Assembly (NCBI GenBank): GCA_938002815.1
Contig: CALKZT010000008.1
Location: 1 to 45,676 of the forward strand
DNA from: an uncultured bacterium
GTDB taxonomy: Bacteria > Desulfobacterota > DSM-4660 > Desulfatiglandales > CALKZT01
Direction: 5' to 3'
Length of the DNA: 45,676 bases
The notes under the pieces are model-generated. The model ran no database searches. It worked only from the letters and a program-made list of their open reading frames with translations, and was not told the origin of the DNA. Below, one piece after another: positions 1-45,676 of this stretch (the first letter of the stretch is position 1; each line of letters opens with the position of its first letter). The translations under genes and the position numbers were made by a program.

Positions 1-76
1 CCTCTGCATAGCCATTTGGCATCCAAAAGATGGCAAGTAGGCCGACAAAACAAACCACATAAAGCAATTTCTTCAT
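1..76 (-). CDS. N-terminal fragment of a secreted protein (cut by window edge)
   Basis: The first 25 codons of a minus-strand gene are visible before the window ends. They read MKK followed by a hydrophobic stretch (LLYVVCFVGLLAIFW) and MPNGYAE, a typical Sec signal peptide with a likely cleavage after GYA. A strong ribosome binding site (TAAGGAGGTTAG, on the plus strand at about 77-90) sits just upstream, which fixes the start. The mature protein lies outside the window, so no function can be given. It follows the 267-residue membrane protein gene on the same strand, about 65 bases downstream of its stop, and may be cotranscribed with it. Confidence 0.7.
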   Translation of the reverse strand, partial: MKKLLYVVCFVGLLAIFWMPNGYAE

Positions 77-141
77 TCCTAACCTCCTTAATCGGTTTTT
101 TATGGATCTTAAAAGTGAGAAGGCCATTACCTTGTAGAAAC

Positions 142-945
142 TCACTTGAACAGATACTTACGGCCAAAGAGAAAGATCCCAGATACAATGATCAGAACAA
201 TTAGCCCCCTCTTTAAAAAAGATGGGCCTTTTAATTTCGGCTCCTGGCCTCTCGAAAAAGTCTCCTGGGACCCTCCTGATTCTATCTCCGACCTGCTACT
301 ACCTACTCCTGGATCACCCCCTTTCGTCATCCCATCAGATTCTTTCAGGCTCTGGCCCTTCGAGACCCCCTTGGAAACCACGGCCGACACTTGTGGATTT
401 TCCTTATCCTGCCTCTGGGAGCTCTCCTTCTGGATCACTCCCTCTTGTTTTCCCACCTGTGGGGAGCTATATCCTCCCTGCTCATTTTGAGTCTCAGGTC
501 CCTTCTTCACCTCCCCAGAGGGATCCATACCCTTTCCAGCATCCCCCAAAGACCACTTCGAGGCAGCCTTAGAGGCCTCATTTATTCCCTCTAAGTCTGT
601 CTTCTCCCTCTCAGGCTGGAAAACACTGATCCCGCCTGCTCCAGGGGTAGCTCTTATTATTTCCTCTGCATCCCTCTTTATCCTCTCGTCTATCTCTTTG
701 ATCTCTGGGGGAAGGTTATCTCTCTGCTCCTGGTTCCCTTTCCCATAGGGTATACCAGGCACAGGAGGTGTCTCCACGTAAAATTCCTGTTTGGCACCTT
801 GTTGCGTCCTCCAACCCCCTTGGGCCGCCTCCAAGGAAGGAGGCAAATAAAGATCCTGCCAACAGATGAAAAAGAGGACTGACACAATTGCTACGGTTAC
901 CCAGCCCGTAAACCTTCCTCCAGCAGCTACATTCCTCAAACTCAT
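142..945 (-). CDS. Hypothetical protein with two membrane segments and a disordered middle
   Basis: A 267-residue protein that I do not recognise. It has a hydrophobic segment near the N-terminus (residues about 14-30) and a second at the extreme C-terminus (about 245-262) followed by the basic tail FGRKYLFK. Between them lies a long low-complexity region rich in Gly, Ser, Glu, Lys and Gln that is probably disordered. The short terminal hydrophobic segment with a basic end resembles C-terminal anchor or sorting tails, but I see no diagnostic motif such as PEP, GlyGly or LPxTG. GGAGGG lies two bases upstream of the ATG. It is in the same orientation as the large secreted proteins upstream, separated from them by a terminator-like hairpin. 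Confidence 0.65.
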   Translation of the reverse strand: MSLRNVAAGGRFTGWVTVAIVSVLFFICWQDLYLPPSLEAAQGGWRTQQGAKQEFYVETPPVPGIPYGKGNQEQRDNLPPEIKEIDERIKRDAEEIIRATPGAGGISVFQPEREKTDLEGINEASKAASKWSLGDAGKGMDPSGEVKKGPETQNEQGGYSSPQVGKQEGVIQKESSQRQDKENPQVSAVVSKGVSKGQSLKESDGMTKGGDPGVGSSRSEIESGGSQETFSRGQEPKLKGPSFLKRGLIVLIIVSGIFLFGRKYLFK

Positions 946-1158
946 ATCCCTCCGTAAAGGCCAAATCTAAATTGATTCCAAATTCTGGTCAACAAAATAA
1001 TGTAAAAGGATCTGCTCCCCATTTAGTGACCACTCTTCCTCAAGAGACCATTCAAGGACCTAAGCAACATCAGTTATCCTATGCCCTAAATAAGCCCTAT
1101 AGATTTCTGTCTACTCAGATACTCCAAACTATCCAATGAACCCAAGGCCCAAAAGGAG
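946..1158. other. Intergenic stretch without recognisable gene
   Basis: Between the 267-residue membrane protein gene and the terminator of the upstream gene I see no open frame with a ribosome binding site, no RNA fold and no repeat. It presumably holds the promoter of the membrane protein gene, but no convincing -35/-10 pair was found. Confidence 0.4.
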
Positions 1159-1190
1159 CACCCACAGGGGTAGAAGTACCCCTGTGGGTG
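1159..1190 (-). terminator. Intrinsic terminator after the 1258-residue secreted protein gene
   Basis: A perfect 14-bp stem (CACCCACAGGGGTA pairing with its complement) with the four-base loop GAAG lies eight bases beyond the stop codon of the gene ending at 1199. On the minus strand it is followed by a weak T-containing stretch (CTCCTTTTGG). The position and stem strength support termination. Confidence 0.7.
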
Positions 1191-1198
1191 GGTTGGCT

Positions 1199-4100
1199 TT
1201 ATTCAGACCTGATGGCAGGCTTCCACCACCAGTACTCACCCCAGGTAGTGAAAGGCAGATTGCTATCCTCGTTCTTGATCTTGATCTCGTCCACTGCCCA
1301 CCCCCTGAAGCCGTTGAATAGGCTATCCTTGGAGTCGAAGTAGAACCTGATCTTGATCTTGTGGCCTGCAAATGGGTTCAGGTTGGCGGTGATCTTCACC
1401 CAGATAGGGACTGCATCATTGCCACCAGAGCTATAGTTGATGTTCCAGGCCTGTATTGGCACCTCATAGTCAGGGTTCAACCAGGCAACAGTCTTCCATT
1501 CATTGGGCTCAAAGGTCACACCACCTAATTGGGTTGTTTGGGTGATGTCTGTTACAGTTACCTGGACCTTCATCTGATCAAATTGCCATTTGGCCACATC
1601 CACACTCTCTACCTCCCACCATGTTGCAAATTCAAGGGTGGCAAAGGAGAAAGCAGTTAGGTCTATCTGAGGGGATTCAAGTGTGCCCCACTTGTAGCCG
1701 TTGGATGTATTTTGGCCGGAATCGCTAAATGTCCAGGTGGTCTTACTCCCAAACCAGGCCACATTAGTCCCTTGGTATGCAGGCAACAGATTGGGTTTCG
1801 CATCAGTTTCACCCTCAGGAACAGGATAATCGATTCCTGGAATCGCGGCCGGACCCTTGGTCTCAGGATTTGTAATTAACCACCACTGGACATCAGCCAT
1901 ATCGTTGCCACCCACGGTCCAAATACCTGCCGTTCCAGAGATTTGTGTAGCATTGCTAAGCTCTAAAGCCCCTTCCCAAGTCTCAACCCACTCAAGGGCT
2001 GCTGCTTGTGTATAGGTAATAGGCTCAGGTTCTGCCCCTGGCTCTGGAGGTAGTTCCACAGGATCCATTGGGATATCCACCTGGGTTATCCAACCTTTCA
2101 GCAACGGATACTGGGTCCCCAAGAAGATGCTATTGGGGAGGTAGGCCATTGCATTGGCATAGATGCCCAAGAGACCATCCAACTGCGGATCCACAAAGGC
2201 AAAGAGGTAAGAGCCATCCTCTTTTGTGGTCTGTGTCTCCTCAAAGGCCATTGTGGTGTTGGGGATGATCTGGAGCTTGCCCACTATTAGGGTTGACAGG
2301 GGATCATCAGATTTTAGGTCAAACTCGGCATAAGACGTCTTATATTCCATCCCCACGGGTGGGAATGGATAACTTATCTCAAAGAGGATTTTAATACTTA
2401 CACCTTCTTCGAGATAGGCCTTTCCCTGGGCTACGTTAGGATCTTTCCAACCATTTTCTGGGGGGACCAAGAGTTTGAGGTAGTTCTTCTGAACCAGGTT
2501 GATAGCCTCTATGAACGGGAAGAATGCTATAGGTGCTGCCTCGGATTTGGCAAGTGTCTCTATCTCCCCTTCGTCTGCCTGTCCATCCCCATTAGCATCG
2601 TCCCAGGAGTTTATAAATACGGTCCAGGTATAAGTCTGGCCTGAAGTAACAGGTGCTGTGGCATAGTAGAAACCTAAGTCCTTGCCTCCGAAGACAGAAA
2701 CCTCACCTAACTTACCCTGGGCGAGAGAGGCTGTCTCATCCAATTTTGCCATATCAATGGTTATATCCAAATAGCCCTCTGCAGATTCCACATAGGTGTA
2801 GTTACTGAAGGGGTGTGTAACGGTTATCCGAACATCGTAAGTGCCAACAGGATTGGCACCCAACTTTGCTTTATACCCCTCGGACAAATTATTGTAGTCA
2901 TCAATGAGCTTTTTCTTCACCTGAGTTTTAGTCAGGGTATAGTGTGCCTTGCCCTCATCTACAGTAAACCAGTTAAATCCCTCACCCTGCTTTTTCACCT
3001 CCCACTTGTATGTGGCATCGGGATCCAGACCCACAGTTATGGTCTCTCCATCATCCACAATCTTGTCTAGGACAATTGGGTTCTTGAGGGTCACTTTTGC
3101 ACCCGCTATGCCGCCTTGGGCCTTGCCCTTTGTGCTGTCATAGACAACTCCGCCCACAGCGGCAGTATCAGGCAGCTCGGCGAGATTTACTGTTTTTTGC
3201 CCTTCCTCCAGGACATTAAAACTTGTTGTGCCGTCGAAGTAGCCATCCTTCTTTACGATAATACCAAGGTTAGGGTTATCGAAAGGCAAAATATACTTCA
3301 CCTTTGCCTTGCCATCCGGACCTGTCACTGCAAATTCATCGGAATTGTCTGTGAGTACCAGGGCACCTTTTACTGGCTGGCCATAGCTTTCATCTATCAC
3401 GGCACCCTTACCCTCTGTTCCCTCTGTTACGAGTTCATCGCCACTTGACTTTTTATAGAGGATACCTGCATTTGTAACTGTGACTTCCAGTTCACCCATA
3501 AGGTATTCCTGCTTGAATACAAATAGGAAAGGCACGAGCTTATCCACTATCTGAACACCTGGAGCAGGTGCGAGGTAATAAGCTGGTTTTCCCTCCTGTG
3601 TATCACCACCTGTCTTCTGTTGTGTGGTTTCGCTTAAAAGCTGCGCTTCTCCTACCACCGTATAGGCACCATTTTCATATGCAAGGAGCCATAAGCTTCC
3701 CATTGGAGGTGCCGTTTCGTCCCCACCACCCAAATACTTGTAAAGGGCCTCTCCGGTAAACTCACCTAAGAAGTTCTTTGCCTGGGGTACAACCTTCCCC
3801 TGAAAACCTGCTTCACCAATGCTTATGTTTTTGCCCTTTGAGTCCACAAAAGATACATCAGCTCCTGCCACAACCATAAATTTAGGGTCAAGGGCTTTCA
3901 CCTTGGCCACATTAGGTGGTGAAATGGGGGTCTTATAGGGTGTCACGGCCACTGTTATGTCTTTTGTAAGCTTTAGGTCTGTCACAGTGATAGAAGCCTT
4001 GCCGTCCCCACTGGAGATCTTCTTTGGAGTTGGTTTTCCCTGACCCTCTTCTGACGCTTTAAGTAACACCTTGTTTTTGTCCTGATCCTGGGCAAATAGA

Positions 4101-4975
4101 TACAGGCCACCTCCCTTTAGCTCAGAGGCAGATATGGTAAACTGAGCCCCAGAGCCTATGGTGATGATGGCATTTGCTGCCAGATTCTCAGGGAGCTTAA
4201 AATTCCCGTTTGAATCCGTTGTCCCTATCTTTTCTCCATTTACATACACATCTGCATTGGCAAGGGGTATGTAGGTGTTATCGCCTGTGGCCTTGTAGGC
4301 CTTTCCCACCTGAGGGGGTGTCTCTGTCACAGACCCGCCAGTGGAAGCATTTACCCAAAAACCATCTGTGGAGGAGATGGTGCTGAGAATCTTAAAACCC
4401 TTAGTATTTACATAGCTTGTAAGATCTGTCTCTTTAAAGGAAGGGATATAGACATTCCATTTAGCGTTTGTGGAATCCCAGCTCCAAAGGGAAACGGCAT
4501 TGATCCCTTGCTGGTTCAAGACGTTCAAAATAGCCGAAACGCTCGTCTGCTGATCACTCTTTAGCCCTATCAAGTTCCAACCCTTCACCAAGTCGTGCTT
4601 GTCGTTGGTTGGCTTACTTCCCTGAACTGTTATCTCTTTTTCGGTATTCTCGGAAGAGTTTACCCAAAAACCTTCCCCTGCGTATATGCTGGAGACGACA
4701 TCAAAACCCTTCCCGGTAGCATAGCTTTGGGTGGCCTCATCACCCTTTGAAAGATAAACACGCCACTTACTCTCGGATGCATTCCAGCTCCAAACACTGG
4801 CATAATTAAGCCCTGATAGCACGCTTGCTGGCGATTTATTATCGGCCTCGATCGGCAGATTTAGTAGATTCCAACCAGGTTTTATTGTCAACTTTATGGA
4901 TTCTGCCCCTGCCTGGGTCACAAAGGCCAGGCAAATCGCCAAGACTACTATTACCCCTAAAAAGCTCCTTTTCAT
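1199..4975 (-). CDS. Large secreted multidomain protein with duplicated GWNLL/GFWVN module
   Basis: A 1258-residue exported protein. A signal peptide occupies residues 1-24 (cleavage near QAGA|ES). Two copies of a module of about 80 residues follow (about 30-110 and 128-210), each with GWNLL or GWNLI, SVWSW or SLWSW, W(R/N)VY, KGF and GFWVN. Next come a carboxypeptidase-regulatory-like beta sandwich (VYVNGEKIGTTDSNGNF), further Ig-like or beta-sandwich segments, and a C-terminal jelly-roll-like region ending in GWAVDEIKIK, of the type found in immune-inhibitor-A and MAM-like modules. The same architecture recurs in the 1329-residue protein at 7900-11889. The start has the strong site AAGGAGGTAGTTC. 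A structural or adhesive cell-surface role is inferred; no catalytic motif is seen. Confidence 0.85.
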   Translation of the reverse strand: MKRSFLGVIVVLAICLAFVTQAGAESIKLTIKPGWNLLNLPIEADNKSPASVLSGLNYASVWSWNASESKWRVYLSKGDEATQSYATGKGFDVVSSIYAGEGFWVNSSENTEKEITVQGSKPTNDKHDLVKGWNLIGLKSDQQTSVSAILNVLNQQGINAVSLWSWDSTNAKWNVYIPSFKETDLTSYVNTKGFKILSTISSTDGFWVNASTGGSVTETPPQVGKAYKATGDNTYIPLANADVYVNGEKIGTTDSNGNFKLPENLAANAIITIGSGAQFTISASELKGGGLYLFAQDQDKNKVLLKASEEGQGKPTPKKISSGDGKASITVTDLKLTKDITVAVTPYKTPISPPNVAKVKALDPKFMVVAGADVSFVDSKGKNISIGEAGFQGKVVPQAKNFLGEFTGEALYKYLGGGDETAPPMGSLWLLAYENGAYTVVGEAQLLSETTQQKTGGDTQEGKPAYYLAPAPGVQIVDKLVPFLFVFKQEYLMGELEVTVTNAGILYKKSSGDELVTEGTEGKGAVIDESYGQPVKGALVLTDNSDEFAVTGPDGKAKVKYILPFDNPNLGIIVKKDGYFDGTTSFNVLEEGQKTVNLAELPDTAAVGGVVYDSTKGKAQGGIAGAKVTLKNPIVLDKIVDDGETITVGLDPDATYKWEVKKQGEGFNWFTVDEGKAHYTLTKTQVKKKLIDDYNNLSEGYKAKLGANPVGTYDVRITVTHPFSNYTYVESAEGYLDITIDMAKLDETASLAQGKLGEVSVFGGKDLGFYYATAPVTSGQTYTWTVFINSWDDANGDGQADEGEIETLAKSEAAPIAFFPFIEAINLVQKNYLKLLVPPENGWKDPNVAQGKAYLEEGVSIKILFEISYPFPPVGMEYKTSYAEFDLKSDDPLSTLIVGKLQIIPNTTMAFEETQTTKEDGSYLFAFVDPQLDGLLGIYANAMAYLPNSIFLGTQYPLLKGWITQVDIPMDPVELPPEPGAEPEPITYTQAAALEWVETWEGALELSNATQISGTAGIWTVGGNDMADVQWWLITNPETKGPAAIPGIDYPVPEGETDAKPNLLPAYQGTNVAWFGSKTTWTFSDSGQNTSNGYKWGTLESPQIDLTAFSFATLEFATWWEVESVDVAKWQFDQMKVQVTVTDITQTTQLGGVTFEPNEWKTVAWLNPDYEVPIQAWNINYSSGGNDAVPIWVKITANLNPFAGHKIKIRFYFDSKDSLFNGFRGWAVDEIKIKNEDSNLPFTTWGEYWWWKPAIRSE

Positions 4976-5230
4976 GAACTACCTCCTTTTAGTCTAAAAG
5001 TTTCCATATCTAAGCCCGTTAACCCCTTTTTCCCAGGATTTACTTTCCGCCTTAATCACCCCCTCCCTGATCACAAATTGGTTTTGAAATAGATCCAAGT
5101 CATTGGAGATCTCTACACCATATAATATATATGAGCTGACGGTTCTCCTCTTGAACCCAGCAATTAGTATTATATGCGTTAACCCTTATGGGTGGCACAC
5201 CAAGATACCTTGGTTGTTGAAATGCCTTCA
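4976..5230. other. Intergenic region between two secreted-protein genes
   Basis: Holds the ribosome binding site of the 1258-residue gene and a short inverted repeat (ACCAAG/CTTGGT near 5198-5213) that might act as a weak terminator for the protease-like gene upstream. No TGTGA-N6-TCACA palindrome is present here, unlike the regions upstream of the two sister genes. No coding potential was recognised. Confidence 0.4.
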
Positions 5231-7378
5231 TCATAGATCTATCTCACAGTTACCCAAAGAGTTCACCCAAAAGCCATCCCCAAAATAGAGCCTCTCTAAG
5301 GCCTCGAAACCTTTGGATTTCCCATAATCCCAAAAGGCATCCCCCAGATAAGGGATGTATACCTGCCAGGTGCCTTTGGACTTTGCCCACGTCCAAACCG
5401 ATACCACATCACATGCTGAAAAAAGTTCTTTTGGTGTAAATGAATCCAATACCCCAAGCCCCAAAAGGTTCCAACCCTTTCTCAAAGATAGGCTCTGCTT
5501 CTCTAAAGAGCCCCCTTGCAGCTCTAAGGATTCTTTCATATATAGCCAAACACCATCCGACTCTTGGAGAAATGTTATTTTTTTGAAGCCTGTCTTTTCC
5601 AAATACTGGTTAAGTAAAGCCTCCTCTTTATCCGGGAAAATGACATGCCACGTGCTCTTTTCAGGATCCCACTTCCACATATAGGAATACTTCCCCTCCA
5701 ACCATTCCAACTTAAGTTCCCCTACCTTAGGGGCACTCACCAGGTTCCACCCTTCCTTCAGATTTCCATCATAGAGGTTGTAGGCGACTTTGTAAAAGTA
5801 TCTTTCACCTGGATCAAAGTTTTGCTCGTCCTTTGGAAGGCCCACCACTACAATATAAAAAGATTTAACCCCTTCGGGCACGAGTTTAAAGAGCCTCCCT
5901 TCTTGTAGGTCCTTAAAGGCAACGAGGATAGGATTTGATTTCTCCCCCCCTTGGCCTTCCACAATGACGTACACCCTGAAATCTGGTTGGGTCTTTTTAA
6001 ATGAGTACAAATAGTCAAAATTCAAAAAAAGCCTGTTTGCCAAGGGAGCCTCGTTAGAACTTGTGGAAATTTTCATATAATTGGCTCCATAGGGGCCAGG
6101 TGCATAGCTATAGAGATCGACTGTTAGAGAATCTATGCTTGTCTTGTCGAGGTCAATGGATTGGTTTTTGAGGAGATAGATCTCTTTATATTTGAACCCA
6201 TCCTTATATGAATTCTTTACGTCTAAATTTCTGATTGCAAATTCTGTGTATGCATCTTTGAGGTTGTGAACTGGTCTCACATTCTGTTCCTTTAAAAACT
6301 TTGAAATGGCCTTTAAAGGACTCTTCGACTGCTCGGTATCCTCCCAAAGCCCCTTGATTATCTGAATCCCAAGAGGATCTTCCACATGGTGGAAATTCTC
6401 TGTCAGGTATTTCACAAATAGTACCCCGCCATAGTCAGAATATCCGCCTGAAAATAGGGAGTCCTCGGGGTAGTCAAGCCAATACTTTACATATTGCACA
6501 TAGTTGTCTATCTCTGGATAGACTGCATCCTCCATCCAGGTGGAAGTACTCTCTGCCAAAAATCTATGCTCTCCATCCAGGAGCTCTTTATAAGGGGCAT
6601 AGGCCAGTTGAACTGCATGAAAGAATTCATGTGCAAAGGTGACCTTGAGAACAGAAATGGGCATATTCTGGTTGATTAGTATGAATGGAACCCCATTTTG
6701 ATAAACTGAGGTAAGCCCGTAATAGTAAGTACCCAGCTTTATCTCAACATTAGTTGGGTACCCCGGCAGGATAGAGGAAATCACAGATGGATTGTATACC
6801 CCTGTGTTTGCAATGTATACATCTATGTAGTAGTAATCGCTCCATGGAGGGGCCTTAAAATGCCATTCATCCACTATCTTACCCCAGATGGATTCCAGGA
6901 TTCCGCCCCCATAGTCCATGCCAGGGTATGGTGTTGAAGGACTGTAAGGATCAGAACCCAAGAGATATTCTATAAAATTGGGATAGCCATCCCCATCTGA
7001 GTCCCCCCAGAGGTAATAGTAGGGACTATCTTTTTTTACATATGCCTGATAGTCCTTTCCCCAAATGAGCCTGAAATGCTCTGTATACACTATATTGGCA
7101 TTGGAAATACCCTGCGAGGCATCCACCAATCCAAGCAGGGCTGCTCCTTTAAAATTGGAGCCCACAGGATAGGGAAGGTAATAGGCACCGTAAATGGCCT
7201 TTTCTTCTGGGGTGAGCTGATCCCATTTTGCCCATATCTCTACCACCTCAAAGGTCAAGTCCCTGGGAGGTGGTAAACCCCCCTCCTTGGGGGTGAAGAC
7301 GTCGGCCCCCGATATTTCTACCCAGGTCAATAGGCCTACGCAGATTGCCATCACCGCAGCTATTCTTCTCCTGTCCAT
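5231..7378 (-). CDS. Secreted metalloprotease-like protein (MXAN_6640-type) with C-terminal GWNLL modules
   Basis: A 715-residue exported protein. A signal peptide covers about residues 1-25. A calcium-loop segment DSDGDGYPNFIEYLLGSDP (about 126-144) is of thrombospondin type 3 kind. The zinc motif HEFFH is at 250-254, with nearby glutamates (E276 in LAEST and E283 in WMED) as candidate third ligands, giving a gluzincin-like site. This arrangement matches the MXAN_6640 family of putative metalloproteases as I remember it. The C-terminal third carries two copies of the module found at the N-termini of the two large neighbours (GWNLV, WKWD, WHVIFP, then GWNLLGLG, SVWTW, WQVYIP, GFWVNS). A CRP-like palindrome lies 35 bases upstream. 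The stop is TGA at 5231-5233. Protease activity is inferred from the motif only. Confidence 0.8.
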   Translation of the reverse strand: MDRRRIAAVMAICVGLLTWVEISGADVFTPKEGGLPPPRDLTFEVVEIWAKWDQLTPEEKAIYGAYYLPYPVGSNFKGAALLGLVDASQGISNANIVYTEHFRLIWGKDYQAYVKKDSPYYYLWGDSDGDGYPNFIEYLLGSDPYSPSTPYPGMDYGGGILESIWGKIVDEWHFKAPPWSDYYYIDVYIANTGVYNPSVISSILPGYPTNVEIKLGTYYYGLTSVYQNGVPFILINQNMPISVLKVTFAHEFFHAVQLAYAPYKELLDGEHRFLAESTSTWMEDAVYPEIDNYVQYVKYWLDYPEDSLFSGGYSDYGGVLFVKYLTENFHHVEDPLGIQIIKGLWEDTEQSKSPLKAISKFLKEQNVRPVHNLKDAYTEFAIRNLDVKNSYKDGFKYKEIYLLKNQSIDLDKTSIDSLTVDLYSYAPGPYGANYMKISTSSNEAPLANRLFLNFDYLYSFKKTQPDFRVYVIVEGQGGEKSNPILVAFKDLQEGRLFKLVPEGVKSFYIVVVGLPKDEQNFDPGERYFYKVAYNLYDGNLKEGWNLVSAPKVGELKLEWLEGKYSYMWKWDPEKSTWHVIFPDKEEALLNQYLEKTGFKKITFLQESDGVWLYMKESLELQGGSLEKQSLSLRKGWNLLGLGVLDSFTPKELFSACDVVSVWTWAKSKGTWQVYIPYLGDAFWDYGKSKGFEALERLYFGDGFWVNSLGNCEIDL

Positions 7379-7412
7379 TTACATGAACCTACAACCCCCA
7401 TAAGGGGACGTC

Positions 7413-7428
7413 TGTGACATATGTCACG
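7413..7428. promoter_or_regulatory. CRP/FNR-family-like operator upstream of the metalloprotease-like gene
   Basis: TGTGACATATGTCACG fits the CRP-type pattern TGTGA-N6-TCAC(A/G) and contains the perfect 14-bp palindrome GTGACATATGTCAC. It ends 35 bases before the ATG of the minus-strand gene at 7378. A very similar site precedes the 1329-residue gene. The hairpin potential could also serve as a weak terminator for the 139-residue gene ending at 7454. Confidence 0.5.
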
Positions 7429-7453
7429 ACTTCAAAAAATTTTCTTGAACCCC

Positions 7454-7873
7454 TCATTTTTTCTTGGTAGGCCCTTTTTCCTTTATGCCAAACACAAAAT
7501 ATACTGGATCTGTGTAAAGCTCCCCACGAAAGTCCTTGTGCACATCAAAATAGGCCTCTTTCAGGATCAGCTCCTTGCCCTCTCCAAGATCCTTTTCGTA
7601 GAGTCCCTTAAAGAAATCTATATCCACCTGTGCCTTCTTTTTGAGCTCTTCACCCTCCTTAAGCTTGGCCATCTGTTTAAGTTCAATACCCTTGTGGACA
7701 ACTTGGGTCGCAGGAGGAACCAAGTGGAGATCAGGGACCAGCTTAACGCCATTTTTCCCCATTTGTTCCACATGATAGGCCTTTTTGGCCTCCTGGTCTT
7801 TCTCCCCAGCTAACAAAAGAGAACTCGCAAACACTAACAAAATAGATACCAAAGATACTCTAAGATAGGACAT
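7454..7873 (-). CDS. Small secreted hypothetical protein
   Basis: A 139-residue protein starting MSYLRVSLVSILLVFASSLLLAGEKD, with a clear signal peptide. The mature part is rich in Lys and Glu and unfamiliar to me (KLVPDLHLVPPATQVVHKGIELKQMAKLKEGEELKKKAQVDIDFFK in outline). It has no cysteine and no membrane segment after the signal. A GTG two codons upstream (7877-7879) is possible, but GGAGGT would overlap it, whereas it is seven bases from the ATG at 7873. The gene sits between two genes for GWNLL-module proteins on the same strand and could be cotranscribed with the 1329-residue gene, whose stop is 27 bases upstream. Confidence 0.75.
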   Translation of the reverse strand: MSYLRVSLVSILLVFASSLLLAGEKDQEAKKAYHVEQMGKNGVKLVPDLHLVPPATQVVHKGIELKQMAKLKEGEELKKKAQVDIDFFKGLYEKDLGEGKELILKEAYFDVHKDFRGELYTDPVYFVFGIKEKGPTKKK

Positions 7874-7899
7874 ACACACCTCCGAGGTTTAATTAAATT

Positions 7900-10800
7900 C
7901 TAATTACCTGGCACCAGTTTTATTGTTCCTTTATAAATTTTATTTTGGTCTAAGTCCATTACAGAAAACTCGCCACTTTTGATCCCTCCTTCTCCTGTAT
8001 CCGAAATAAAACCCCATCCAAATGAATTCACTCCGGAAGGTTCCTTAACATTGATATTAAGGGTTAACTCCTTGTAATAGCTGTCAAAATAACCTACCAC
8101 AACCATTTCCGAACCAAAGGCAGTGACATTAAAGGTAACATATTTATCTTGCTGAGCCAATACTGTCTTGCCCTGGAAACTTTCGCCGGCTATCTCATCT
8201 AAGGTATCTAAATCCGTTACAGTCACATTCTCTATAAAATAGTTGTAGCTGCCTTCCCATAAAACAGGTTTGGGCCCTTCAGGTATGTTTACCACATCTC
8301 CATAGCCAAAGTCTTTTGTGAGGAGCTGGAACGGATAATAGGACTCCACATCCTTTATAGAGACATCGTCAATAGCCCACCCCCTATATAGACTACCCGG
8401 GAGATTCTTGTGTATAAACCTAAACCTCAATTGTATCTTATGACCCCCAAATGGCTGGAGATTATACTCCATTGGTACCCATTCCAACAGGGTAGGATCC
8501 TCAGATCCAAAACCAAAACTTGTGCTCATGGGAGGCATGTAGACTGTCTTTGTCTCTGTCCCAGGTAAGATGCCAGCTACCCACTCTGCCAAGTTTGTAA
8601 GCCCATCTCCGTCAAGGTCTGAGTCAGGGTCTAAGCCTCCTAATTCGAGCATATCTGGGATGCCATCCTCATCTTCATCCCCACCATAGAATGAGCTAAA
8701 GTCAAATCCGTATAAGAGCATTGGATTAACCTGGGCCAGTGGGACAAATTCACCTTTCTTTAATTTTGTGCTTCCATATATACTCTCAATGGTAACTGCG
8801 TCCCCCTCCTTTAGGGTGTCATCCACTATGGCAATCTCAACTACCAAGCTTGCTGTCTTCGTGCTACTAACTTCAAACCATGTATTGAAGGTCAACACAG
8901 GAGAATCAAAATTTGTAAGATCATAAACTGGAGAAACGGTGACACCCTCAAGGTTTTTATTAGAGTAAACAGAGTCATAATAAGTCCCTTTGAAAGATCC
9001 ATTATTCATATTGCCAAACCAGTAAACTTTGGAGCCAGAAAATGGAGGAGGTAGTGTTATAATCTTTTTCTCCTTGGGTTTCTTATATGAAACCATTATA
9101 ACCGAACCATTTTGTATCGGATAGGTGTAATTCTCTGTGACTGCATACTTCCCGAAATCCCACCAAATATATATATCAGTACCTGTAAAATCACCAAGTG
9201 TAAAAAAGTCATACCCAGGGACTGTCTCATCAATATCATATAAAAATACTGTGAGAGACTTAGGTTGTCCATTTACTGTATATGTCAGTATGGCATTGTA
9301 TACTTTATACCAATCCGGATATGACAAGTCATTGTTCAGGGTGATATCGGTTACAGTCCCCTCTGTATCCTCCCATTCTTCAATACCCTGAGAGAAGTAC
9401 TCCATGACCTTGTTGTTTACCTGAACTGACTCGGGATTTTCCACCACCTGCCATTTGGTATCGCTATTGGCCACCTCAGCCCCTTCCACAAGTACCTTGC
9501 TCGTCCAACCTGTTAAGGGGCCTTCAAAACCCTCCTTTATATCTACAGAGGTGGGTTTTGGTTTTAATGAGATCTCTTTTAAAATTACGCTGCCTGTTCC
9601 AGAGATCTTCTCAAAGGGGGAGCTATAATAACCCTGCTTACTGGCAGATATTTGCAGAAAGGATAGAACAGATTTGGGAATCATGTAAAAAGAAAAACTG
9701 CCTGATTGGTCACTATACACCTCATAATAAGGGGCTGTACTAAAGCCTGGGAAGAGATCCACTAAGTTTTCACCCTGCTTGAAAAACATTGCATAGCCTG
9801 CACCCATTTCACTGTAGCTATTGGATTCACTATCACCAAATTGAACCACCAACTCAATAAAAAGAATAGCAAATTGCTCTGATTCCAAATTTGCGAGATT
9901 CTCGATCTCACTTAGAAATAATGTGTTTTTCCCTTTGCCTTTTATAGTCTTTAGGACGTTTTGATAATTGGAATCATATATTCGCCACTCATATAATGCA
10001 TTTTCATCCTTCCTTACTGTTACCCCATCTTTGGCCACTTTTATTTGATCTAATACAGATGGAGCTTTCAAAATAACTTTTGCATCTAAAATTGGATCGT
10101 TAGTATCAGAATCTTTTATCTTTCCTTCTATTTTCAAGACTTGCCCGAAAGACTTTAAGCTTATAGTTATGGGGTTGCTGACTTCATTCTTGGTGACAGT
10201 CTTGGTCTCTCCATAGTAACCATCTACCCATGTCAAAATGGTAAAATAATTTAGATCACCTTGTCCCTGATCCAGCAAAGTAATTTTGAAATCAAAATTC
10301 CCCTTGTCATCGGTTATGGCATATTCTGAGAAGCCATCCACCATTACATAAGCCCCAGGGATCCCATTTCCTGAATCCTTGTCCGTTACCTTGCCTTTCA
10401 AATTCAGCTGACCTGCAGATTTTTTGGAGGCAAGCAAGAACACAAAGGTGTGGAGCTGATTCAGAGGACTCCCTTCTCCAGATCTTATATACTCCTTTTC
10501 AACCACACCTTCCCCTGGCACCTTGTACCAACCCTCATTGCCCTTTGCAACCAGGACCAAAGTCCCCTCTTTCTTGTTAAGCTTTTCTTTAATATCCTCC
10601 ACTGAGTACTTGCCCAAAATCTTTTTTGTGCTTACTGTGATAACCCCTTGAAAACCTGCCTCCTCATTGGTAATGGGTTTGCCCTTTGAGTCCACCATCT
10701 CTACACTCGCCCCCCCCACTGGCACGGCCTCACCACCCAAGTCCAGCTTAGCTATCTCATCAAGCCCGGGTATCACATTAAGGGCCTTAAAGGGTGTAAC

Positions 10801-11889
10801 GGCAACTGTGATGTCCTTTTGAAGCTTCATGTTAGTGATAGTTACAATCGCCTCATCTTCTTTGGATTTGAGAATCTTTGGCACAGGCTTGGGCATGTAA
10901 CCCAACGTTGAAAGGCCACTAAAGACCTTACCTAAACTGGCCTGGCCACCTTCTGCCCCTTCTAAGCTGTTCTTCACAGGATCCTGCTTCTGGATAAATA
11001 CGTAGATCTGTTTGCTCTCTGGCACAGAAATTGTTTCCTTGTACTGTATATAACCCTCTTTACTGACCTCTACCTTGGCAGTAGTCCCTGTGAAATTGGG
11101 TACCTGGAACTTTCCCTGGCTATCTGTCTTGCCCACCTCCTTGCCATCTACAGAGACCAGGGCATCTGCAACTGGCTTATAGGAACCCTTGTCCCCAAAG
11201 GGGAGCAACTCAGAGACCTTGCCCACCAAAGGAGGGGTCTCAACTAGCTGAACCGTGGTTGCGCCCACTGCCTTCACATTTACCCAAAAACCTTGCCCTG
11301 GCTCTATCTTTTGTAAGACCTTAAAACCCTTTGGGTTTGCATAGCTGGCGGTATCCTTCCCTGGCAGATATACAGCCCAGGTGGGGTCTTTAGCGCTTGT
11401 ATCCCAAACCCATACGCTTAGGAATTTCTCCCCTTCTTGAAAAACAGAAGCCACATCTATGGGATCCTGGCAAGTTAAACCCTTTAGGTTCCAACCATAT
11501 TGGAGCTCAAGTTTAGTTAAGACCACCTGGTTTCCAGGGATGGTCAAGGTAAATTGCGCCTCGGAATTTATCCAGAAACCGTCATCCGCCTCAAGGGAGG
11601 AGAGTTTGTAGAAGCCCTTGGTCTCCGCATAGGAGGCACCCTTGTCAGGGTAGTTGGGGAGGTATACAGCCCAACCCTTCCCCTTTTCTCCGTCTGCCCA
11701 TTTCCATATGCTAACTATATTGGGGGAATTGGCTAAAGGACTCTCCTGTATGAGCACAGGTACCCTGGGCCCCAGGAGGTTCCAACCTGCCTTTAGGTCT
11801 AAATTTACCCCTCCATAGGCAGGAGACAGATTCCCAAAGAATAGAAACAACATTGCCACCAAACAGGATCCTATACACCTTTTGAGCAT
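7900..11889 (-). CDS. Giant secreted multidomain protein with duplicated GWNLL/GFWVN module
   Basis: A 1329-residue exported protein, sister to the 1258-residue one. A signal peptide ends near residue 26 (SPAYGG). Two modules (about 31-113 and 125-207) show GWNLLG, SIWKW, WAVYLP, KGF, GFWIN and GWNLKGL, SVWVWD, WAVYLP, KGF, GFWVN. Then come a carboxypeptidase-regulatory-like segment (VSVDGKEVGKTDSQGKF), a block with ITVAVTPFKA closely matching the sister protein, more beta-sandwich regions, a type-3-repeat-like calcium segment (DEDEDGIPDMLE, then DLDGDGLTNLAEW) and a jelly-roll segment with RGWAIDDVSIKD. GGAGGT lies eight bases before the ATG. No catalytic motif was recognised. A surface or matrix role is inferred. 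Confidence 0.85.
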   Translation of the reverse strand: MLKRCIGSCLVAMLFLFFGNLSPAYGGVNLDLKAGWNLLGPRVPVLIQESPLANSPNIVSIWKWADGEKGKGWAVYLPNYPDKGASYAETKGFYKLSSLEADDGFWINSEAQFTLTIPGNQVVLTKLELQYGWNLKGLTCQDPIDVASVFQEGEKFLSVWVWDTSAKDPTWAVYLPGKDTASYANPKGFKVLQKIEPGQGFWVNVKAVGATTVQLVETPPLVGKVSELLPFGDKGSYKPVADALVSVDGKEVGKTDSQGKFQVPNFTGTTAKVEVSKEGYIQYKETISVPESKQIYVFIQKQDPVKNSLEGAEGGQASLGKVFSGLSTLGYMPKPVPKILKSKEDEAIVTITNMKLQKDITVAVTPFKALNVIPGLDEIAKLDLGGEAVPVGGASVEMVDSKGKPITNEEAGFQGVITVSTKKILGKYSVEDIKEKLNKKEGTLVLVAKGNEGWYKVPGEGVVEKEYIRSGEGSPLNQLHTFVFLLASKKSAGQLNLKGKVTDKDSGNGIPGAYVMVDGFSEYAITDDKGNFDFKITLLDQGQGDLNYFTILTWVDGYYGETKTVTKNEVSNPITISLKSFGQVLKIEGKIKDSDTNDPILDAKVILKAPSVLDQIKVAKDGVTVRKDENALYEWRIYDSNYQNVLKTIKGKGKNTLFLSEIENLANLESEQFAILFIELVVQFGDSESNSYSEMGAGYAMFFKQGENLVDLFPGFSTAPYYEVYSDQSGSFSFYMIPKSVLSFLQISASKQGYYSSPFEKISGTGSVILKEISLKPKPTSVDIKEGFEGPLTGWTSKVLVEGAEVANSDTKWQVVENPESVQVNNKVMEYFSQGIEEWEDTEGTVTDITLNNDLSYPDWYKVYNAILTYTVNGQPKSLTVFLYDIDETVPGYDFFTLGDFTGTDIYIWWDFGKYAVTENYTYPIQNGSVIMVSYKKPKEKKIITLPPPFSGSKVYWFGNMNNGSFKGTYYDSVYSNKNLEGVTVSPVYDLTNFDSPVLTFNTWFEVSSTKTASLVVEIAIVDDTLKEGDAVTIESIYGSTKLKKGEFVPLAQVNPMLLYGFDFSSFYGGDEDEDGIPDMLELGGLDPDSDLDGDGLTNLAEWVAGILPGTETKTVYMPPMSTSFGFGSEDPTLLEWVPMEYNLQPFGGHKIQLRFRFIHKNLPGSLYRGWAIDDVSIKDVESYYPFQLLTKDFGYGDVVNIPEGPKPVLWEGSYNYFIENVTVTDLDTLDEIAGESFQGKTVLAQQDKYVTFNVTAFGSEMVVVGYFDSYYKELTLNINVKEPSGVNSFGWGFISDTGEGGIKSGEFSVMDLDQNKIYKGTIKLVPGN

Positions 11890-11989
11890 GGGTTACCTCC
11901 CGGGGAAGTGTTGTTGGGAAGGATTTATCCTCCTATTTAGTATCCAGACTTGGCCATTTTGTATATCTAAAAGAACACCGGGTCATAGT

Positions 11990-12007
11990 CTGTGACCATT
12001 GTCACAG
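11990..12007. promoter_or_regulatory. CRP/FNR-family-like operator upstream of the 1329-residue secreted protein gene
   Basis: CTGTGACCATTGTCACAG is an 18-bp near-perfect inverted repeat matching the classical CRP consensus TGTGA-N6-TCACA. On the minus strand a candidate -10 (TATACA, 11960-11965) follows. This puts the operator centre about 45 bases upstream of a predicted start site, close to the class II activator position. The regulator itself is not in the window. Confidence 0.55.
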
Positions 12008-12031
12008 ATCTGAAAATTCCTAACTCAGAAT

Positions 12032-12349
12032 TTAAGTTTTTTTGGTCTCCTCTTGGATCCAGCTCAAAAAGGGAGCATGTCCCTCCTCTATTTTAAAACT
12101 TATGATGCAGGGGCATTCATAGGGATGGAGCTCCGCAACCCTTTGGATAAGCCTCCCTACCTTCTCCCCTGTGGTCTTGGCGAAAATGGCAGACTCCCCC
12201 TCGTTTTCCAGTCTACCCTCCCACCAGTAAAAGGATTCAATTTCAGGTAAGATATTTGCGCAGGCAGCAAGCCTCTCTTCCACCAGTATGCGGCCGATCC
12301 TCTTTGCCTCTTCCCTGTTCGGCGCCGTGATATAGACCAGTCGATACAT
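12032..12349 (-). CDS. cutA: Divalent-cation tolerance protein CutA
   Basis: A 105-residue protein covering the whole CutA1 family length. It shows the family landmarks VYITAPNREEAKRIGRILVEERLAAC near the N-terminus, then the ANILPEIESFYWWEGRLE block, EIxxFAKTT, and a HPYECPCIISFKI strand. CutA forms trimers with a ferredoxin-like fold and is linked with copper and other metal tolerance, though its biochemical role is unsettled. The ATG has AAGGAGGGAGCC upstream. It is divergent from folD (115 bases to that start) and precedes the secreted protein gene on the minus strand. Confidence 0.92.
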   Translation of the reverse strand: MYRLVYITAPNREEAKRIGRILVEERLAACANILPEIESFYWWEGRLENEGESAIFAKTTGEKVGRLIQRVAELHPYECPCIISFKIEEGHAPFLSWIQEETKKT

Positions 12350-12464
12350 GGCTCCCTCCTTGGGATCTCAAAAAAGTTTGAATTCTAAAAATACCTGTGA
12401 TATGCCCTTGCCTCAAGAAAATCTTTCCGAGGCCATAAATTTTACAATCGAAAGGAGTGATAAG

Positions 12465-13373
12465 ATGACCGCCAAACTTATACTCGGCACAGAGATTAGA
12501 GAGGTGATCCTAAAGGAGATCGAGGAGGAGGTTAAGGAGATCAAGGCCAAATATGGGAAAGTCCCTGGCCTTGTCACCATTTTGGTGGGAAGTAATCCTG
12601 CATCTGTTTCCTATGTCACCCTCAAGATCCAAACAGCCCAAAGGCTTGGTTTCCATGAGGTGCAGGACACAAGACCTGAAAACATGTCAGAGGCAGAGCT
12701 CTTGGCCCTCATAGACAAATATAATAAGGATGATTTGATACATGGGATCTTGGTCCAGCTTCCCCTTCCAAAACACATAGACGAAAAAAAGGTCTTAAAC
12801 GCCATAGACCCTGACAAGGACGTGGACGGCTTCCATCCCATAAATGTGGGAAGATTGATGATTGGTGGTTCAGAGGTGAAATTTCCACCCTGCACCCCTG
12901 CAGGCATCCAGGAGCTTATTGTAAGATCTGGGGTCCCCACAGACGGCGCTGAGGTAGTTGTGGTGGGCAGATCCAACATTGTGGGCAAGCCCATTGCAGT
13001 TATGATGATGCAAAAGGGGCCAGGGGCAAATGCAACTGTGACAGTGGTCCACACGGCCACAAAAGACCTTGCCTTCCATTGCAAGCGTGCCGACATACTC
13101 ATAGTGGCAGCTGGAGTCCCTGGCCTTGTAAAACCAGAATGGATCAAACCAGGGGCCTGCGTCATAGACGTTGGGGTAAACCGTGTGGGAGAAAAGATCA
13201 GCGAAAAGACAGGGAAAAAGGTGCCAATCCTAAGGGGAGATGTGGACTTTGAGGCAGCCAAAGAGATCGCAGGCTGGATCACACCTGTTCCTGGCGGAGT
13301 AGGCCCCATGACCATTACCATGCTGATGAAGAATACCTTGAAGTCACTAAAATATAAGCTTGGATTGATGTAG
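12465..13373 (+). CDS. folD: Bifunctional methylene-THF dehydrogenase / methenyl-THF cyclohydrolase FolD
   Basis: Interconverts 5,10-methylene-, 5,10-methenyl- and 10-formyl-tetrahydrofolate in the cytoplasm, supplying one-carbon units. The 302-residue product has the family signatures: SYVTLKI with the catalytic lysine (YVxxK), ILVQLPLP, the DKDVDGF loop, the cofactor motif GRSNIVGKP and the C-terminal PVPGGVGPMT. The start at 12465 is chosen because AAAGGAG lies seven bases upstream and the protein begins as homologues do. An upstream in-frame extension to 12348 has no ribosome binding site and would overlap cutA. The gene is followed by two strong hairpins. Confidence 0.95.
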   Translation: MTAKLILGTEIREVILKEIEEEVKEIKAKYGKVPGLVTILVGSNPASVSYVTLKIQTAQRLGFHEVQDTRPENMSEAELLALIDKYNKDDLIHGILVQLPLPKHIDEKKVLNAIDPDKDVDGFHPINVGRLMIGGSEVKFPPCTPAGIQELIVRSGVPTDGAEVVVVGRSNIVGKPIAVMMMQKGPGANATVTVVHTATKDLAFHCKRADILIVAAGVPGLVKPEWIKPGACVIDVGVNRVGEKISEKTGKKVPILRGDVDFEAAKEIAGWITPVPGGVGPMTITMLMKNTLKSLKYKLGLM

Positions 13374-13384
13374 AACCTATTTTT

Positions 13385-13410
13385 GGCCATCTGCCCCAAA
13401 GCAGATGGCC
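13385..13410 (+). terminator. Strong hairpin after folD (no T tract)
   Basis: A perfect 10-bp stem GGCCATCTGC / GCAGATGGCC with the loop CCCAAA lies 11 bases after the folD stop. It is not followed by a T run on the plus strand (AATACGAG), so alone it is a poor terminator. It may stabilise the folD mRNA 3' end or work with the hairpin that follows. Confidence 0.5.
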
Positions 13411-13430
13411 AATACGAGTTATGATCAGGC

Positions 13431-13469
13431 AAGGCCACCCAGACTCGTGCTGGGTGGCCTTAATTTTTT
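13431..13469 (+). terminator. Intrinsic terminator immediately before the binding-protein gene
   Basis: A perfect 12-bp stem AAGGCCACCCAG / CTGGGTGGCCTT with the loop ACTCGTG is followed directly by AATTTTTT. It meets all criteria for a rho-independent terminator. It ends one base before the ribosome binding site (GGAGGAGG) of the gene starting at 13484, so it can act either as the folD terminator or as an attenuator for the transport operon. Confidence 0.85.
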
Positions 13470-13483
13470 GGAGGAGGAAGAAT

Positions 13484-14644
13484 ATGAGAAGGGTTTTCAT
13501 CTTAATCTTCTTGAGCTCTCTCTTTTGGCCCCCTCTTTTGAAGGCAGAGGAGCCCATCTTTAAAGTGGGAATGACAATCTCCATGTCGGGTCCGTTTTCC
13601 CAGGAAGTGGGACCATTTAAAGATTTGGTGAAAACTTGGGAAAAAAGGGTAAACCAAAAGGGTGGAATAGAAATAGGCTCCAAGAGACATAGAGTGGAGT
13701 TTGTGGTCTATGATGACAGATCAGATCAAACCGCTGTAAGGGCAGCATATGAGAGGCTTATAAGGTCTGACAAGGTAGATCTCCTTCTTGGGCCTTACAG
13801 TAGCCCCCTCACATTTGCCTCAAGTATCCCTGCAGAGGAAATGAATAAACCCTTCTTGGCCATATGCGGTAATTCTCCCAAGATATATGAGAGGGGGTAC
13901 AAAACTCTGCTAGGGATATTGGATTTAGCTCCAAATTATACCTCAAACTATTGGGATATGCTAAAGTCTGAAGAAAAAATAAAGACCGTTGCTTTTGTGA
14001 TTGAGGATAGCATGCATCCCAAAAGCGTATATACCGGATCCAAAGATCTTTCTGAAAAATCAAACATAAAAACCATTTATGAAGAGATCATCCCAAGTAA
14101 TACACATGACTTTTCAAGCACAATCTTTAAACTAAAATCCCTGAATCCGGATTTGATATTTGTTTCTTCAAATGTCCATTTTGCCATTTCCTTTATGAAA
14201 CAGGCAAAGGAAAAAGATCTAAACCCTATGGAGTTTCATTGCATACACCATAGTGGAATCTTTAGAAAGGCCCTTGGGGAATATGCTGAAAAAGTAGTAG
14301 GGCAAATGTATTGGGTCAAAGGCATGAAAACTAAGGGATCAGAGGAGTTCGATGAGCTAATGAAAGAGGCTCAGCTGGATCCTTATGATTACCCATGGTC
14401 TGTAGCCTACTTTGCAGCCTTTCAGATCCTTGAGGAGGGGCTCAAATCCGCCAGGGGAAAGGATACCCAGGCCATTTTGGAGGCACTGAAAGCTAACCCC
14501 TATGAAACCCTCTGCGGCCCCAATAGCTTTTCCCAAATAGGGACAGGGAAAATAAACCCTATGCCTTCCCAGATACAGGAAGGGACATACCAAATAGTCT
14601 GGCCCAAATCCCTTTCCACGGCAAGGCATCTCTATAGAAGGTAG
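13484..14644 (+). CDS. ABC transporter substrate-binding protein, branched-chain amino acid (LivK) type
   Basis: A 386-residue periplasmic binding protein. It has a signal peptide (MRRVFILIFLSSLFWPPLLKAEEP), then the Peripla_BP_6 opening VGMTISMSGPFSQEVGP, KxWEKRVNQKGGIEI, VEFVVYDDRSD and LLGPYSSPLT, the usual order in this family. The start at 13484 is preferred over the ORF start at 13421: GGAGGAGGAAG is nearby, the signal peptide begins here, and the upstream codons lie within the terminator hairpin. Two permease genes follow with almost no gap, so this is the specificity component of that transporter. The CoA-transferase gene at the end of the operon suggests a carboxylate rather than an amino acid as ligand, which is inference. 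Confidence 0.88.
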   Translation: MRRVFILIFLSSLFWPPLLKAEEPIFKVGMTISMSGPFSQEVGPFKDLVKTWEKRVNQKGGIEIGSKRHRVEFVVYDDRSDQTAVRAAYERLIRSDKVDLLLGPYSSPLTFASSIPAEEMNKPFLAICGNSPKIYERGYKTLLGILDLAPNYTSNYWDMLKSEEKIKTVAFVIEDSMHPKSVYTGSKDLSEKSNIKTIYEEIIPSNTHDFSSTIFKLKSLNPDLIFVSSNVHFAISFMKQAKEKDLNPMEFHCIHHSGIFRKALGEYAEKVVGQMYWVKGMKTKGSEEFDELMKEAQLDPYDYPWSVAYFAAFQILEEGLKSARGKDTQAILEALKANPYETLCGPNSFSQIGTGKINPMPSQIQEGTYQIVWPKSLSTARHLYRR

Positions 14645-14645
14645 G

Positions 14646-15515
14646 ATGAAGGAGCTCTTAGAAGTTACCTCTTCGGGTATCCTCTTAGGTGCAACCTATG
14701 CCTTGATATCAGTAGGTATGGCCATCCCCTTAAATGTGTTTGGTATAGTTAACTTAGGCCACGGAGCCCTGGTCTTATCAGGGCCCCTATTCATCATAGG
14801 GTTTATAAGCCATTCACCTTCTTTAGAGCTACTCGTCCACACCATTATCCTATTGGGGCTCTGGGTGGCTTTATGGTACCTGGGGTATAAAAGACTGATC
14901 AGTGAGAGTGCTCCTCAAGGAGAAAGGGGCATGGGAATCCTTGTGATGGGGATTGGGATCCTAATAGTCCTTGAGGAGACCGGCCTAAAGGTGGCACCGG
15001 GCGGCACAATCATTTTATCCCTTGGGACCGGTTTACCTCAATTTTCCCAAAGCCTCCCCACTGAAAAGGCCCTAATCTTTATCTCTGTCCTGTGTATCTA
15101 TTTATTCTTATCTTTATTTTTGAGACATTCAGACTTAGGTAGGTCTGTTTTGGCCCTGAGCGAGGACAAGATGGCATCCATTCTGTTGGGCATAAATCCA
15201 CAAAAAATATACATTTTAGTTTTTTGGTCATCTTTGCTTTTAACTATTTTCTCTGGTATTATCCTCAGTTTTACTACACCTATCCAACCTCATTGGGCCT
15301 TAATGCTCACAATTAAGTCTCTTCTAATAATTAGTCTCTCCAGGAGATTTAAATTACTCGATACTTTCTTTATCTCAATATTTTTAGGTGTGTCTGAAAC
15401 ATTTGCGAATTTTTACTTAGGCCAAGAGTTAAAAACAATTTTAATGTATAGCATTTTCATTTTAATTACAAAATTAGGACAAGACATTTTGGTTAAATAT
15501 CATGAAGAAGTTTAG
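14646..15515 (+). CDS. ABC transporter permease, LivH type
   Basis: A 289-residue, very hydrophobic protein with about eight predicted membrane segments. Its N-terminus ATYALISVGMAIPLNVFGIVNLGHGALVLSG is the hallmark of the LivH branch of branched-chain-type ABC permeases, and the central DLGRSVLALSEDKMASILLGINPQKI is the loop that contacts the ATPase. It starts one base after the stop of the binding-protein gene and overlaps the next permease gene by 14 bases, so the three are translated together. The ATP-binding partners (LivG/LivF) are not in the window and must be supplied from elsewhere if the transporter works. Confidence 0.88.
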   Translation: MKELLEVTSSGILLGATYALISVGMAIPLNVFGIVNLGHGALVLSGPLFIIGFISHSPSLELLVHTIILLGLWVALWYLGYKRLISESAPQGERGMGILVMGIGILIVLEETGLKVAPGGTIILSLGTGLPQFSQSLPTEKALIFISVLCIYLFLSLFLRHSDLGRSVLALSEDKMASILLGINPQKIYILVFWSSLLLTIFSGIILSFTTPIQPHWALMLTIKSLLIISLSRRFKLLDTFFISIFLGVSETFANFYLGQELKTILMYSIFILITKLGQDILVKYHEEV

Positions 15516-16359
15516 CATCACCCTCTTTCTCACTGTTTTTTTTCTTAGTTTCATAACTCCCACGGATATACAGAGGTTAATTCTCAGATATCTGCTTTAC
15601 TTCGTGTTGACTTCTTACATGTTCATTTTTTATAGAGGCACAAAGATATTGCATTTAGGGCAGGCTGGCTATTTTGCAATGGGTATGTACGCAGTCTCTA
15701 TCTCAGGTAGTGATTGGGCTCTATGGATTTTTTCCATCTTTGCATTATCAATCACATTAATAGTCGTGTATTTCCTTCTGAAAGATATGGAGCCCACTTT
15801 CTTTGGGATATCTTCCCTATGTGTGATGGGCATACTTGAGGAGCTGGCAAGGACCTTGAGGGGGATCACAGGTGGTGTTGATGGATTATTTAGACCACAT
15901 CCCCATGGCCTAATAATGGGACTACTCATCGCCCTATTACTTGTCCTTTTCTCTTTTCTCTATCACGAATATCTCCTTCGTAAGGGGTTCTCCTACAAGA
16001 GCCAAATGGTATGGAATGGGAGAATATTTGCAGAGAGTTTAGGCCTCTCAACAGGAGGCTTCAGATTTTCCCTCTTTCTCCCCTCTGCCATTTGCCTCTA
16101 TTCGGCAGGAATGGCCCACGGTCTTTCGGAAGGCTATATCACCTTAAGCTCTGCCTTCCATCCCGGGTTAACCCTGATACCCATTTCAGCTACCCTTTTG
16201 TGTAAGGATTTTTACCTCCTCCCTGTTTTGGTAATGATCCTACTTGGCTTTCAGGAGCTATTAAGTTATCTTGCCTGGGGCTATCAGGGGACAGTGATGG
16301 GAGGGATCCTGATCCTCATTGCCTATCATCTCCTCATGAGAAAGGAGTCACCAGGATGA
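15502..16359 (+). CDS. ABC transporter permease, LivM type
   Basis: A 285-residue membrane protein with repeated hydrophobic segments. The motif GTKILHLGQAGYFAMGMYAV corresponds to the SLGxAxFxxxGAY signature of LivM permeases. The segment SYKSQMVWNGRIFAESLGLSTGGFRFSLFLPSAICLYSAGMAHG corresponds to the family's cytoplasmic coupling loop, although the usual R(A)(I/L)R(D/E)N(E/D) core is poorly conserved. It overlaps the previous gene by 14 bases and the CoA-transferase gene by four (ATGA). Together with the LivH-type gene it would form the membrane channel. Confidence 0.85.
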   Translation: MKKFSITLFLTVFFLSFITPTDIQRLILRYLLYFVLTSYMFIFYRGTKILHLGQAGYFAMGMYAVSISGSDWALWIFSIFALSITLIVVYFLLKDMEPTFFGISSLCVMGILEELARTLRGITGGVDGLFRPHPHGLIMGLLIALLLVLFSFLYHEYLLRKGFSYKSQMVWNGRIFAESLGLSTGGFRFSLFLPSAICLYSAGMAHGLSEGYITLSSAFHPGLTLIPISATLLCKDFYLLPVLVMILLGFQELLSYLAWGYQGTVMGGILILIAYHLLMRKESPG

Positions 16360-17366
16360 AGCCCCTGGAAGGTATTAAGGTAGTGGAATTGGAAGGTCTT
16401 GCGCCAGGGCCCTTTTGCGGAATGGTCCTTTCAGACTTTGGCGCAGAGGTTGTCCTCATAAAGAGACCAAACCTGGAACAATACGATATTATGGAGCACA
16501 ATCCCTTACACAGGGGGAAAAGGAGCCTCTCCTTAAATCTAAAGTTATTAGAAGACCGCAAGAGGTTTTTGGATCTCCTAAGAGAATCGGATGTGCTCAT
16601 AGACCCCTTTAGGCCCGGGGTCCTGGAAAACTTGGATTTAGGGCCTAAGACCTTAATGGGAGAGAATCCAAGGCTTATTCTGATACGGCTCACAGGATAT
16701 GGCCAATGGGGGCCCCTTTCATCAAAGGCAGGCCATGACATAAACTATCTTGCCCTCTCCGGAGTCCTCTCCCTTTTTAAAGGAGAGGGGAGCAAACCTG
16801 TGCCCCCTTTAAATCTCTTGGCAGACTTTGCAGGGGGCGGGCTTTTAGCAGCCCTTGGTTGCCTTTTGGCCCTCTTTGAAAGGGAGAGGACACAAAAAGG
16901 TAAGGTGGTGGACGTGAGCATGACAGAGGGCGTTACTTATCTCGCTACCTTCCTATTTGGTCTCTACTATAACGGTCTCATGCCCAATCCAGTGGGTAGA
17001 AATAGGCTGGACGGAGGAGCACCCTACTATAATGTCTATGAGACCAAAGACAAAAGATTCATGGCAGTGGGAGCCATAGAGGAAAAGTTCTACAGGGCCT
17101 TCTTAAAGGGATTAGATATAGATCCCTCCTCCCTACCACCCAAAGAAGATGAGAGTTCCTGGCCTTATATGAAAGAGATCATCCAGGATCGCTTTAGGCA
17201 AAAGACAATGGAAGAATGGACTGCCATCTTCGAGAGGTTAGATGCCTGTGTCACACCTATCTTGGAACTGAACGAGGTTATAGACCTACCTCAGCATAGA
17301 GAAAGAAAGCAGTTTCTACAAGATATACCCCAGCCTTCTCCTACCCCAAAGCTTTATCACATATAA
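16356..17366 (+). CDS. CaiB/BaiF family (class III) CoA transferase or acyl-CoA racemase
   Basis: A 336-residue member of the family III CoA-transferases, which includes alpha-methylacyl-CoA racemase and formyl-CoA transferase. The start EGIKVVELEGLAPGPFCGMVLSDFGAEVVLIKRP, the DVLIDPFRPGVLENLDL block and GYGQWGP are characteristic. The probable catalytic aspartate is D128 in GHDINYLALSG. It is somewhat shorter than the usual 360-400 residues, with a compact C-terminus. AAAGGAG precedes the ATG, and the start overlaps the permease stop. Its place as last gene of the import operon suggests that it activates or racemises the imported acid as a CoA thioester. The substrate is unknown. Confidence 0.9.
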   Translation: MKPLEGIKVVELEGLAPGPFCGMVLSDFGAEVVLIKRPNLEQYDIMEHNPLHRGKRSLSLNLKLLEDRKRFLDLLRESDVLIDPFRPGVLENLDLGPKTLMGENPRLILIRLTGYGQWGPLSSKAGHDINYLALSGVLSLFKGEGSKPVPPLNLLADFAGGGLLAALGCLLALFERERTQKGKVVDVSMTEGVTYLATFLFGLYYNGLMPNPVGRNRLDGGAPYYNVYETKDKRFMAVGAIEEKFYRAFLKGLDIDPSSLPPKEDESSWPYMKEIIQDRFRQKTMEEWTAIFERLDACVTPILELNEVIDLPQHRERKQFLQDIPQPSPTPKLYHI

Positions 17367-17391
17367 CCCACCCACAGGGTCTGTGGGTGGG
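17367..17391. terminator. Bidirectional hairpin between convergent genes
   Basis: A perfect 11-bp stem CCCACCCACAG / CTGTGGGTGGG with the loop GGT starts right after the CoA-transferase stop codon and lies six bases from the end of the oppositely oriented gene at 17398. The T-rich tails are weak on both sides (CCATTTCT on the plus strand). Confidence 0.7.
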
Positions 17392-17397
17392 CCATTT

Positions 17398-17583
17398 CTA
17401 AACACCTGCCTCTATCTTGCATTTGGTGAAGTCTATTTCCTGATTACACTTTTTACAAATGTGCTTCTTGTCAAACTCGTCAGAGAAGATCTCTTTTTCC
17501 TCTCCACAATTAGGACACTTACAAATGAAGGATTTTAGATTTTTGTGTGCCTCAAATCCAGGGCAGTGCATTGGTGTTGTCAT
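17398..17583 (-). CDS. Small cysteine-rich zinc-ribbon-like protein
   Basis: A 61-residue protein with cysteines in CKCPNCGEE and CKKCNQEIDFTKC plus a further Cys near the N-terminus (MHCPGFEAHKN). The two CxxC knuckles spaced about 20 residues apart suggest a small zinc ribbon or rubredoxin-like iron site. GGAGGTTAAT precedes the ATG. It is the last gene of the oxygen-defence cluster, 12 bases after the flavodoxin stop. No specific family is recognised; an electron-transfer or regulatory role is only a guess from the context. Confidence 0.75.
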   Translation of the reverse strand: MTTPMHCPGFEAHKNLKSFICKCPNCGEEKEIFSDEFDKKHICKKCNQEIDFTKCKIEAGV

Positions 17584-17595
17584 ATTAACCTCCTT

Positions 17596-18030
17596 TCATT
17601 TCATCTTGGATGCTATCTCTTTTCCATAGTCCTGGGCCATCTTAATACCGCCCCCCAGGGAGGCAGACTTAAGCCTCAAGGATCCTCTTACCATATCCAT
17701 TTTAAAGATGTTTTTCATGGTATCAAAGATCCTGTCAGGTGCCTCACCGCTCCAACCAAAGGCACCAAAAGAACCCCCTACCTTCCCTTCAAGCCCTGCC
17801 TTCTCTGCCATAAATAGCATGGTCTTCATGGCCTGCATCATCTCTCCATGGTAGGTAGCAGAGCCGAAGACATAGGCGTCGTAGCCTTGAAGGTCCTTTT
17901 CAGACTGAATACTACTCACATTTACTACCTTTGCTTCATGCCCTCCCATGCGGATTCCCTCAGCAATTAATTCCCCTATCTCTTTGGTCTCACCAGTCCT
18001 TGTGGCATACACAACCAAGGCCTTCCCCAT
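17596..18030 (-). CDS. Flavodoxin family protein
   Basis: A 144-residue FMN-binding electron carrier. The phosphate-binding loop YATRTGETKEI fits the flavodoxin pattern (T-x-T-G-x-T), and the later segments DAYVFGSATYHGEMM and SFGAFGWSGEAPDRI correspond to the two loops that enclose the flavin ring, as in flavodoxin-like domains of flavodiiron proteins. GGGAGGGCAAA precedes the ATG. It lies downstream of the rubredoxin-like gene in the oxygen-defence cluster, where it may deliver electrons to rubrerythrin or superoxide reductase; that link is inferred from position. A gap of 157 bases upstream could hold its own promoter. Confidence 0.9.
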   Translation of the reverse strand: MGKALVVYATRTGETKEIGELIAEGIRMGGHEAKVVNVSSIQSEKDLQGYDAYVFGSATYHGEMMQAMKTMLFMAEKAGLEGKVGGSFGAFGWSGEAPDRIFDTMKNIFKMDMVRGSLRLKSASLGGGIKMAQDYGKEIASKMK

Positions 18031-18187
18031 TTTGCCCTCCCATTCTGTCTCATCTCAAGCCAACTTCCTCTTACTTTTGGGCCAGATGCCCTCTCCTTAA
18101 GGCCCCCAGAAATCACTTCCAAATTTCAACGGGAGCCAATAAACCCTTATAACGAAAGATCCAAAGCTCTTTTAAGCTACCCCCCTA

Positions 18188-18343
18188 TTACTTCAATCTG
18201 GTATCCTGCCCCTGAAATCCGCATTCTGGAATGTAGCAACTCACGTCCACAAACTCACATTTCTTCTGGCAGCTGGGACACTTTTCGGGTGGCAGATCTG
18301 CCTTTAAGGTATATCCGCATTCTTTACATCTCCATTCTCCCAT
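18188..18343 (-). CDS. Rubredoxin-like small iron-binding protein
   Basis: A 51-residue protein. It reads MGEWRCKECGYTLKADLPPE, then KCPSCQKKCEFVD, then a second cysteine pair in SCYIPECG. The first half is a minimal rubredoxin-like knuckle pair (CxxCGYxxxxxxPPExCPxC), a type that I know from small conserved proteins of sulfate reducers and methanogens. The extra Cys residues (C29, C36, C41) lie beyond a classical rubredoxin. AAGGAGGG stands seven bases before the ATG, which is 12 bases from the ferritin stop, so it is in the oxygen-defence operon. It probably binds iron or zinc. Confidence 0.85.
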   Translation of the reverse strand: MGEWRCKECGYTLKADLPPEKCPSCQKKCEFVDVSCYIPECGFQGQDTRLK

Positions 18344-18354
18344 AGTAACCCTCC

Positions 18355-18867
18355 TTACCTCTCTTGGGCTGGCGAGACAAATACCCTCTGCGCCAGCTCT
18401 CGGTCCAACATAAAGAGTGAGCCCTTGTCCTCACCCACCAATCTGAGTCTATCCAGTATGTTTCTGGCATTTTCTTCCTCTTCCACCTGCTCAGACACAA
18501 ACCACTGGAGAAAGTTATTGGTGGCATGGTCCTTCTCCTGGATCGCCAAATCCACCAGCTGGTTTATGTAAGAGGTGACCTTCTGTTCATGGGCCAAGGT
18601 CTCCCTGAAGACCTCTTCCACAGATTGCCATTCAAGGGGGGGGACCTGTATCGTGGCCAACTTTACCCTCCCCCCTGACTTTGTTATGTAATCGAAGAAT
18701 TTCATGGCATGGGTAAGCTCCTCCTGGGCCTGAACCCTCATCCAGTTGGCAAACCCAGGCAAGCCCTTCTCATTGAAGTATGCACACATACTCAGGTACA
18801 AATAGCCACTGTATAACTCCCTGTTCAATTGAACATTTAGCTGGTCGATGATTCTTTCAGACGCCAT
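18355..18867 (-). CDS. Ferritin (non-haem, bacterial FtnA type)
   Basis: A 170-residue iron-storage protein of the usual length for bacterial ferritin. Ligand residues are in NRELYSGYLYLSMCAYF (first Glu) and QAQEELTHAMKFFDYI (ExxH), followed by EQKVTSYINQLVDLAIQEKDHATNNFLQWFVSEQVEEE, the third and fourth helices. The start at 18867 is chosen because the ATG overlaps the superoxide reductase stop (TAATG) with AAAGGGG upstream. A longer reading to 18885 would lie inside that gene. It stores Fe2+ and so limits Fenton chemistry, matching its neighbours. Confidence 0.95.
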   Translation of the reverse strand: MASERIIDQLNVQLNRELYSGYLYLSMCAYFNEKGLPGFANWMRVQAQEELTHAMKFFDYITKSGGRVKLATIQVPPLEWQSVEEVFRETLAHEQKVTSYINQLVDLAIQEKDHATNNFLQWFVSEQVEEEENARNILDRLRLVGEDKGSLFMLDRELAQRVFVSPAQER

Positions 18868-19247
18868 TAGGCTGCCCCTTTCCACAGACCATGGAGGTTA
18901 CAGTATTCTCTTGCATATACATCCTTTGCATCTATGTTGAATATCGCCTCAGGTGCCTGTCCAGGTGTCAAAAATTGGATGTAGGATTTGCCATCCCCCA
19001 CAAGTTCTATCCATTGGATGTAATGCTTCTCCTCCATGGGATGGGCCACACTCCCTACCTTTACCTTATAGCCTGCTTCTGTCTTTTCTATTACCGGAAC
19101 ATGCTTTTCCTTTGCTGCATCCACCGTATTTTCAACCAACAATTTCATTGGCTGGCCACAACACACAAGTTCTCCTTTCCCGCCGTTTAACACCTCCACA
19201 ATATTTCCACATAGCTCACACTTGTATACTTGTAGTCTCTCTGCCAT
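18867..19247 (-). CDS. dfx: Desulfoferrodoxin (superoxide reductase, two-iron class)
   Basis: Reduces superoxide to hydrogen peroxide without releasing oxygen. The 126-residue protein has an N-terminal desulforedoxin-type domain with cysteines C10, C13, C29 and C30 (Center I) and a catalytic Center II with ligands H49, H69, H75, C116 and H119 ([24 protein letters not shown]). E47 and K48 at the active-site mouth are also present. Length and motifs match class I enzymes of Desulfovibrio. It starts three bases after the thiol peroxidase stop with AAGGAGG. The H2O2 it makes would be handled by the peroxidase and rubrerythrins encoded beside it. Confidence 0.96.
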
Positions 19248-19250
19248 CTC

Positions 19251-19766
19251 TTAACCTCCTTGATTTATTAGCTTCTTTATGTTTTCCAAGGCTCGGTTAT
19301 AATCGGGCTCATTGGTTATCTCTGAGACTAGCTCCGAGTACCTCACCACCCTGTCCTTATCCAATACAAAGACTGCCCTCGCAAGGAGACCTATCTCTTT
19401 GATCAGGACTCCATACTTTTCCCCAAATTCCCTTTCCTTATAGTCTGACACCACGAGGATATTCTCGATGCCATTGGCACCACACCACCTCTTCTGTGCA
19501 AAAGGGAGATCCATACTTATGACCACCACCTTCACAGAGGCCCCTAACTCCTTTGCCTCATTGTTGAATCTGCGGCCTTCCAGATCGCAGACAGGTGTAT
19601 CCAGGGAAGGAACAGATAAGAGCACCACCACCTCCTCTTTTATGTCCGAGAGACTTAAGGGCTGAAGCTCCTGACCAACGGCCCTAAACTCAGGTGCCCT
19701 ATCCCCTTCCTTAGGAGGCTCTCCAACCAAAGTCAAACTATTTCCTTTTAGATAGATCTGGGTCAC
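19251..19766 (-). CDS. tpx: Thiol peroxidase (Tpx, atypical 2-Cys peroxiredoxin)
   Basis: Reduces hydrogen peroxide and alkyl peroxides using thioredoxin-type donors. The 171-residue protein carries the Tpx motif SVPSLDTPVC with the peroxidatic C60 and the resolving C95 (KRWCGANGI), the spacing typical of the family. The N-terminus (LKGNSLTLVGEPPKEGDRAPEF) also fits. It starts at GTG (19764-19766) with AGGAGACAGCC upstream. It lies between rubrerythrin and superoxide reductase in the same direction, nine bases after the rubrerythrin stop. Confidence 0.95.
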   Translation of the reverse strand: MTQIYLKGNSLTLVGEPPKEGDRAPEFRAVGQELQPLSLSDIKEEVVVLLSVPSLDTPVCDLEGRRFNNEAKELGASVKVVVISMDLPFAQKRWCGANGIENILVVSDYKEREFGEKYGVLIKEIGLLARAVFVLDKDRVVRYSELVSEITNEPDYNRALENIKKLINQGG

Positions 19767-19775
19767 GGCTGTCTC

Positions 19776-20348
19776 CTAATAGTTTTCTGCCAGGAGCTCA
19801 TAGTACGCCTGGGGATGTGCACATGCAGGACACTGCTTGGGTGCCTCCTTTCCCTTGTGGAGATAACCACAATTCCTGCACCTCCAGGTGACCTCTTCGT
19901 CCTTTTGGAATACCTTTCCCTTGGAGACGTTCTCTGCCAGGGCCAGGTATCTCTTTTCATGGAACCTTTCTGCATTGGCAATGGCCTCAAAGACCACCGC
20001 TATCTCGTGAAAGCCCTCTTCCCTTGCCACCTTGGCAAACCCAGGGTACATCTCTGTCTGCTCGTAATGCTCGCCCGCTGCGGCTGCCTTTAGATTTTCA
20101 AGGGTGTTTCCGATAATACCGGCAGGGAAGCTCCCTACTATTTCCACCTCACCCCCTTCCAGGAACTTGAAAAGCCTCTTTGCATGTTCCTTTTCCTGAT
20201 TGGCAGTCTCTTCAAATATCGCAGCAATCTGCTCATAACCCTCCTTCTTTGCCTGACTTGCAAAATAGGTATACCTGTTCCTTGCCTGTGATTCTCCTGC
20301 AAAAGCAGTTAGGATATTTTTTTCAGTTTTTGTGCCTTTTAGTCCCAT
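19776..20348 (-). CDS. rbr: Rubrerythrin (long form, C-terminal rubredoxin domain)
   Basis: A 190-residue peroxide reductase. An N-terminal ferritin-like four-helix bundle supplies the diiron site ([59 protein letters not shown], that is, several ExxH or E motifs). A C-terminal rubredoxin-like domain follows with CRNCGY and CPACAHPQ. Both are complete. AGGGAGGT lies near the ATG. It directly follows the Fur/PerR gene, which is the usual arrangement for peroxide-regulated rubrerythrin in anaerobes. Confidence 0.96.
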
Positions 20349-20362
20349 TTTTACACCTCCCT

Positions 20363-20800
20363 TTACTCGTTTAAGATGTCATCTAATCTCTTTCCCTTTT
20401 TTCTACATTCTGAACATAGACCGAAAAATTCCAGTCTATGCCCAAAGATCCCGTATTTACTCAAACTGCCCACAGACCTGCTTAGAACCTCCATCGGATC
20501 GTCTGGGGTAGGTATCTCAATGTCTTCAATCTTATGGCACCTTATACATGTAAGATGATAGTGATCATGTAAATTATAATCAAACCTCATTTGATGATGT
20601 TCTGGTTCTATCTTTTTTATAAATCCTGCTGCTGATAAGACATCCAGATTTCTATATACCGTTCCAAGGCTAATATCAGGCAATTTCTTTTTAACCTCCA
20701 CATAAATCTCATCAGCAGTGGGATGTCCCCCAAGTTCTTTCATGGTTTCTAAGATCACCTGCCTTTGTTTTGTTAGCCTTTGGACCTTTGATTTATCCAA
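20363..20800 (-). CDS. Fur-family transcriptional regulator, probably PerR-like
   Basis: A 145-residue winged-helix metalloregulator. The DNA-binding part contains [25 protein letters not shown] and [18 protein letters not shown]. The metal region has [20 protein letters not shown], with structural-zinc cysteines C85/C88 and C129/C132. The start is TTG at 20798-20800 with GAGGAA upstream; no in-frame ATG fits. Its position inside a cluster of peroxide- and iron-handling genes argues for PerR-like (peroxide-sensing) rather than iron-uptake control, but sequence alone does not separate them. It probably regulates the surrounding operon. Confidence 0.9.
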
Positions 20801-20861
20801 CAGTTCCTCATCTTTGCTGATCTAAAAATTTAAACATATAATGCTACACTACAAGTCCTCA

Positions 20862-21029
20862 TCAGAGTTTCTTAAAATTTTTCTTACTGGCACCACACAC
20901 CGGACACTTCCAGTCTTCTGGAAGGTCCTCAAATTTGGTCCCTTTTGGGATCTTTCCCTTTTTGTCCCCCCTGTCCGGATCATAGATATAGCCGCAACTT
21001 GGAGTCTGACACTGCCATAGTTCTCTCAT
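20862..21029 (-). CDS. Rubredoxin with a four-residue first cysteine spacer (type II)
   Basis: A 55-residue rubredoxin. It starts [19 protein letters not shown] and ends near [16 protein letters not shown]. The second knuckle is canonical (CPVCG). The first is C7-x4-C12 instead of CxxC, which is the spacing described for type II rubredoxin of Desulfovibrio desulfuricans. The aromatic and acidic core residues ([18 protein letters not shown]) are kept. Its ATG is six bases after the stop of the shorter rubrerythrin gene with AAGGGAAA upstream, so the two are cotranscribed, and it probably donates electrons to rubrerythrin. Confidence 0.92.
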
Positions 21030-21035
21030 TTTCCC

Positions 21036-21533
21036 TTACTCCACCCTCACGAAGACCTTCCCCTTTGCATTGCAAACAGGGCAGATCTCCGGGGCCTCGT
21101 TTTCAGAGGTGTACCCGCATACTGGGCAGACGTAATAACACTTAATATCCTGGACATTGTCTAAGTTTTCCAGCATCTTTTTATAGAGTTCAGCGTGCAC
21201 CTTTTCCACCTCATTGGCATACCTAAAAGACCTCTCCGCAACCTTATCCCCGTCTGCTATGGCCTGCTCTATCATTTTTGGGTACATCTCTTTGAACTCA
21301 TGGGTCTCCCCCGATATAGCCTCCATTAAGTTTTCCCTTGTCTTTTTCACTGCACCGAGGGCCTTAAGGTGGGCATGGGCATGGACCGTTTCTGCCTCTG
21401 CTGCAGCCCTAAAGAGTTTTGCCGCCGCAGAATACCCCTCCAGCTCCGCCTGTTTGGCAAAGGCAAGATACCTTCTGTTTGCCTGGGATTCCCCTGCAAA
21501 TGCCTCTTTTAGATTCTTTTCTGTCTCTGTCAT
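21036..21533 (-). CDS. Rubrerythrin family protein (short form)
   Basis: A 165-residue second rubrerythrin. The diiron bundle shows FAGESQANRRYLAFA, AEAETVHAHAHLKALG, ISGETHEFKEMYPKMIEQA and YANEVEKVHAELYKK, followed by a rubredoxin-type domain with CPVCGYTSENEAPEICPVCNAKG. It reads as the subgroup common in methanogens and sulfate reducers. GGGAGGAGAAGG precedes the ATG. It is first but one in the oxygen-defence cluster and is paired with the rubredoxin gene that follows it. Confidence 0.95.
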   Translation of the reverse strand: MTETEKNLKEAFAGESQANRRYLAFAKQAELEGYSAAAKLFRAAAEAETVHAHAHLKALGAVKKTRENLMEAISGETHEFKEMYPKMIEQAIADGDKVAERSFRYANEVEKVHAELYKKMLENLDNVQDIKCYYVCPVCGYTSENEAPEICPVCNAKGKVFVRVE

Positions 21534-21549
21534 CCTTCTCCTCCCAATT

Positions 21550-21753
21550 TTATTCTTTCCAAAGGCCTTTTCTTTTGTGCCTCTCTATCTCCTTCTCGGC
21601 CATGGCCTTTATCTTGTAACCTGAATCCCTTACTGTAGCATACAAGATGCCACAGCTATCGTCCTCCCTCACCTCGTCCCCTTTGTCTGCTACCCCTATG
21701 AGCTTTTCAGCCAATGATAGGGTCTCTATTATCACCTTGTCGCACTCCCTCAT
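21550..21753 (-). CDS. Small conserved-looking hypothetical protein before rubrerythrin
   Basis: A 67-residue charged, helical protein (MRECDKVIIETLSLAEKLIGVADKG and KIKAMAEKEIERHKRKG in outline) with two cysteines, C4 and C34. No family is recognised. AAGAGG sits before the ATG, and it ends 16 bases before the rubrerythrin start, so it appears to be the first gene of the oxygen-defence operon. Tight coupling to rubrerythrin suggests a helper function, which is inference. Confidence 0.75.
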   Translation of the reverse strand: MRECDKVIIETLSLAEKLIGVADKGDEVREDDSCGILYATVRDSGYKIKAMAEKEIERHKRKGLWKE

Positions 21754-21928
21754 AATTGCCTCTTGAGGTTTTTTCTCCCTATTATTTCAAGTCTGATGCC
21801 ACAAAAATAGCTTACTTTGACCCAATTTGGCTAAATTTTATAGGATCCTAAAGCTCCACCACCCCTTGTTTCCTCCACACAATAGGAGACAGCACAAAGA
21901 TAACAGGCCTTAATTCCCCATTAAAACC

Positions 21929-21966
21929 GTCTCACATCTTCGTGAGACAAAGTGTCTCATGAGACA
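21929..21966. promoter_or_regulatory. Cluster of GTCTCA/TGAGAC inverted repeats
   Basis: GTCTCAC at 21929-21935 pairs with GTGAGAC at 21942-21948 (7-bp stem, 6-base loop). Five bases on lies the perfect 14-bp palindrome TGTCTCATGAGACA (21953-21966), which overlaps the stop codon of the sigma-54 activator gene. On the minus strand the hairpin is followed by GGTTTTAAT, so it may be that gene's terminator. The repeated half-site could equally be an operator for the oxygen-defence operon downstream. Confidence 0.35.
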
Positions 21967-23264
21967 AGCTTCCTACCCTTTAGGTGTCTATAAAATGTAG
22001 CGCGGCTAATACCCAGTAATTTGGCTGCCTTTGTCCTATTGCCGCCTGCCCTCTGGAGGGCCTGGGCTATGGCCTCCTCCTCTAAACTCCCTTTGGAATT
22101 TGCTGGAAAGATCTCATTGGGGAGGTCTTTGGGTCGGATAATGGAGTCTTCGGAATGGATATAAGAGTACCTCAGGACACTCTGTAGCTCCCTGACATTT
22201 CCAGGCCATTTATATTTCATTAACCTTTCCATTGCCTCCTTTGAAAAGACCTTCTCCCCGAATCCCTCCTGTCTCATCCGGGATCCAAAGTGCTCCAAAA
22301 GGAGTGGGACATCATCCGGCCTTTCCCTCAGAGGAGGCAGTCTGAGTGTAAGGCCTGAAAGCCGGTAAAAGAGATCCTCCCTGAACCTGCCCTTTCTCAC
22401 CTCTTCCCTTAGGTCCCTATTTGTGGCAACCAGGATCCTCACATCCACCTTTGTGGGGGCTTCTGCCCCTAATCTTGTGAGCTCCATTGTCTCCACAACC
22501 CTCAAGAGCTTGGCCTGGGTGGATTTACTGAGCTCTCCTACCTCGTCCAAAAATATGGTACCTTTATGGGCCAGCTCGAACCTGCCCTTCCTTGACCTAA
22601 AGGCACCGGTGAAGGCCCCCTTTTCGTAGCCAAAAAACTCGCTCTCCAGCAAGGTCTCTGGTATGGCAGCGCAGTTTACTGTTACAAATGGCCCCCCTGC
22701 CCTCCTGCTCTCTTGGTGGATCGCATTTGCCACAAGCTCCTTCCCTGTGCCCGTCTCTCCAAAGATGTATACGGGATAGTCAAAGCCAGCGATCTCCCTA
22801 ATTTTACCAATCAGCTGAAGCATGGCAGGGTCCCTGGTAACTATCCCATGGAATTGGATACCCTTTTCCCCTAAGCCCTCTGCTATTAGATTTTCTGTTA
22901 TGTCAGAGAAAGAGGCAACCACGCCAGTAAGGCTACCACCTCTTCCAATAGGGGTTACACTCATTCTCACCCGTTTGGGCCTTCCTCCTTTGGTAAGTAT
23001 GGTCACATCATAGGGTCTCTTGGGTAGTTCCATGGGATCCCCTTCCAGAAAATGGCATCTGCTCCCACAGAAAGGCTCTATGAATACGGTATGGCAGTCC
23101 TTACCCAAGACCTCTGACCTTTTATATCCGGTTATCTCCTCTGCCGCCCTGTTAAAGTAGATGATCCTCCTTTTGAGGTCATGGGCTATTATCCCTGTGT
23201 CTAATCCCTCTATTATGGCCAAGAGGTTTTCCTTTAGGAGGTCACTATCTGAAGGCTCTAACAT
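21957..23264 (-). CDS. Sigma-54-dependent transcriptional activator with PAS sensor domain
   Basis: A 435-residue enhancer-binding protein. An N-terminal PAS domain (about 10-125) contains a cysteine-rich stretch (CHTVFIEPFCGSRCHFL). The AAA+ domain has Walker A GETGTGKE, the sigma-54-contact loop GAFTGA and Walker B TIFLDEVGEL. A Fis-type helix-turn-helix ends the protein (NRTKAAKLLGISRATFYRHLKG). There is no response-regulator receiver domain, so it senses its signal through the PAS region. The start at 23264 is chosen because the domain begins just after it and the upstream reading runs into the divergent gene. It is 95 bases from the enoyl-CoA hydratase gene. The target is unknown. Confidence 0.92.
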   Translation of the reverse strand: MLEPSDSDLLKENLLAIIEGLDTGIIAHDLKRRIIYFNRAAEEITGYKRSEVLGKDCHTVFIEPFCGSRCHFLEGDPMELPKRPYDVTILTKGGRPKRVRMSVTPIGRGGSLTGVVASFSDITENLIAEGLGEKGIQFHGIVTRDPAMLQLIGKIREIAGFDYPVYIFGETGTGKELVANAIHQESRRAGGPFVTVNCAAIPETLLESEFFGYEKGAFTGAFRSRKGRFELAHKGTIFLDEVGELSKSTQAKLLRVVETMELTRLGAEAPTKVDVRILVATNRDLREEVRKGRFREDLFYRLSGLTLRLPPLRERPDDVPLLLEHFGSRMRQEGFGEKVFSKEAMERLMKYKWPGNVRELQSVLRYSYIHSEDSIIRPKDLPNEIFPANSKGSLEEEAIAQALQRAGGNRTKAAKLLGISRATFYRHLKGRKLVS

Positions 23265-23288
23265 TTCCAAACCCTTCGGGATCCAAAT

Positions 23289-23318
23289 TTGTGGACAAGC
23301 TACCTTTTTGGTTAGTAT
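23289..23318 (+). promoter_or_regulatory. Possible sigma-70-type promoter for the enoyl-CoA hydratase gene
   Basis: TTGTGG (23289-23294) and TAGTAT (23313-23318) are separated by 18 bases, with the start codon about 35 bases after the predicted transcript start. The match is moderate. I found no clear sigma-54 (GG-N10-GC) element here despite the adjacent activator. Confidence 0.25.
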
Positions 23319-23359
23319 ATTGGGGGCGCTTCCCCACTTCAAGGAAAATAGGAGAACCC

Positions 23360-24136
23360 ATGTTATACGAGACAATCCATTATGAAGATTTGGAACCGGG
23401 TATAGGGGTCCTCTCACTTAATAGGCCAAGGTTGTATAATTCTGTGAACAAAAAGATGGTCTCAGAATTAGAGTCCTTCTTTCTGGAGATAGGGGAGAGG
23501 GAAGATGTAAACGTACTCCTCCTTAAGGGAAACGGCGAGAAGGGCTTTTGTGCTGGGTTGGACCTGAAAGAGACCTCAAAGCTGGTAGAGATGTGGAATG
23601 CCCGGTCTTTTTATATGTTTCAAAAGAGGCTTGCAAGGCTTGTTTTAAAACTTAGAGCCATCCCGCAGCCAGTGATCTGCCTCATCCACGGGGCAGCAGT
23701 GGGCCTGGGGTTTAGCCTTGCTTTGGCCTCTGATATTCGAATTGGGAGCAAAGATGCCAGGTTCTGTGCAGCATTCATCAACATAGGCCTTGGGGGAGCA
23801 GATATGGCCTGCTCCTATCTACTGCCGAGAGTAATAGGTGCAGGGAGGGCATCGGAATTGATGCTTACGGGCGATTTTCTCTCTGCTGAGGAGGCATTTA
23901 ATCTGGGTATGCTGAGCAGGTTAGTGGAAAGAGAAGAGCTGTGGGAGACAGGAGTTCAGATGGCCAGAAGGCTAAATTCCAAAAACCCCCTTGGACTCGT
24001 ACTTACAAAAGAGGCCATAAATATGAACCTGGACGCCCCATCCCTTGAGCATGCCCTCCAGTTGGAGGACAGAAATCAAACATCCCTCTATCTAAGGGGA
24101 AAGGCAGGAGAGTCCAAGACAAGCAGGTATTTCTGA
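23360..24136 (+). CDS. Enoyl-CoA hydratase/isomerase family protein
   Basis: A 258-residue crotonase-fold protein. The oxyanion-hole segments are GFCAGLDLKE and HGAAVGLGFSLALASDIRIG. The segment FINIGLGGADMACSYLLPRVIGAGRASELMLTGDFLSAEEA is typical of the group, and the C-terminal helices (LTKEAINMNLDAPSLEHALQLEDRNQ) are complete. The usual second catalytic glutamate is not obvious (GLGGADM), so hydratase activity is not assured; substrate unknown. The start at 23360 is chosen for AGGAGAACCC just upstream. The reading to 23291 would overlap the divergent promoter region. It is divergent from the sigma-54 activator. Confidence 0.9.
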   Translation: MLYETIHYEDLEPGIGVLSLNRPRLYNSVNKKMVSELESFFLEIGEREDVNVLLLKGNGEKGFCAGLDLKETSKLVEMWNARSFYMFQKRLARLVLKLRAIPQPVICLIHGAAVGLGFSLALASDIRIGSKDARFCAAFINIGLGGADMACSYLLPRVIGAGRASELMLTGDFLSAEEAFNLGMLSRLVEREELWETGVQMARRLNSKNPLGLVLTKEAINMNLDAPSLEHALQLEDRNQTSLYLRGKAGESKTSRYF

Positions 24137-24307
24137 TATCTGCCTATTGCCAAGGCCTTCTTCTCTTCTTGGGGTAGCCATGCCTCTCACCTTGCCCTTC
24201 TGAACTGGCCCACCAGTAGGATTTGGGCCAAGCCTTTCAAGGAGTCTGTCCAAGGCCCTCATCTGCTCCCTAAAATACTCACTTATTATATGGTTTTGGG
24301 GTCCCAT
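24092..24307 (-). CDS. Possible small hypothetical protein overlapping the ech 3' end
   Basis: A 71-residue frame whose first 30 residues form a plausible amphipathic helix (IISEYFREQMRALDRLLERLG) followed by a basic, probably unstructured tail. The ATG has the strong site GGAGGGAG four bases upstream, the main argument that it is real. Its last 45 bases overlap the end of the convergent enoyl-CoA hydratase gene. No homologue is recognised. Confidence 0.45.
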   Translation of the reverse strand: MGPQNHIISEYFREQMRALDRLLERLGPNPTGGPVQKGKVRGMATPRREEGLGNRQISEIPACLGLSCLSP

Positions 24308-24394
24308 CTACTCCCTCCATTTAGAGCTCTTGCAATTTAAATGCCTCTGCCCTATATATCGTCTGAATGAGAGATTACTTGAGGCCTAATATAG

Positions 24395-25135
24395 ATGACT
24401 CATATCCTTGTGGGTACTTCTGGCTGGAGCTATGGTCATTGGAAAGGAAGATTCTACCCACCAGAGGTTCCCACAAGAGAATGGCTTAGATACTATTCCA
24501 CACAGTTTTCTACCGTTGAGATAAACAGCACCTTTTATAGGTTGCCAAAGAGGGAAACGGTGGCCTCTTGGAAGGAATCCGTGGGAAAAGGCTTCCTCTT
24601 TTCCCTGAAATTGAATAAATCGATTACCCACACCCATAGGCTGAGGGGGATTGAAGAGCCCCTTATGACATTTTTGGGCCTGTTTGATGAGCTTGGGGAA
24701 CGTATGGGTCCTTTGCTTGTCCAGCTACCCCCTGGTCTGAAGCAGGATGTCCTCCTCCTCAAAGACTTTTTGGAGCTGGTCCCAGAGAGATTTTCCCTTG
24801 CAGTGGAATTCAGAGACCGAAGCTGGTTTTCAGATGAGGTATATTCTCTCCTTTGGGAAAAATCGGCGACATTTTGTTGGCACGACTACCATGGCATGGA
24901 GGTTCCCAAAGTGACCACATCTGACTCCCTATACATCAGGATGCATGGGCCATCGGGTAGATACTATGGGTCGTACCCCCAAAAGGAGCTGAGGGAATTG
25001 GCAGAGGAGATAATGAAAAGATCGGTTAGAGGAAAAGTCTTTGTCTATTTTAATAACGATAGAGATGGTCATGCGGTCTATAACGCAAAGGAATTCATTG
25101 GGTTCCTTTCAAAGGCCCAAGATAGTACTGGTTAA
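24395..25135 (+). CDS. DUF72 (YecE) family protein
   Basis: A 246-residue TIM-barrel-like protein of the DUF72 family, whose function is not established. Characteristic segments are GTSGWSYGHWKGRFYPPEV near the N-terminus, FSTVEINSTFYRLP, FSLKLNKSITH, LLVQLPPGLK, AVEFRDRSWF, YIRMHGPSGRYYGSY and VYFNNDRDGHAVYNA at the C-terminus, in the normal order. It stands alone between the small minus-strand gene and the tRNA. GAGGCC lies about 12 bases before the ATG. Confidence 0.93.
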   Translation: MTHILVGTSGWSYGHWKGRFYPPEVPTREWLRYYSTQFSTVEINSTFYRLPKRETVASWKESVGKGFLFSLKLNKSITHTHRLRGIEEPLMTFLGLFDELGERMGPLLVQLPPGLKQDVLLLKDFLELVPERFSLAVEFRDRSWFSDEVYSLLWEKSATFCWHDYHGMEVPKVTTSDSLYIRMHGPSGRYYGSYPQKELRELAEEIMKRSVRGKVFVYFNNDRDGHAVYNAKEFIGFLSKAQDSTG

Positions 25136-25340
25136 GAGAAGATCCCTTCCAATGCTCTCTCCTTCATAGGCCCATTCAGAGAAACTCAAGAAGCCATCCT
25201 CTCCACCATAAGGGGCCACTCATCAGGAGACCGGGATACCAGGGACGAATTTACTCAAAAGAACTCTCATTAGAGGTAGTCCAAATTTTTCGAACAAATG
25301 ACTTGATTTCATTTATCAGATAGGGAAAATAATGAGAGGT

Positions 25341-25417
<77 letters not shown>

Positions 25418-25419
25418 GG

Positions 25420-25446
25420 CTTTTGGTGGACACCAAAAGATTTCTC
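25420..25446 (+). terminator. Terminator of the tRNA-Pro gene
   Basis: CTTTTGGT and ACCAAAAG form an eight-pair stem around GGAC, three bases after the tRNA CCA end, followed by the T-rich ATTTCTC. Position and structure fit a rho-independent terminator, though the T tract is short. Confidence 0.65.
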
Positions 25447-25474
25447 CTCTGAGAATCTCAGGGATAAGAATTAT

Positions 25475-25502
25475 TTGACATATTTTGGGTGTATGATATT
25501 GA
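25475..25502 (+). promoter_or_regulatory. Promoter of rplM-rpsI
   Basis: A perfect -35 TTGACA (25475-25480) is 16 bases from TATTGA (25497-25502). The predicted transcript would start about 25 bases before the rplM ATG. Confidence 0.5.
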
Positions 25503-25533
25503 AAACCAAGATGATTTTTTGGAGAGAAGCGAC

Positions 25534-25962
25534 ATGAAGACTTATATGGCAAAGAAGAACGAGGTGGAAAGAAGGTGGTTTGTGGTGGATGCCTCTGACA
25601 AGATCTTAGGAAGGCTTGCCACTCAAATAGCCATGAAGCTGAGGGGAAAAGACAGGCCTACTTTTACCCCACATGTGGATGCTGGGGACTTTGTGGTCGT
25701 TATCAATGCAGAAAAGGTGAGGGTTACCGGGAAGAAACTAAATGACAAGTTCTACTACAGGCACAGTGGCTACCTTGGTGGCCTAAAGGTAACACCCTTG
25801 AGAGATATGTTACAGAAAAAGCCGGAAGAGGTGATAAGGTTGGCAGTTAGGGGAATGTTACCCAAAAACAGACTCGGAAGACAGCTCATAAAGAAGCTCA
25901 AGGTGTACAGTGGTCCTGAGCACCCTCACCAGGCACAACAACCAAAGGTTTGGGAGATGTAA
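25534..25962 (+). CDS. rplM: 50S ribosomal protein L13
   Basis: Large-subunit ribosomal protein of 142 residues, the same length as the Escherichia coli protein. It aligns from the first residues ([68 protein letters not shown]) to the end ([20 protein letters not shown]). The start at 25534 is set by that alignment and by GGAGAG upstream, rather than the in-frame ATG at 25489. rpsI follows directly (TAA then ATG), the standard pair. Confidence 0.97.
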
Positions 25963-26355
25963 ATGGCACAGAATATCTATTATGCAACAGGGAAAAGAAA
26001 GACTGCCGTAGCAAGGGTCTGGATGAAGGCAGGAGAAGGGAATGTTATTATAAACAAGACACCCTTTGAAAATTACTTCTTTTACGAGGCACATAGATTG
26101 ATCGCCTTAGACCCCTTACTCCTTACAGGCACAAAGGGGAAGTTTGATATCCTGGTCAACCTTTCAGGGGGAGGGGTATCTTCTCAGGCCCAGGCCTTAA
26201 GACATGGAATAAGCAAGGCCCTGGTGCTCTTTAACCCGGAATTTAGGGATCTTCTAAAAAGGCACGGGTATCTCACGAGGGATTCGAGAGAAAAGGAGAG
26301 GAAGAAATACGGAAGAAGGGGGGCCAGGGCCAGGTTCCAGTATTCAAAGCGTTAG
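25963..26355 (+). CDS. rpsI: 30S ribosomal protein S9
   Basis: Small-subunit protein of 130 residues. Signature parts are YYATGKRKTAVARVW, GNVIINKTPFENYF, the glycine-rich LSGGGVSSQAQALRHGISKAL and the C-terminal GLKKARRAPQFSKR-equivalent (RRGARARFQYSKR), whose final Arg contacts the P-site tRNA. It begins immediately after the rplM stop codon, so the two are translationally coupled. Confidence 0.98.
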   Translation: MAQNIYYATGKRKTAVARVWMKAGEGNVIINKTPFENYFFYEAHRLIALDPLLLTGTKGKFDILVNLSGGGVSSQAQALRHGISKALVLFNPEFRDLLKRHGYLTRDSREKERKKYGRRGARARFQYSKR

Positions 26356-26391
26356 TTCCACAAACTGGTCTATCCCTGAGAGGACCGATCC

Positions 26392-27789
26392 ATGGTGGTC
26401 TTTATACTGGCCGGAGGAGGTGGTACAAGGCTATGGCCCCTGAGCAGGAAAAAGCTTCCCAAGCAGTTTTTAAAGCTCTTCGGGGATGAATCCCTCTTCC
26501 AGGGGACCTTAAAAAGGGTTCTCTCCCTTTGCCCACCCCAAAATATACTGGTACTCACCAACCAGGAACACCTTGGCCATGTAAAGACCGATATAGCAGA
26601 ACTTGGCCTAAAAGGGATACACGTCCTCCCTGAGCCCCAGATCAGGAATACTGCCCCCGCCATAGCCCTGGGCATGAGATATGCCACCCAGATACTCAAT
26701 TGTCACCTCGAAACACCGATCCTAGTCTTACCCTCGGACCACATGATGGGGCCTGACGATCTCTTTGAGGGGATGGTAAAAAAGGGGGAAGAGATAGCCC
26801 AATTGGGCTTCATAATCACCTTTGGGATAAGACCACTCAGACCTGAAACTGGATATGGCTATATCAAAGTAAAAGCCCCCTTTGAGGGTAAGGACGGGGT
26901 ATTTTATGTGGACAGATTTGTAGAGAAACCCGATCTTCACACTGCCCAAAGATACATTTCTGAGGGCAACTATTTTTGGAACTCAGGGATCTTTCTATTT
27001 TCCATAGGCACCATGGAATCTGAATTCAGGATATCCGCTCCCCAGATCTATGGCCATTACGAATCCGCCTACGAAGAGCTCCTCCAGAGATTCTCCAATA
27101 TGCCCAATATCTCCATAGACTATGCCATAATGGAAAGATCCAAAAAAATGGCAATGGTAGAGGCAGACCTATTCTGGAGCGATGTGGGATCCTGGGATTC
27201 CATCTATGACATGGGCAAAAAGGATGAAAATCTAAATTTTGTGGATAGCCCTGAAGGATCCCTTTTCCTCCACTCGAAACAGAACCTGGTAGTTTCCAAA
27301 GGGAGACTCATTGCCCTCTTAGGGATAGAGGACGCTGTGATAGTGGACTCGGAGGATGCCCTTTTGGTGGCAAAGAGGGGCCAGACCCAGAGGATAAGAG
27401 AGGTAGTAGCCCTTTTGGAGGCCAAAGGCAGGAAGGAGACCCAAGAAAACTTACAGGAAAGGAGGCCCTGGGGTTCTTTTAAGAGCCTCTTTGAAGGCCC
27501 TAACTTTAAGGTAAAGCACATCCTTGTAAACCCAAACCAAAAATTGAGCCTTCAAAAACACAAGCACAGGGCAGAGCATTGGGTAGTGGTAAAGGGCAGG
27601 GGCCGCTTTACGGTAGGGGAAAAGGTGGTGGAACTGGGTGAAGATCAAGAGATCTATATCCCAAGAGGAGAGCTACACAGGATAGAGTCCTTAGGGGAAA
27701 GCCCCCTTGAGATCATAGAGGTGCAATACGGTGATTATCTTGGAGAAGACGATATCATCCGGGTAGAAGACGTCTATGGAAGGGTGTAG
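26392..27789 (+). CDS. manC: Mannose-1-phosphate guanylyltransferase / mannose-6-phosphate isomerase (type II PMI)
   Basis: Makes GDP-mannose from mannose-1-phosphate and GTP, and isomerises fructose-6-phosphate to mannose-6-phosphate, for surface polysaccharide. The 465-residue protein has the N-terminal nucleotidyltransferase with LAGGGGTRLWPLSRKKLPKQF, VLPSDH, GYGYIKV, FVEKP and FWNSGIFLF. The C-terminal cupin isomerase domain has RPWGSF, KVKHILVNP, QKHKHRAEHWVVVKG and IYIPRGELHRIES. Both domains are intact. It starts 36 bases after rpsI and its last 16 bases overlap the end of the convergent glmM. Confidence 0.96.
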   Translation: MVVFILAGGGGTRLWPLSRKKLPKQFLKLFGDESLFQGTLKRVLSLCPPQNILVLTNQEHLGHVKTDIAELGLKGIHVLPEPQIRNTAPAIALGMRYATQILNCHLETPILVLPSDHMMGPDDLFEGMVKKGEEIAQLGFIITFGIRPLRPETGYGYIKVKAPFEGKDGVFYVDRFVEKPDLHTAQRYISEGNYFWNSGIFLFSIGTMESEFRISAPQIYGHYESAYEELLQRFSNMPNISIDYAIMERSKKMAMVEADLFWSDVGSWDSIYDMGKKDENLNFVDSPEGSLFLHSKQNLVVSKGRLIALLGIEDAVIVDSEDALLVAKRGQTQRIREVVALLEAKGRKETQENLQERRPWGSFKSLFEGPNFKVKHILVNPNQKLSLQKHKHRAEHWVVVKGRGRFTVGEKVVELGEDQEIYIPRGELHRIESLGESPLEIIEVQYGDYLGEDDIIRVEDVYGRV

Positions 27790-29111
27790 GGGGAAAGCCT
27801 TTGGGTTATTTCGTCCAGAATCTTCTTGACCTTCACCTCATCCTCTGCCTCTACCATGACCCTAATTAGGGGCTCTGTGCCTGAGTATCTGACCACTATC
27901 TTTCCCCTATCTCCCAGATCCCTTCTTTGGCCTTCCAAAAACGGCAAAAACCCCGGTATCTGGTCTAAGGGGATCTTTTTTCCCACCTCTAAATTTTTCA
28001 TCCCCTTTGGAAACGGCTTAAACTCAGAGGCAAGCTCTGAGAGGGGTTTCCCAAAGTAGGCCATTGCCTCCATGAGAATTAGGGCGCTAAGCAGTCCATC
28101 ACCAGTGCTATGCCTATCCCCAAATATAATATGACCCGACTCCTCCCCACCTAAGAGGGCATCCCTCTCTCGCATCTCGAAGAAGACATTCCTGTCTCCC
28201 ACATCCGTTTCGTAAACCAGAATCCCTAAATGGGCCAAAGCCACCTTTAGGCCCCTATTGGACATTATCGTGGTCACCAATTTGTTACCCCTTAGCCCTC
28301 CCTTTGAATAGAGATAAAGGGCAAATATATACAGGAGGTGATCCCCTGATAGGACGTCCCCCTTTTCATCTATAGCTACAAGCCTATCCCCATCCCCATC
28401 AAAGCAAAGCCCTAAATCATAGTGGCCCCTCTTCATCTTTTTAGCCAACACCTGTGGATGCTCGGAGCCACACCCCTCATTTATGTTCTTTCCATCTGGG
28501 TTACAAAAATAGGCCTCCCATCTGGCGCCCAACCTCTCAAAGAGTAGGGGGGCATAAGAGGAGATGCTGCCGTTGGCACAGTCCATAAGAACGCAAAATC
28601 CCTTCAGGGCATCTTTTGTACCTACAGATGAAAGGAGAAACCCCAAGTAAAGATCTTCAAATTCTTCTATCTTACCCGGCCCCTGGTTAGGGTACTCTTC
28701 CAAGGAGATCTCCTCTTCCAAGATCTTTTCGATCCTCTCTTCCTCTACTTTTGATAGCTTTGATCCACTTCCGTCGAATAGCTTAAAGCCGTTATATATC
28801 CAGGGGTTGTGGGAGGCAGAGATCACTACCCCCATGTCGTAGGTGCCCTTCCTCACCCCAAAGGCAATGGCGGGAGTGGGTGCAACCCCTACCAGATCCA
28901 CTTTTCCCCCCGCTGAGGCAAAACCGTCCAAAAGGGCATTAGCCAGAAAGGGGCCAGACTCCCTTGTGTCCATCCCGAGGAGTAACCTTCTCCCCTTGCT
29001 TCCCTTTCCCATGTAGTAAAAAAGGGCAGAGCCTAGTTTATGTGCAAACTCCTCACTAACTGGCCACTTACCATACTTCCCCCTTATACCATCTGTTCCA
29101 AAGTACTTCAT
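27774..29111 (-). CDS. glmM: Phosphoglucosamine mutase GlmM
   Basis: Converts glucosamine-6-phosphate to glucosamine-1-phosphate on the way to UDP-GlcNAc. The 445-residue protein has MKYFGTDGIRG at the N-terminus, the phosphoserine loop ISASHNP (S100), the metal loop DGDGDR, the sugar loop GEESGHI and the phosphate-binding RYSGTEPLIRVMVE. The GEESGH loop and the FGTDGIRG start favour GlmM over phosphomannomutase, though a mannomutase role beside manC cannot be excluded. The ATG at 29109-29111 overlaps the stop of the preceding gene (ATGA), so the longer reading from TTG at 29117 is rejected. Confidence 0.92.
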   Translation of the reverse strand: MKYFGTDGIRGKYGKWPVSEEFAHKLGSALFYYMGKGSKGRRLLLGMDTRESGPFLANALLDGFASAGGKVDLVGVAPTPAIAFGVRKGTYDMGVVISASHNPWIYNGFKLFDGSGSKLSKVEEERIEKILEEEISLEEYPNQGPGKIEEFEDLYLGFLLSSVGTKDALKGFCVLMDCANGSISSYAPLLFERLGARWEAYFCNPDGKNINEGCGSEHPQVLAKKMKRGHYDLGLCFDGDGDRLVAIDEKGDVLSGDHLLYIFALYLYSKGGLRGNKLVTTIMSNRGLKVALAHLGILVYETDVGDRNVFFEMRERDALLGGEESGHIIFGDRHSTGDGLLSALILMEAMAYFGKPLSELASEFKPFPKGMKNLEVGKKIPLDQIPGFLPFLEGQRRDLGDRGKIVVRYSGTEPLIRVMVEAEDEVKVKKILDEITQRLSPYTLP

Positions 29112-30337
29112 GACCAATTTACCGGATCCATCTTTATGTGTTTATGAAAGACCCTCGTCTTTACTTCTTCCACAACGCTTCTTAGATAGGCTACTCCGGA
29201 AGCTTTTGTTTTATCTTTAAGGCCTTTAACGAATGGAATATATTGATCAAACTTACATCCCAAAAGCTCATTCTTCAATGGGTCTAACAACCCTGGATCT
29301 CCTAAGATTCTTTTATAGTCAAGGAGTTCCCTTTTCACATTATCCCATTCAGCCAAAACAGTTCTGGCATATGATTTTGTTATATCACCCCTTAGTTCTG
29401 CATCTATCTTAAGAGAATATGGTAGCCTATCAACAACTTCCTCTAATCTTCTTATCCTTTCTTCTATCCCCATATCTATCTTTTCTAAGGCATGTGTGAT
29501 TAACATGCCCATATCCCCTCCTTGACACATGGACAGTCTCGTTTTCACATACCAGTTTCTTAAGGCAATGAGATTTGCCACATAAAGGATATTCAATTCA
29601 AAGACGCGCCTTATCCCCTGATAATACCCCTTTATAAAGGGAACCTGTCTTAGAACAGTCTTCTCTCCCATTACAACCACATTGGATTTCAATACATCCT
29701 TTCTCAGAATCACACCTGCAGCCACCACCACACCAAATTCTATTCTCAGGGGACCAACTATTCCCCCTTGCCCTCCTAAGAAGATGGGAGACTGGTCCAA
29801 CATAACCCCCCTTGGTACGTCACCTATCAGTGAAGGGGTTGCCTTGTCTCCCTGGGGCGTAAAATTGAAATGTATGTAGGAGCTACCCACCTCGCTATGG
29901 TTTTTTGGATCCGTCCCACCTGCCATAAGGCAATCACAAAAATTTATGAGGCTCCCTAAGGTCACAAAGGGAAAGAGTATGGTCTGCTTGAGACCCACTG
30001 TGTGTGCAACCCTTGAACCCTCCTCCAATAGGCATCCTTCCCTGATGTGGGCGCCTGAGCCTATTTCCACACCCTCCAAGAAGGTGCTCCTTTTGGCATA
30101 TCCTCCCTTGAATTTCACATTCCTGCCAAGCTGGCAGTCCTCCAAGGTAACCCCCCCTTCCCTTCCCAACTCAGAGCCTTCCAGTATCAGGGTATCTTTT
30201 CCAAAGATTTTGCATCCTGGATAGATGATACACCCCCTGATACGAGAGAGGTCCACCTCTTCTGATATGAAGATATTTTCAGGGCTTAAGACCTTGACCC
30301 CATTCCTTTTGAGTATAGAAAGCCTCGCCTCCTCCAC
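29108..30337 (-). CDS. GlmU-like left-handed beta-helix protein lacking the nucleotidyltransferase domain
   Basis: A 409-residue protein. Residues about 20-250 carry hexapeptide repeats of the GlmU C-terminal type (GCIIYPGCKIFGKDT, IGSGAHIREGCLLEEGSRVAHTVGLKQTILFPFVTLGSLINF, then DVPRGVMLDQSPIFLGGQGGIVGP). The last 150 residues are helical, unlike GlmU. There is no uridylyltransferase signature (LAAGxGTRMxS). Similar proteins are annotated as UDP-GlcNAc pyrophosphorylase-related in Desulfobacterota. It begins at GTG with GGAGGT upstream, next to the phosphatase stop, and overlaps glmM by four bases. A role in amino-sugar nucleotide synthesis, perhaps acetyl transfer or regulation, is inferred. 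Confidence 0.8.
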   Translation of the reverse strand: MEEARLSILKRNGVKVLSPENIFISEEVDLSRIRGCIIYPGCKIFGKDTLILEGSELGREGGVTLEDCQLGRNVKFKGGYAKRSTFLEGVEIGSGAHIREGCLLEEGSRVAHTVGLKQTILFPFVTLGSLINFCDCLMAGGTDPKNHSEVGSSYIHFNFTPQGDKATPSLIGDVPRGVMLDQSPIFLGGQGGIVGPLRIEFGVVVAAGVILRKDVLKSNVVVMGEKTVLRQVPFIKGYYQGIRRVFELNILYVANLIALRNWYVKTRLSMCQGGDMGMLITHALEKIDMGIEERIRRLEEVVDRLPYSLKIDAELRGDITKSYARTVLAEWDNVKRELLDYKRILGDPGLLDPLKNELLGCKFDQYIPFVKGLKDKTKASGVAYLRSVVEEVKTRVFHKHIKMDPVNWS

Positions 30338-30338
30338 C

Positions 30339-31127
30339 CTAATTACCTCCCACAGAGGATCTTATAGCCCCCAAAAGCTCCCCATGTATGAACCCATTGG
30401 AGGCCACAAGGGTATCGGAGAAGGGGTCAAAGGGATTACCCCAATAGTCCGTGACCTTCCCCCCTGCCTCCTCCAAGATTACAAGGCCACCTGCGGTGTC
30501 CCAGGGTTTTAGACCCTCCTCCCAAAAGCCGTCAAATCTCCCCATGGCAACATAGCAGAGGTCTATGGCAGCAGAGCCAAGGCGTCTTACTCCCTGGGCC
30601 CTTAAGACCATCCCCTCGAAGACCCTAAGCACCCTCTCTGGCCTCTCCCTGACATAGTAAGGGAAACCTGTGACCAGCAAGGCCTCTTGTAAGTGTTTCG
30701 TATCCGTTACCCTTATGGACCTTCCATTCAGGAAGGAACCCTTGCCTCTTCTGGCCTCAAAGAGCTCCTCCAAAAAGGGATTATATACGATACCCAAGAC
30801 ATACTCCTTTCCTACCTTCAGGGCTATGGAGACCGAGACAAACTGAAGTCCATGGGCAAAGTTGGTGGTACCATCCAGGGGGTCCACGATCCACAATCTC
30901 TCTGACCCACCCCCTAAACTCCCTGCCTCCTCTGTGAGGATCAGGTCAGAGGGAAAGGCCCTTGTGAGGACCTCACATATCTTTTTCTCTGCATTTAGGT
31001 CTGCATCTGTTAGGAGGTCAATGCTCCCCTTTTTCTGGATAGAAAAACCGTTTTGAAAGGTCTCCTTTACGATCCTCCCTGCTTTAAGGGCCGCTTCCTT
31101 TGCCACCTCTATTTCCTTTTCCCACAT
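30339..31127 (-). CDS. Inositol monophosphatase family phosphatase (SuhB-like)
   Basis: A 262-residue lithium-sensitive-type sugar phosphatase. The metal-binding motifs are in order: DLLTDADLNAEKKI, LTEEAGS, WIVDPLDGTTNFAHG (DPxDGTxN) and the C-terminal LKPWDTAGGLVILEEAGG (WDxAA). Likely substrates are inositol-1-phosphate or related sugar phosphates; a fructose-1,6-bisphosphatase or histidinol-phosphatase activity is also known in the family. It is the first gene of the operon with the beta-helix protein and glmM, and is divergent from the radical SAM gene at 31164. No clear ribosome binding site was seen. Confidence 0.92.
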   Translation of the reverse strand: MWEKEIEVAKEAALKAGRIVKETFQNGFSIQKKGSIDLLTDADLNAEKKICEVLTRAFPSDLILTEEAGSLGGGSERLWIVDPLDGTTNFAHGLQFVSVSIALKVGKEYVLGIVYNPFLEELFEARRGKGSFLNGRSIRVTDTKHLQEALLVTGFPYYVRERPERVLRVFEGMVLRAQGVRRLGSAAIDLCYVAMGRFDGFWEEGLKPWDTAGGLVILEEAGGKVTDYWGNPFDPFSDTLVASNGFIHGELLGAIRSSVGGN

Positions 31128-31163
31128 GGCGGTGTATTATGGTAAGGGACATCTAAAGGGTCA

Positions 31164-32078
31164 ATGGAAAAGAAAAGATACAGGTCCTTCAACTCATATC
31201 TCAGGGAGCTCTTTCAAGAGAGGGTGCAAAGGGTACCCCTTGATGCAGGACTTGGCTGCCCCCACAGAAAATCCTTAGTGGAAGGTGGCTGCATATACTG
31301 TGGTCCTTTTGGTTCTGGGACAGGGAAATCCTTTCAGTCCCTCACCATATCCCAGCAGATGAGAGAAGGGATCCAAGCTGTAAAAAAGAGGTATAGGGCA
31401 GCATATGTCATAGCCTATTTCCAGTCCTATACCAATACCAACGCCTCCATAAGTCTCCTTAGATCCCTAATAGATGAGGCAGTCTCCTTTGAGGAAGTGG
31501 TTGGCCTCTTTGTCTCCACAAGGCCAGATTGCCTGAACAAAGAGGTCATAGAACTCCTGTGCGAATATAAAGGTAGATACCTTACATGGCTGGAACTTGG
31601 CCTTCAATCCATACATGAAGAGACCTTGAGGTTGATAAATAGGGGGCATGGATTAGGGGAGTTTGAGGAGGGGTTTATGCTGGCCAGATCTTACAATCTT
31701 CCCGTCTGTACCCATATTATTATGGGGCTCCCCAATGAGACAGAGGAGATGATGCTTGGAACAGTAGAGTACCTTGCCAAGATCAAAACCGATGGCATAA
31801 AGATTCACAACCTCTATGTCCTTGAGGGGACAAGGTTATGGGAGATGCTAAAGGATGGCCTCTATCAGCCCCTGGATCAGGAGACCTATGTGGATCTGGT
31901 GATTAAGGCATTGGAGTTATTGCCCCCTGATACAGTGATCATGAGACTCACAGGGGATCCACCTCCCAAGACCCTCTTTGAACCCCGGTGGGCCTCACAA
32001 AAGGGTAAGACGTTACAGAAGATAGAATACGCCCTAAAAAGCTTAGATACCTATCAGGGGAAGAGATGGAAGAAATAA
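31164..32078 (+). CDS. Radical SAM protein, YhcC / TIGR01212 family
   Basis: A 304-residue radical SAM enzyme of unknown reaction. The family's variant cluster motif is visible: GLGCPHRKSLVEGGCIYCG, with the first cysteine spaced from the CxxC pair as in YhcC. Other markers are YFQSYTNTNA, STRPDCLN, WLELGLQSIHEETLRLINRGH, THIIMGLPNETEEMM, and KIHNLYVLEGT. All are complete. It starts 36 bases from the divergent phosphatase gene with AAAGGG upstream, and its stop is overlapped by the alkyltransferase gene (13 bases), so the two are likely cotranscribed. Confidence 0.93.
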   Translation: MEKKRYRSFNSYLRELFQERVQRVPLDAGLGCPHRKSLVEGGCIYCGPFGSGTGKSFQSLTISQQMREGIQAVKKRYRAAYVIAYFQSYTNTNASISLLRSLIDEAVSFEEVVGLFVSTRPDCLNKEVIELLCEYKGRYLTWLELGLQSIHEETLRLINRGHGLGEFEEGFMLARSYNLPVCTHIIMGLPNETEEMMLGTVEYLAKIKTDGIKIHNLYVLEGTRLWEMLKDGLYQPLDQETYVDLVIKALELLPPDTVIMRLTGDPPPKTLFEPRWASQKGKTLQKIEYALKSLDTYQGKRWKK

Positions 32079-32548
32079 GCTTTTGGGGGACATACTTTAT
32101 GGGTCTCTACTTCGAGGTGATAAGCTCCCCCCTTGGGCTCAAGAGGATAGTGATCGCCAAGGATCCTCCCAAAGAGATATCTGAACCCAAAGACCGCTTC
32201 GTCATGACAAACCTCCTCTTGGCCCTAAAGGGCATGCCCCATGAGCTCCCCCCCTTGGATATAGATGACCTCACCCCTTTCAGAAAAGAGGTATTGGAGG
32301 CAATAAGGGGGATCCCCTTTGGTAAGAGACTCACCTATGGGGAGCTTGCAAGGTTAGTGGGTAGGCCAAAGGGAGGGAGGGCAGTGGGACAGGCCTTGGG
32401 ATGGAACCCAGTCCCCATCTTTTTCCCCTGACACAGGGTGGTCTCCTCCAGGGGGCTTGGGGGTTTTAGGTATGGAGAGGAAATAAAGGCCCATCTTTTA
32501 AAGATAGAGGGGAACTATGGGCAAGACCACTTGTATTTTGGGATCTAA
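32066..32548 (+). CDS. ogt: O6-alkylguanine-DNA alkyltransferase, candidate selenoprotein (in-frame TGA at active site)
   Basis: Suicide repair protein that moves alkyl groups from O6-alkylguanine in DNA to its active-site residue. Codons 1-121 read IPFGKRLTYGELARLVGRPKGGRAVGQALGWNPVPIFFP in the conserved part: helix-turn-helix, RAVG arginine finger, Asn hinge. Codon 122 is TGA (32429-32431) where all family members have the reactive cysteine of PCHRV. The frame continues HRVVSSRGLGGFRYGEEIKAHLLKIEG, the normal C-terminus, to TAA at 32546-32548, giving 160 residues. A SECIS-like hairpin follows the TGA. Selenocysteine insertion is the simplest reading; a one-base loss of the Cys codon (pseudogene) is the alternative. 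GGGGAAGAG precedes the ATG, which overlaps the radical SAM gene. Confidence 0.8.
32429..32463 (+). promoter_or_regulatory. Candidate bacterial SECIS element with its TGA codon
   Basis: After TGA (32429-32431), CCTCCA (32445-32450) pairs with TGGGGG (32458-32463) in six pairs including one U-G, closing the loop GGGGGCT (32451-32457). The loop starts 20 nt after the TGA, inside the 16-37 nt range described for bacterial SECIS, and begins with G as the consensus asks. An alternative fold (GGTCTCC with GGGGGCT, loop TCCA) exists, so the structure is not unique. Confidence 0.55.
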
Positions 32549-32563
32549 GACCTATAAGTTAGC

Positions 32564-34276
32564 TTGGTATATGCCTTACTTAAAAGGAGGTTTCGGGGCA
32601 TAAAATCCATCTACGGTAAGACCTCTGGACTCAAGGCGTGGCAATGGGCAGCCCTTGAAAGGCTTTTGAGGCGCAAGGTCCCGGCGGAGAGGCCCATTAC
32701 CCTTGATCTGGCAAGGGAGCTGGCGTGGCTCTCCTTTTCCATAGGGAAACAATTAGGCATACTCATAAACAGAAAAGGGGAGATCACCCATGTGATCGTG
32801 GGTACATACGACTCTGTCATTCTCCCCAATTTTGTCTGGAAGCTAAAATACGGCGGGGGGACACTGAGGGGGATCAGATTCGTCCACACCCTTAGGGAAA
32901 GGGAGAGACTCTCCAAAAGGGATGAGACATATCTTATCCTCTTTGGTCTGGATATGGTCTTGGGCATGGAGGTGAGATGCGACGGAAGTCCTGGCAGATG
33001 CCATTATTCCCACATGCTGCCCGTAAGAGAAGGGACAAGGATCCGGACAGAGTCGGTTCCGGATCCAGGGCATTTGGGCTTTGACTTTCATGGCCTGATA
33101 TCCTCCCTCGAGGAAGAATTTAGTTCCTCCGGGGGCCCATCCCCTGTAAAAAAGGTCTCAAGGGCCATTTTGGTGTCTGCTGGCCTTAAAAAGAAGGAGG
33201 AATTGATCAATTCTTTAGAGGAGTTAGAGGCCCTTGCCATTTCAGATGATATAGTGGTCTTAGACAAGCTCACCCAGGCCCTCAAGGAGCAGGACCCCAA
33301 GTTCTTTATTGGTAAGGGCAAGTTAAACGAGGTGGTCCTACTTGCCCGACAAAAGGCCGCAGATCTCATCATATTCGACGGAGAGCTTACCCCTGCACAG
33401 CTTAGAAACATAGCTGATCATACGGACCTAAAAATAATAGACAGGACCCAGCTCATACTGGACATCTTTGCAAGGAGGGCAAAGACAAGGGAGGGCAAGA
33501 TCCAAGTGGAGCTGGCCCAGCTGAGGTACATGCTCCCAAGATTGAGCGAAAAGAACCATGCCTTTTCAAGGCTTACAGGGGGAATTGGGGGAAGGGGACC
33601 TGGAGAGACGAAGTTAGAGATAGATAAAAGGAGGGTAAAGGAGAGGATCTCGAGGCTTTCAAGGGAGCTGGAAAAAATAGGGGGTCAGAGGGAGCTTAGG
33701 AGAGCTCAGAGGAAAAAGAATCAGATCCCCGTTGTCTCATTGGTGGGCTACACCAATGCGGGGAAGTCAACCCTGTTGAACACCCTTGTGGGGGGCAATC
33801 TCCCCGCAAGGGATAGGATGTTTGAAACCTTAGATCCCTTTGCCAGAAGGCTTTTCCTCCCTGGTCATGGACAGGTGCTCCTGACGGATACCGTGGGATT
33901 TATTCAAGACCTCCCAGAAAGTCTTTTGGATGCCTTTGCCTCTACCTTGGAAGAGCTGAAGGACTCTGATCTCATCTTGGAAGTGATAGATGCCTCAAAC
34001 CCGAGATTGGAAGAACATATGAGGGTAGTGGAGGATCTCTTGGCAAGACTTGGCCTCGTGGATATCCCTAAACTAAGGGTCTTCAATAAGACAGACAAAA
34101 TAGACCCCATTGAGGCCAAAAACATAGGAGAAAGGTATCAGGGGTTATGCATCTGTGCCTTACGAGAGGAGTCCCTGTCCCCCTTGATCCTCTCCATAAA
34201 GGACTTGCTGGGAAGCCCAAAGGGTAATTCCCACCTTTTTCATACTGAATTCCGGAGAAATTTGGGATTGCCGTGA
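32564..34276 (+). CDS. hflX: Ribosome-associated GTPase HflX
   Basis: Splits and rescues stalled 70S ribosomes. The protein has a long N-terminal domain (TSGLKAWQWAALERLLRRKVPAERPITLDLAREL and so on), the HflX glycine-rich loop GGIGGRGPGETKLEIDKRRVKERI, then the GTPase motifs GYTNAGKST (G1), DTVGFIQDLP (G3) and NKTD (G4). The only standard start is TTG at 32564, without a ribosome binding site. Homologues begin near IKSIYGKTSGLK, where an in-frame ATA at 32600 stands nine bases after a perfect AAGGAGG; a non-standard start there is possible. It lies 15 bases after the alkyltransferase gene, and its TGA overlaps the GTG of the next gene. Confidence 0.93.
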   Translation: MVYALLKRRFRGIKSIYGKTSGLKAWQWAALERLLRRKVPAERPITLDLARELAWLSFSIGKQLGILINRKGEITHVIVGTYDSVILPNFVWKLKYGGGTLRGIRFVHTLRERERLSKRDETYLILFGLDMVLGMEVRCDGSPGRCHYSHMLPVREGTRIRTESVPDPGHLGFDFHGLISSLEEEFSSSGGPSPVKKVSRAILVSAGLKKKEELINSLEELEALAISDDIVVLDKLTQALKEQDPKFFIGKGKLNEVVLLARQKAADLIIFDGELTPAQLRNIADHTDLKIIDRTQLILDIFARRAKTREGKIQVELAQLRYMLPRLSEKNHAFSRLTGGIGGRGPGETKLEIDKRRVKERISRLSRELEKIGGQRELRRAQRKKNQIPVVSLVGYTNAGKSTLLNTLVGGNLPARDRMFETLDPFARRLFLPGHGQVLLTDTVGFIQDLPESLLDAFASTLEELKDSDLILEVIDASNPRLEEHMRVVEDLLARLGLVDIPKLRVFNKTDKIDPIEAKNIGERYQGLCICALREESLSPLILSIKDLLGSPKGNSHLFHTEFRRNLGLP

Positions 34277-36276
34277 AAGCCCTCCTTCTTTTTCCACCCT
34301 TCTTCTTCCCAGGTATGTATAGCCTTCCTCCCTTGGGCCTCATAAATTTGGCCACAGTGGCAAGATCCTCAGGCCATGACGTCCAGATAATGGACTGTGT
34401 CCTTGGTCTAAAAAGGGGGGAACTCCCCTTAGGCCCAGAGATCTATGACAGAATAGGGGAGAGGATAGTGAGCCATGGGCCTCAAGTAGTCGGGATATCA
34501 TGTCAGTCTACCACCCTCCCTGCAGCCATAAACATCGCCAAGAGGCTAAAAAAAAGGGCCCCTGAGATACTGACCCTCTTGGGGGGTCACAATGTGGCCT
34601 TTCAGGCCCACCAATTGATGATATCTTTTCCTTGGCTGGATATGATTCTGGAAGGTGAAGGGGAACTGGGATTCCATGAGCTCTTAGATACCCTAAAGGG
34701 ATCAGGGGAACTATCCCAGGTAAAGGGGCTATGGTGGAGAGGCCCAAGAGGTATCACATATAACGGTAGGAGGCCCCTTGTTGAGGATTTGGATACCCTG
34801 CCTTTCCCAGACTATAGCCTCACCCCAAGTCCCAGAGAATACCAAGATGCCTATAATTTGGAGGTCCCCATTGCCATCATAGAGACAGGGAGGGGCTGCC
34901 CCCATTCCTGCATATACTGCTCAGAGTCCTCCTTTTGGAGGCGAAAGGTAAGGCTCTATTCTGTGAGCCGTATTGTGGAAGTCATGGAGAGGCTCTACCA
35001 CCAATACCAGGTGAGGTATTTCCTCCTGGCACACGATCAGTTTACCTCTAACAGGAAATTTGTAGAGGAATTCTGCAAAAGGCTTCTAAATAAGGGCCTT
35101 GGGGATATTGCCTGGTATTGCATTTCAAGATTGGACTCAGTGGATAGAGATCTCCTCAGTCTCATGGCCCAGGCAGGGCTAAAGACCATGTGCTATGGTA
35201 TTGACTCTGGCTCTCCCAGGACCCTAAAGTTCATCAGAAAGGGATTGGATAGAGGGCTTCTATTTAAAAGGGTAAAGGAGACCTTGGACGAAGGTGTGAT
35301 CCCAACCCTCAGTTTTGTGATAGGCTTCCCAGAGGAAACAGAAGAGGATATTCATCTCTCATTGCAACTTGCCCTTATGTGTGCCTCTTATGGGAATACT
35401 GCACAACTTATCCAGATCCCAACTGTACTTCCAGGGACTCAGCTCTTTGAGAGATACAAAAACAGATTGGTAAGAGAAATAGACAGTTATTTTGCCCTTG
35501 GGTTAGAATTTGACGGAGTCAGAAGGCTTTACGAAGACGAATACCTCATAAATACGTATCCTCAAATCTTTTGTAGCTTTTACAATATAAGACCTAAAGG
35601 CATGGAAATCAAAAAACTGAACCTTCTAACAAATTACTTTCCCATTATATTAGAGCTATACCCTAAAACATTCCTCCTCTTATCTGAAATCTTAGATAGA
35701 TATGTCCACCAGATATTTCTCCAATTCCTTGACTATATAACCACAAAAAGAGGTTACAAAAAGTTTCTCATAAGTGCAAAAAGTGCCCTGTTTTATCTTA
35801 AGGGGTTTATAAAAGGCCTCTTTTCGGCGCATCCCTATCTAAGAGAGATCTTCAGCTACGAAACTCTTTGCGCTTACGCGCGTTTCCTGGACAAAGATAA
35901 AGGCGTTTTGGCAAGAAAAAAGAGAGAGCAAGGGTTACCATTAAAGAAGGTATTAACTCAGGCCTTCCATTTTGACATCCAGAAAATTATATTAGGGATT
36001 ATCTCAGGGGAAGGCCTCAATCCAGTGGAGAGGAAAAACTTCTTGGTCTTCCACAAAAGAGATAGTAAGGTGGAGGTGGTAGAGTTAGATGAGTTGGGGT
36101 ACAGTCTCCTTATGGCATGTGATGGACGAAGAGATATAGAGGGAATAAGGGGGAAACTGGGTTATCTTCAAGGGGAGTTTTCCTCCTTGTCAGAAAGAGA
36201 TATCCTCCTTGCACTGGAGGAGCTAAGGGATCTGGGTTTCATTACCTGGTCCCATAAAAGAGGAAAGGAGGTGTAA
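34273..36276 (+). CDS. B12-binding radical SAM protein with C-terminal PqqD-like (RRE) domain, probable RiPP maturase
   Basis: A 667-residue enzyme. Residues 1-150 form a cobalamin-binding-type domain (GLINLATVARSSGHDVQIMD, VVGISCQST, LLGGHNVAF, ILEGEGE). The radical SAM cluster motif CPHSCIYC is at 209-216, followed by the core (YGIDSGSPRTLKFIRKG, SFVIGFPEETEEDI). A helical linker follows. The last 80 residues (VVELDELGYSLLMACDGRRDIEGI to ALEELRDLGFITWS) match the PqqD fold used as a RiPP recognition element. The gene immediately downstream, four bases away, encodes a repeat peptide, so peptide maturation is the likely job (inference); thioether formation or methylation are chemically possible. 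It starts at GTG overlapping the hflX stop. Confidence 0.88.
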   Translation: MKALLLFPPFFFPGMYSLPPLGLINLATVARSSGHDVQIMDCVLGLKRGELPLGPEIYDRIGERIVSHGPQVVGISCQSTTLPAAINIAKRLKKRAPEILTLLGGHNVAFQAHQLMISFPWLDMILEGEGELGFHELLDTLKGSGELSQVKGLWWRGPRGITYNGRRPLVEDLDTLPFPDYSLTPSPREYQDAYNLEVPIAIIETGRGCPHSCIYCSESSFWRRKVRLYSVSRIVEVMERLYHQYQVRYFLLAHDQFTSNRKFVEEFCKRLLNKGLGDIAWYCISRLDSVDRDLLSLMAQAGLKTMCYGIDSGSPRTLKFIRKGLDRGLLFKRVKETLDEGVIPTLSFVIGFPEETEEDIHLSLQLALMCASYGNTAQLIQIPTVLPGTQLFERYKNRLVREIDSYFALGLEFDGVRRLYEDEYLINTYPQIFCSFYNIRPKGMEIKKLNLLTNYFPIILELYPKTFLLLSEILDRYVHQIFLQFLDYITTKRGYKKFLISAKSALFYLKGFIKGLFSAHPYLREIFSYETLCAYARFLDKDKGVLARKKREQGLPLKKVLTQAFHFDIQKIILGIISGEGLNPVERKNFLVFHKRDSKVEVVELDELGYSLLMACDGRRDIEGIRGKLGYLQGEFSSLSERDILLALEELRDLGFITWSHKRGKEV

Positions 36277-36279
36277 GGG

Positions 36280-36423
36280 ATGTTGAAGGTAAAAAAGGTT
36301 GAAACCAGAGTCTATTCCTCTGCAAGCTGCCATGCTCCAAGTTGCCATGCCCCGAGCTGCCATGCTCCCAGTTGCCATGCTCCCAGCTGCCATGCTCCAA
36401 GTTGCCATGCCCCTACCAATTAA
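36280..36423 (+). CDS. Candidate RiPP precursor peptide with six SCHAP repeats
   Basis: A 47-residue peptide. A 15-residue leader MLKVKKVETRVYSSA is followed by six perfect Ser-Cys-His-Ala-Pro repeats and ends Thr-Asn. It has the best ribosome binding site in this part of the window (AAAGGAGGTG, nine bases before ATG) and starts four bases after the stop of the radical SAM/PqqD-like gene. The repeat codons vary at third positions (AGC/AGT, GCT/GCC, CCA/CCC/CCG/CCT) while the protein repeat is perfect, which argues for selection on the peptide. I do not recognise the family. Alternatives are an unmodified metal-binding peptide or a chance repeat expansion; the neighbours make those less likely. 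Confidence 0.85.
   Translation: MLKVKKVETRVYSSASCHAPSCHAPSCHAPSCHAPSCHAPSCHAPTN
36325..36414 (+). repeat. Six tandem 15-bp units encoding SCHAP
   Basis: Ninety bases in six units of pattern AGYTGCCATGCYCCN. The serine codon alternates AGC, AGT three times over, and units 1-2 match units 5-6 except for the last base, so the array probably grew by duplication of a 30-bp double unit. Confidence 0.95.
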
Positions 36424-36434
36424 TTAGACCAAAA

Positions 36435-36458
36435 GGCCTGGGGAATCTTTCCCCGGCC
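36435..36458 (+). terminator. Hairpin between precursor peptide and methyltransferase genes
   Basis: GGCC-T-GGGGAA pairs with TTCCCC-GGCC (ten pairs, one bulged T) around the loop TCT, 11 bases after the peptide stop. No T tract follows (CGAAAACC). It may act as a partial terminator or mRNA stabiliser giving more peptide than enzyme, an arrangement often seen in RiPP operons. Confidence 0.5.
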
Positions 36459-36471
36459 CGAAAACCATAAG

Positions 36472-37389
36472 ATGCACGAATCCACCTTAGAATTTCTTAT
36501 CTGCCCAAAATGTCTTCCCAAAGAAAGACCGCTTAAGCTTAGCGGTAAAAGGAAGGAGAGGGGCAGAATCCTCTCCGGTGAGCTATACTGCAAGGCCTGC
36601 AAATCAGCGTATCCCATATCTCAGGGGGTACCCGTTCTCTTGCCGGCTCCGAAGGGTTTTGACCGTTACGAGAATCCCTCTTACTTAGCCAATTACTTTT
36701 ATCTCCACTATGCCGATCTTTTAGGCCAGGAGGCCAAGGATATCCTATTTTACGAGGGATTAGTGGAGGGCTCTGATACATTCCTGGAGGTAGGCTGTGG
36801 GCCAGGCAGGCTCACACTGGAGATGGGGAGACGTTTTACTTTGGCAGTGGGGATAGACTACTCCTTTTCCTTTTTGAAATCTGCCTTGCGTCTCCTTAGG
36901 GGTAAAGCCCTTAGATTTGGGCTCCCTCTGGAGGGGGATTTGGCGATCCCCATATCGATTACGCCTCCAGAGGGCTGGCAGGAGCTAAGTGTCGAATTTA
37001 TTGCTGCAGATGCCCATAATCTCCCGTTTCCTAAGGATACCTTTGGATCCATTGCCTCGATCAATCTCATAGACCGAATCCAAGATCCCCTGGCCGCCTT
37101 AAAGGAAATGGAGAGGGTCCTCAAAAAAAAGGGGGCCCATTTTCTCATCGCAGATCCCTTTTCCTGGTCAGAGGAATTTACCCCCCGCTCTCGCTGGTTG
37201 GGGGGCAGACAAAGGGGGCCTTTCAGGGGAAGGGGGATAGAAAACCTTAGAAGGATATTGGAAGGTGATCTAAATATCTTCTCCCCTCCCTTGGGTTCTA
37301 TCACCTCTGGTGAACACACCTGGACCCTCAGGGCCCATGAAAACAGGAGGGAGATCATAAGAAGCCTCTATCTAAAGGCTAAAAGGTAG
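36472..37389 (+). CDS. SAM-dependent methyltransferase with N-terminal Trm112-like zinc ribbon
   Basis: A 305-residue protein. Residues 1-60 hold two cysteine pairs, CPKC and CKAC (LICPKCLPKERPLKLSG, GELYCKACKSAYPISQGVPVLLP), the Trm112/Trm11 ribbon layout. A class I methyltransferase domain follows with the glycine-rich FLEVGCGPGRLTLEMG, the acidic GIDYSFSFLKSA, FIAADAHNLPFPKDTFGSIASINLIDRIQDPLAALKEMERVLKKKGAHFLIADPF. It has no clear ribosome binding site and lies after the hairpin that follows the SCHAP peptide gene. Its proximity suggests it methylates the peptide or tailors it; a separate housekeeping role is possible. It converges on the mutase genes with four bases between. Confidence 0.88.
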   Translation: MHESTLEFLICPKCLPKERPLKLSGKRKERGRILSGELYCKACKSAYPISQGVPVLLPAPKGFDRYENPSYLANYFYLHYADLLGQEAKDILFYEGLVEGSDTFLEVGCGPGRLTLEMGRRFTLAVGIDYSFSFLKSALRLLRGKALRFGLPLEGDLAIPISITPPEGWQELSVEFIAADAHNLPFPKDTFGSIASINLIDRIQDPLAALKEMERVLKKKGAHFLIADPFSWSEEFTPRSRWLGGRQRGPFRGRGIENLRRILEGDLNIFSPPLGSITSGEHTWTLRAHENRREIIRSLYLKAKR

Positions 37390-37393
37390 CCCT

Positions 37394-37801
37394 TTAGTCC
37401 CTTCTTTTTACATTCTCCTCAATGAATCGAATTATCTCCCGGGTAGAGGTGCCAGGGCCAAATATCTCTTTGATACCACATTCCTTTAATTTGGGTATGT
37501 CCTCTTCTGGTATGATACCGCCCCCTATGACCACTACATCCTCCACCCCCTTTTCCTTTAGGAGCTCCATTACCTTGGGAAAATGGTAGTCGTGGGCACC
37601 GGATAAGATACTAAGCCCTATTACGTCCACATCCTCCTGTATGGCTGCCTCCACTATCTGTTGAGGAGTCTGCCTGATCCCTGTATAGATCACCTCCATA
37701 CCTGCCTCCATCAAGGCCGTGGCCACCACCTTTATGCCCCTGTCGTGGCCATCTAAACCGGGCTTTGCCGCAAGGACCCTGATCTTCCTCTTTTGTTCCA
37801 T
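37394..37801 (-). CDS. Cobalamin-binding small subunit of methylmalonyl-CoA mutase
   Basis: A 135-residue B12-binding domain. The cobalamin-ligand motif DxHxxG is at D17-H19-G22 ([10 protein letters not shown]), followed by the conserved [12 protein letters not shown] and [30 protein letters not shown]. The histidine replaces the lower axial base of the cofactor. It starts two bases after the large-subunit stop with GGGAGGT, so the two are made together as a two-subunit enzyme, as in archaea and many anaerobes. Confidence 0.96.
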
Positions 37802-37803
37802 GG

Positions 37804-39483
37804 CTACCTCCCTATTGTCACTGTGGGTTGGTACTCCCCAAAGACCTCCCTCAATACACCACAGATCTCTCCAAGGGTTGCGTAGGACTTGACGGCCTCA
37901 TATATGGTAGGCATAAGATTTTCTTCACCCTCTGCGGTTTCCCTAAGCCTCTTTAGGCTCCTTTCCACCTCTTGGTTATTCCTTTGCCCTTTAAGCTCCC
38001 TGAGCCTCTTAATCTGCACCTCCCTCACCTTTGGATCCACCCTCAGAATTCTTGTATTCAGCCTCTCTTCCACCTTAAATCTGTTTACACCCACAACCGT
38101 ACGAGCACCTTCCTCGATCTCCTTTTGGTACTTGTAAGCGCTGTCCTGGATCTCCCTCTGTATAAATCCCTTTTCTATGGCCTTCACAGCACCGCCCATC
38201 TCATCTATCCTCTTTATGTAGTCCTCTGCCCTCTTAACTATCTCCTCGGTGAGTGACTCTATGTAATATGATCCGCCCAATGGATCCACCGTATCGCAGA
38301 CATTAGTTTCATAGGCGATCAACTGCTGTGTTCTGAGGGCAATCTGGACCGCCTCCTCAGAAGGCAGGCAGAGGGCCTCGTCCATGGAGTTGGTATGCAG
38401 AGATTGGGTGCCGCCTAAGACGGCTGCAAGGGCCTGAAAGGCCACCCTTATTATATTGTTATAGGGCTGCTGGGCAGTGAGGGTGCATCCGGCTGTCTGG
38501 GTATGAAACCTCACCATCATGGACCTGGGGTTCTTGGCGTGGAACCTCTCCTTCATTATCTTCGCCCAAAGCCTTCTAACTGCCCTGAACTTGGCTATCT
38601 CTTCAAAGAAATCCAAATGGGAGTTAAAAAAGAAGCTCAATCTGGGTGCAAACTCATCCACATCCAGACCTGCTCTGATGGCTGCCTCCACATAGGCTAT
38701 CCCATTGGCCAGGGTAAAGGCCACCTCTTGGACCGCAGTGGAGCCTGCCTCCCTGATATGATATCCACTTATGCTTATGGTATTCCATTGGGGTAGCTCT
38801 TTTGAACAAAACTGGAATATGTCCGTAACAATCCTCATGGAGGGCCCTGGAGGAAATATATAGGTGCCCCTGGAGGTGTACTCTTTTAGTATATCGTTTT
38901 GAATAGTGCCCCTCAGATCCTTGAAGGGGACACCCTGCTTTTCTGCCACAGCCATGTACATGGCAAGGAGCACAGAGGCAGGGGCATTGATGGTCATGGA
39001 GGTGCTCACCTCCCCCAGAGGGATCCCATCAAAGAGGATCTCCATGTCCCTCAAAGAATCTATGGCCACACCCACCTTTCCCACTTCTCCTATGGCCATT
39101 TCATGGTCTGAATCGAAGCCTATCTGGGTGGGGAGATCAAAGGCCACAGAAAGCCCTGTCTGCCCCTGTTGGAGGAGATAATGGTATCTCTTGTTGGACT
39201 CCTCTGCAGTTCCGAACCCGGCATACTGCCTCATGGTCCAGAACCTCCCCCGGTACATGGTGGGCTGTATCCCCCTTGTAAATGGATACTCACCTGGAAA
39301 ACCTATCTCTTCCAAATAGGGCAGATCTTCAATGTCCAAGGGGGTATAGAGCCTTTTAACCGGCACATTAGAGGTGTTGATAAATTCCTGTTTCCTTTCA
39401 GGGGACTTGGAGAGGGACTTCCTCACAGAAGCCTCCCATTTATCTAAGGCCTGCTCCAATTCAGCTCTCTCATAGTGGGGCAT
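37804..39483 (-). CDS. Methylmalonyl-CoA mutase large (catalytic) subunit
   Basis: Interconverts (R)-methylmalonyl-CoA and succinyl-CoA, used in propionate or odd-chain metabolism. The 559-residue TIM-barrel subunit has [87 protein letters not shown] and [15 protein letters not shown]. The arginine of PSMRI (equivalent to Arg207 of the Propionibacterium enzyme), which binds the substrate carboxylate, favours a methylmalonyl-type substrate over isobutyryl-CoA. The residue equivalent to Tyr75 is Gln (RGIQPTMY). A good promoter and AAAGGAGGAG precede the ATG. Confidence 0.93.
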
Positions 39484-39512
39484 ACTCTCCTCCTTTGGGG
39501 GGAATTTAGACG

Positions 39513-39541
39513 TATGTATCTTTGCTGAAAGCCCCTGTCAA
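39513..39541 (-). promoter_or_regulatory. Promoter of the mutase operon
   Basis: On the minus strand a perfect TTGACA (39536-39541) is 17 bases from TACATA (39513-39518). The predicted start lies about 23 bases before the ATG at 39483, leaving room for AAAGGAGGAG. The -10 match is only moderate. The rest of 39542-39773 shows nothing recognisable. Confidence 0.55.
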
Positions 39542-39773
39542 CATACTATCCGCTTCAAAAAGGTCAAACACCTCCAAACCGAATAATTCCCACCTTATTG
39601 TCATGACAAGAGGCCACAGATGGCATGAACCCATCTGCCCTTGCCAGGGACCAAGGCCTCCAAACTCATCTCAGGAAATTTTGGAGTTCCACCTTTTGGG
39701 TTTGAACACCCATGAGGAGGGAATCTCATAGGCAAAATAGCTTTGGATATGAGATTTAGGGATGTCAAATAGG

Positions 39774-40313
39774 TCAGAGATTACCGGCAACTTGATCCTC
39801 TTTTAGGATCCTTTGAACCTTTTCCTTCAGCTCCTCTTTTCCCTTTTGGATAAACTCCTTCCATTCTGCCATTGAGTAGACGTTGGGTATAATGGAATTC
39901 CCTCCGATATCCCTTTTCCGAAGCTCAAATAATAACTTGCTTTCTAAGGTCTTCTCCAGACCCATAATCTTACTCTCCCATTCCTTCTCAAGGTTATTTA
40001 AGGCCTCGATACTATTGGGGTACAGTCTTTTTAGGGGTGAAAGACCTATAACTGAACGTCCTTTTATCCCTATTAACTCTATCCCATGTCTCATTATGAA
40101 CCTTTTGAGCTCAGGATCAGAAGGGTTACCTAAGAGATTTATCTCGTTGACGAGTTCCTCCTGGGATATGACCTTATTTTGATATTTGTTGAAGATGCCG
40201 ATGATCTTATCCTCAAGCTCCTTTAAACGAAGCTTTTTTTTGTCCTCTTCTGTCACTTCAAATTTCTTAAGCCTCTCCATAACAATATCCAAAGTGCTCT
40301 TGATCTCCCCCAT
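39774..40313 (-). CDS. Conserved hypothetical coiled-coil protein
   Basis: A 179-residue soluble, highly charged protein. It begins MGEIKSTLDIVMERLKKFEVTEEDKKKL, a start I associate with a conserved deltaproteobacterial family of unknown function. It contains long helical stretches (residues about 20-65 and 105-135) and a C-terminal SMAEWKEFIQKGKEELKEKVQRIL. There is no cysteine, signal peptide or catalytic motif. AGGAGGAGG precedes the ATG. It follows the unknown 140-residue gene after trpD by 18 bases and may be in the same transcript. Confidence 0.8.
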   Translation of the reverse strand: MGEIKSTLDIVMERLKKFEVTEEDKKKLRLKELEDKIIGIFNKYQNKVISQEELVNEINLLGNPSDPELKRFIMRHGIELIGIKGRSVIGLSPLKRLYPNSIEALNNLEKEWESKIMGLEKTLESKLLFELRKRDIGGNSIIPNVYSMAEWKEFIQKGKEELKEKVQRILKEDQVAGNL

Positions 40314-40331
40314 CTATCCTCCTCCTATATA

Positions 40332-40754
40332 TTAGAGCTTTTGGCTGTGGAATCTTAGCCTAAAGGCATTCCTTTGTCGAGGGCGCAGAAGGTGCGGCCC
40401 ATAATAAGTGGGTATCCAAAAATACACCCAGGCAAGGGATTCCTGAAAGATTCCCAGGAATAAAAGGGTGCGAGAACTTCCCGTTTTATAATCTCTCCAA
40501 GTGCACCTATTGATTTCAAATCCCTTTTGGAAAAGATAGAGGCCTTTGGCCTCTATCAGATATGAAATGGGTTCATAGGGGCCATCTTCCCTAATGGACT
40601 CTGAGAGGACCCAGCAAGGGACCTCAGGCTTTAGGAGATTTAAAAGCCCACCTTTTCCAAGGTGTATCCACAGTGACACTGCCACAGGCACCCTAAAGTG
40701 GGATGAAAGCCTTTGAGACTCTTCCTTGCTTGGGAGAAAATCAAGGCGGTCCAC
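40332..40754 (-). CDS. Hypothetical protein following trpD
   Basis: A 140-residue protein, rich in Leu, Arg and aromatic residues (CTWRDYKTG, AWVYFWIPTYYGPHLLRPRQRNAFRLRF), that I do not recognise. It starts at GTG (40752-40754), four bases after the trpD stop codon, with GGGGAG about 12 bases upstream inside trpD. No signal peptide is evident. Its placement means it would be controlled by the trp attenuator together with trpD. Real coding is likely from the spacing, but the sequence gives no function. Confidence 0.55.
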   Translation of the reverse strand: MDRLDFLPSKEESQRLSSHFRVPVAVSLWIHLGKGGLLNLLKPEVPCWVLSESIREDGPYEPISYLIEAKGLYLFQKGFEINRCTWRDYKTGSSRTLLFLGIFQESLAWVYFWIPTYYGPHLLRPRQRNAFRLRFHSQKL

Positions 40755-40758
40755 AGCG

Positions 40759-41835
40759 TTAAAGCTCTCCCCTTACAAAGGGCCTAAAGGATTGTGTGAG
40801 TCTTATAAGAGATTCGAGTTTTTCTAGTGCCTTGCCAGAGTCTATGGAATGGGCACCTATTTCTATCCCCTCTCTAAAGTCTTTGGCCAGCCCTGCTCCC
40901 ACAAAGGCAGCCGCTGCGTTCATGAGGACCATGTCGCGCCTTGGTCCCTTCGCGCCTTGTAATATCTCTCTTACGATCTTTGCGTTTTCCCTTGCGTCCC
41001 CACCCTTTATTTCGGCCATAGTAGCCCTTTTGAGACCCAAGTCTTCGGGTACCATTTGAAAGTCCCTTATATGCTTTTCCTTGAGATGCGAGATGGTAGT
41101 GGGGCCGCATATACTGATCTCATCAAAGGTTCCCTCCCCGCACACCACAAAGGCCTCCTTTGCCCCTAAGTTCATGAGTACCTGAGCTATCTTGTGCGTA
41201 AGCTCTGGGCTATAGACTCCTAATACCTGAACCTGGGCATTGGCGGGATTCGTTAAAGGACCCAAGAGGTTAAATATCGTCCTAAAACCAAGTTCCCTCC
41301 TTATGGAGGCCACCTTCTTCATAGCTCCATTGAATAATGGAGCATATAGAAATGCTATTCCTATTCTATTGAGGCAGGTCTCTGCATTGGTTACTGAGAT
41401 TTGGAGGTTTACACCAAGCTCTTGGAGGACATCTGCACTTCCACAAATGCTTGAGACGGCCCTATTGCCATGCTTTGCCACCTTTATGCCTGCACCTGCA
41501 ACCACAAAGGCAGTGGCAGTGGAGACATTAAAGGTAAGGGTACCATCACCACCTGTCCCGCAGGTATCCACAATGGTCTCCTCTTCCACATTTATTTCAT
41601 CTCTGTCTACACTCACCGTATAGTCCCCTGGTCTTACCTTTAGCCCCCTCTCTCTCAGTGCGAGGGCAGCCCCTGTGAGCTCCTCTACGGTCTCACCCTT
41701 TAGTCTCAGTCCGGTCAACAGACTACCTATTTGGCTCTGGGTGAAATTCCCATCTAAGATCCCCAAGAAGACCGCTTTGGTCTCTTCAAGTGTGAGATCT
41801 TCTCCCCTGACAATCTTTTGTAGTACGTCTTTCAT
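40759..41835 (-). CDS. trpD: Anthranilate phosphoribosyltransferase
   Basis: Joins anthranilate and phosphoribosyl pyrophosphate, the second step of tryptophan synthesis from chorismate. The 358-residue protein carries DTCGTGGDGTLTFNVSTATAFV (the PRPP loop GTGGD), KHGNRAVSS, RRELGFRTIFNLLGPLTNPA and the C-terminal LMNAAAAFVGAGLAKDFREGIEIA-like segment, all standard. GAGGAGGAGG lies just before the ATG and directly after the T tract of a terminator that belongs to a Trp-codon leader. No other trp gene is in the window. Confidence 0.96.
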   Translation of the reverse strand: MKDVLQKIVRGEDLTLEETKAVFLGILDGNFTQSQIGSLLTGLRLKGETVEELTGAALALRERGLKVRPGDYTVSVDRDEINVEEETIVDTCGTGGDGTLTFNVSTATAFVVAGAGIKVAKHGNRAVSSICGSADVLQELGVNLQISVTNAETCLNRIGIAFLYAPLFNGAMKKVASIRRELGFRTIFNLLGPLTNPANAQVQVLGVYSPELTHKIAQVLMNLGAKEAFVVCGEGTFDEISICGPTTISHLKEKHIRDFQMVPEDLGLKRATMAEIKGGDARENAKIVREILQGAKGPRRDMVLMNAAAAFVGAGLAKDFREGIEIGAHSIDSGKALEKLESLIRLTQSFRPFVRGEL

Positions 41836-41849
41836 GGTGCCTCCTCCTC

Positions 41850-41885
41850 AAAAAATTAAAGGGGCCGTGGTCCTGCCACGGCCCC
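41850..41885 (-). terminator. Attenuator terminator before trpD
   Basis: On the minus strand a perfect 10-bp stem GGGGCCGTGG / CCACGGCCCC (41861-41870 and 41876-41885, five-base loop) is followed by TTTAATTTTTT. It ends just before the trpD ribosome binding site. Confidence 0.9.
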
Positions 41886-41968
41886 AAAAAATAAGGCCGT
41901 GGGACCTGGGGTGGCCCCACGACCTTTGACTCTAAGTCAGGTGGCTCACCCCTTACGAGGGAGCCACC
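41876..41968 (-). promoter_or_regulatory. trp leader RNA: pause hairpin and antiterminator
   Basis: Reading the minus strand, GGTGGCTC (41961-41968, inside the Trp codons) pairs with GAGCCACC (41940-41947) as the first hairpin. CGTGGG/CCCACG (41898-41903 with 41916-41921) forms a second. CCACGGCC (41895-41902) can instead pair perfectly with GGCCGTGG (41876-41883), the 5' arm of the terminator, giving a mutually exclusive antiterminator of eight pairs. This is the layout of a classical ribosome-mediated attenuator. Confidence 0.8.
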
Positions 41969-42002
41969 ACCATTGAATCGATTTTATCCTGATCTTTTTC
42001 AT
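41946..42002 (-). CDS. trpL: trp operon leader peptide
   Basis: An 18-residue peptide MKKIRIKSIQWWWLPRKG with three consecutive tryptophan codons (TGG TGG TGG), ending at TGA inside the first leader hairpin. Ribosome stalling on these codons when charged tRNA-Trp is scarce would free the antiterminator and let RNA polymerase reach trpD. No ribosome binding site is seen. The promoter prediction puts the transcript start at or next to the ATG, so the leader may be translated without a 5' untranslated region. Confidence 0.8.
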   Translation of the reverse strand: MKKIRIKSIQWWWLPRKG

Positions 42003-42009
42003 AAAGGCT

Positions 42010-42037
42010 ATTTTGATGAAAAAAGGGAGGGTGTCAA
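42010..42037 (-). promoter_or_regulatory. Promoter of the trpL-trpD transcript
   Basis: On the minus strand a perfect -35 TTGACA (42032-42037) is 16 bases from CAAAAT (42010-42015). Transcription would begin around 42002. It allows trpD expression independent of the aro genes upstream; read-through from aroA would still meet the attenuator. Confidence 0.6.
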
Positions 42038-42114
42038 GAAAAATCTTTTTCCAACTTTAAGCTGAAAAATTTGAGCCTTAAACAGATATTGTATGGACAT
42101 TCCATGCATTTTTC

Positions 42115-43374
42115 CTATAGGGAAAACCAGGCATCCCAGAACCCCGGGAATGATTTTTTTACAACTTCGTGCCCTGAAAGCCTTACTCCGCCACTTTTGC
42201 TTGCCAAAAGGGCTATTGCCATGGCTATCCTATGATCCCCATGGCTATAGACGGTGGATCCCCTGTAGCCTCCTTTCCCATGCACCACAAGACCATCCTT
42301 CATGGGAGTGGTTTCCACATGGAGTTTTTGCCACTCCCTGCAAATACTCTCTATCCTATCACTTTCTTTTATCCTGAGATGAGGGACGTTTTGTATCCTT
42401 GTAGGACCCTCTGCGTGGACGGCCATTGCCCCTATGGTGGGGACCAAATCTGGCATGTCTCCCATATCGGCCTCTATGTTTCTTATCTCCCCTCCCTCTA
42501 CCCAGATGCCCTCTTCTTCCACACCGCATTTTCCTCCCATCTCCTCAATGAGCCTTAGGATCCCTATATCGCCTTGGAGGCTGTTTTTAAAAAGACCCCT
42601 TATTAGGATCTTCCCTCCTACCAGTAAGGGTAGCCCCATAAAGTATGATGCATTTGAGAGATCTGGCTCCACATGGTAGATTTTCAGTCCCCTGTACCCC
42701 CCTGGTTTGATCTCCACGATATGGTCCTCAAAGGACACTTCTGCGCCAAAGCTTTCCATTATACCGGCCGTCATCTCCACATAGGGCCGAGATAAAAAGG
42801 GCCCTTCCACCACCAGCCTAAGCCCCCTATCCAGTAGTGGACCCACAAGCATAAGGGAGGAGATATATTGGCTACTTTCGCCCCCGTATATCCTAACCGT
42901 TCCACCTTTGGGCCTTTTCCCCTCTACCGTAAGGGGTAGGCAACCTTCTTTGTGGTGCCAGCCAATAGAAGCGCCCATTTTCTGCAAGGCCATTGCAAGG
43001 GGACCAACGGGTCTCTTATTAAGCCTGCCTCTCCCCTTGATATGGACCCTGCAGGGGAAAATGGCAAGAACCCCTAAGATAAGCCTGAGTGTCGTCCCAG
43101 ATTCTCCCACATCCAGGATCTTATCTCCCTCAGGTATGCTTATGGCGGTAGCGTCCAAAAGGATTGAGTCGGGGTTTATTGTTGCATGAGACCCTAATAG
43201 TCTTAAGGCCCTCAAGGTGGACAGGGTATCCTCACACAAAGACGGGTTTTTGATTAGACACCTGGAGTTAGAGAGGAATGAGAGTATCAATGCCCTATGG
43301 GTGATGCTCTTGGAACCAGGAATCTCTATAGCAGCACTCACCTTACTCTTTCGAGGAATTTCCATCAGACTCAT
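42115..43374 (-). CDS. aroA: 3-Phosphoshikimate 1-carboxyvinyltransferase (EPSP synthase)
   Basis: Transfers enolpyruvyl from PEP to shikimate-3-phosphate, the sixth step of the shikimate pathway. The 419-residue protein has IPGSKSITHRALIL, DVGESGTTLRLILG, RGRLNKRPVGPL, YGGESSQYISSLML, RIKESDRIESI and the C-terminal DHRIAMAIALLA, the family's substrate-binding segments. The start at 43374 has GGAGG six bases upstream and overlaps the aroE end by 32 bases, so the aro genes are coupled. No shikimate kinase gene is seen in the window. Confidence 0.96.
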   Translation of the reverse strand: MSLMEIPRKSKVSAAIEIPGSKSITHRALILSFLSNSRCLIKNPSLCEDTLSTLRALRLLGSHATINPDSILLDATAISIPEGDKILDVGESGTTLRLILGVLAIFPCRVHIKGRGRLNKRPVGPLAMALQKMGASIGWHHKEGCLPLTVEGKRPKGGTVRIYGGESSQYISSLMLVGPLLDRGLRLVVEGPFLSRPYVEMTAGIMESFGAEVSFEDHIVEIKPGGYRGLKIYHVEPDLSNASYFMGLPLLVGGKILIRGLFKNSLQGDIGILRLIEEMGGKCGVEEEGIWVEGGEIRNIEADMGDMPDLVPTIGAMAVHAEGPTRIQNVPHLRIKESDRIESICREWQKLHVETTPMKDGLVVHGKGGYRGSTVYSHGDHRIAMAIALLASKSGGVRLSGHEVVKKSFPGFWDAWFSL

Positions 43375-44179
43375 CCAATGCCTCCAATATGATCTTTTCC
43401 ATCAGGTGGATCGGGGGATCGATGCCCAAGAAGAGCCTTAACTGGAGTGCGGCCTGGTAGAGGAACATCTTATAACCGGAGATGATTTTGGAACCCATGG
43501 CCTCACATCCACTTAGAAACTTTGTCTTCATAGGGTTGTATACGACATCCATTGCCAAGGAGGCCTTTATGGAACAGGGGTCTAAGGGCCATGAATCTGT
43601 ATTCGGGAACATGCCCAAGGGTGTTGCCTGAACAACAAGGTCAAAGTTATGACCCGTTAGATCTCTCTCAGAAAAGAATCTCCCACCCACGGACTCGGCA
43701 AGGGCAAGGCCCTTTTCCCTTGTCCTGTTGGTGATGGAGATCTGGCACCCTCTTTCTTTTAATGCCCTTGCAATGGCAGTGGCGGTTCCTCCGGCACCTA
43801 TTATCAAACACGAGGCCCCTTTTGGATCCATTACCTCTTTTATGGCCATCATCGCCCCAAGGACATCTGTGTTAAAGCCCACAAGTCTCTTCCCTTTATT
43901 GAGGAGCGTATTTATTGCTCCTGCCCTTCTGGCAATGGGATCCAACTGGTCCACAAGGGGTAGCACAGTCTGTTTAAAGGGGATTGTGATACTGAAACCC
44001 TTTATATTCAAAGCCCTCATCCCTGCCAACGCAGATCTTATGTCCAGGGTCTCAAATCTCCCGTAAAAGGCATTCAGATTCAGATACTTAAAGACCCTAT
44101 TGTGTAAAAATGGGCTCAGACTATGGGTCAAGGGATATCCAATAACACCAAAGAGCAAAGGGTCAGCTTGAAGATGCAT
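43343..44179 (-). CDS. aroE: Shikimate dehydrogenase
   Basis: Reduces 3-dehydroshikimate to shikimate with NADPH. The 278-residue protein has GVIGYPLTHSLSPFLHN (substrate site), ITIPFKQTVLP with the catalytic lysine, AGAINTLLNKG, GFNTDVLGA, the dinucleotide motif IIGAGGTATAIARAL with NRTREKG for NADP, and GYKMFLYQAALQLRLF near the end. GGGAGG precedes the ATG. It overlaps aroD by 17 bases and aroA by 32. Confidence 0.96.
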   Translation of the reverse strand: MHLQADPLLFGVIGYPLTHSLSPFLHNRVFKYLNLNAFYGRFETLDIRSALAGMRALNIKGFSITIPFKQTVLPLVDQLDPIARRAGAINTLLNKGKRLVGFNTDVLGAMMAIKEVMDPKGASCLIIGAGGTATAIARALKERGCQISITNRTREKGLALAESVGGRFFSERDLTGHNFDLVVQATPLGMFPNTDSWPLDPCSIKASLAMDVVYNPMKTKFLSGCEAMGSKIISGYKMFLYQAALQLRLFLGIDPPIHLMEKIILEALDESDGNSSKE

Positions 44180-44831
44180 CCTTATCCTCCCAAAGCTCCC
44201 TCATAACTGATCCAGGGATCTGTCCATCGGCCATTTTTTGACCTTTCAGGGAAGCAAAGCTCATATATGATCCCCATTTAACACACAAAACCCTGCTTAT
44301 GAGACCTAAGGGCCCCATCAAAAAGGAGATCAGCTTTGTCCCTTCCATCCTTCTGAGGGAGAGAAACCTCTTTATGGTCAGGTTATCCTCAATTGACCTC
44401 GCATAGCTCACTATCTTCAGAGCAAAAGGTTTCGTTGACGCCATCTCGAAAAAAAGTCCTGTCAATTCCTCGAGGCCAGGGGTCTGGTCCAAGATGTGAT
44501 GGGATAGGATCACCTTCTGGGTCCAGCATCTCGCAAATGCTGCCTTTACCTCGTAAGGCCACCCATACTCCACGTCAACATATATGTTTCTGCTGCTCAG
44601 AGACCCTAAGATAAGATCAATCACCTTCTCTAACTCTGCACCCGCCCCACCCTGCCTTAAGGTCCTATAAGTAAGCAAAAGGGGCTTTGGAGCCTCCTTT
44701 AAGAACTGGAGGCCTTTGAGCGGCCTTATCTTGTCCAATCTTATCTCCACTGCGTCCCCGACACTAAAGGCCTCCTTTAGGATTCTAATCCCTTCATCTC
44801 CTGGAGCAGGTGCCACAGATATGCAGAGCAT
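44163..44831 (-). CDS. aroD: 3-Dehydroquinate dehydratase, type I
   Basis: Dehydrates 3-dehydroquinate through a Schiff base. The 222-residue protein has VEIRLDKI (E29, R31), LLLTYRT, VDVEY, SHHILDQTP with the catalytic His (111 or 112), and ALKIVSYA with the Schiff-base lysine K139. The start at 44831 is chosen because the ATG overlaps the stop of the synthase gene (TAATG) with GGAGGTGTA upstream. The C-terminus is a little divergent (VKWGSYMSFASLKGQKMADGQ), but the SFA(S)..GQ.PG-like end is there. Confidence 0.93.
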   Translation of the reverse strand: MLCISVAPAPGDEGIRILKEAFSVGDAVEIRLDKIRPLKGLQFLKEAPKPLLLTYRTLRQGGAGAELEKVIDLILGSLSSRNIYVDVEYGWPYEVKAAFARCWTQKVILSHHILDQTPGLEELTGLFFEMASTKPFALKIVSYARSIEDNLTIKRFLSLRRMEGTKLISFLMGPLGLISRVLCVKWGSYMSFASLKGQKMADGQIPGSVMRELWEDKDASSS

Positions 44832-45676
44832 TACACCTCCAAGATCCACTCATCCACTTTATGACCAAAGTGTCGCCCCTGTCCCATAATGGTGCCCAAG
44901 ACCTGGTCACCTTTTATTAGTTCCGCGACCGATATGGGGTCTCCTCCTGGGGCAACAAGCCTTATAGTCTCGGCATTTTGCAGGATCACAGAGTATGAGG
45001 CCTCCTGGCAAGAGGCAGTAATCTTTATAAGGGGCCTTTTCTCTATCTTGCTCCTACCCACAATGGCAGTCATAGACTTTCCCTCGTAATCACAGATCAA
45101 TACCTCTGCCCCTGAACAGAGCTCCATGAGATACCCTGTCTTTTGCATAGGACATAAGGCGTAAGAGTGCACAGCCCCCGCATTCACCCTAAAAGGTCTG
45201 GGAGAGGCATAGGGACCGGGGATGGTCTCTGCATGGACCAAAAAGAGTCCCTTGGAACTATTACCCACAAGGATTCCTTGCCCATTTTCCAAGACGTTAC
45301 AGGTATCCAGACAGACCCGATGCCCAAGACCTAGGGGCCTCACCTCTTCAACCACAAAAGGCACCAAAGGTATCTTATCAGTAGTAGACTTCAGCCTCCC
45401 CACCATCTTCCCAACCCAGATGGGGTCATTTCCTTCAAGGATTATTCCCCTCACCCCCTTTTCCAATACCCCGAGGGCGAGAAGGGCAGAGTCCGAATCA
45501 GAGGCCTCTACAAGGATGTTATCTGATCTCGAGACCAAATTTTCCAGAGGGATTATGTGCCAATCTCTTGTCCTTACCAGGACCGGCACCTCCCTTGAAA
45601 GTTCTATTATCTTTTCCTGATCCTGAGGTGAGTTTATTTCGTATATCAGTATATCCCTTCCGATCAGGTAATCAGG
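44831..45676 (-). CDS. 3-Dehydroquinate synthase II (archaeal type), 5' end outside the window
   Basis: Oxidatively deaminates and cyclises 2-amino-3,7-dideoxy-D-threo-hept-6-ulosonate to 3-dehydroquinate with NAD, the archaeal alternative to AroB. The visible 281 residues include TRDWHIIPLENL, EKGVRGIILEGNDP, GLGHRVCLDTCNVLENGQGILVGNSSKGLFLVHAET, RPFRVNAGAVHSYAL and GDQVLGTIMGQGRHFGHKVDEWILEV, all family hallmarks. The frame stays open from the GTG at 45589 to the window edge (29 more codons, DILIYEINSPQDQ in part, aligning with the family's internal sequence), so that GTG is not the start. The synthase of its substrate may lie just upstream. Confidence 0.93.
   Translation of the reverse strand, partial: PDYLIGRDILIYEINSPQDQEKIIELSREVPVLVRTRDWHIIPLENLVSRSDNILVEASDSDSALLALGVLEKGVRGIILEGNDPIWVGKMVGRLKSTTDKIPLVPFVVEEVRPLGLGHRVCLDTCNVLENGQGILVGNSSKGLFLVHAETIPGPYASPRPFRVNAGAVHSYALCPMQKTGYLMELCSGAEVLICDYEGKSMTAIVGRSKIEKRPLIKITASCQEASYSVILQNAETIRLVAPGGDPISVAELIKGDQVLGTIMGQGRHFGHKVDEWILEV

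Follow-up and report, generated by a model that had tools for sequence, protein, structure and literature searches.

A putative RiPP cassette with a B12-binding radical SAM enzyme, a (SCHAP)6 peptide and an OvoM/OvsM-type methyltransferase, and its probable selenocysteine-type relatives

The cassette and its genes

Three genes on the forward strand make up the cassette in the window, which is the whole stretch of 45,676 nucleotides that was analysed. The first (34273..36276) encodes a B12-binding radical SAM enzyme of 667 aa, and its GTG start overlaps the hflX stop. The protein matches Pfam Radical_SAM with 9.6e-21 and the B12-binding domain with 1.9e-15. The latter domain (PF02310) covers residues 17-137 (34321..34683), and the radical SAM cluster motif CPHSCIYC is read at residues 209-216 (34897..34920). 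The cobalamin-type gene described in the first-pass annotation is present as described. A PqqD/RRE-like and putatively leader-binding domain lies at about residues 560-659 (35950..36249), where it is placed by a match to ApyI over residues 560-659.

The peptide gene follows after 3 bases, not the four that had been given, and a ribosome binding site, AGGAGGTG (36266..36273), lies directly upstream of its ATG. The gene (36280..36423) encodes the 47-residue peptide MLKVKKVETRVYSSA(SCHAP)6TN. Its translation begins with the leader MLKVKKVETRVYSSA (36280..36324), which has counterparts in most homologues, and continues with a core of six 15-bp SCHAP units (36325..36414), found both by repeat finding and by translation, and a Thr-Asn tail with the stop codon (36415..36423). 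The reported 47 codons, strong ribosome binding site, short leader and six perfect repeats all stand. Tandem Repeats Finder gave 3 rows in the window, two of which are the SCHAP array (scores 157 and 127), and the third row scores 40. DNA differences between the six units are confined to synonymous third positions, and the peptide sequence has therefore been kept.

The third gene (36472..37389) encodes a methyltransferase of 305 aa in which a Trm112-like zinc ribbon (Pfam 4.9e-9) is fused to an OvoM/OvsM-type N-methyltransferase domain (class I methyltransferase, 2e-16). The zinc-ribbon methyltransferase expected at this place is indeed found there.

The repeat peptide in related loci

The family was studied in 48 loci, the window and 47 from Deltaproteobacteria-type genomes, and overlapping locus collections were not summed. 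A search for short Cys-His-rich ORFs near homologues of the enzyme had been put forward as a check, and a Cys-His peptide was found adjacent to the enzyme in 45 of the 48. At the three other loci, the contig ends 96 nt after the enzyme (L049), the enzyme frame continues into the peptide tail ESPVRR as if after a deletion (L038), or no Cys-His peptide occurs within the 1.7 kb searched (L041). Distant B12 radical SAM paralogues had such a peptide at none of 19 loci (up to 1.5 kb each side; L004 and L007 excluded). An ordinary metallothionein or a chance repeat is ruled out by the retention of the peptide beside the same enzyme and by the synonymous variation of its units.

A CHxP repeat is present in 33 loci. 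In 13 the peptide is shorter and has a TGA in frame at the Cys position; one locus has both forms. The tandem units number 4 to 9 across 32 loci (with a pattern that fixes Cys, His and Pro, and with L042 left out), and the peptide of L061 has 12 CHxP units. The leaders are alike in most homologues, typically K-[IVL]-K-x-VE-[KR]-[KR], and by eye they are charged and do not look like signal peptides.

The nearest NCBIfam precursor model is CefA, the 'Cys-every-fifth RiPP peptide' (NF038108), which likewise has Cys at each fifth residue. However, the window peptide scores 16.2 bits against a cut-off of 30, and the peptides of homologues score 15.2-19.7 bits in eight of nine cases, the ninth giving no match, so membership was rejected. 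Matches to Keratin_B2_2, Extensin_1, an elgicin-type lantibiotic and Rv3852 were set aside as well, all of them under cut-off and compositional in look. Neither a family combining a CHxP repeat with a B12 radical SAM enzyme nor a UHAP selenopeptide was found in NCBIfam, Pfam or the literature searched, which agrees with the earlier view that the core is of an undescribed type. Four viral stretches matched a pattern and none of them encodes a relative.

A probable selenocysteine form of the peptide

The window peptide is the Cys form, and at the 13 TGA loci homologues have Cys where the TGA stands. The sequence behind this codon, HAP(S/T)(E/Q)SPVRR, is under coding constraint and contains a conserved candidate SECIS-like hairpin. 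Mismatches by codon position are 62/0/216 over the five codons after the UGA (13 sequences), 51/49/146 in the leader (6 sequences) and 227/219/242 behind the stop (6 sequences). In L059 and L064 the string CHVPxUHAP retains the five-residue spacing. The hairpin codons TCT CCG GTN CGG AGA, TCTCCGGTNCGGAGAT, hardly vary among the 13 sequences, with a single base changed in L071. Folding of single sequences is weak (z -0.3 to -2.1); of the eight folded, L044 and L064 favour another structure. Searches for tRNA-Sec and SelB covered 31 genomes. Among the 13 UHAP genomes, tRNA-Sec scores above 70 bits in 12 and SelB passes its cut-off in 12, each genome having at least one of the two; in 14 control genomes tRNA-Sec passes in 5 and SelB in 2.

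It could be argued that the peptide simply ends at the TGA and that the conserved part downstream is a terminator or another element, since the hairpin lies directly behind the TGA and its shuffle z-scores are weak. However, change past the TGA is biased to third positions, HAP is in frame and in register with CHVP, the genomes have tRNA-Sec and SelB, and no U-run follows the hairpin directly. Termination at the TGA is thus very improbable, and the codon is read here as a putative selenocysteine (Sec) codon. The first-pass annotation was right about a Cys-His repeat substrate, which the Cys repeats of 33 loci bear out, but it missed the selenocysteine version. Five UHAP peptides gave no match to NCBIfam up to E 10. 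The precursor is liable to escape gene finding because it is short and appears to stop at the UGA.

To our knowledge, modified RiPP sites at which nature swaps Cys for Sec are rare. In the CHxP and UHAP peptides the exchange offers a direct handle on the chemistry, and it suggests that the S or Se atom takes part in the product. A close precedent is the selenobacteriocin system SbtA/SbtM, a thio/selenooxazole RiPP that also combines a Cys/selenocysteine precursor, an insertion element after the TGA and a radical SAM maturase (PMC11002830). Its maturase is of the SPASM type and its motif is SGUG with 2 Sec (PMC13188914), whereas the cassette described here has a B12-type enzyme and a UHAP motif. 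Among the 119 prokaryotic selenoprotein families tabulated in the same review, one, selenobacteriocin, is recognisable as a RiPP (PMC13188914).

The radical SAM enzyme

The cluster residues C209, C213 and C216 are invariant in a 45-row enzyme alignment that omits L038, L081 and L083. The C-terminus had been described as PqqD-like. Of 45 C-termini, 35 were used in searches; at E up to 0.1, matches were obtained for 24 with Pfam PqqD (best 8.6e-7, window 0.014), for 25 with TIGR03859 PqqD and for 33 with the RRE protein ApyI. The predicted fold runs from strands to helices, with block pLDDT values of 76-92 as far as residue 660. The full-length window protein reaches E 0.18 with Pfam PqqD, and the profile matches solved PqqD chains weakly (5sxy 0.2, 3g2b 0.48). 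The PqqD-like assignment is upheld by the profiles and the topology, the match to solved structures being weak. In a tree of 48 rows (the window, 45 of the 47 loci, L094 and L095) a 100/97 branch sets the UHAP enzymes apart from the other rows. The window enzyme sits on a very long branch, 2.45, and for that reason it is termed divergent and not basal.

The best NCBIfam model for the enzyme is ApyD (NF050148), at 265.2 bits against a cut-off of 750, and membership of that family was rejected. The AlphaFold model (pLDDT 90.2) has TsrM, TokK, MgmA and CysS as its best folds, all methylases, as are most of the closest solved B12 radical SAM folds. PoyB/C is a further C-methylating parallel to ApyD, TsrM and CysS. 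The enzyme may be a plain C-methylase that, within a RiPP frame, methylates carbon atoms of Cys, His, Ala or Pro in every unit, with the second methyltransferase adding an N- or S-methyl group and the Cys/Sec exchange doing no more than tune a metal or redox site. ApyD methylates the beta-carbon of Tyr (PMC11117315), and another B12 enzyme, TmoD, sets a precedent by methylating carbon three times in succession in a peptide sulfur product (PMC11002830). Yet this account explains neither the appearance of Sec in place of Cys at exactly this site nor a partner methyltransferase of the thio/selenohistidine type, and the ApyD score is far under its cut-off. C-methylation is a possible outcome that is held with low confidence.

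The methyltransferase and ovothiol-type enzymes

By sequence and by fold, and by a wide margin, the methyltransferase is closest to the thio-/selenohistidine N-methyltransferases OvoM, OvsM and OvoA. A profile built from 18 of 22 methyltransferases of the family matched OvsM (9bxh, 1.9e-32), OvoA (3.4e-32) and OvoM (6.7e-32) in the PDB, the next unrelated match being at 1.6e-13. With Foldseek the top 11 matches were all OvoA, OvsM or OvoM (4.4e-17 to 1.6e-14), followed by one at 5.2e-10. The protein is not assigned to the OvoA C-terminal family TIGR04345, where it reaches 1.7e-27 and 96.5-96.9 bits, under the cut-off of 170. The first-pass annotation had correctly placed a tailoring enzyme downstream but did not recognise it as thio/selenohistidine type. 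The gene was found beside the enzyme in none of the 13 UHAP loci and was not found there in 11 of the 33 CHxP loci (one locus being in both sets), and N-methylation is therefore not the core step.

In the ovothiol pathway a sulfoxide synthase joins the His and Cys side chains oxidatively (PMC12631010). The ovothiol (OvoA/OvoB/OvoM) and ovoselenol (OvsM) pathways share with the cassette the closest methyltransferase and Cys and His as ingredients. They differ in that the Cys-His pair of the cassette belongs to a ribosomal peptide. Of 23 cassette genomes, one has an OvoA N-terminal domain over its cut-off. Three near-full-length OvoA-type matches under cut-off (125.8-133 bits) were rejected as OvoA because they are EgtB (482-490 bits, cut-off 360), the oxygen-using ergothioneine enzyme, and they come from three UHAP genomes. 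OvoA homologues are also reported from anaerobic environments (PMC12631010). Both points weaken an argument from lack of oxygen.

Neighbouring genes

Neighbour clusters were built from ORFs of at least 80 aa, joined at E 1e-15 and 60% overlap. An M19 dipeptidase is found in 27 of the 48 loci and an M3-type oligopeptidase (oligoendopeptidase) in 5. The window cassette has no adjoining M19, and one M19 is present elsewhere in the genome on another contig. The recurring peptidases do not appear in the first-pass annotation. A class V PLP enzyme occurs in 10 of the 48 loci, where it is convergent and not co-directional. Its best PDB match is the cysteine desulfurase 5b7s (1.8e-41). Despite this, a desulfurase role was rejected, as no Cys shared by all 10 proteins was seen by eye in their final 130 residues, and the enzyme may be a lyase or have some other activity. 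Syntrophobacteraceae-type loci have hopanoid genes (HpnH over cut-off and an HpnG-like phosphorylase) and a GDPD-like cluster on their upstream side, which were dismissed from the cassette as surroundings peculiar to one clade.

Six Cys-His pairs within 30 residues, and a variable number of units as in binding arrays (4 to 9, and 12 in L061), are in keeping with a metallophore or metal buffer, a peptide that would hold Cu, Zn, Ni or haem at its Cys-His units whether these are modified or not, with modification tuning the affinity. However, peptides of the selenocysteine form have a single Sec-His site and mostly no further Cys-His, the leader is by eye charged and not signal-like, and no metal regulator or metal transporter is among the annotated recurrent neighbour clusters, where absence is not proof because of the ORF size and joining limits and because many contigs end within a few kb. 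The sole recurrent transporter seen lies upstream of some UHAP loci and is an ABC system whose binding protein is of the amino-acid type. A metal-binding function, like a tuning role for the modification, is considered quite unlikely.

Formate dehydrogenase offers another comparison. Three of 13 formate dehydrogenase loci of such genomes (L107, L109, L110) read UHAPS or UHAPT, matching the UHAP peptides in all five letters, and the motif of FdhA and FwdB is UHxP (PMC13188914). The Sec/Cys-His-x-Pro units might thus mimic the active site and serve the Mo/W centre as a carrier, a decoy or a part for its repair. But the other ten loci have UHSST (seven), CHAST (one) or no pattern match (two), no formate dehydrogenase is among the annotated recurrent neighbours, and so short an agreement, of four or five letters, could have arisen by chance. 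We know of no role for a B12 radical SAM enzyme at a formate dehydrogenase centre, and such mimicry is extremely doubtful.

Proposed pathway and known systems

The cassette is probably a new RiPP family that acts on each Cys(Sec)-His unit. The RiPP logic proposed at the outset, an enzyme with a recognition domain, a tiny substrate and a tailoring enzyme, is supported by the adjacent peptide at 45 of 48 loci and the RRE-like C-terminus. Lack of either had been named at the outset as grounds for refutation, and the proposal withstood both checks. This C-terminus would bind the short basic leader (typically KxKxVEKK), and the radical SAM enzyme would modify each of the one to twelve Cys-His-x-Pro units of a peptide. 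The site in one clade would be Sec-His-Ala-Pro, made from a UGA with the hairpin just behind it. Where present, the OvoM/OvsM-type methyltransferase would most likely N-methylate the imidazole of the modified His, and in many relatives the M19 dipeptidase, sometimes with the M3 oligoendopeptidase and the class V PLP enzyme, may trim the product.

It is tentatively suggested that the modification is a bond between the Cys S (or Sec Se) and the neighbouring imidazole, giving a peptidyl thio- or selenohistidine; this is put level with C-methylation. An extended form of the suggestion, which is rather unlikely as a whole, is an oxygen-independent and ribosomally templated synthesis of thio/selenohistidine. 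The enzyme would link the Cys S or the encoded Sec Se to the neighbouring His ring one to twelve times per peptide, the OvoM-type enzyme would N-methylate in the sulfur branch, and the M19/M3 peptidases and a class V PLP lyase would release a small redox cofactor. Selenium would then enter a small molecule via UGA, because the Sec is genetically encoded. Should a thio- or selenohistidine prove to be the product, the cassette would be the ribosomal equivalent of the ovothiol and ovoselenol routes, which depend on oxygen.

The ApyD/aminopyruvatide cassette of Burkholderia thailandensis resembles the present one in its B12 radical SAM enzyme with fused RRE, its tiny precursor and its separate methyltransferase (PMC11117315). 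It differs in a precursor modified at Tyr-Leu-Tyr-Asp and not in Cys-His repeats, in an MppJ-like and not an OvoM/OvsM-type methyltransferase, and in a P450 and an MNIO (PMC11117315), neither of which was seen among the annotated neighbours here. The cassette matters as a possible ribosomal and oxygen-independent route to histidine-chalcogen products and may point to new S/Se chemistry. In pyrroloquinoline quinone synthesis (PqqA/PqqD/PqqE) a ribosomal peptide is the scaffold for a small redox product, with an RRE and a radical SAM enzyme followed by proteolysis. The scaffold logic is similar to that proposed here, but the radical SAM class and the residues are different.

Gene order and precursor peptide in the window

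The B12-binding radical SAM gene (34273-36276, forward strand) has a GTG start that overlaps the hflX stop, and it belongs to a same-direction run of hflX, the radical SAM gene, a 47-codon gene and a methyltransferase gene (36472-37389, forward strand). Methylmalonyl-CoA mutase genes lie downstream on the opposite strand. The 47-codon gene begins 3 bases past the radical SAM gene, its ATG is preceded by AGGAGGTG, and it encodes the peptide MLKVKKVETRVYSSA(SCHAP)6TN. The six 15-base units of the array differ solely at synonymous third positions, and the array supplies the best two of the three tandem repeat rows in the window. The locus is very probably a RiPP-type cassette (for a ribosomal, post-translationally modified peptide) that acts on Cys-His or Sec-His units. 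No description of such a B12 radical SAM system with Cys-His-x-Pro (CHxP) or probably Sec-containing UHAP peptides was found in a search of mainly openly accessible literature. Among the entries covered of a selenoprotein review (PMC13188914) one RiPP is recognised, selenobacteriocin, whose motif is SGUG rather than UHAP.

The radical SAM enzyme

The window enzyme matches Pfam Radical_SAM (9.6e-21) and B12-binding (1.9e-15), but PqqD only at 0.18 when the full-length protein is used. Its top NCBIfam model is ApyD, with 265 bits against a cut-off of 750, and residues 560-659 at the C-terminus match the RRE (PqqD-like leader-binding) protein ApyI at 2.6e-6. When the C-termini of 35 members were searched in isolation (E <= 0.1), ApyI was matched by 33, TIGR03859 by 25 and Pfam PqqD by 24 (best 8.6e-7, window 0.014). 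A C-terminal profile matched PqqD weakly among solved structures (0.2 and 0.48). An AlphaFold model (pLDDT 90.2) is nearest in fold to TsrM, TokK, MgmA and CysS, all B12 radical SAM methylases. The window enzyme has a branch of 2.45 in the tree (median 0.29), far longer than those of its 47 relatives, yet its cassette is intact.

Distribution of the cassette

In addition to the window, 99 related genomes yielded 12 full-length enzyme homologues (43-46% identical by the search and 41-44% by alignment A1), together with two partial sequences. A CHxP peptide adjoins the enzyme in 13 of these 14 and is absent at locus L012. GTDB 220 was scanned with two conserved patterns, one genome per species (84,980), which detects solely relatives that retain a pattern. 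The scan gave 47 loci; by title, all are from MAGs, 46 of them from Deltaproteobacteria or groups formerly placed there and one from Pseudomonadota. Two further loci, L094 and L095, were obtained by sampling the phylum: of 395 genomes sampled, 13, with the window genome counted, encode the enzyme at E <= 1e-120.

Of the 48 loci made up by the window and the 47 of the scan, a CHxP repeat peptide is present in 33 and a UHAP peptide in 13, L042 having one of each; the other three have neither. At L049 the contig stops 96 nt on; at L041 no peptide was found within 1.7 kb. L038 has no separate peptide, and the last residues of its enzyme frame are ESPVRR, as in the UHAP peptide tail (4470-4532); from its sequence, the precursor seems to have been lost through deletion or assembly error. 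Over 32 loci, 207 tandem units could be read. Synonymous change is free, position 1 is mostly Ala (95) or Ser (85), and position 4 is Ala (168), Gly (26) or Ser (13). None of 19 distant B12 radical SAM paralogue loci has a CHxP-type repeat.

Some precursors depart from the simple array. L042 (about 8082-8620) has one enzyme followed by two precursor genes: one encodes a peptide with five CHAP copies and irregular spacers, the other a UHAP peptide. In L061 (after 8038) and L073 (after 8034) two repeat blocks are separated by a short spacer, with 12 and 9 CHxP units, respectively.

The proposed selenocysteine version

UHAP peptides at all 13 loci have a CHxP-like leader with GGAGGTG upstream, a frame that runs to TGA, and then HAP(S/T)(E/Q)SPVRR and a stop. 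Two of them (L059 and L064) read CHVP-x-TGA-HAP, so that the TGA occupies the slot of the next Cys in a five-residue repeat. Mismatches by codon position, summed over pairs, were 62/0/216 in the five codons after the TGA (13 sequences), 51/49/146 in the leader (six sequences) and 227/219/242 beyond the real stop. The codons TCT CCG GTN CGG AGA are invariant even at silent positions, apart from the loop base and one CCA, and this stretch can fold into a stem capped by a GGUN loop. Single-sequence folding gives a less clear picture: two of eight sequences favour another fold, and shuffle z values are -0.3 to -2.1. A branch supported at 100/97 sets the 13 UHAP enzymes, with that of L038 among them, apart from the other enzymes in the tree.

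A tRNA-Sec above 70 bits is present in 12 of the 13 UHAP genomes (the best in the L064 genome is 50.2) and SelB above cut-off in 12 (the exception is the L069 genome), and each genome has at least one of the two. We infer that the TGA is probably read as selenocysteine. The machinery is not peculiar to the UHAP clade, since 29 of all 31 genomes searched, including the window genome, are above each cut-off; of 14 control genomes, five are above that for tRNA-Sec and two above that for SelB.

Two further observations concern the window genome. On contigs C67, C26 and C32 it carries two SelB-like genes, which score 384 and 280 bits, as well as two tRNA-Sec-like genes, at 80.7 and 57.2 bits, the second pair being on one contig; a similar second pair occurs in the L079 genome. 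An O6-methylguanine-DNA methyltransferase gene (32066-32548, forward strand; PF01035 7.3e-28 with TGA read as U) is interrupted in frame by a TGA (32429-32431) at precisely the position where the active-site Cys would be expected (FFP-U-HRV); SelB and tRNA-Sec are encoded in the same genome. The gene probably specifies a selenocysteine form, and its family is listed in the table of the selenoprotein review (PMC13188914). The hairpin after this TGA is no stronger than shuffles (z 0.37).

The methyltransferase and the possible chemistry

The cassette methyltransferase joins a Trm112-like zinc ribbon to an OvsM/OvoA/OvoM-like domain. A family profile built from 18 of 22 sequences matched OvsM, a 5-selenohistidine N-methyltransferase, at 1.9e-32, OvoA at 3.4e-32 and OvoM at 6.7e-32, the next methyltransferase being at 1.6e-13. 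For a predicted structure (pLDDT 86.3), OvoA, OvsM and OvoM fill the first 11 Foldseek places (E 4.4e-17 to 1.6e-14), followed by RlmA (5.2e-10) and carnosine N-methyltransferase (3.2e-9). The window protein is below the TIGR04345 cut-off (96.5 versus 170 bits). The ovothiol sulfoxide synthase half (TIGR04344) is above cut-off in one of 23 cassette genomes examined. TIGR04344 matches of 126-133 bits in three UHAP genomes (those of L044, L060 and L075) were considered as OvoA and rejected; the proteins (loci L113, L114 and L115) are EgtB of ergothioneine synthesis, so some cassette genomes do possess a thiohistidine enzyme that uses oxygen.

It is proposed that the RRE-like domain would bind the precursor leader, that the B12 radical SAM enzyme would alter each Cys/Sec-His unit, that the methyltransferase would then work on the altered His, and that peptidases would trim the product. 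Two chemistries may be considered, and the confidence placed in them overlaps. A chalcogen-imidazole product, a tentative reading, is favoured by the Cys/Sec exchange and by a partner methyltransferase akin to those that act on thio- or selenohistidine. The methyltransferase is present in 22 of the 48 loci, each with a CHxP peptide; it was not found at any of the 13 loci with the putative Sec form, which speaks against this product. C-methylation, a similarly tentative choice, is favoured by the enzyme class; ApyD methylates Tyr at the beta position (PMC11117315). A minor alternative likens the unit to the Sec motif of formate dehydrogenase, given as UHxP in PMC13188914. At three of 13 formate dehydrogenase loci from cassette-type genomes (L107, L109 and L110) the motif is UHAPS or UHAPT, the same letters as in the UHAP peptides.

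Other neighbouring genes

Of the 48 loci, 27 encode an M19 dipeptidase. These comprise 12 of the 13 with a UHAP peptide, 14 of the 32 with CHxP only, and L038. The UHAP locus that lacks it, L068, is on a contig that stops 344 nt past the enzyme, and at L056 the M19 gene lies upstream on the opposite strand. The single M19 gene of the window genome is on a separate contig and is 30-38% identical to the cassette M19s. Ten loci have a convergent class V PLP enzyme, SufS-like and with no common C-terminal Cys by eye, and five have an M3-type oligoendopeptidase cluster. Some loci of the UHAP clade have upstream genes for an ABC system (clusters 37 and 22) whose binding protein is of the amino-acid type (PF00497 in L042).
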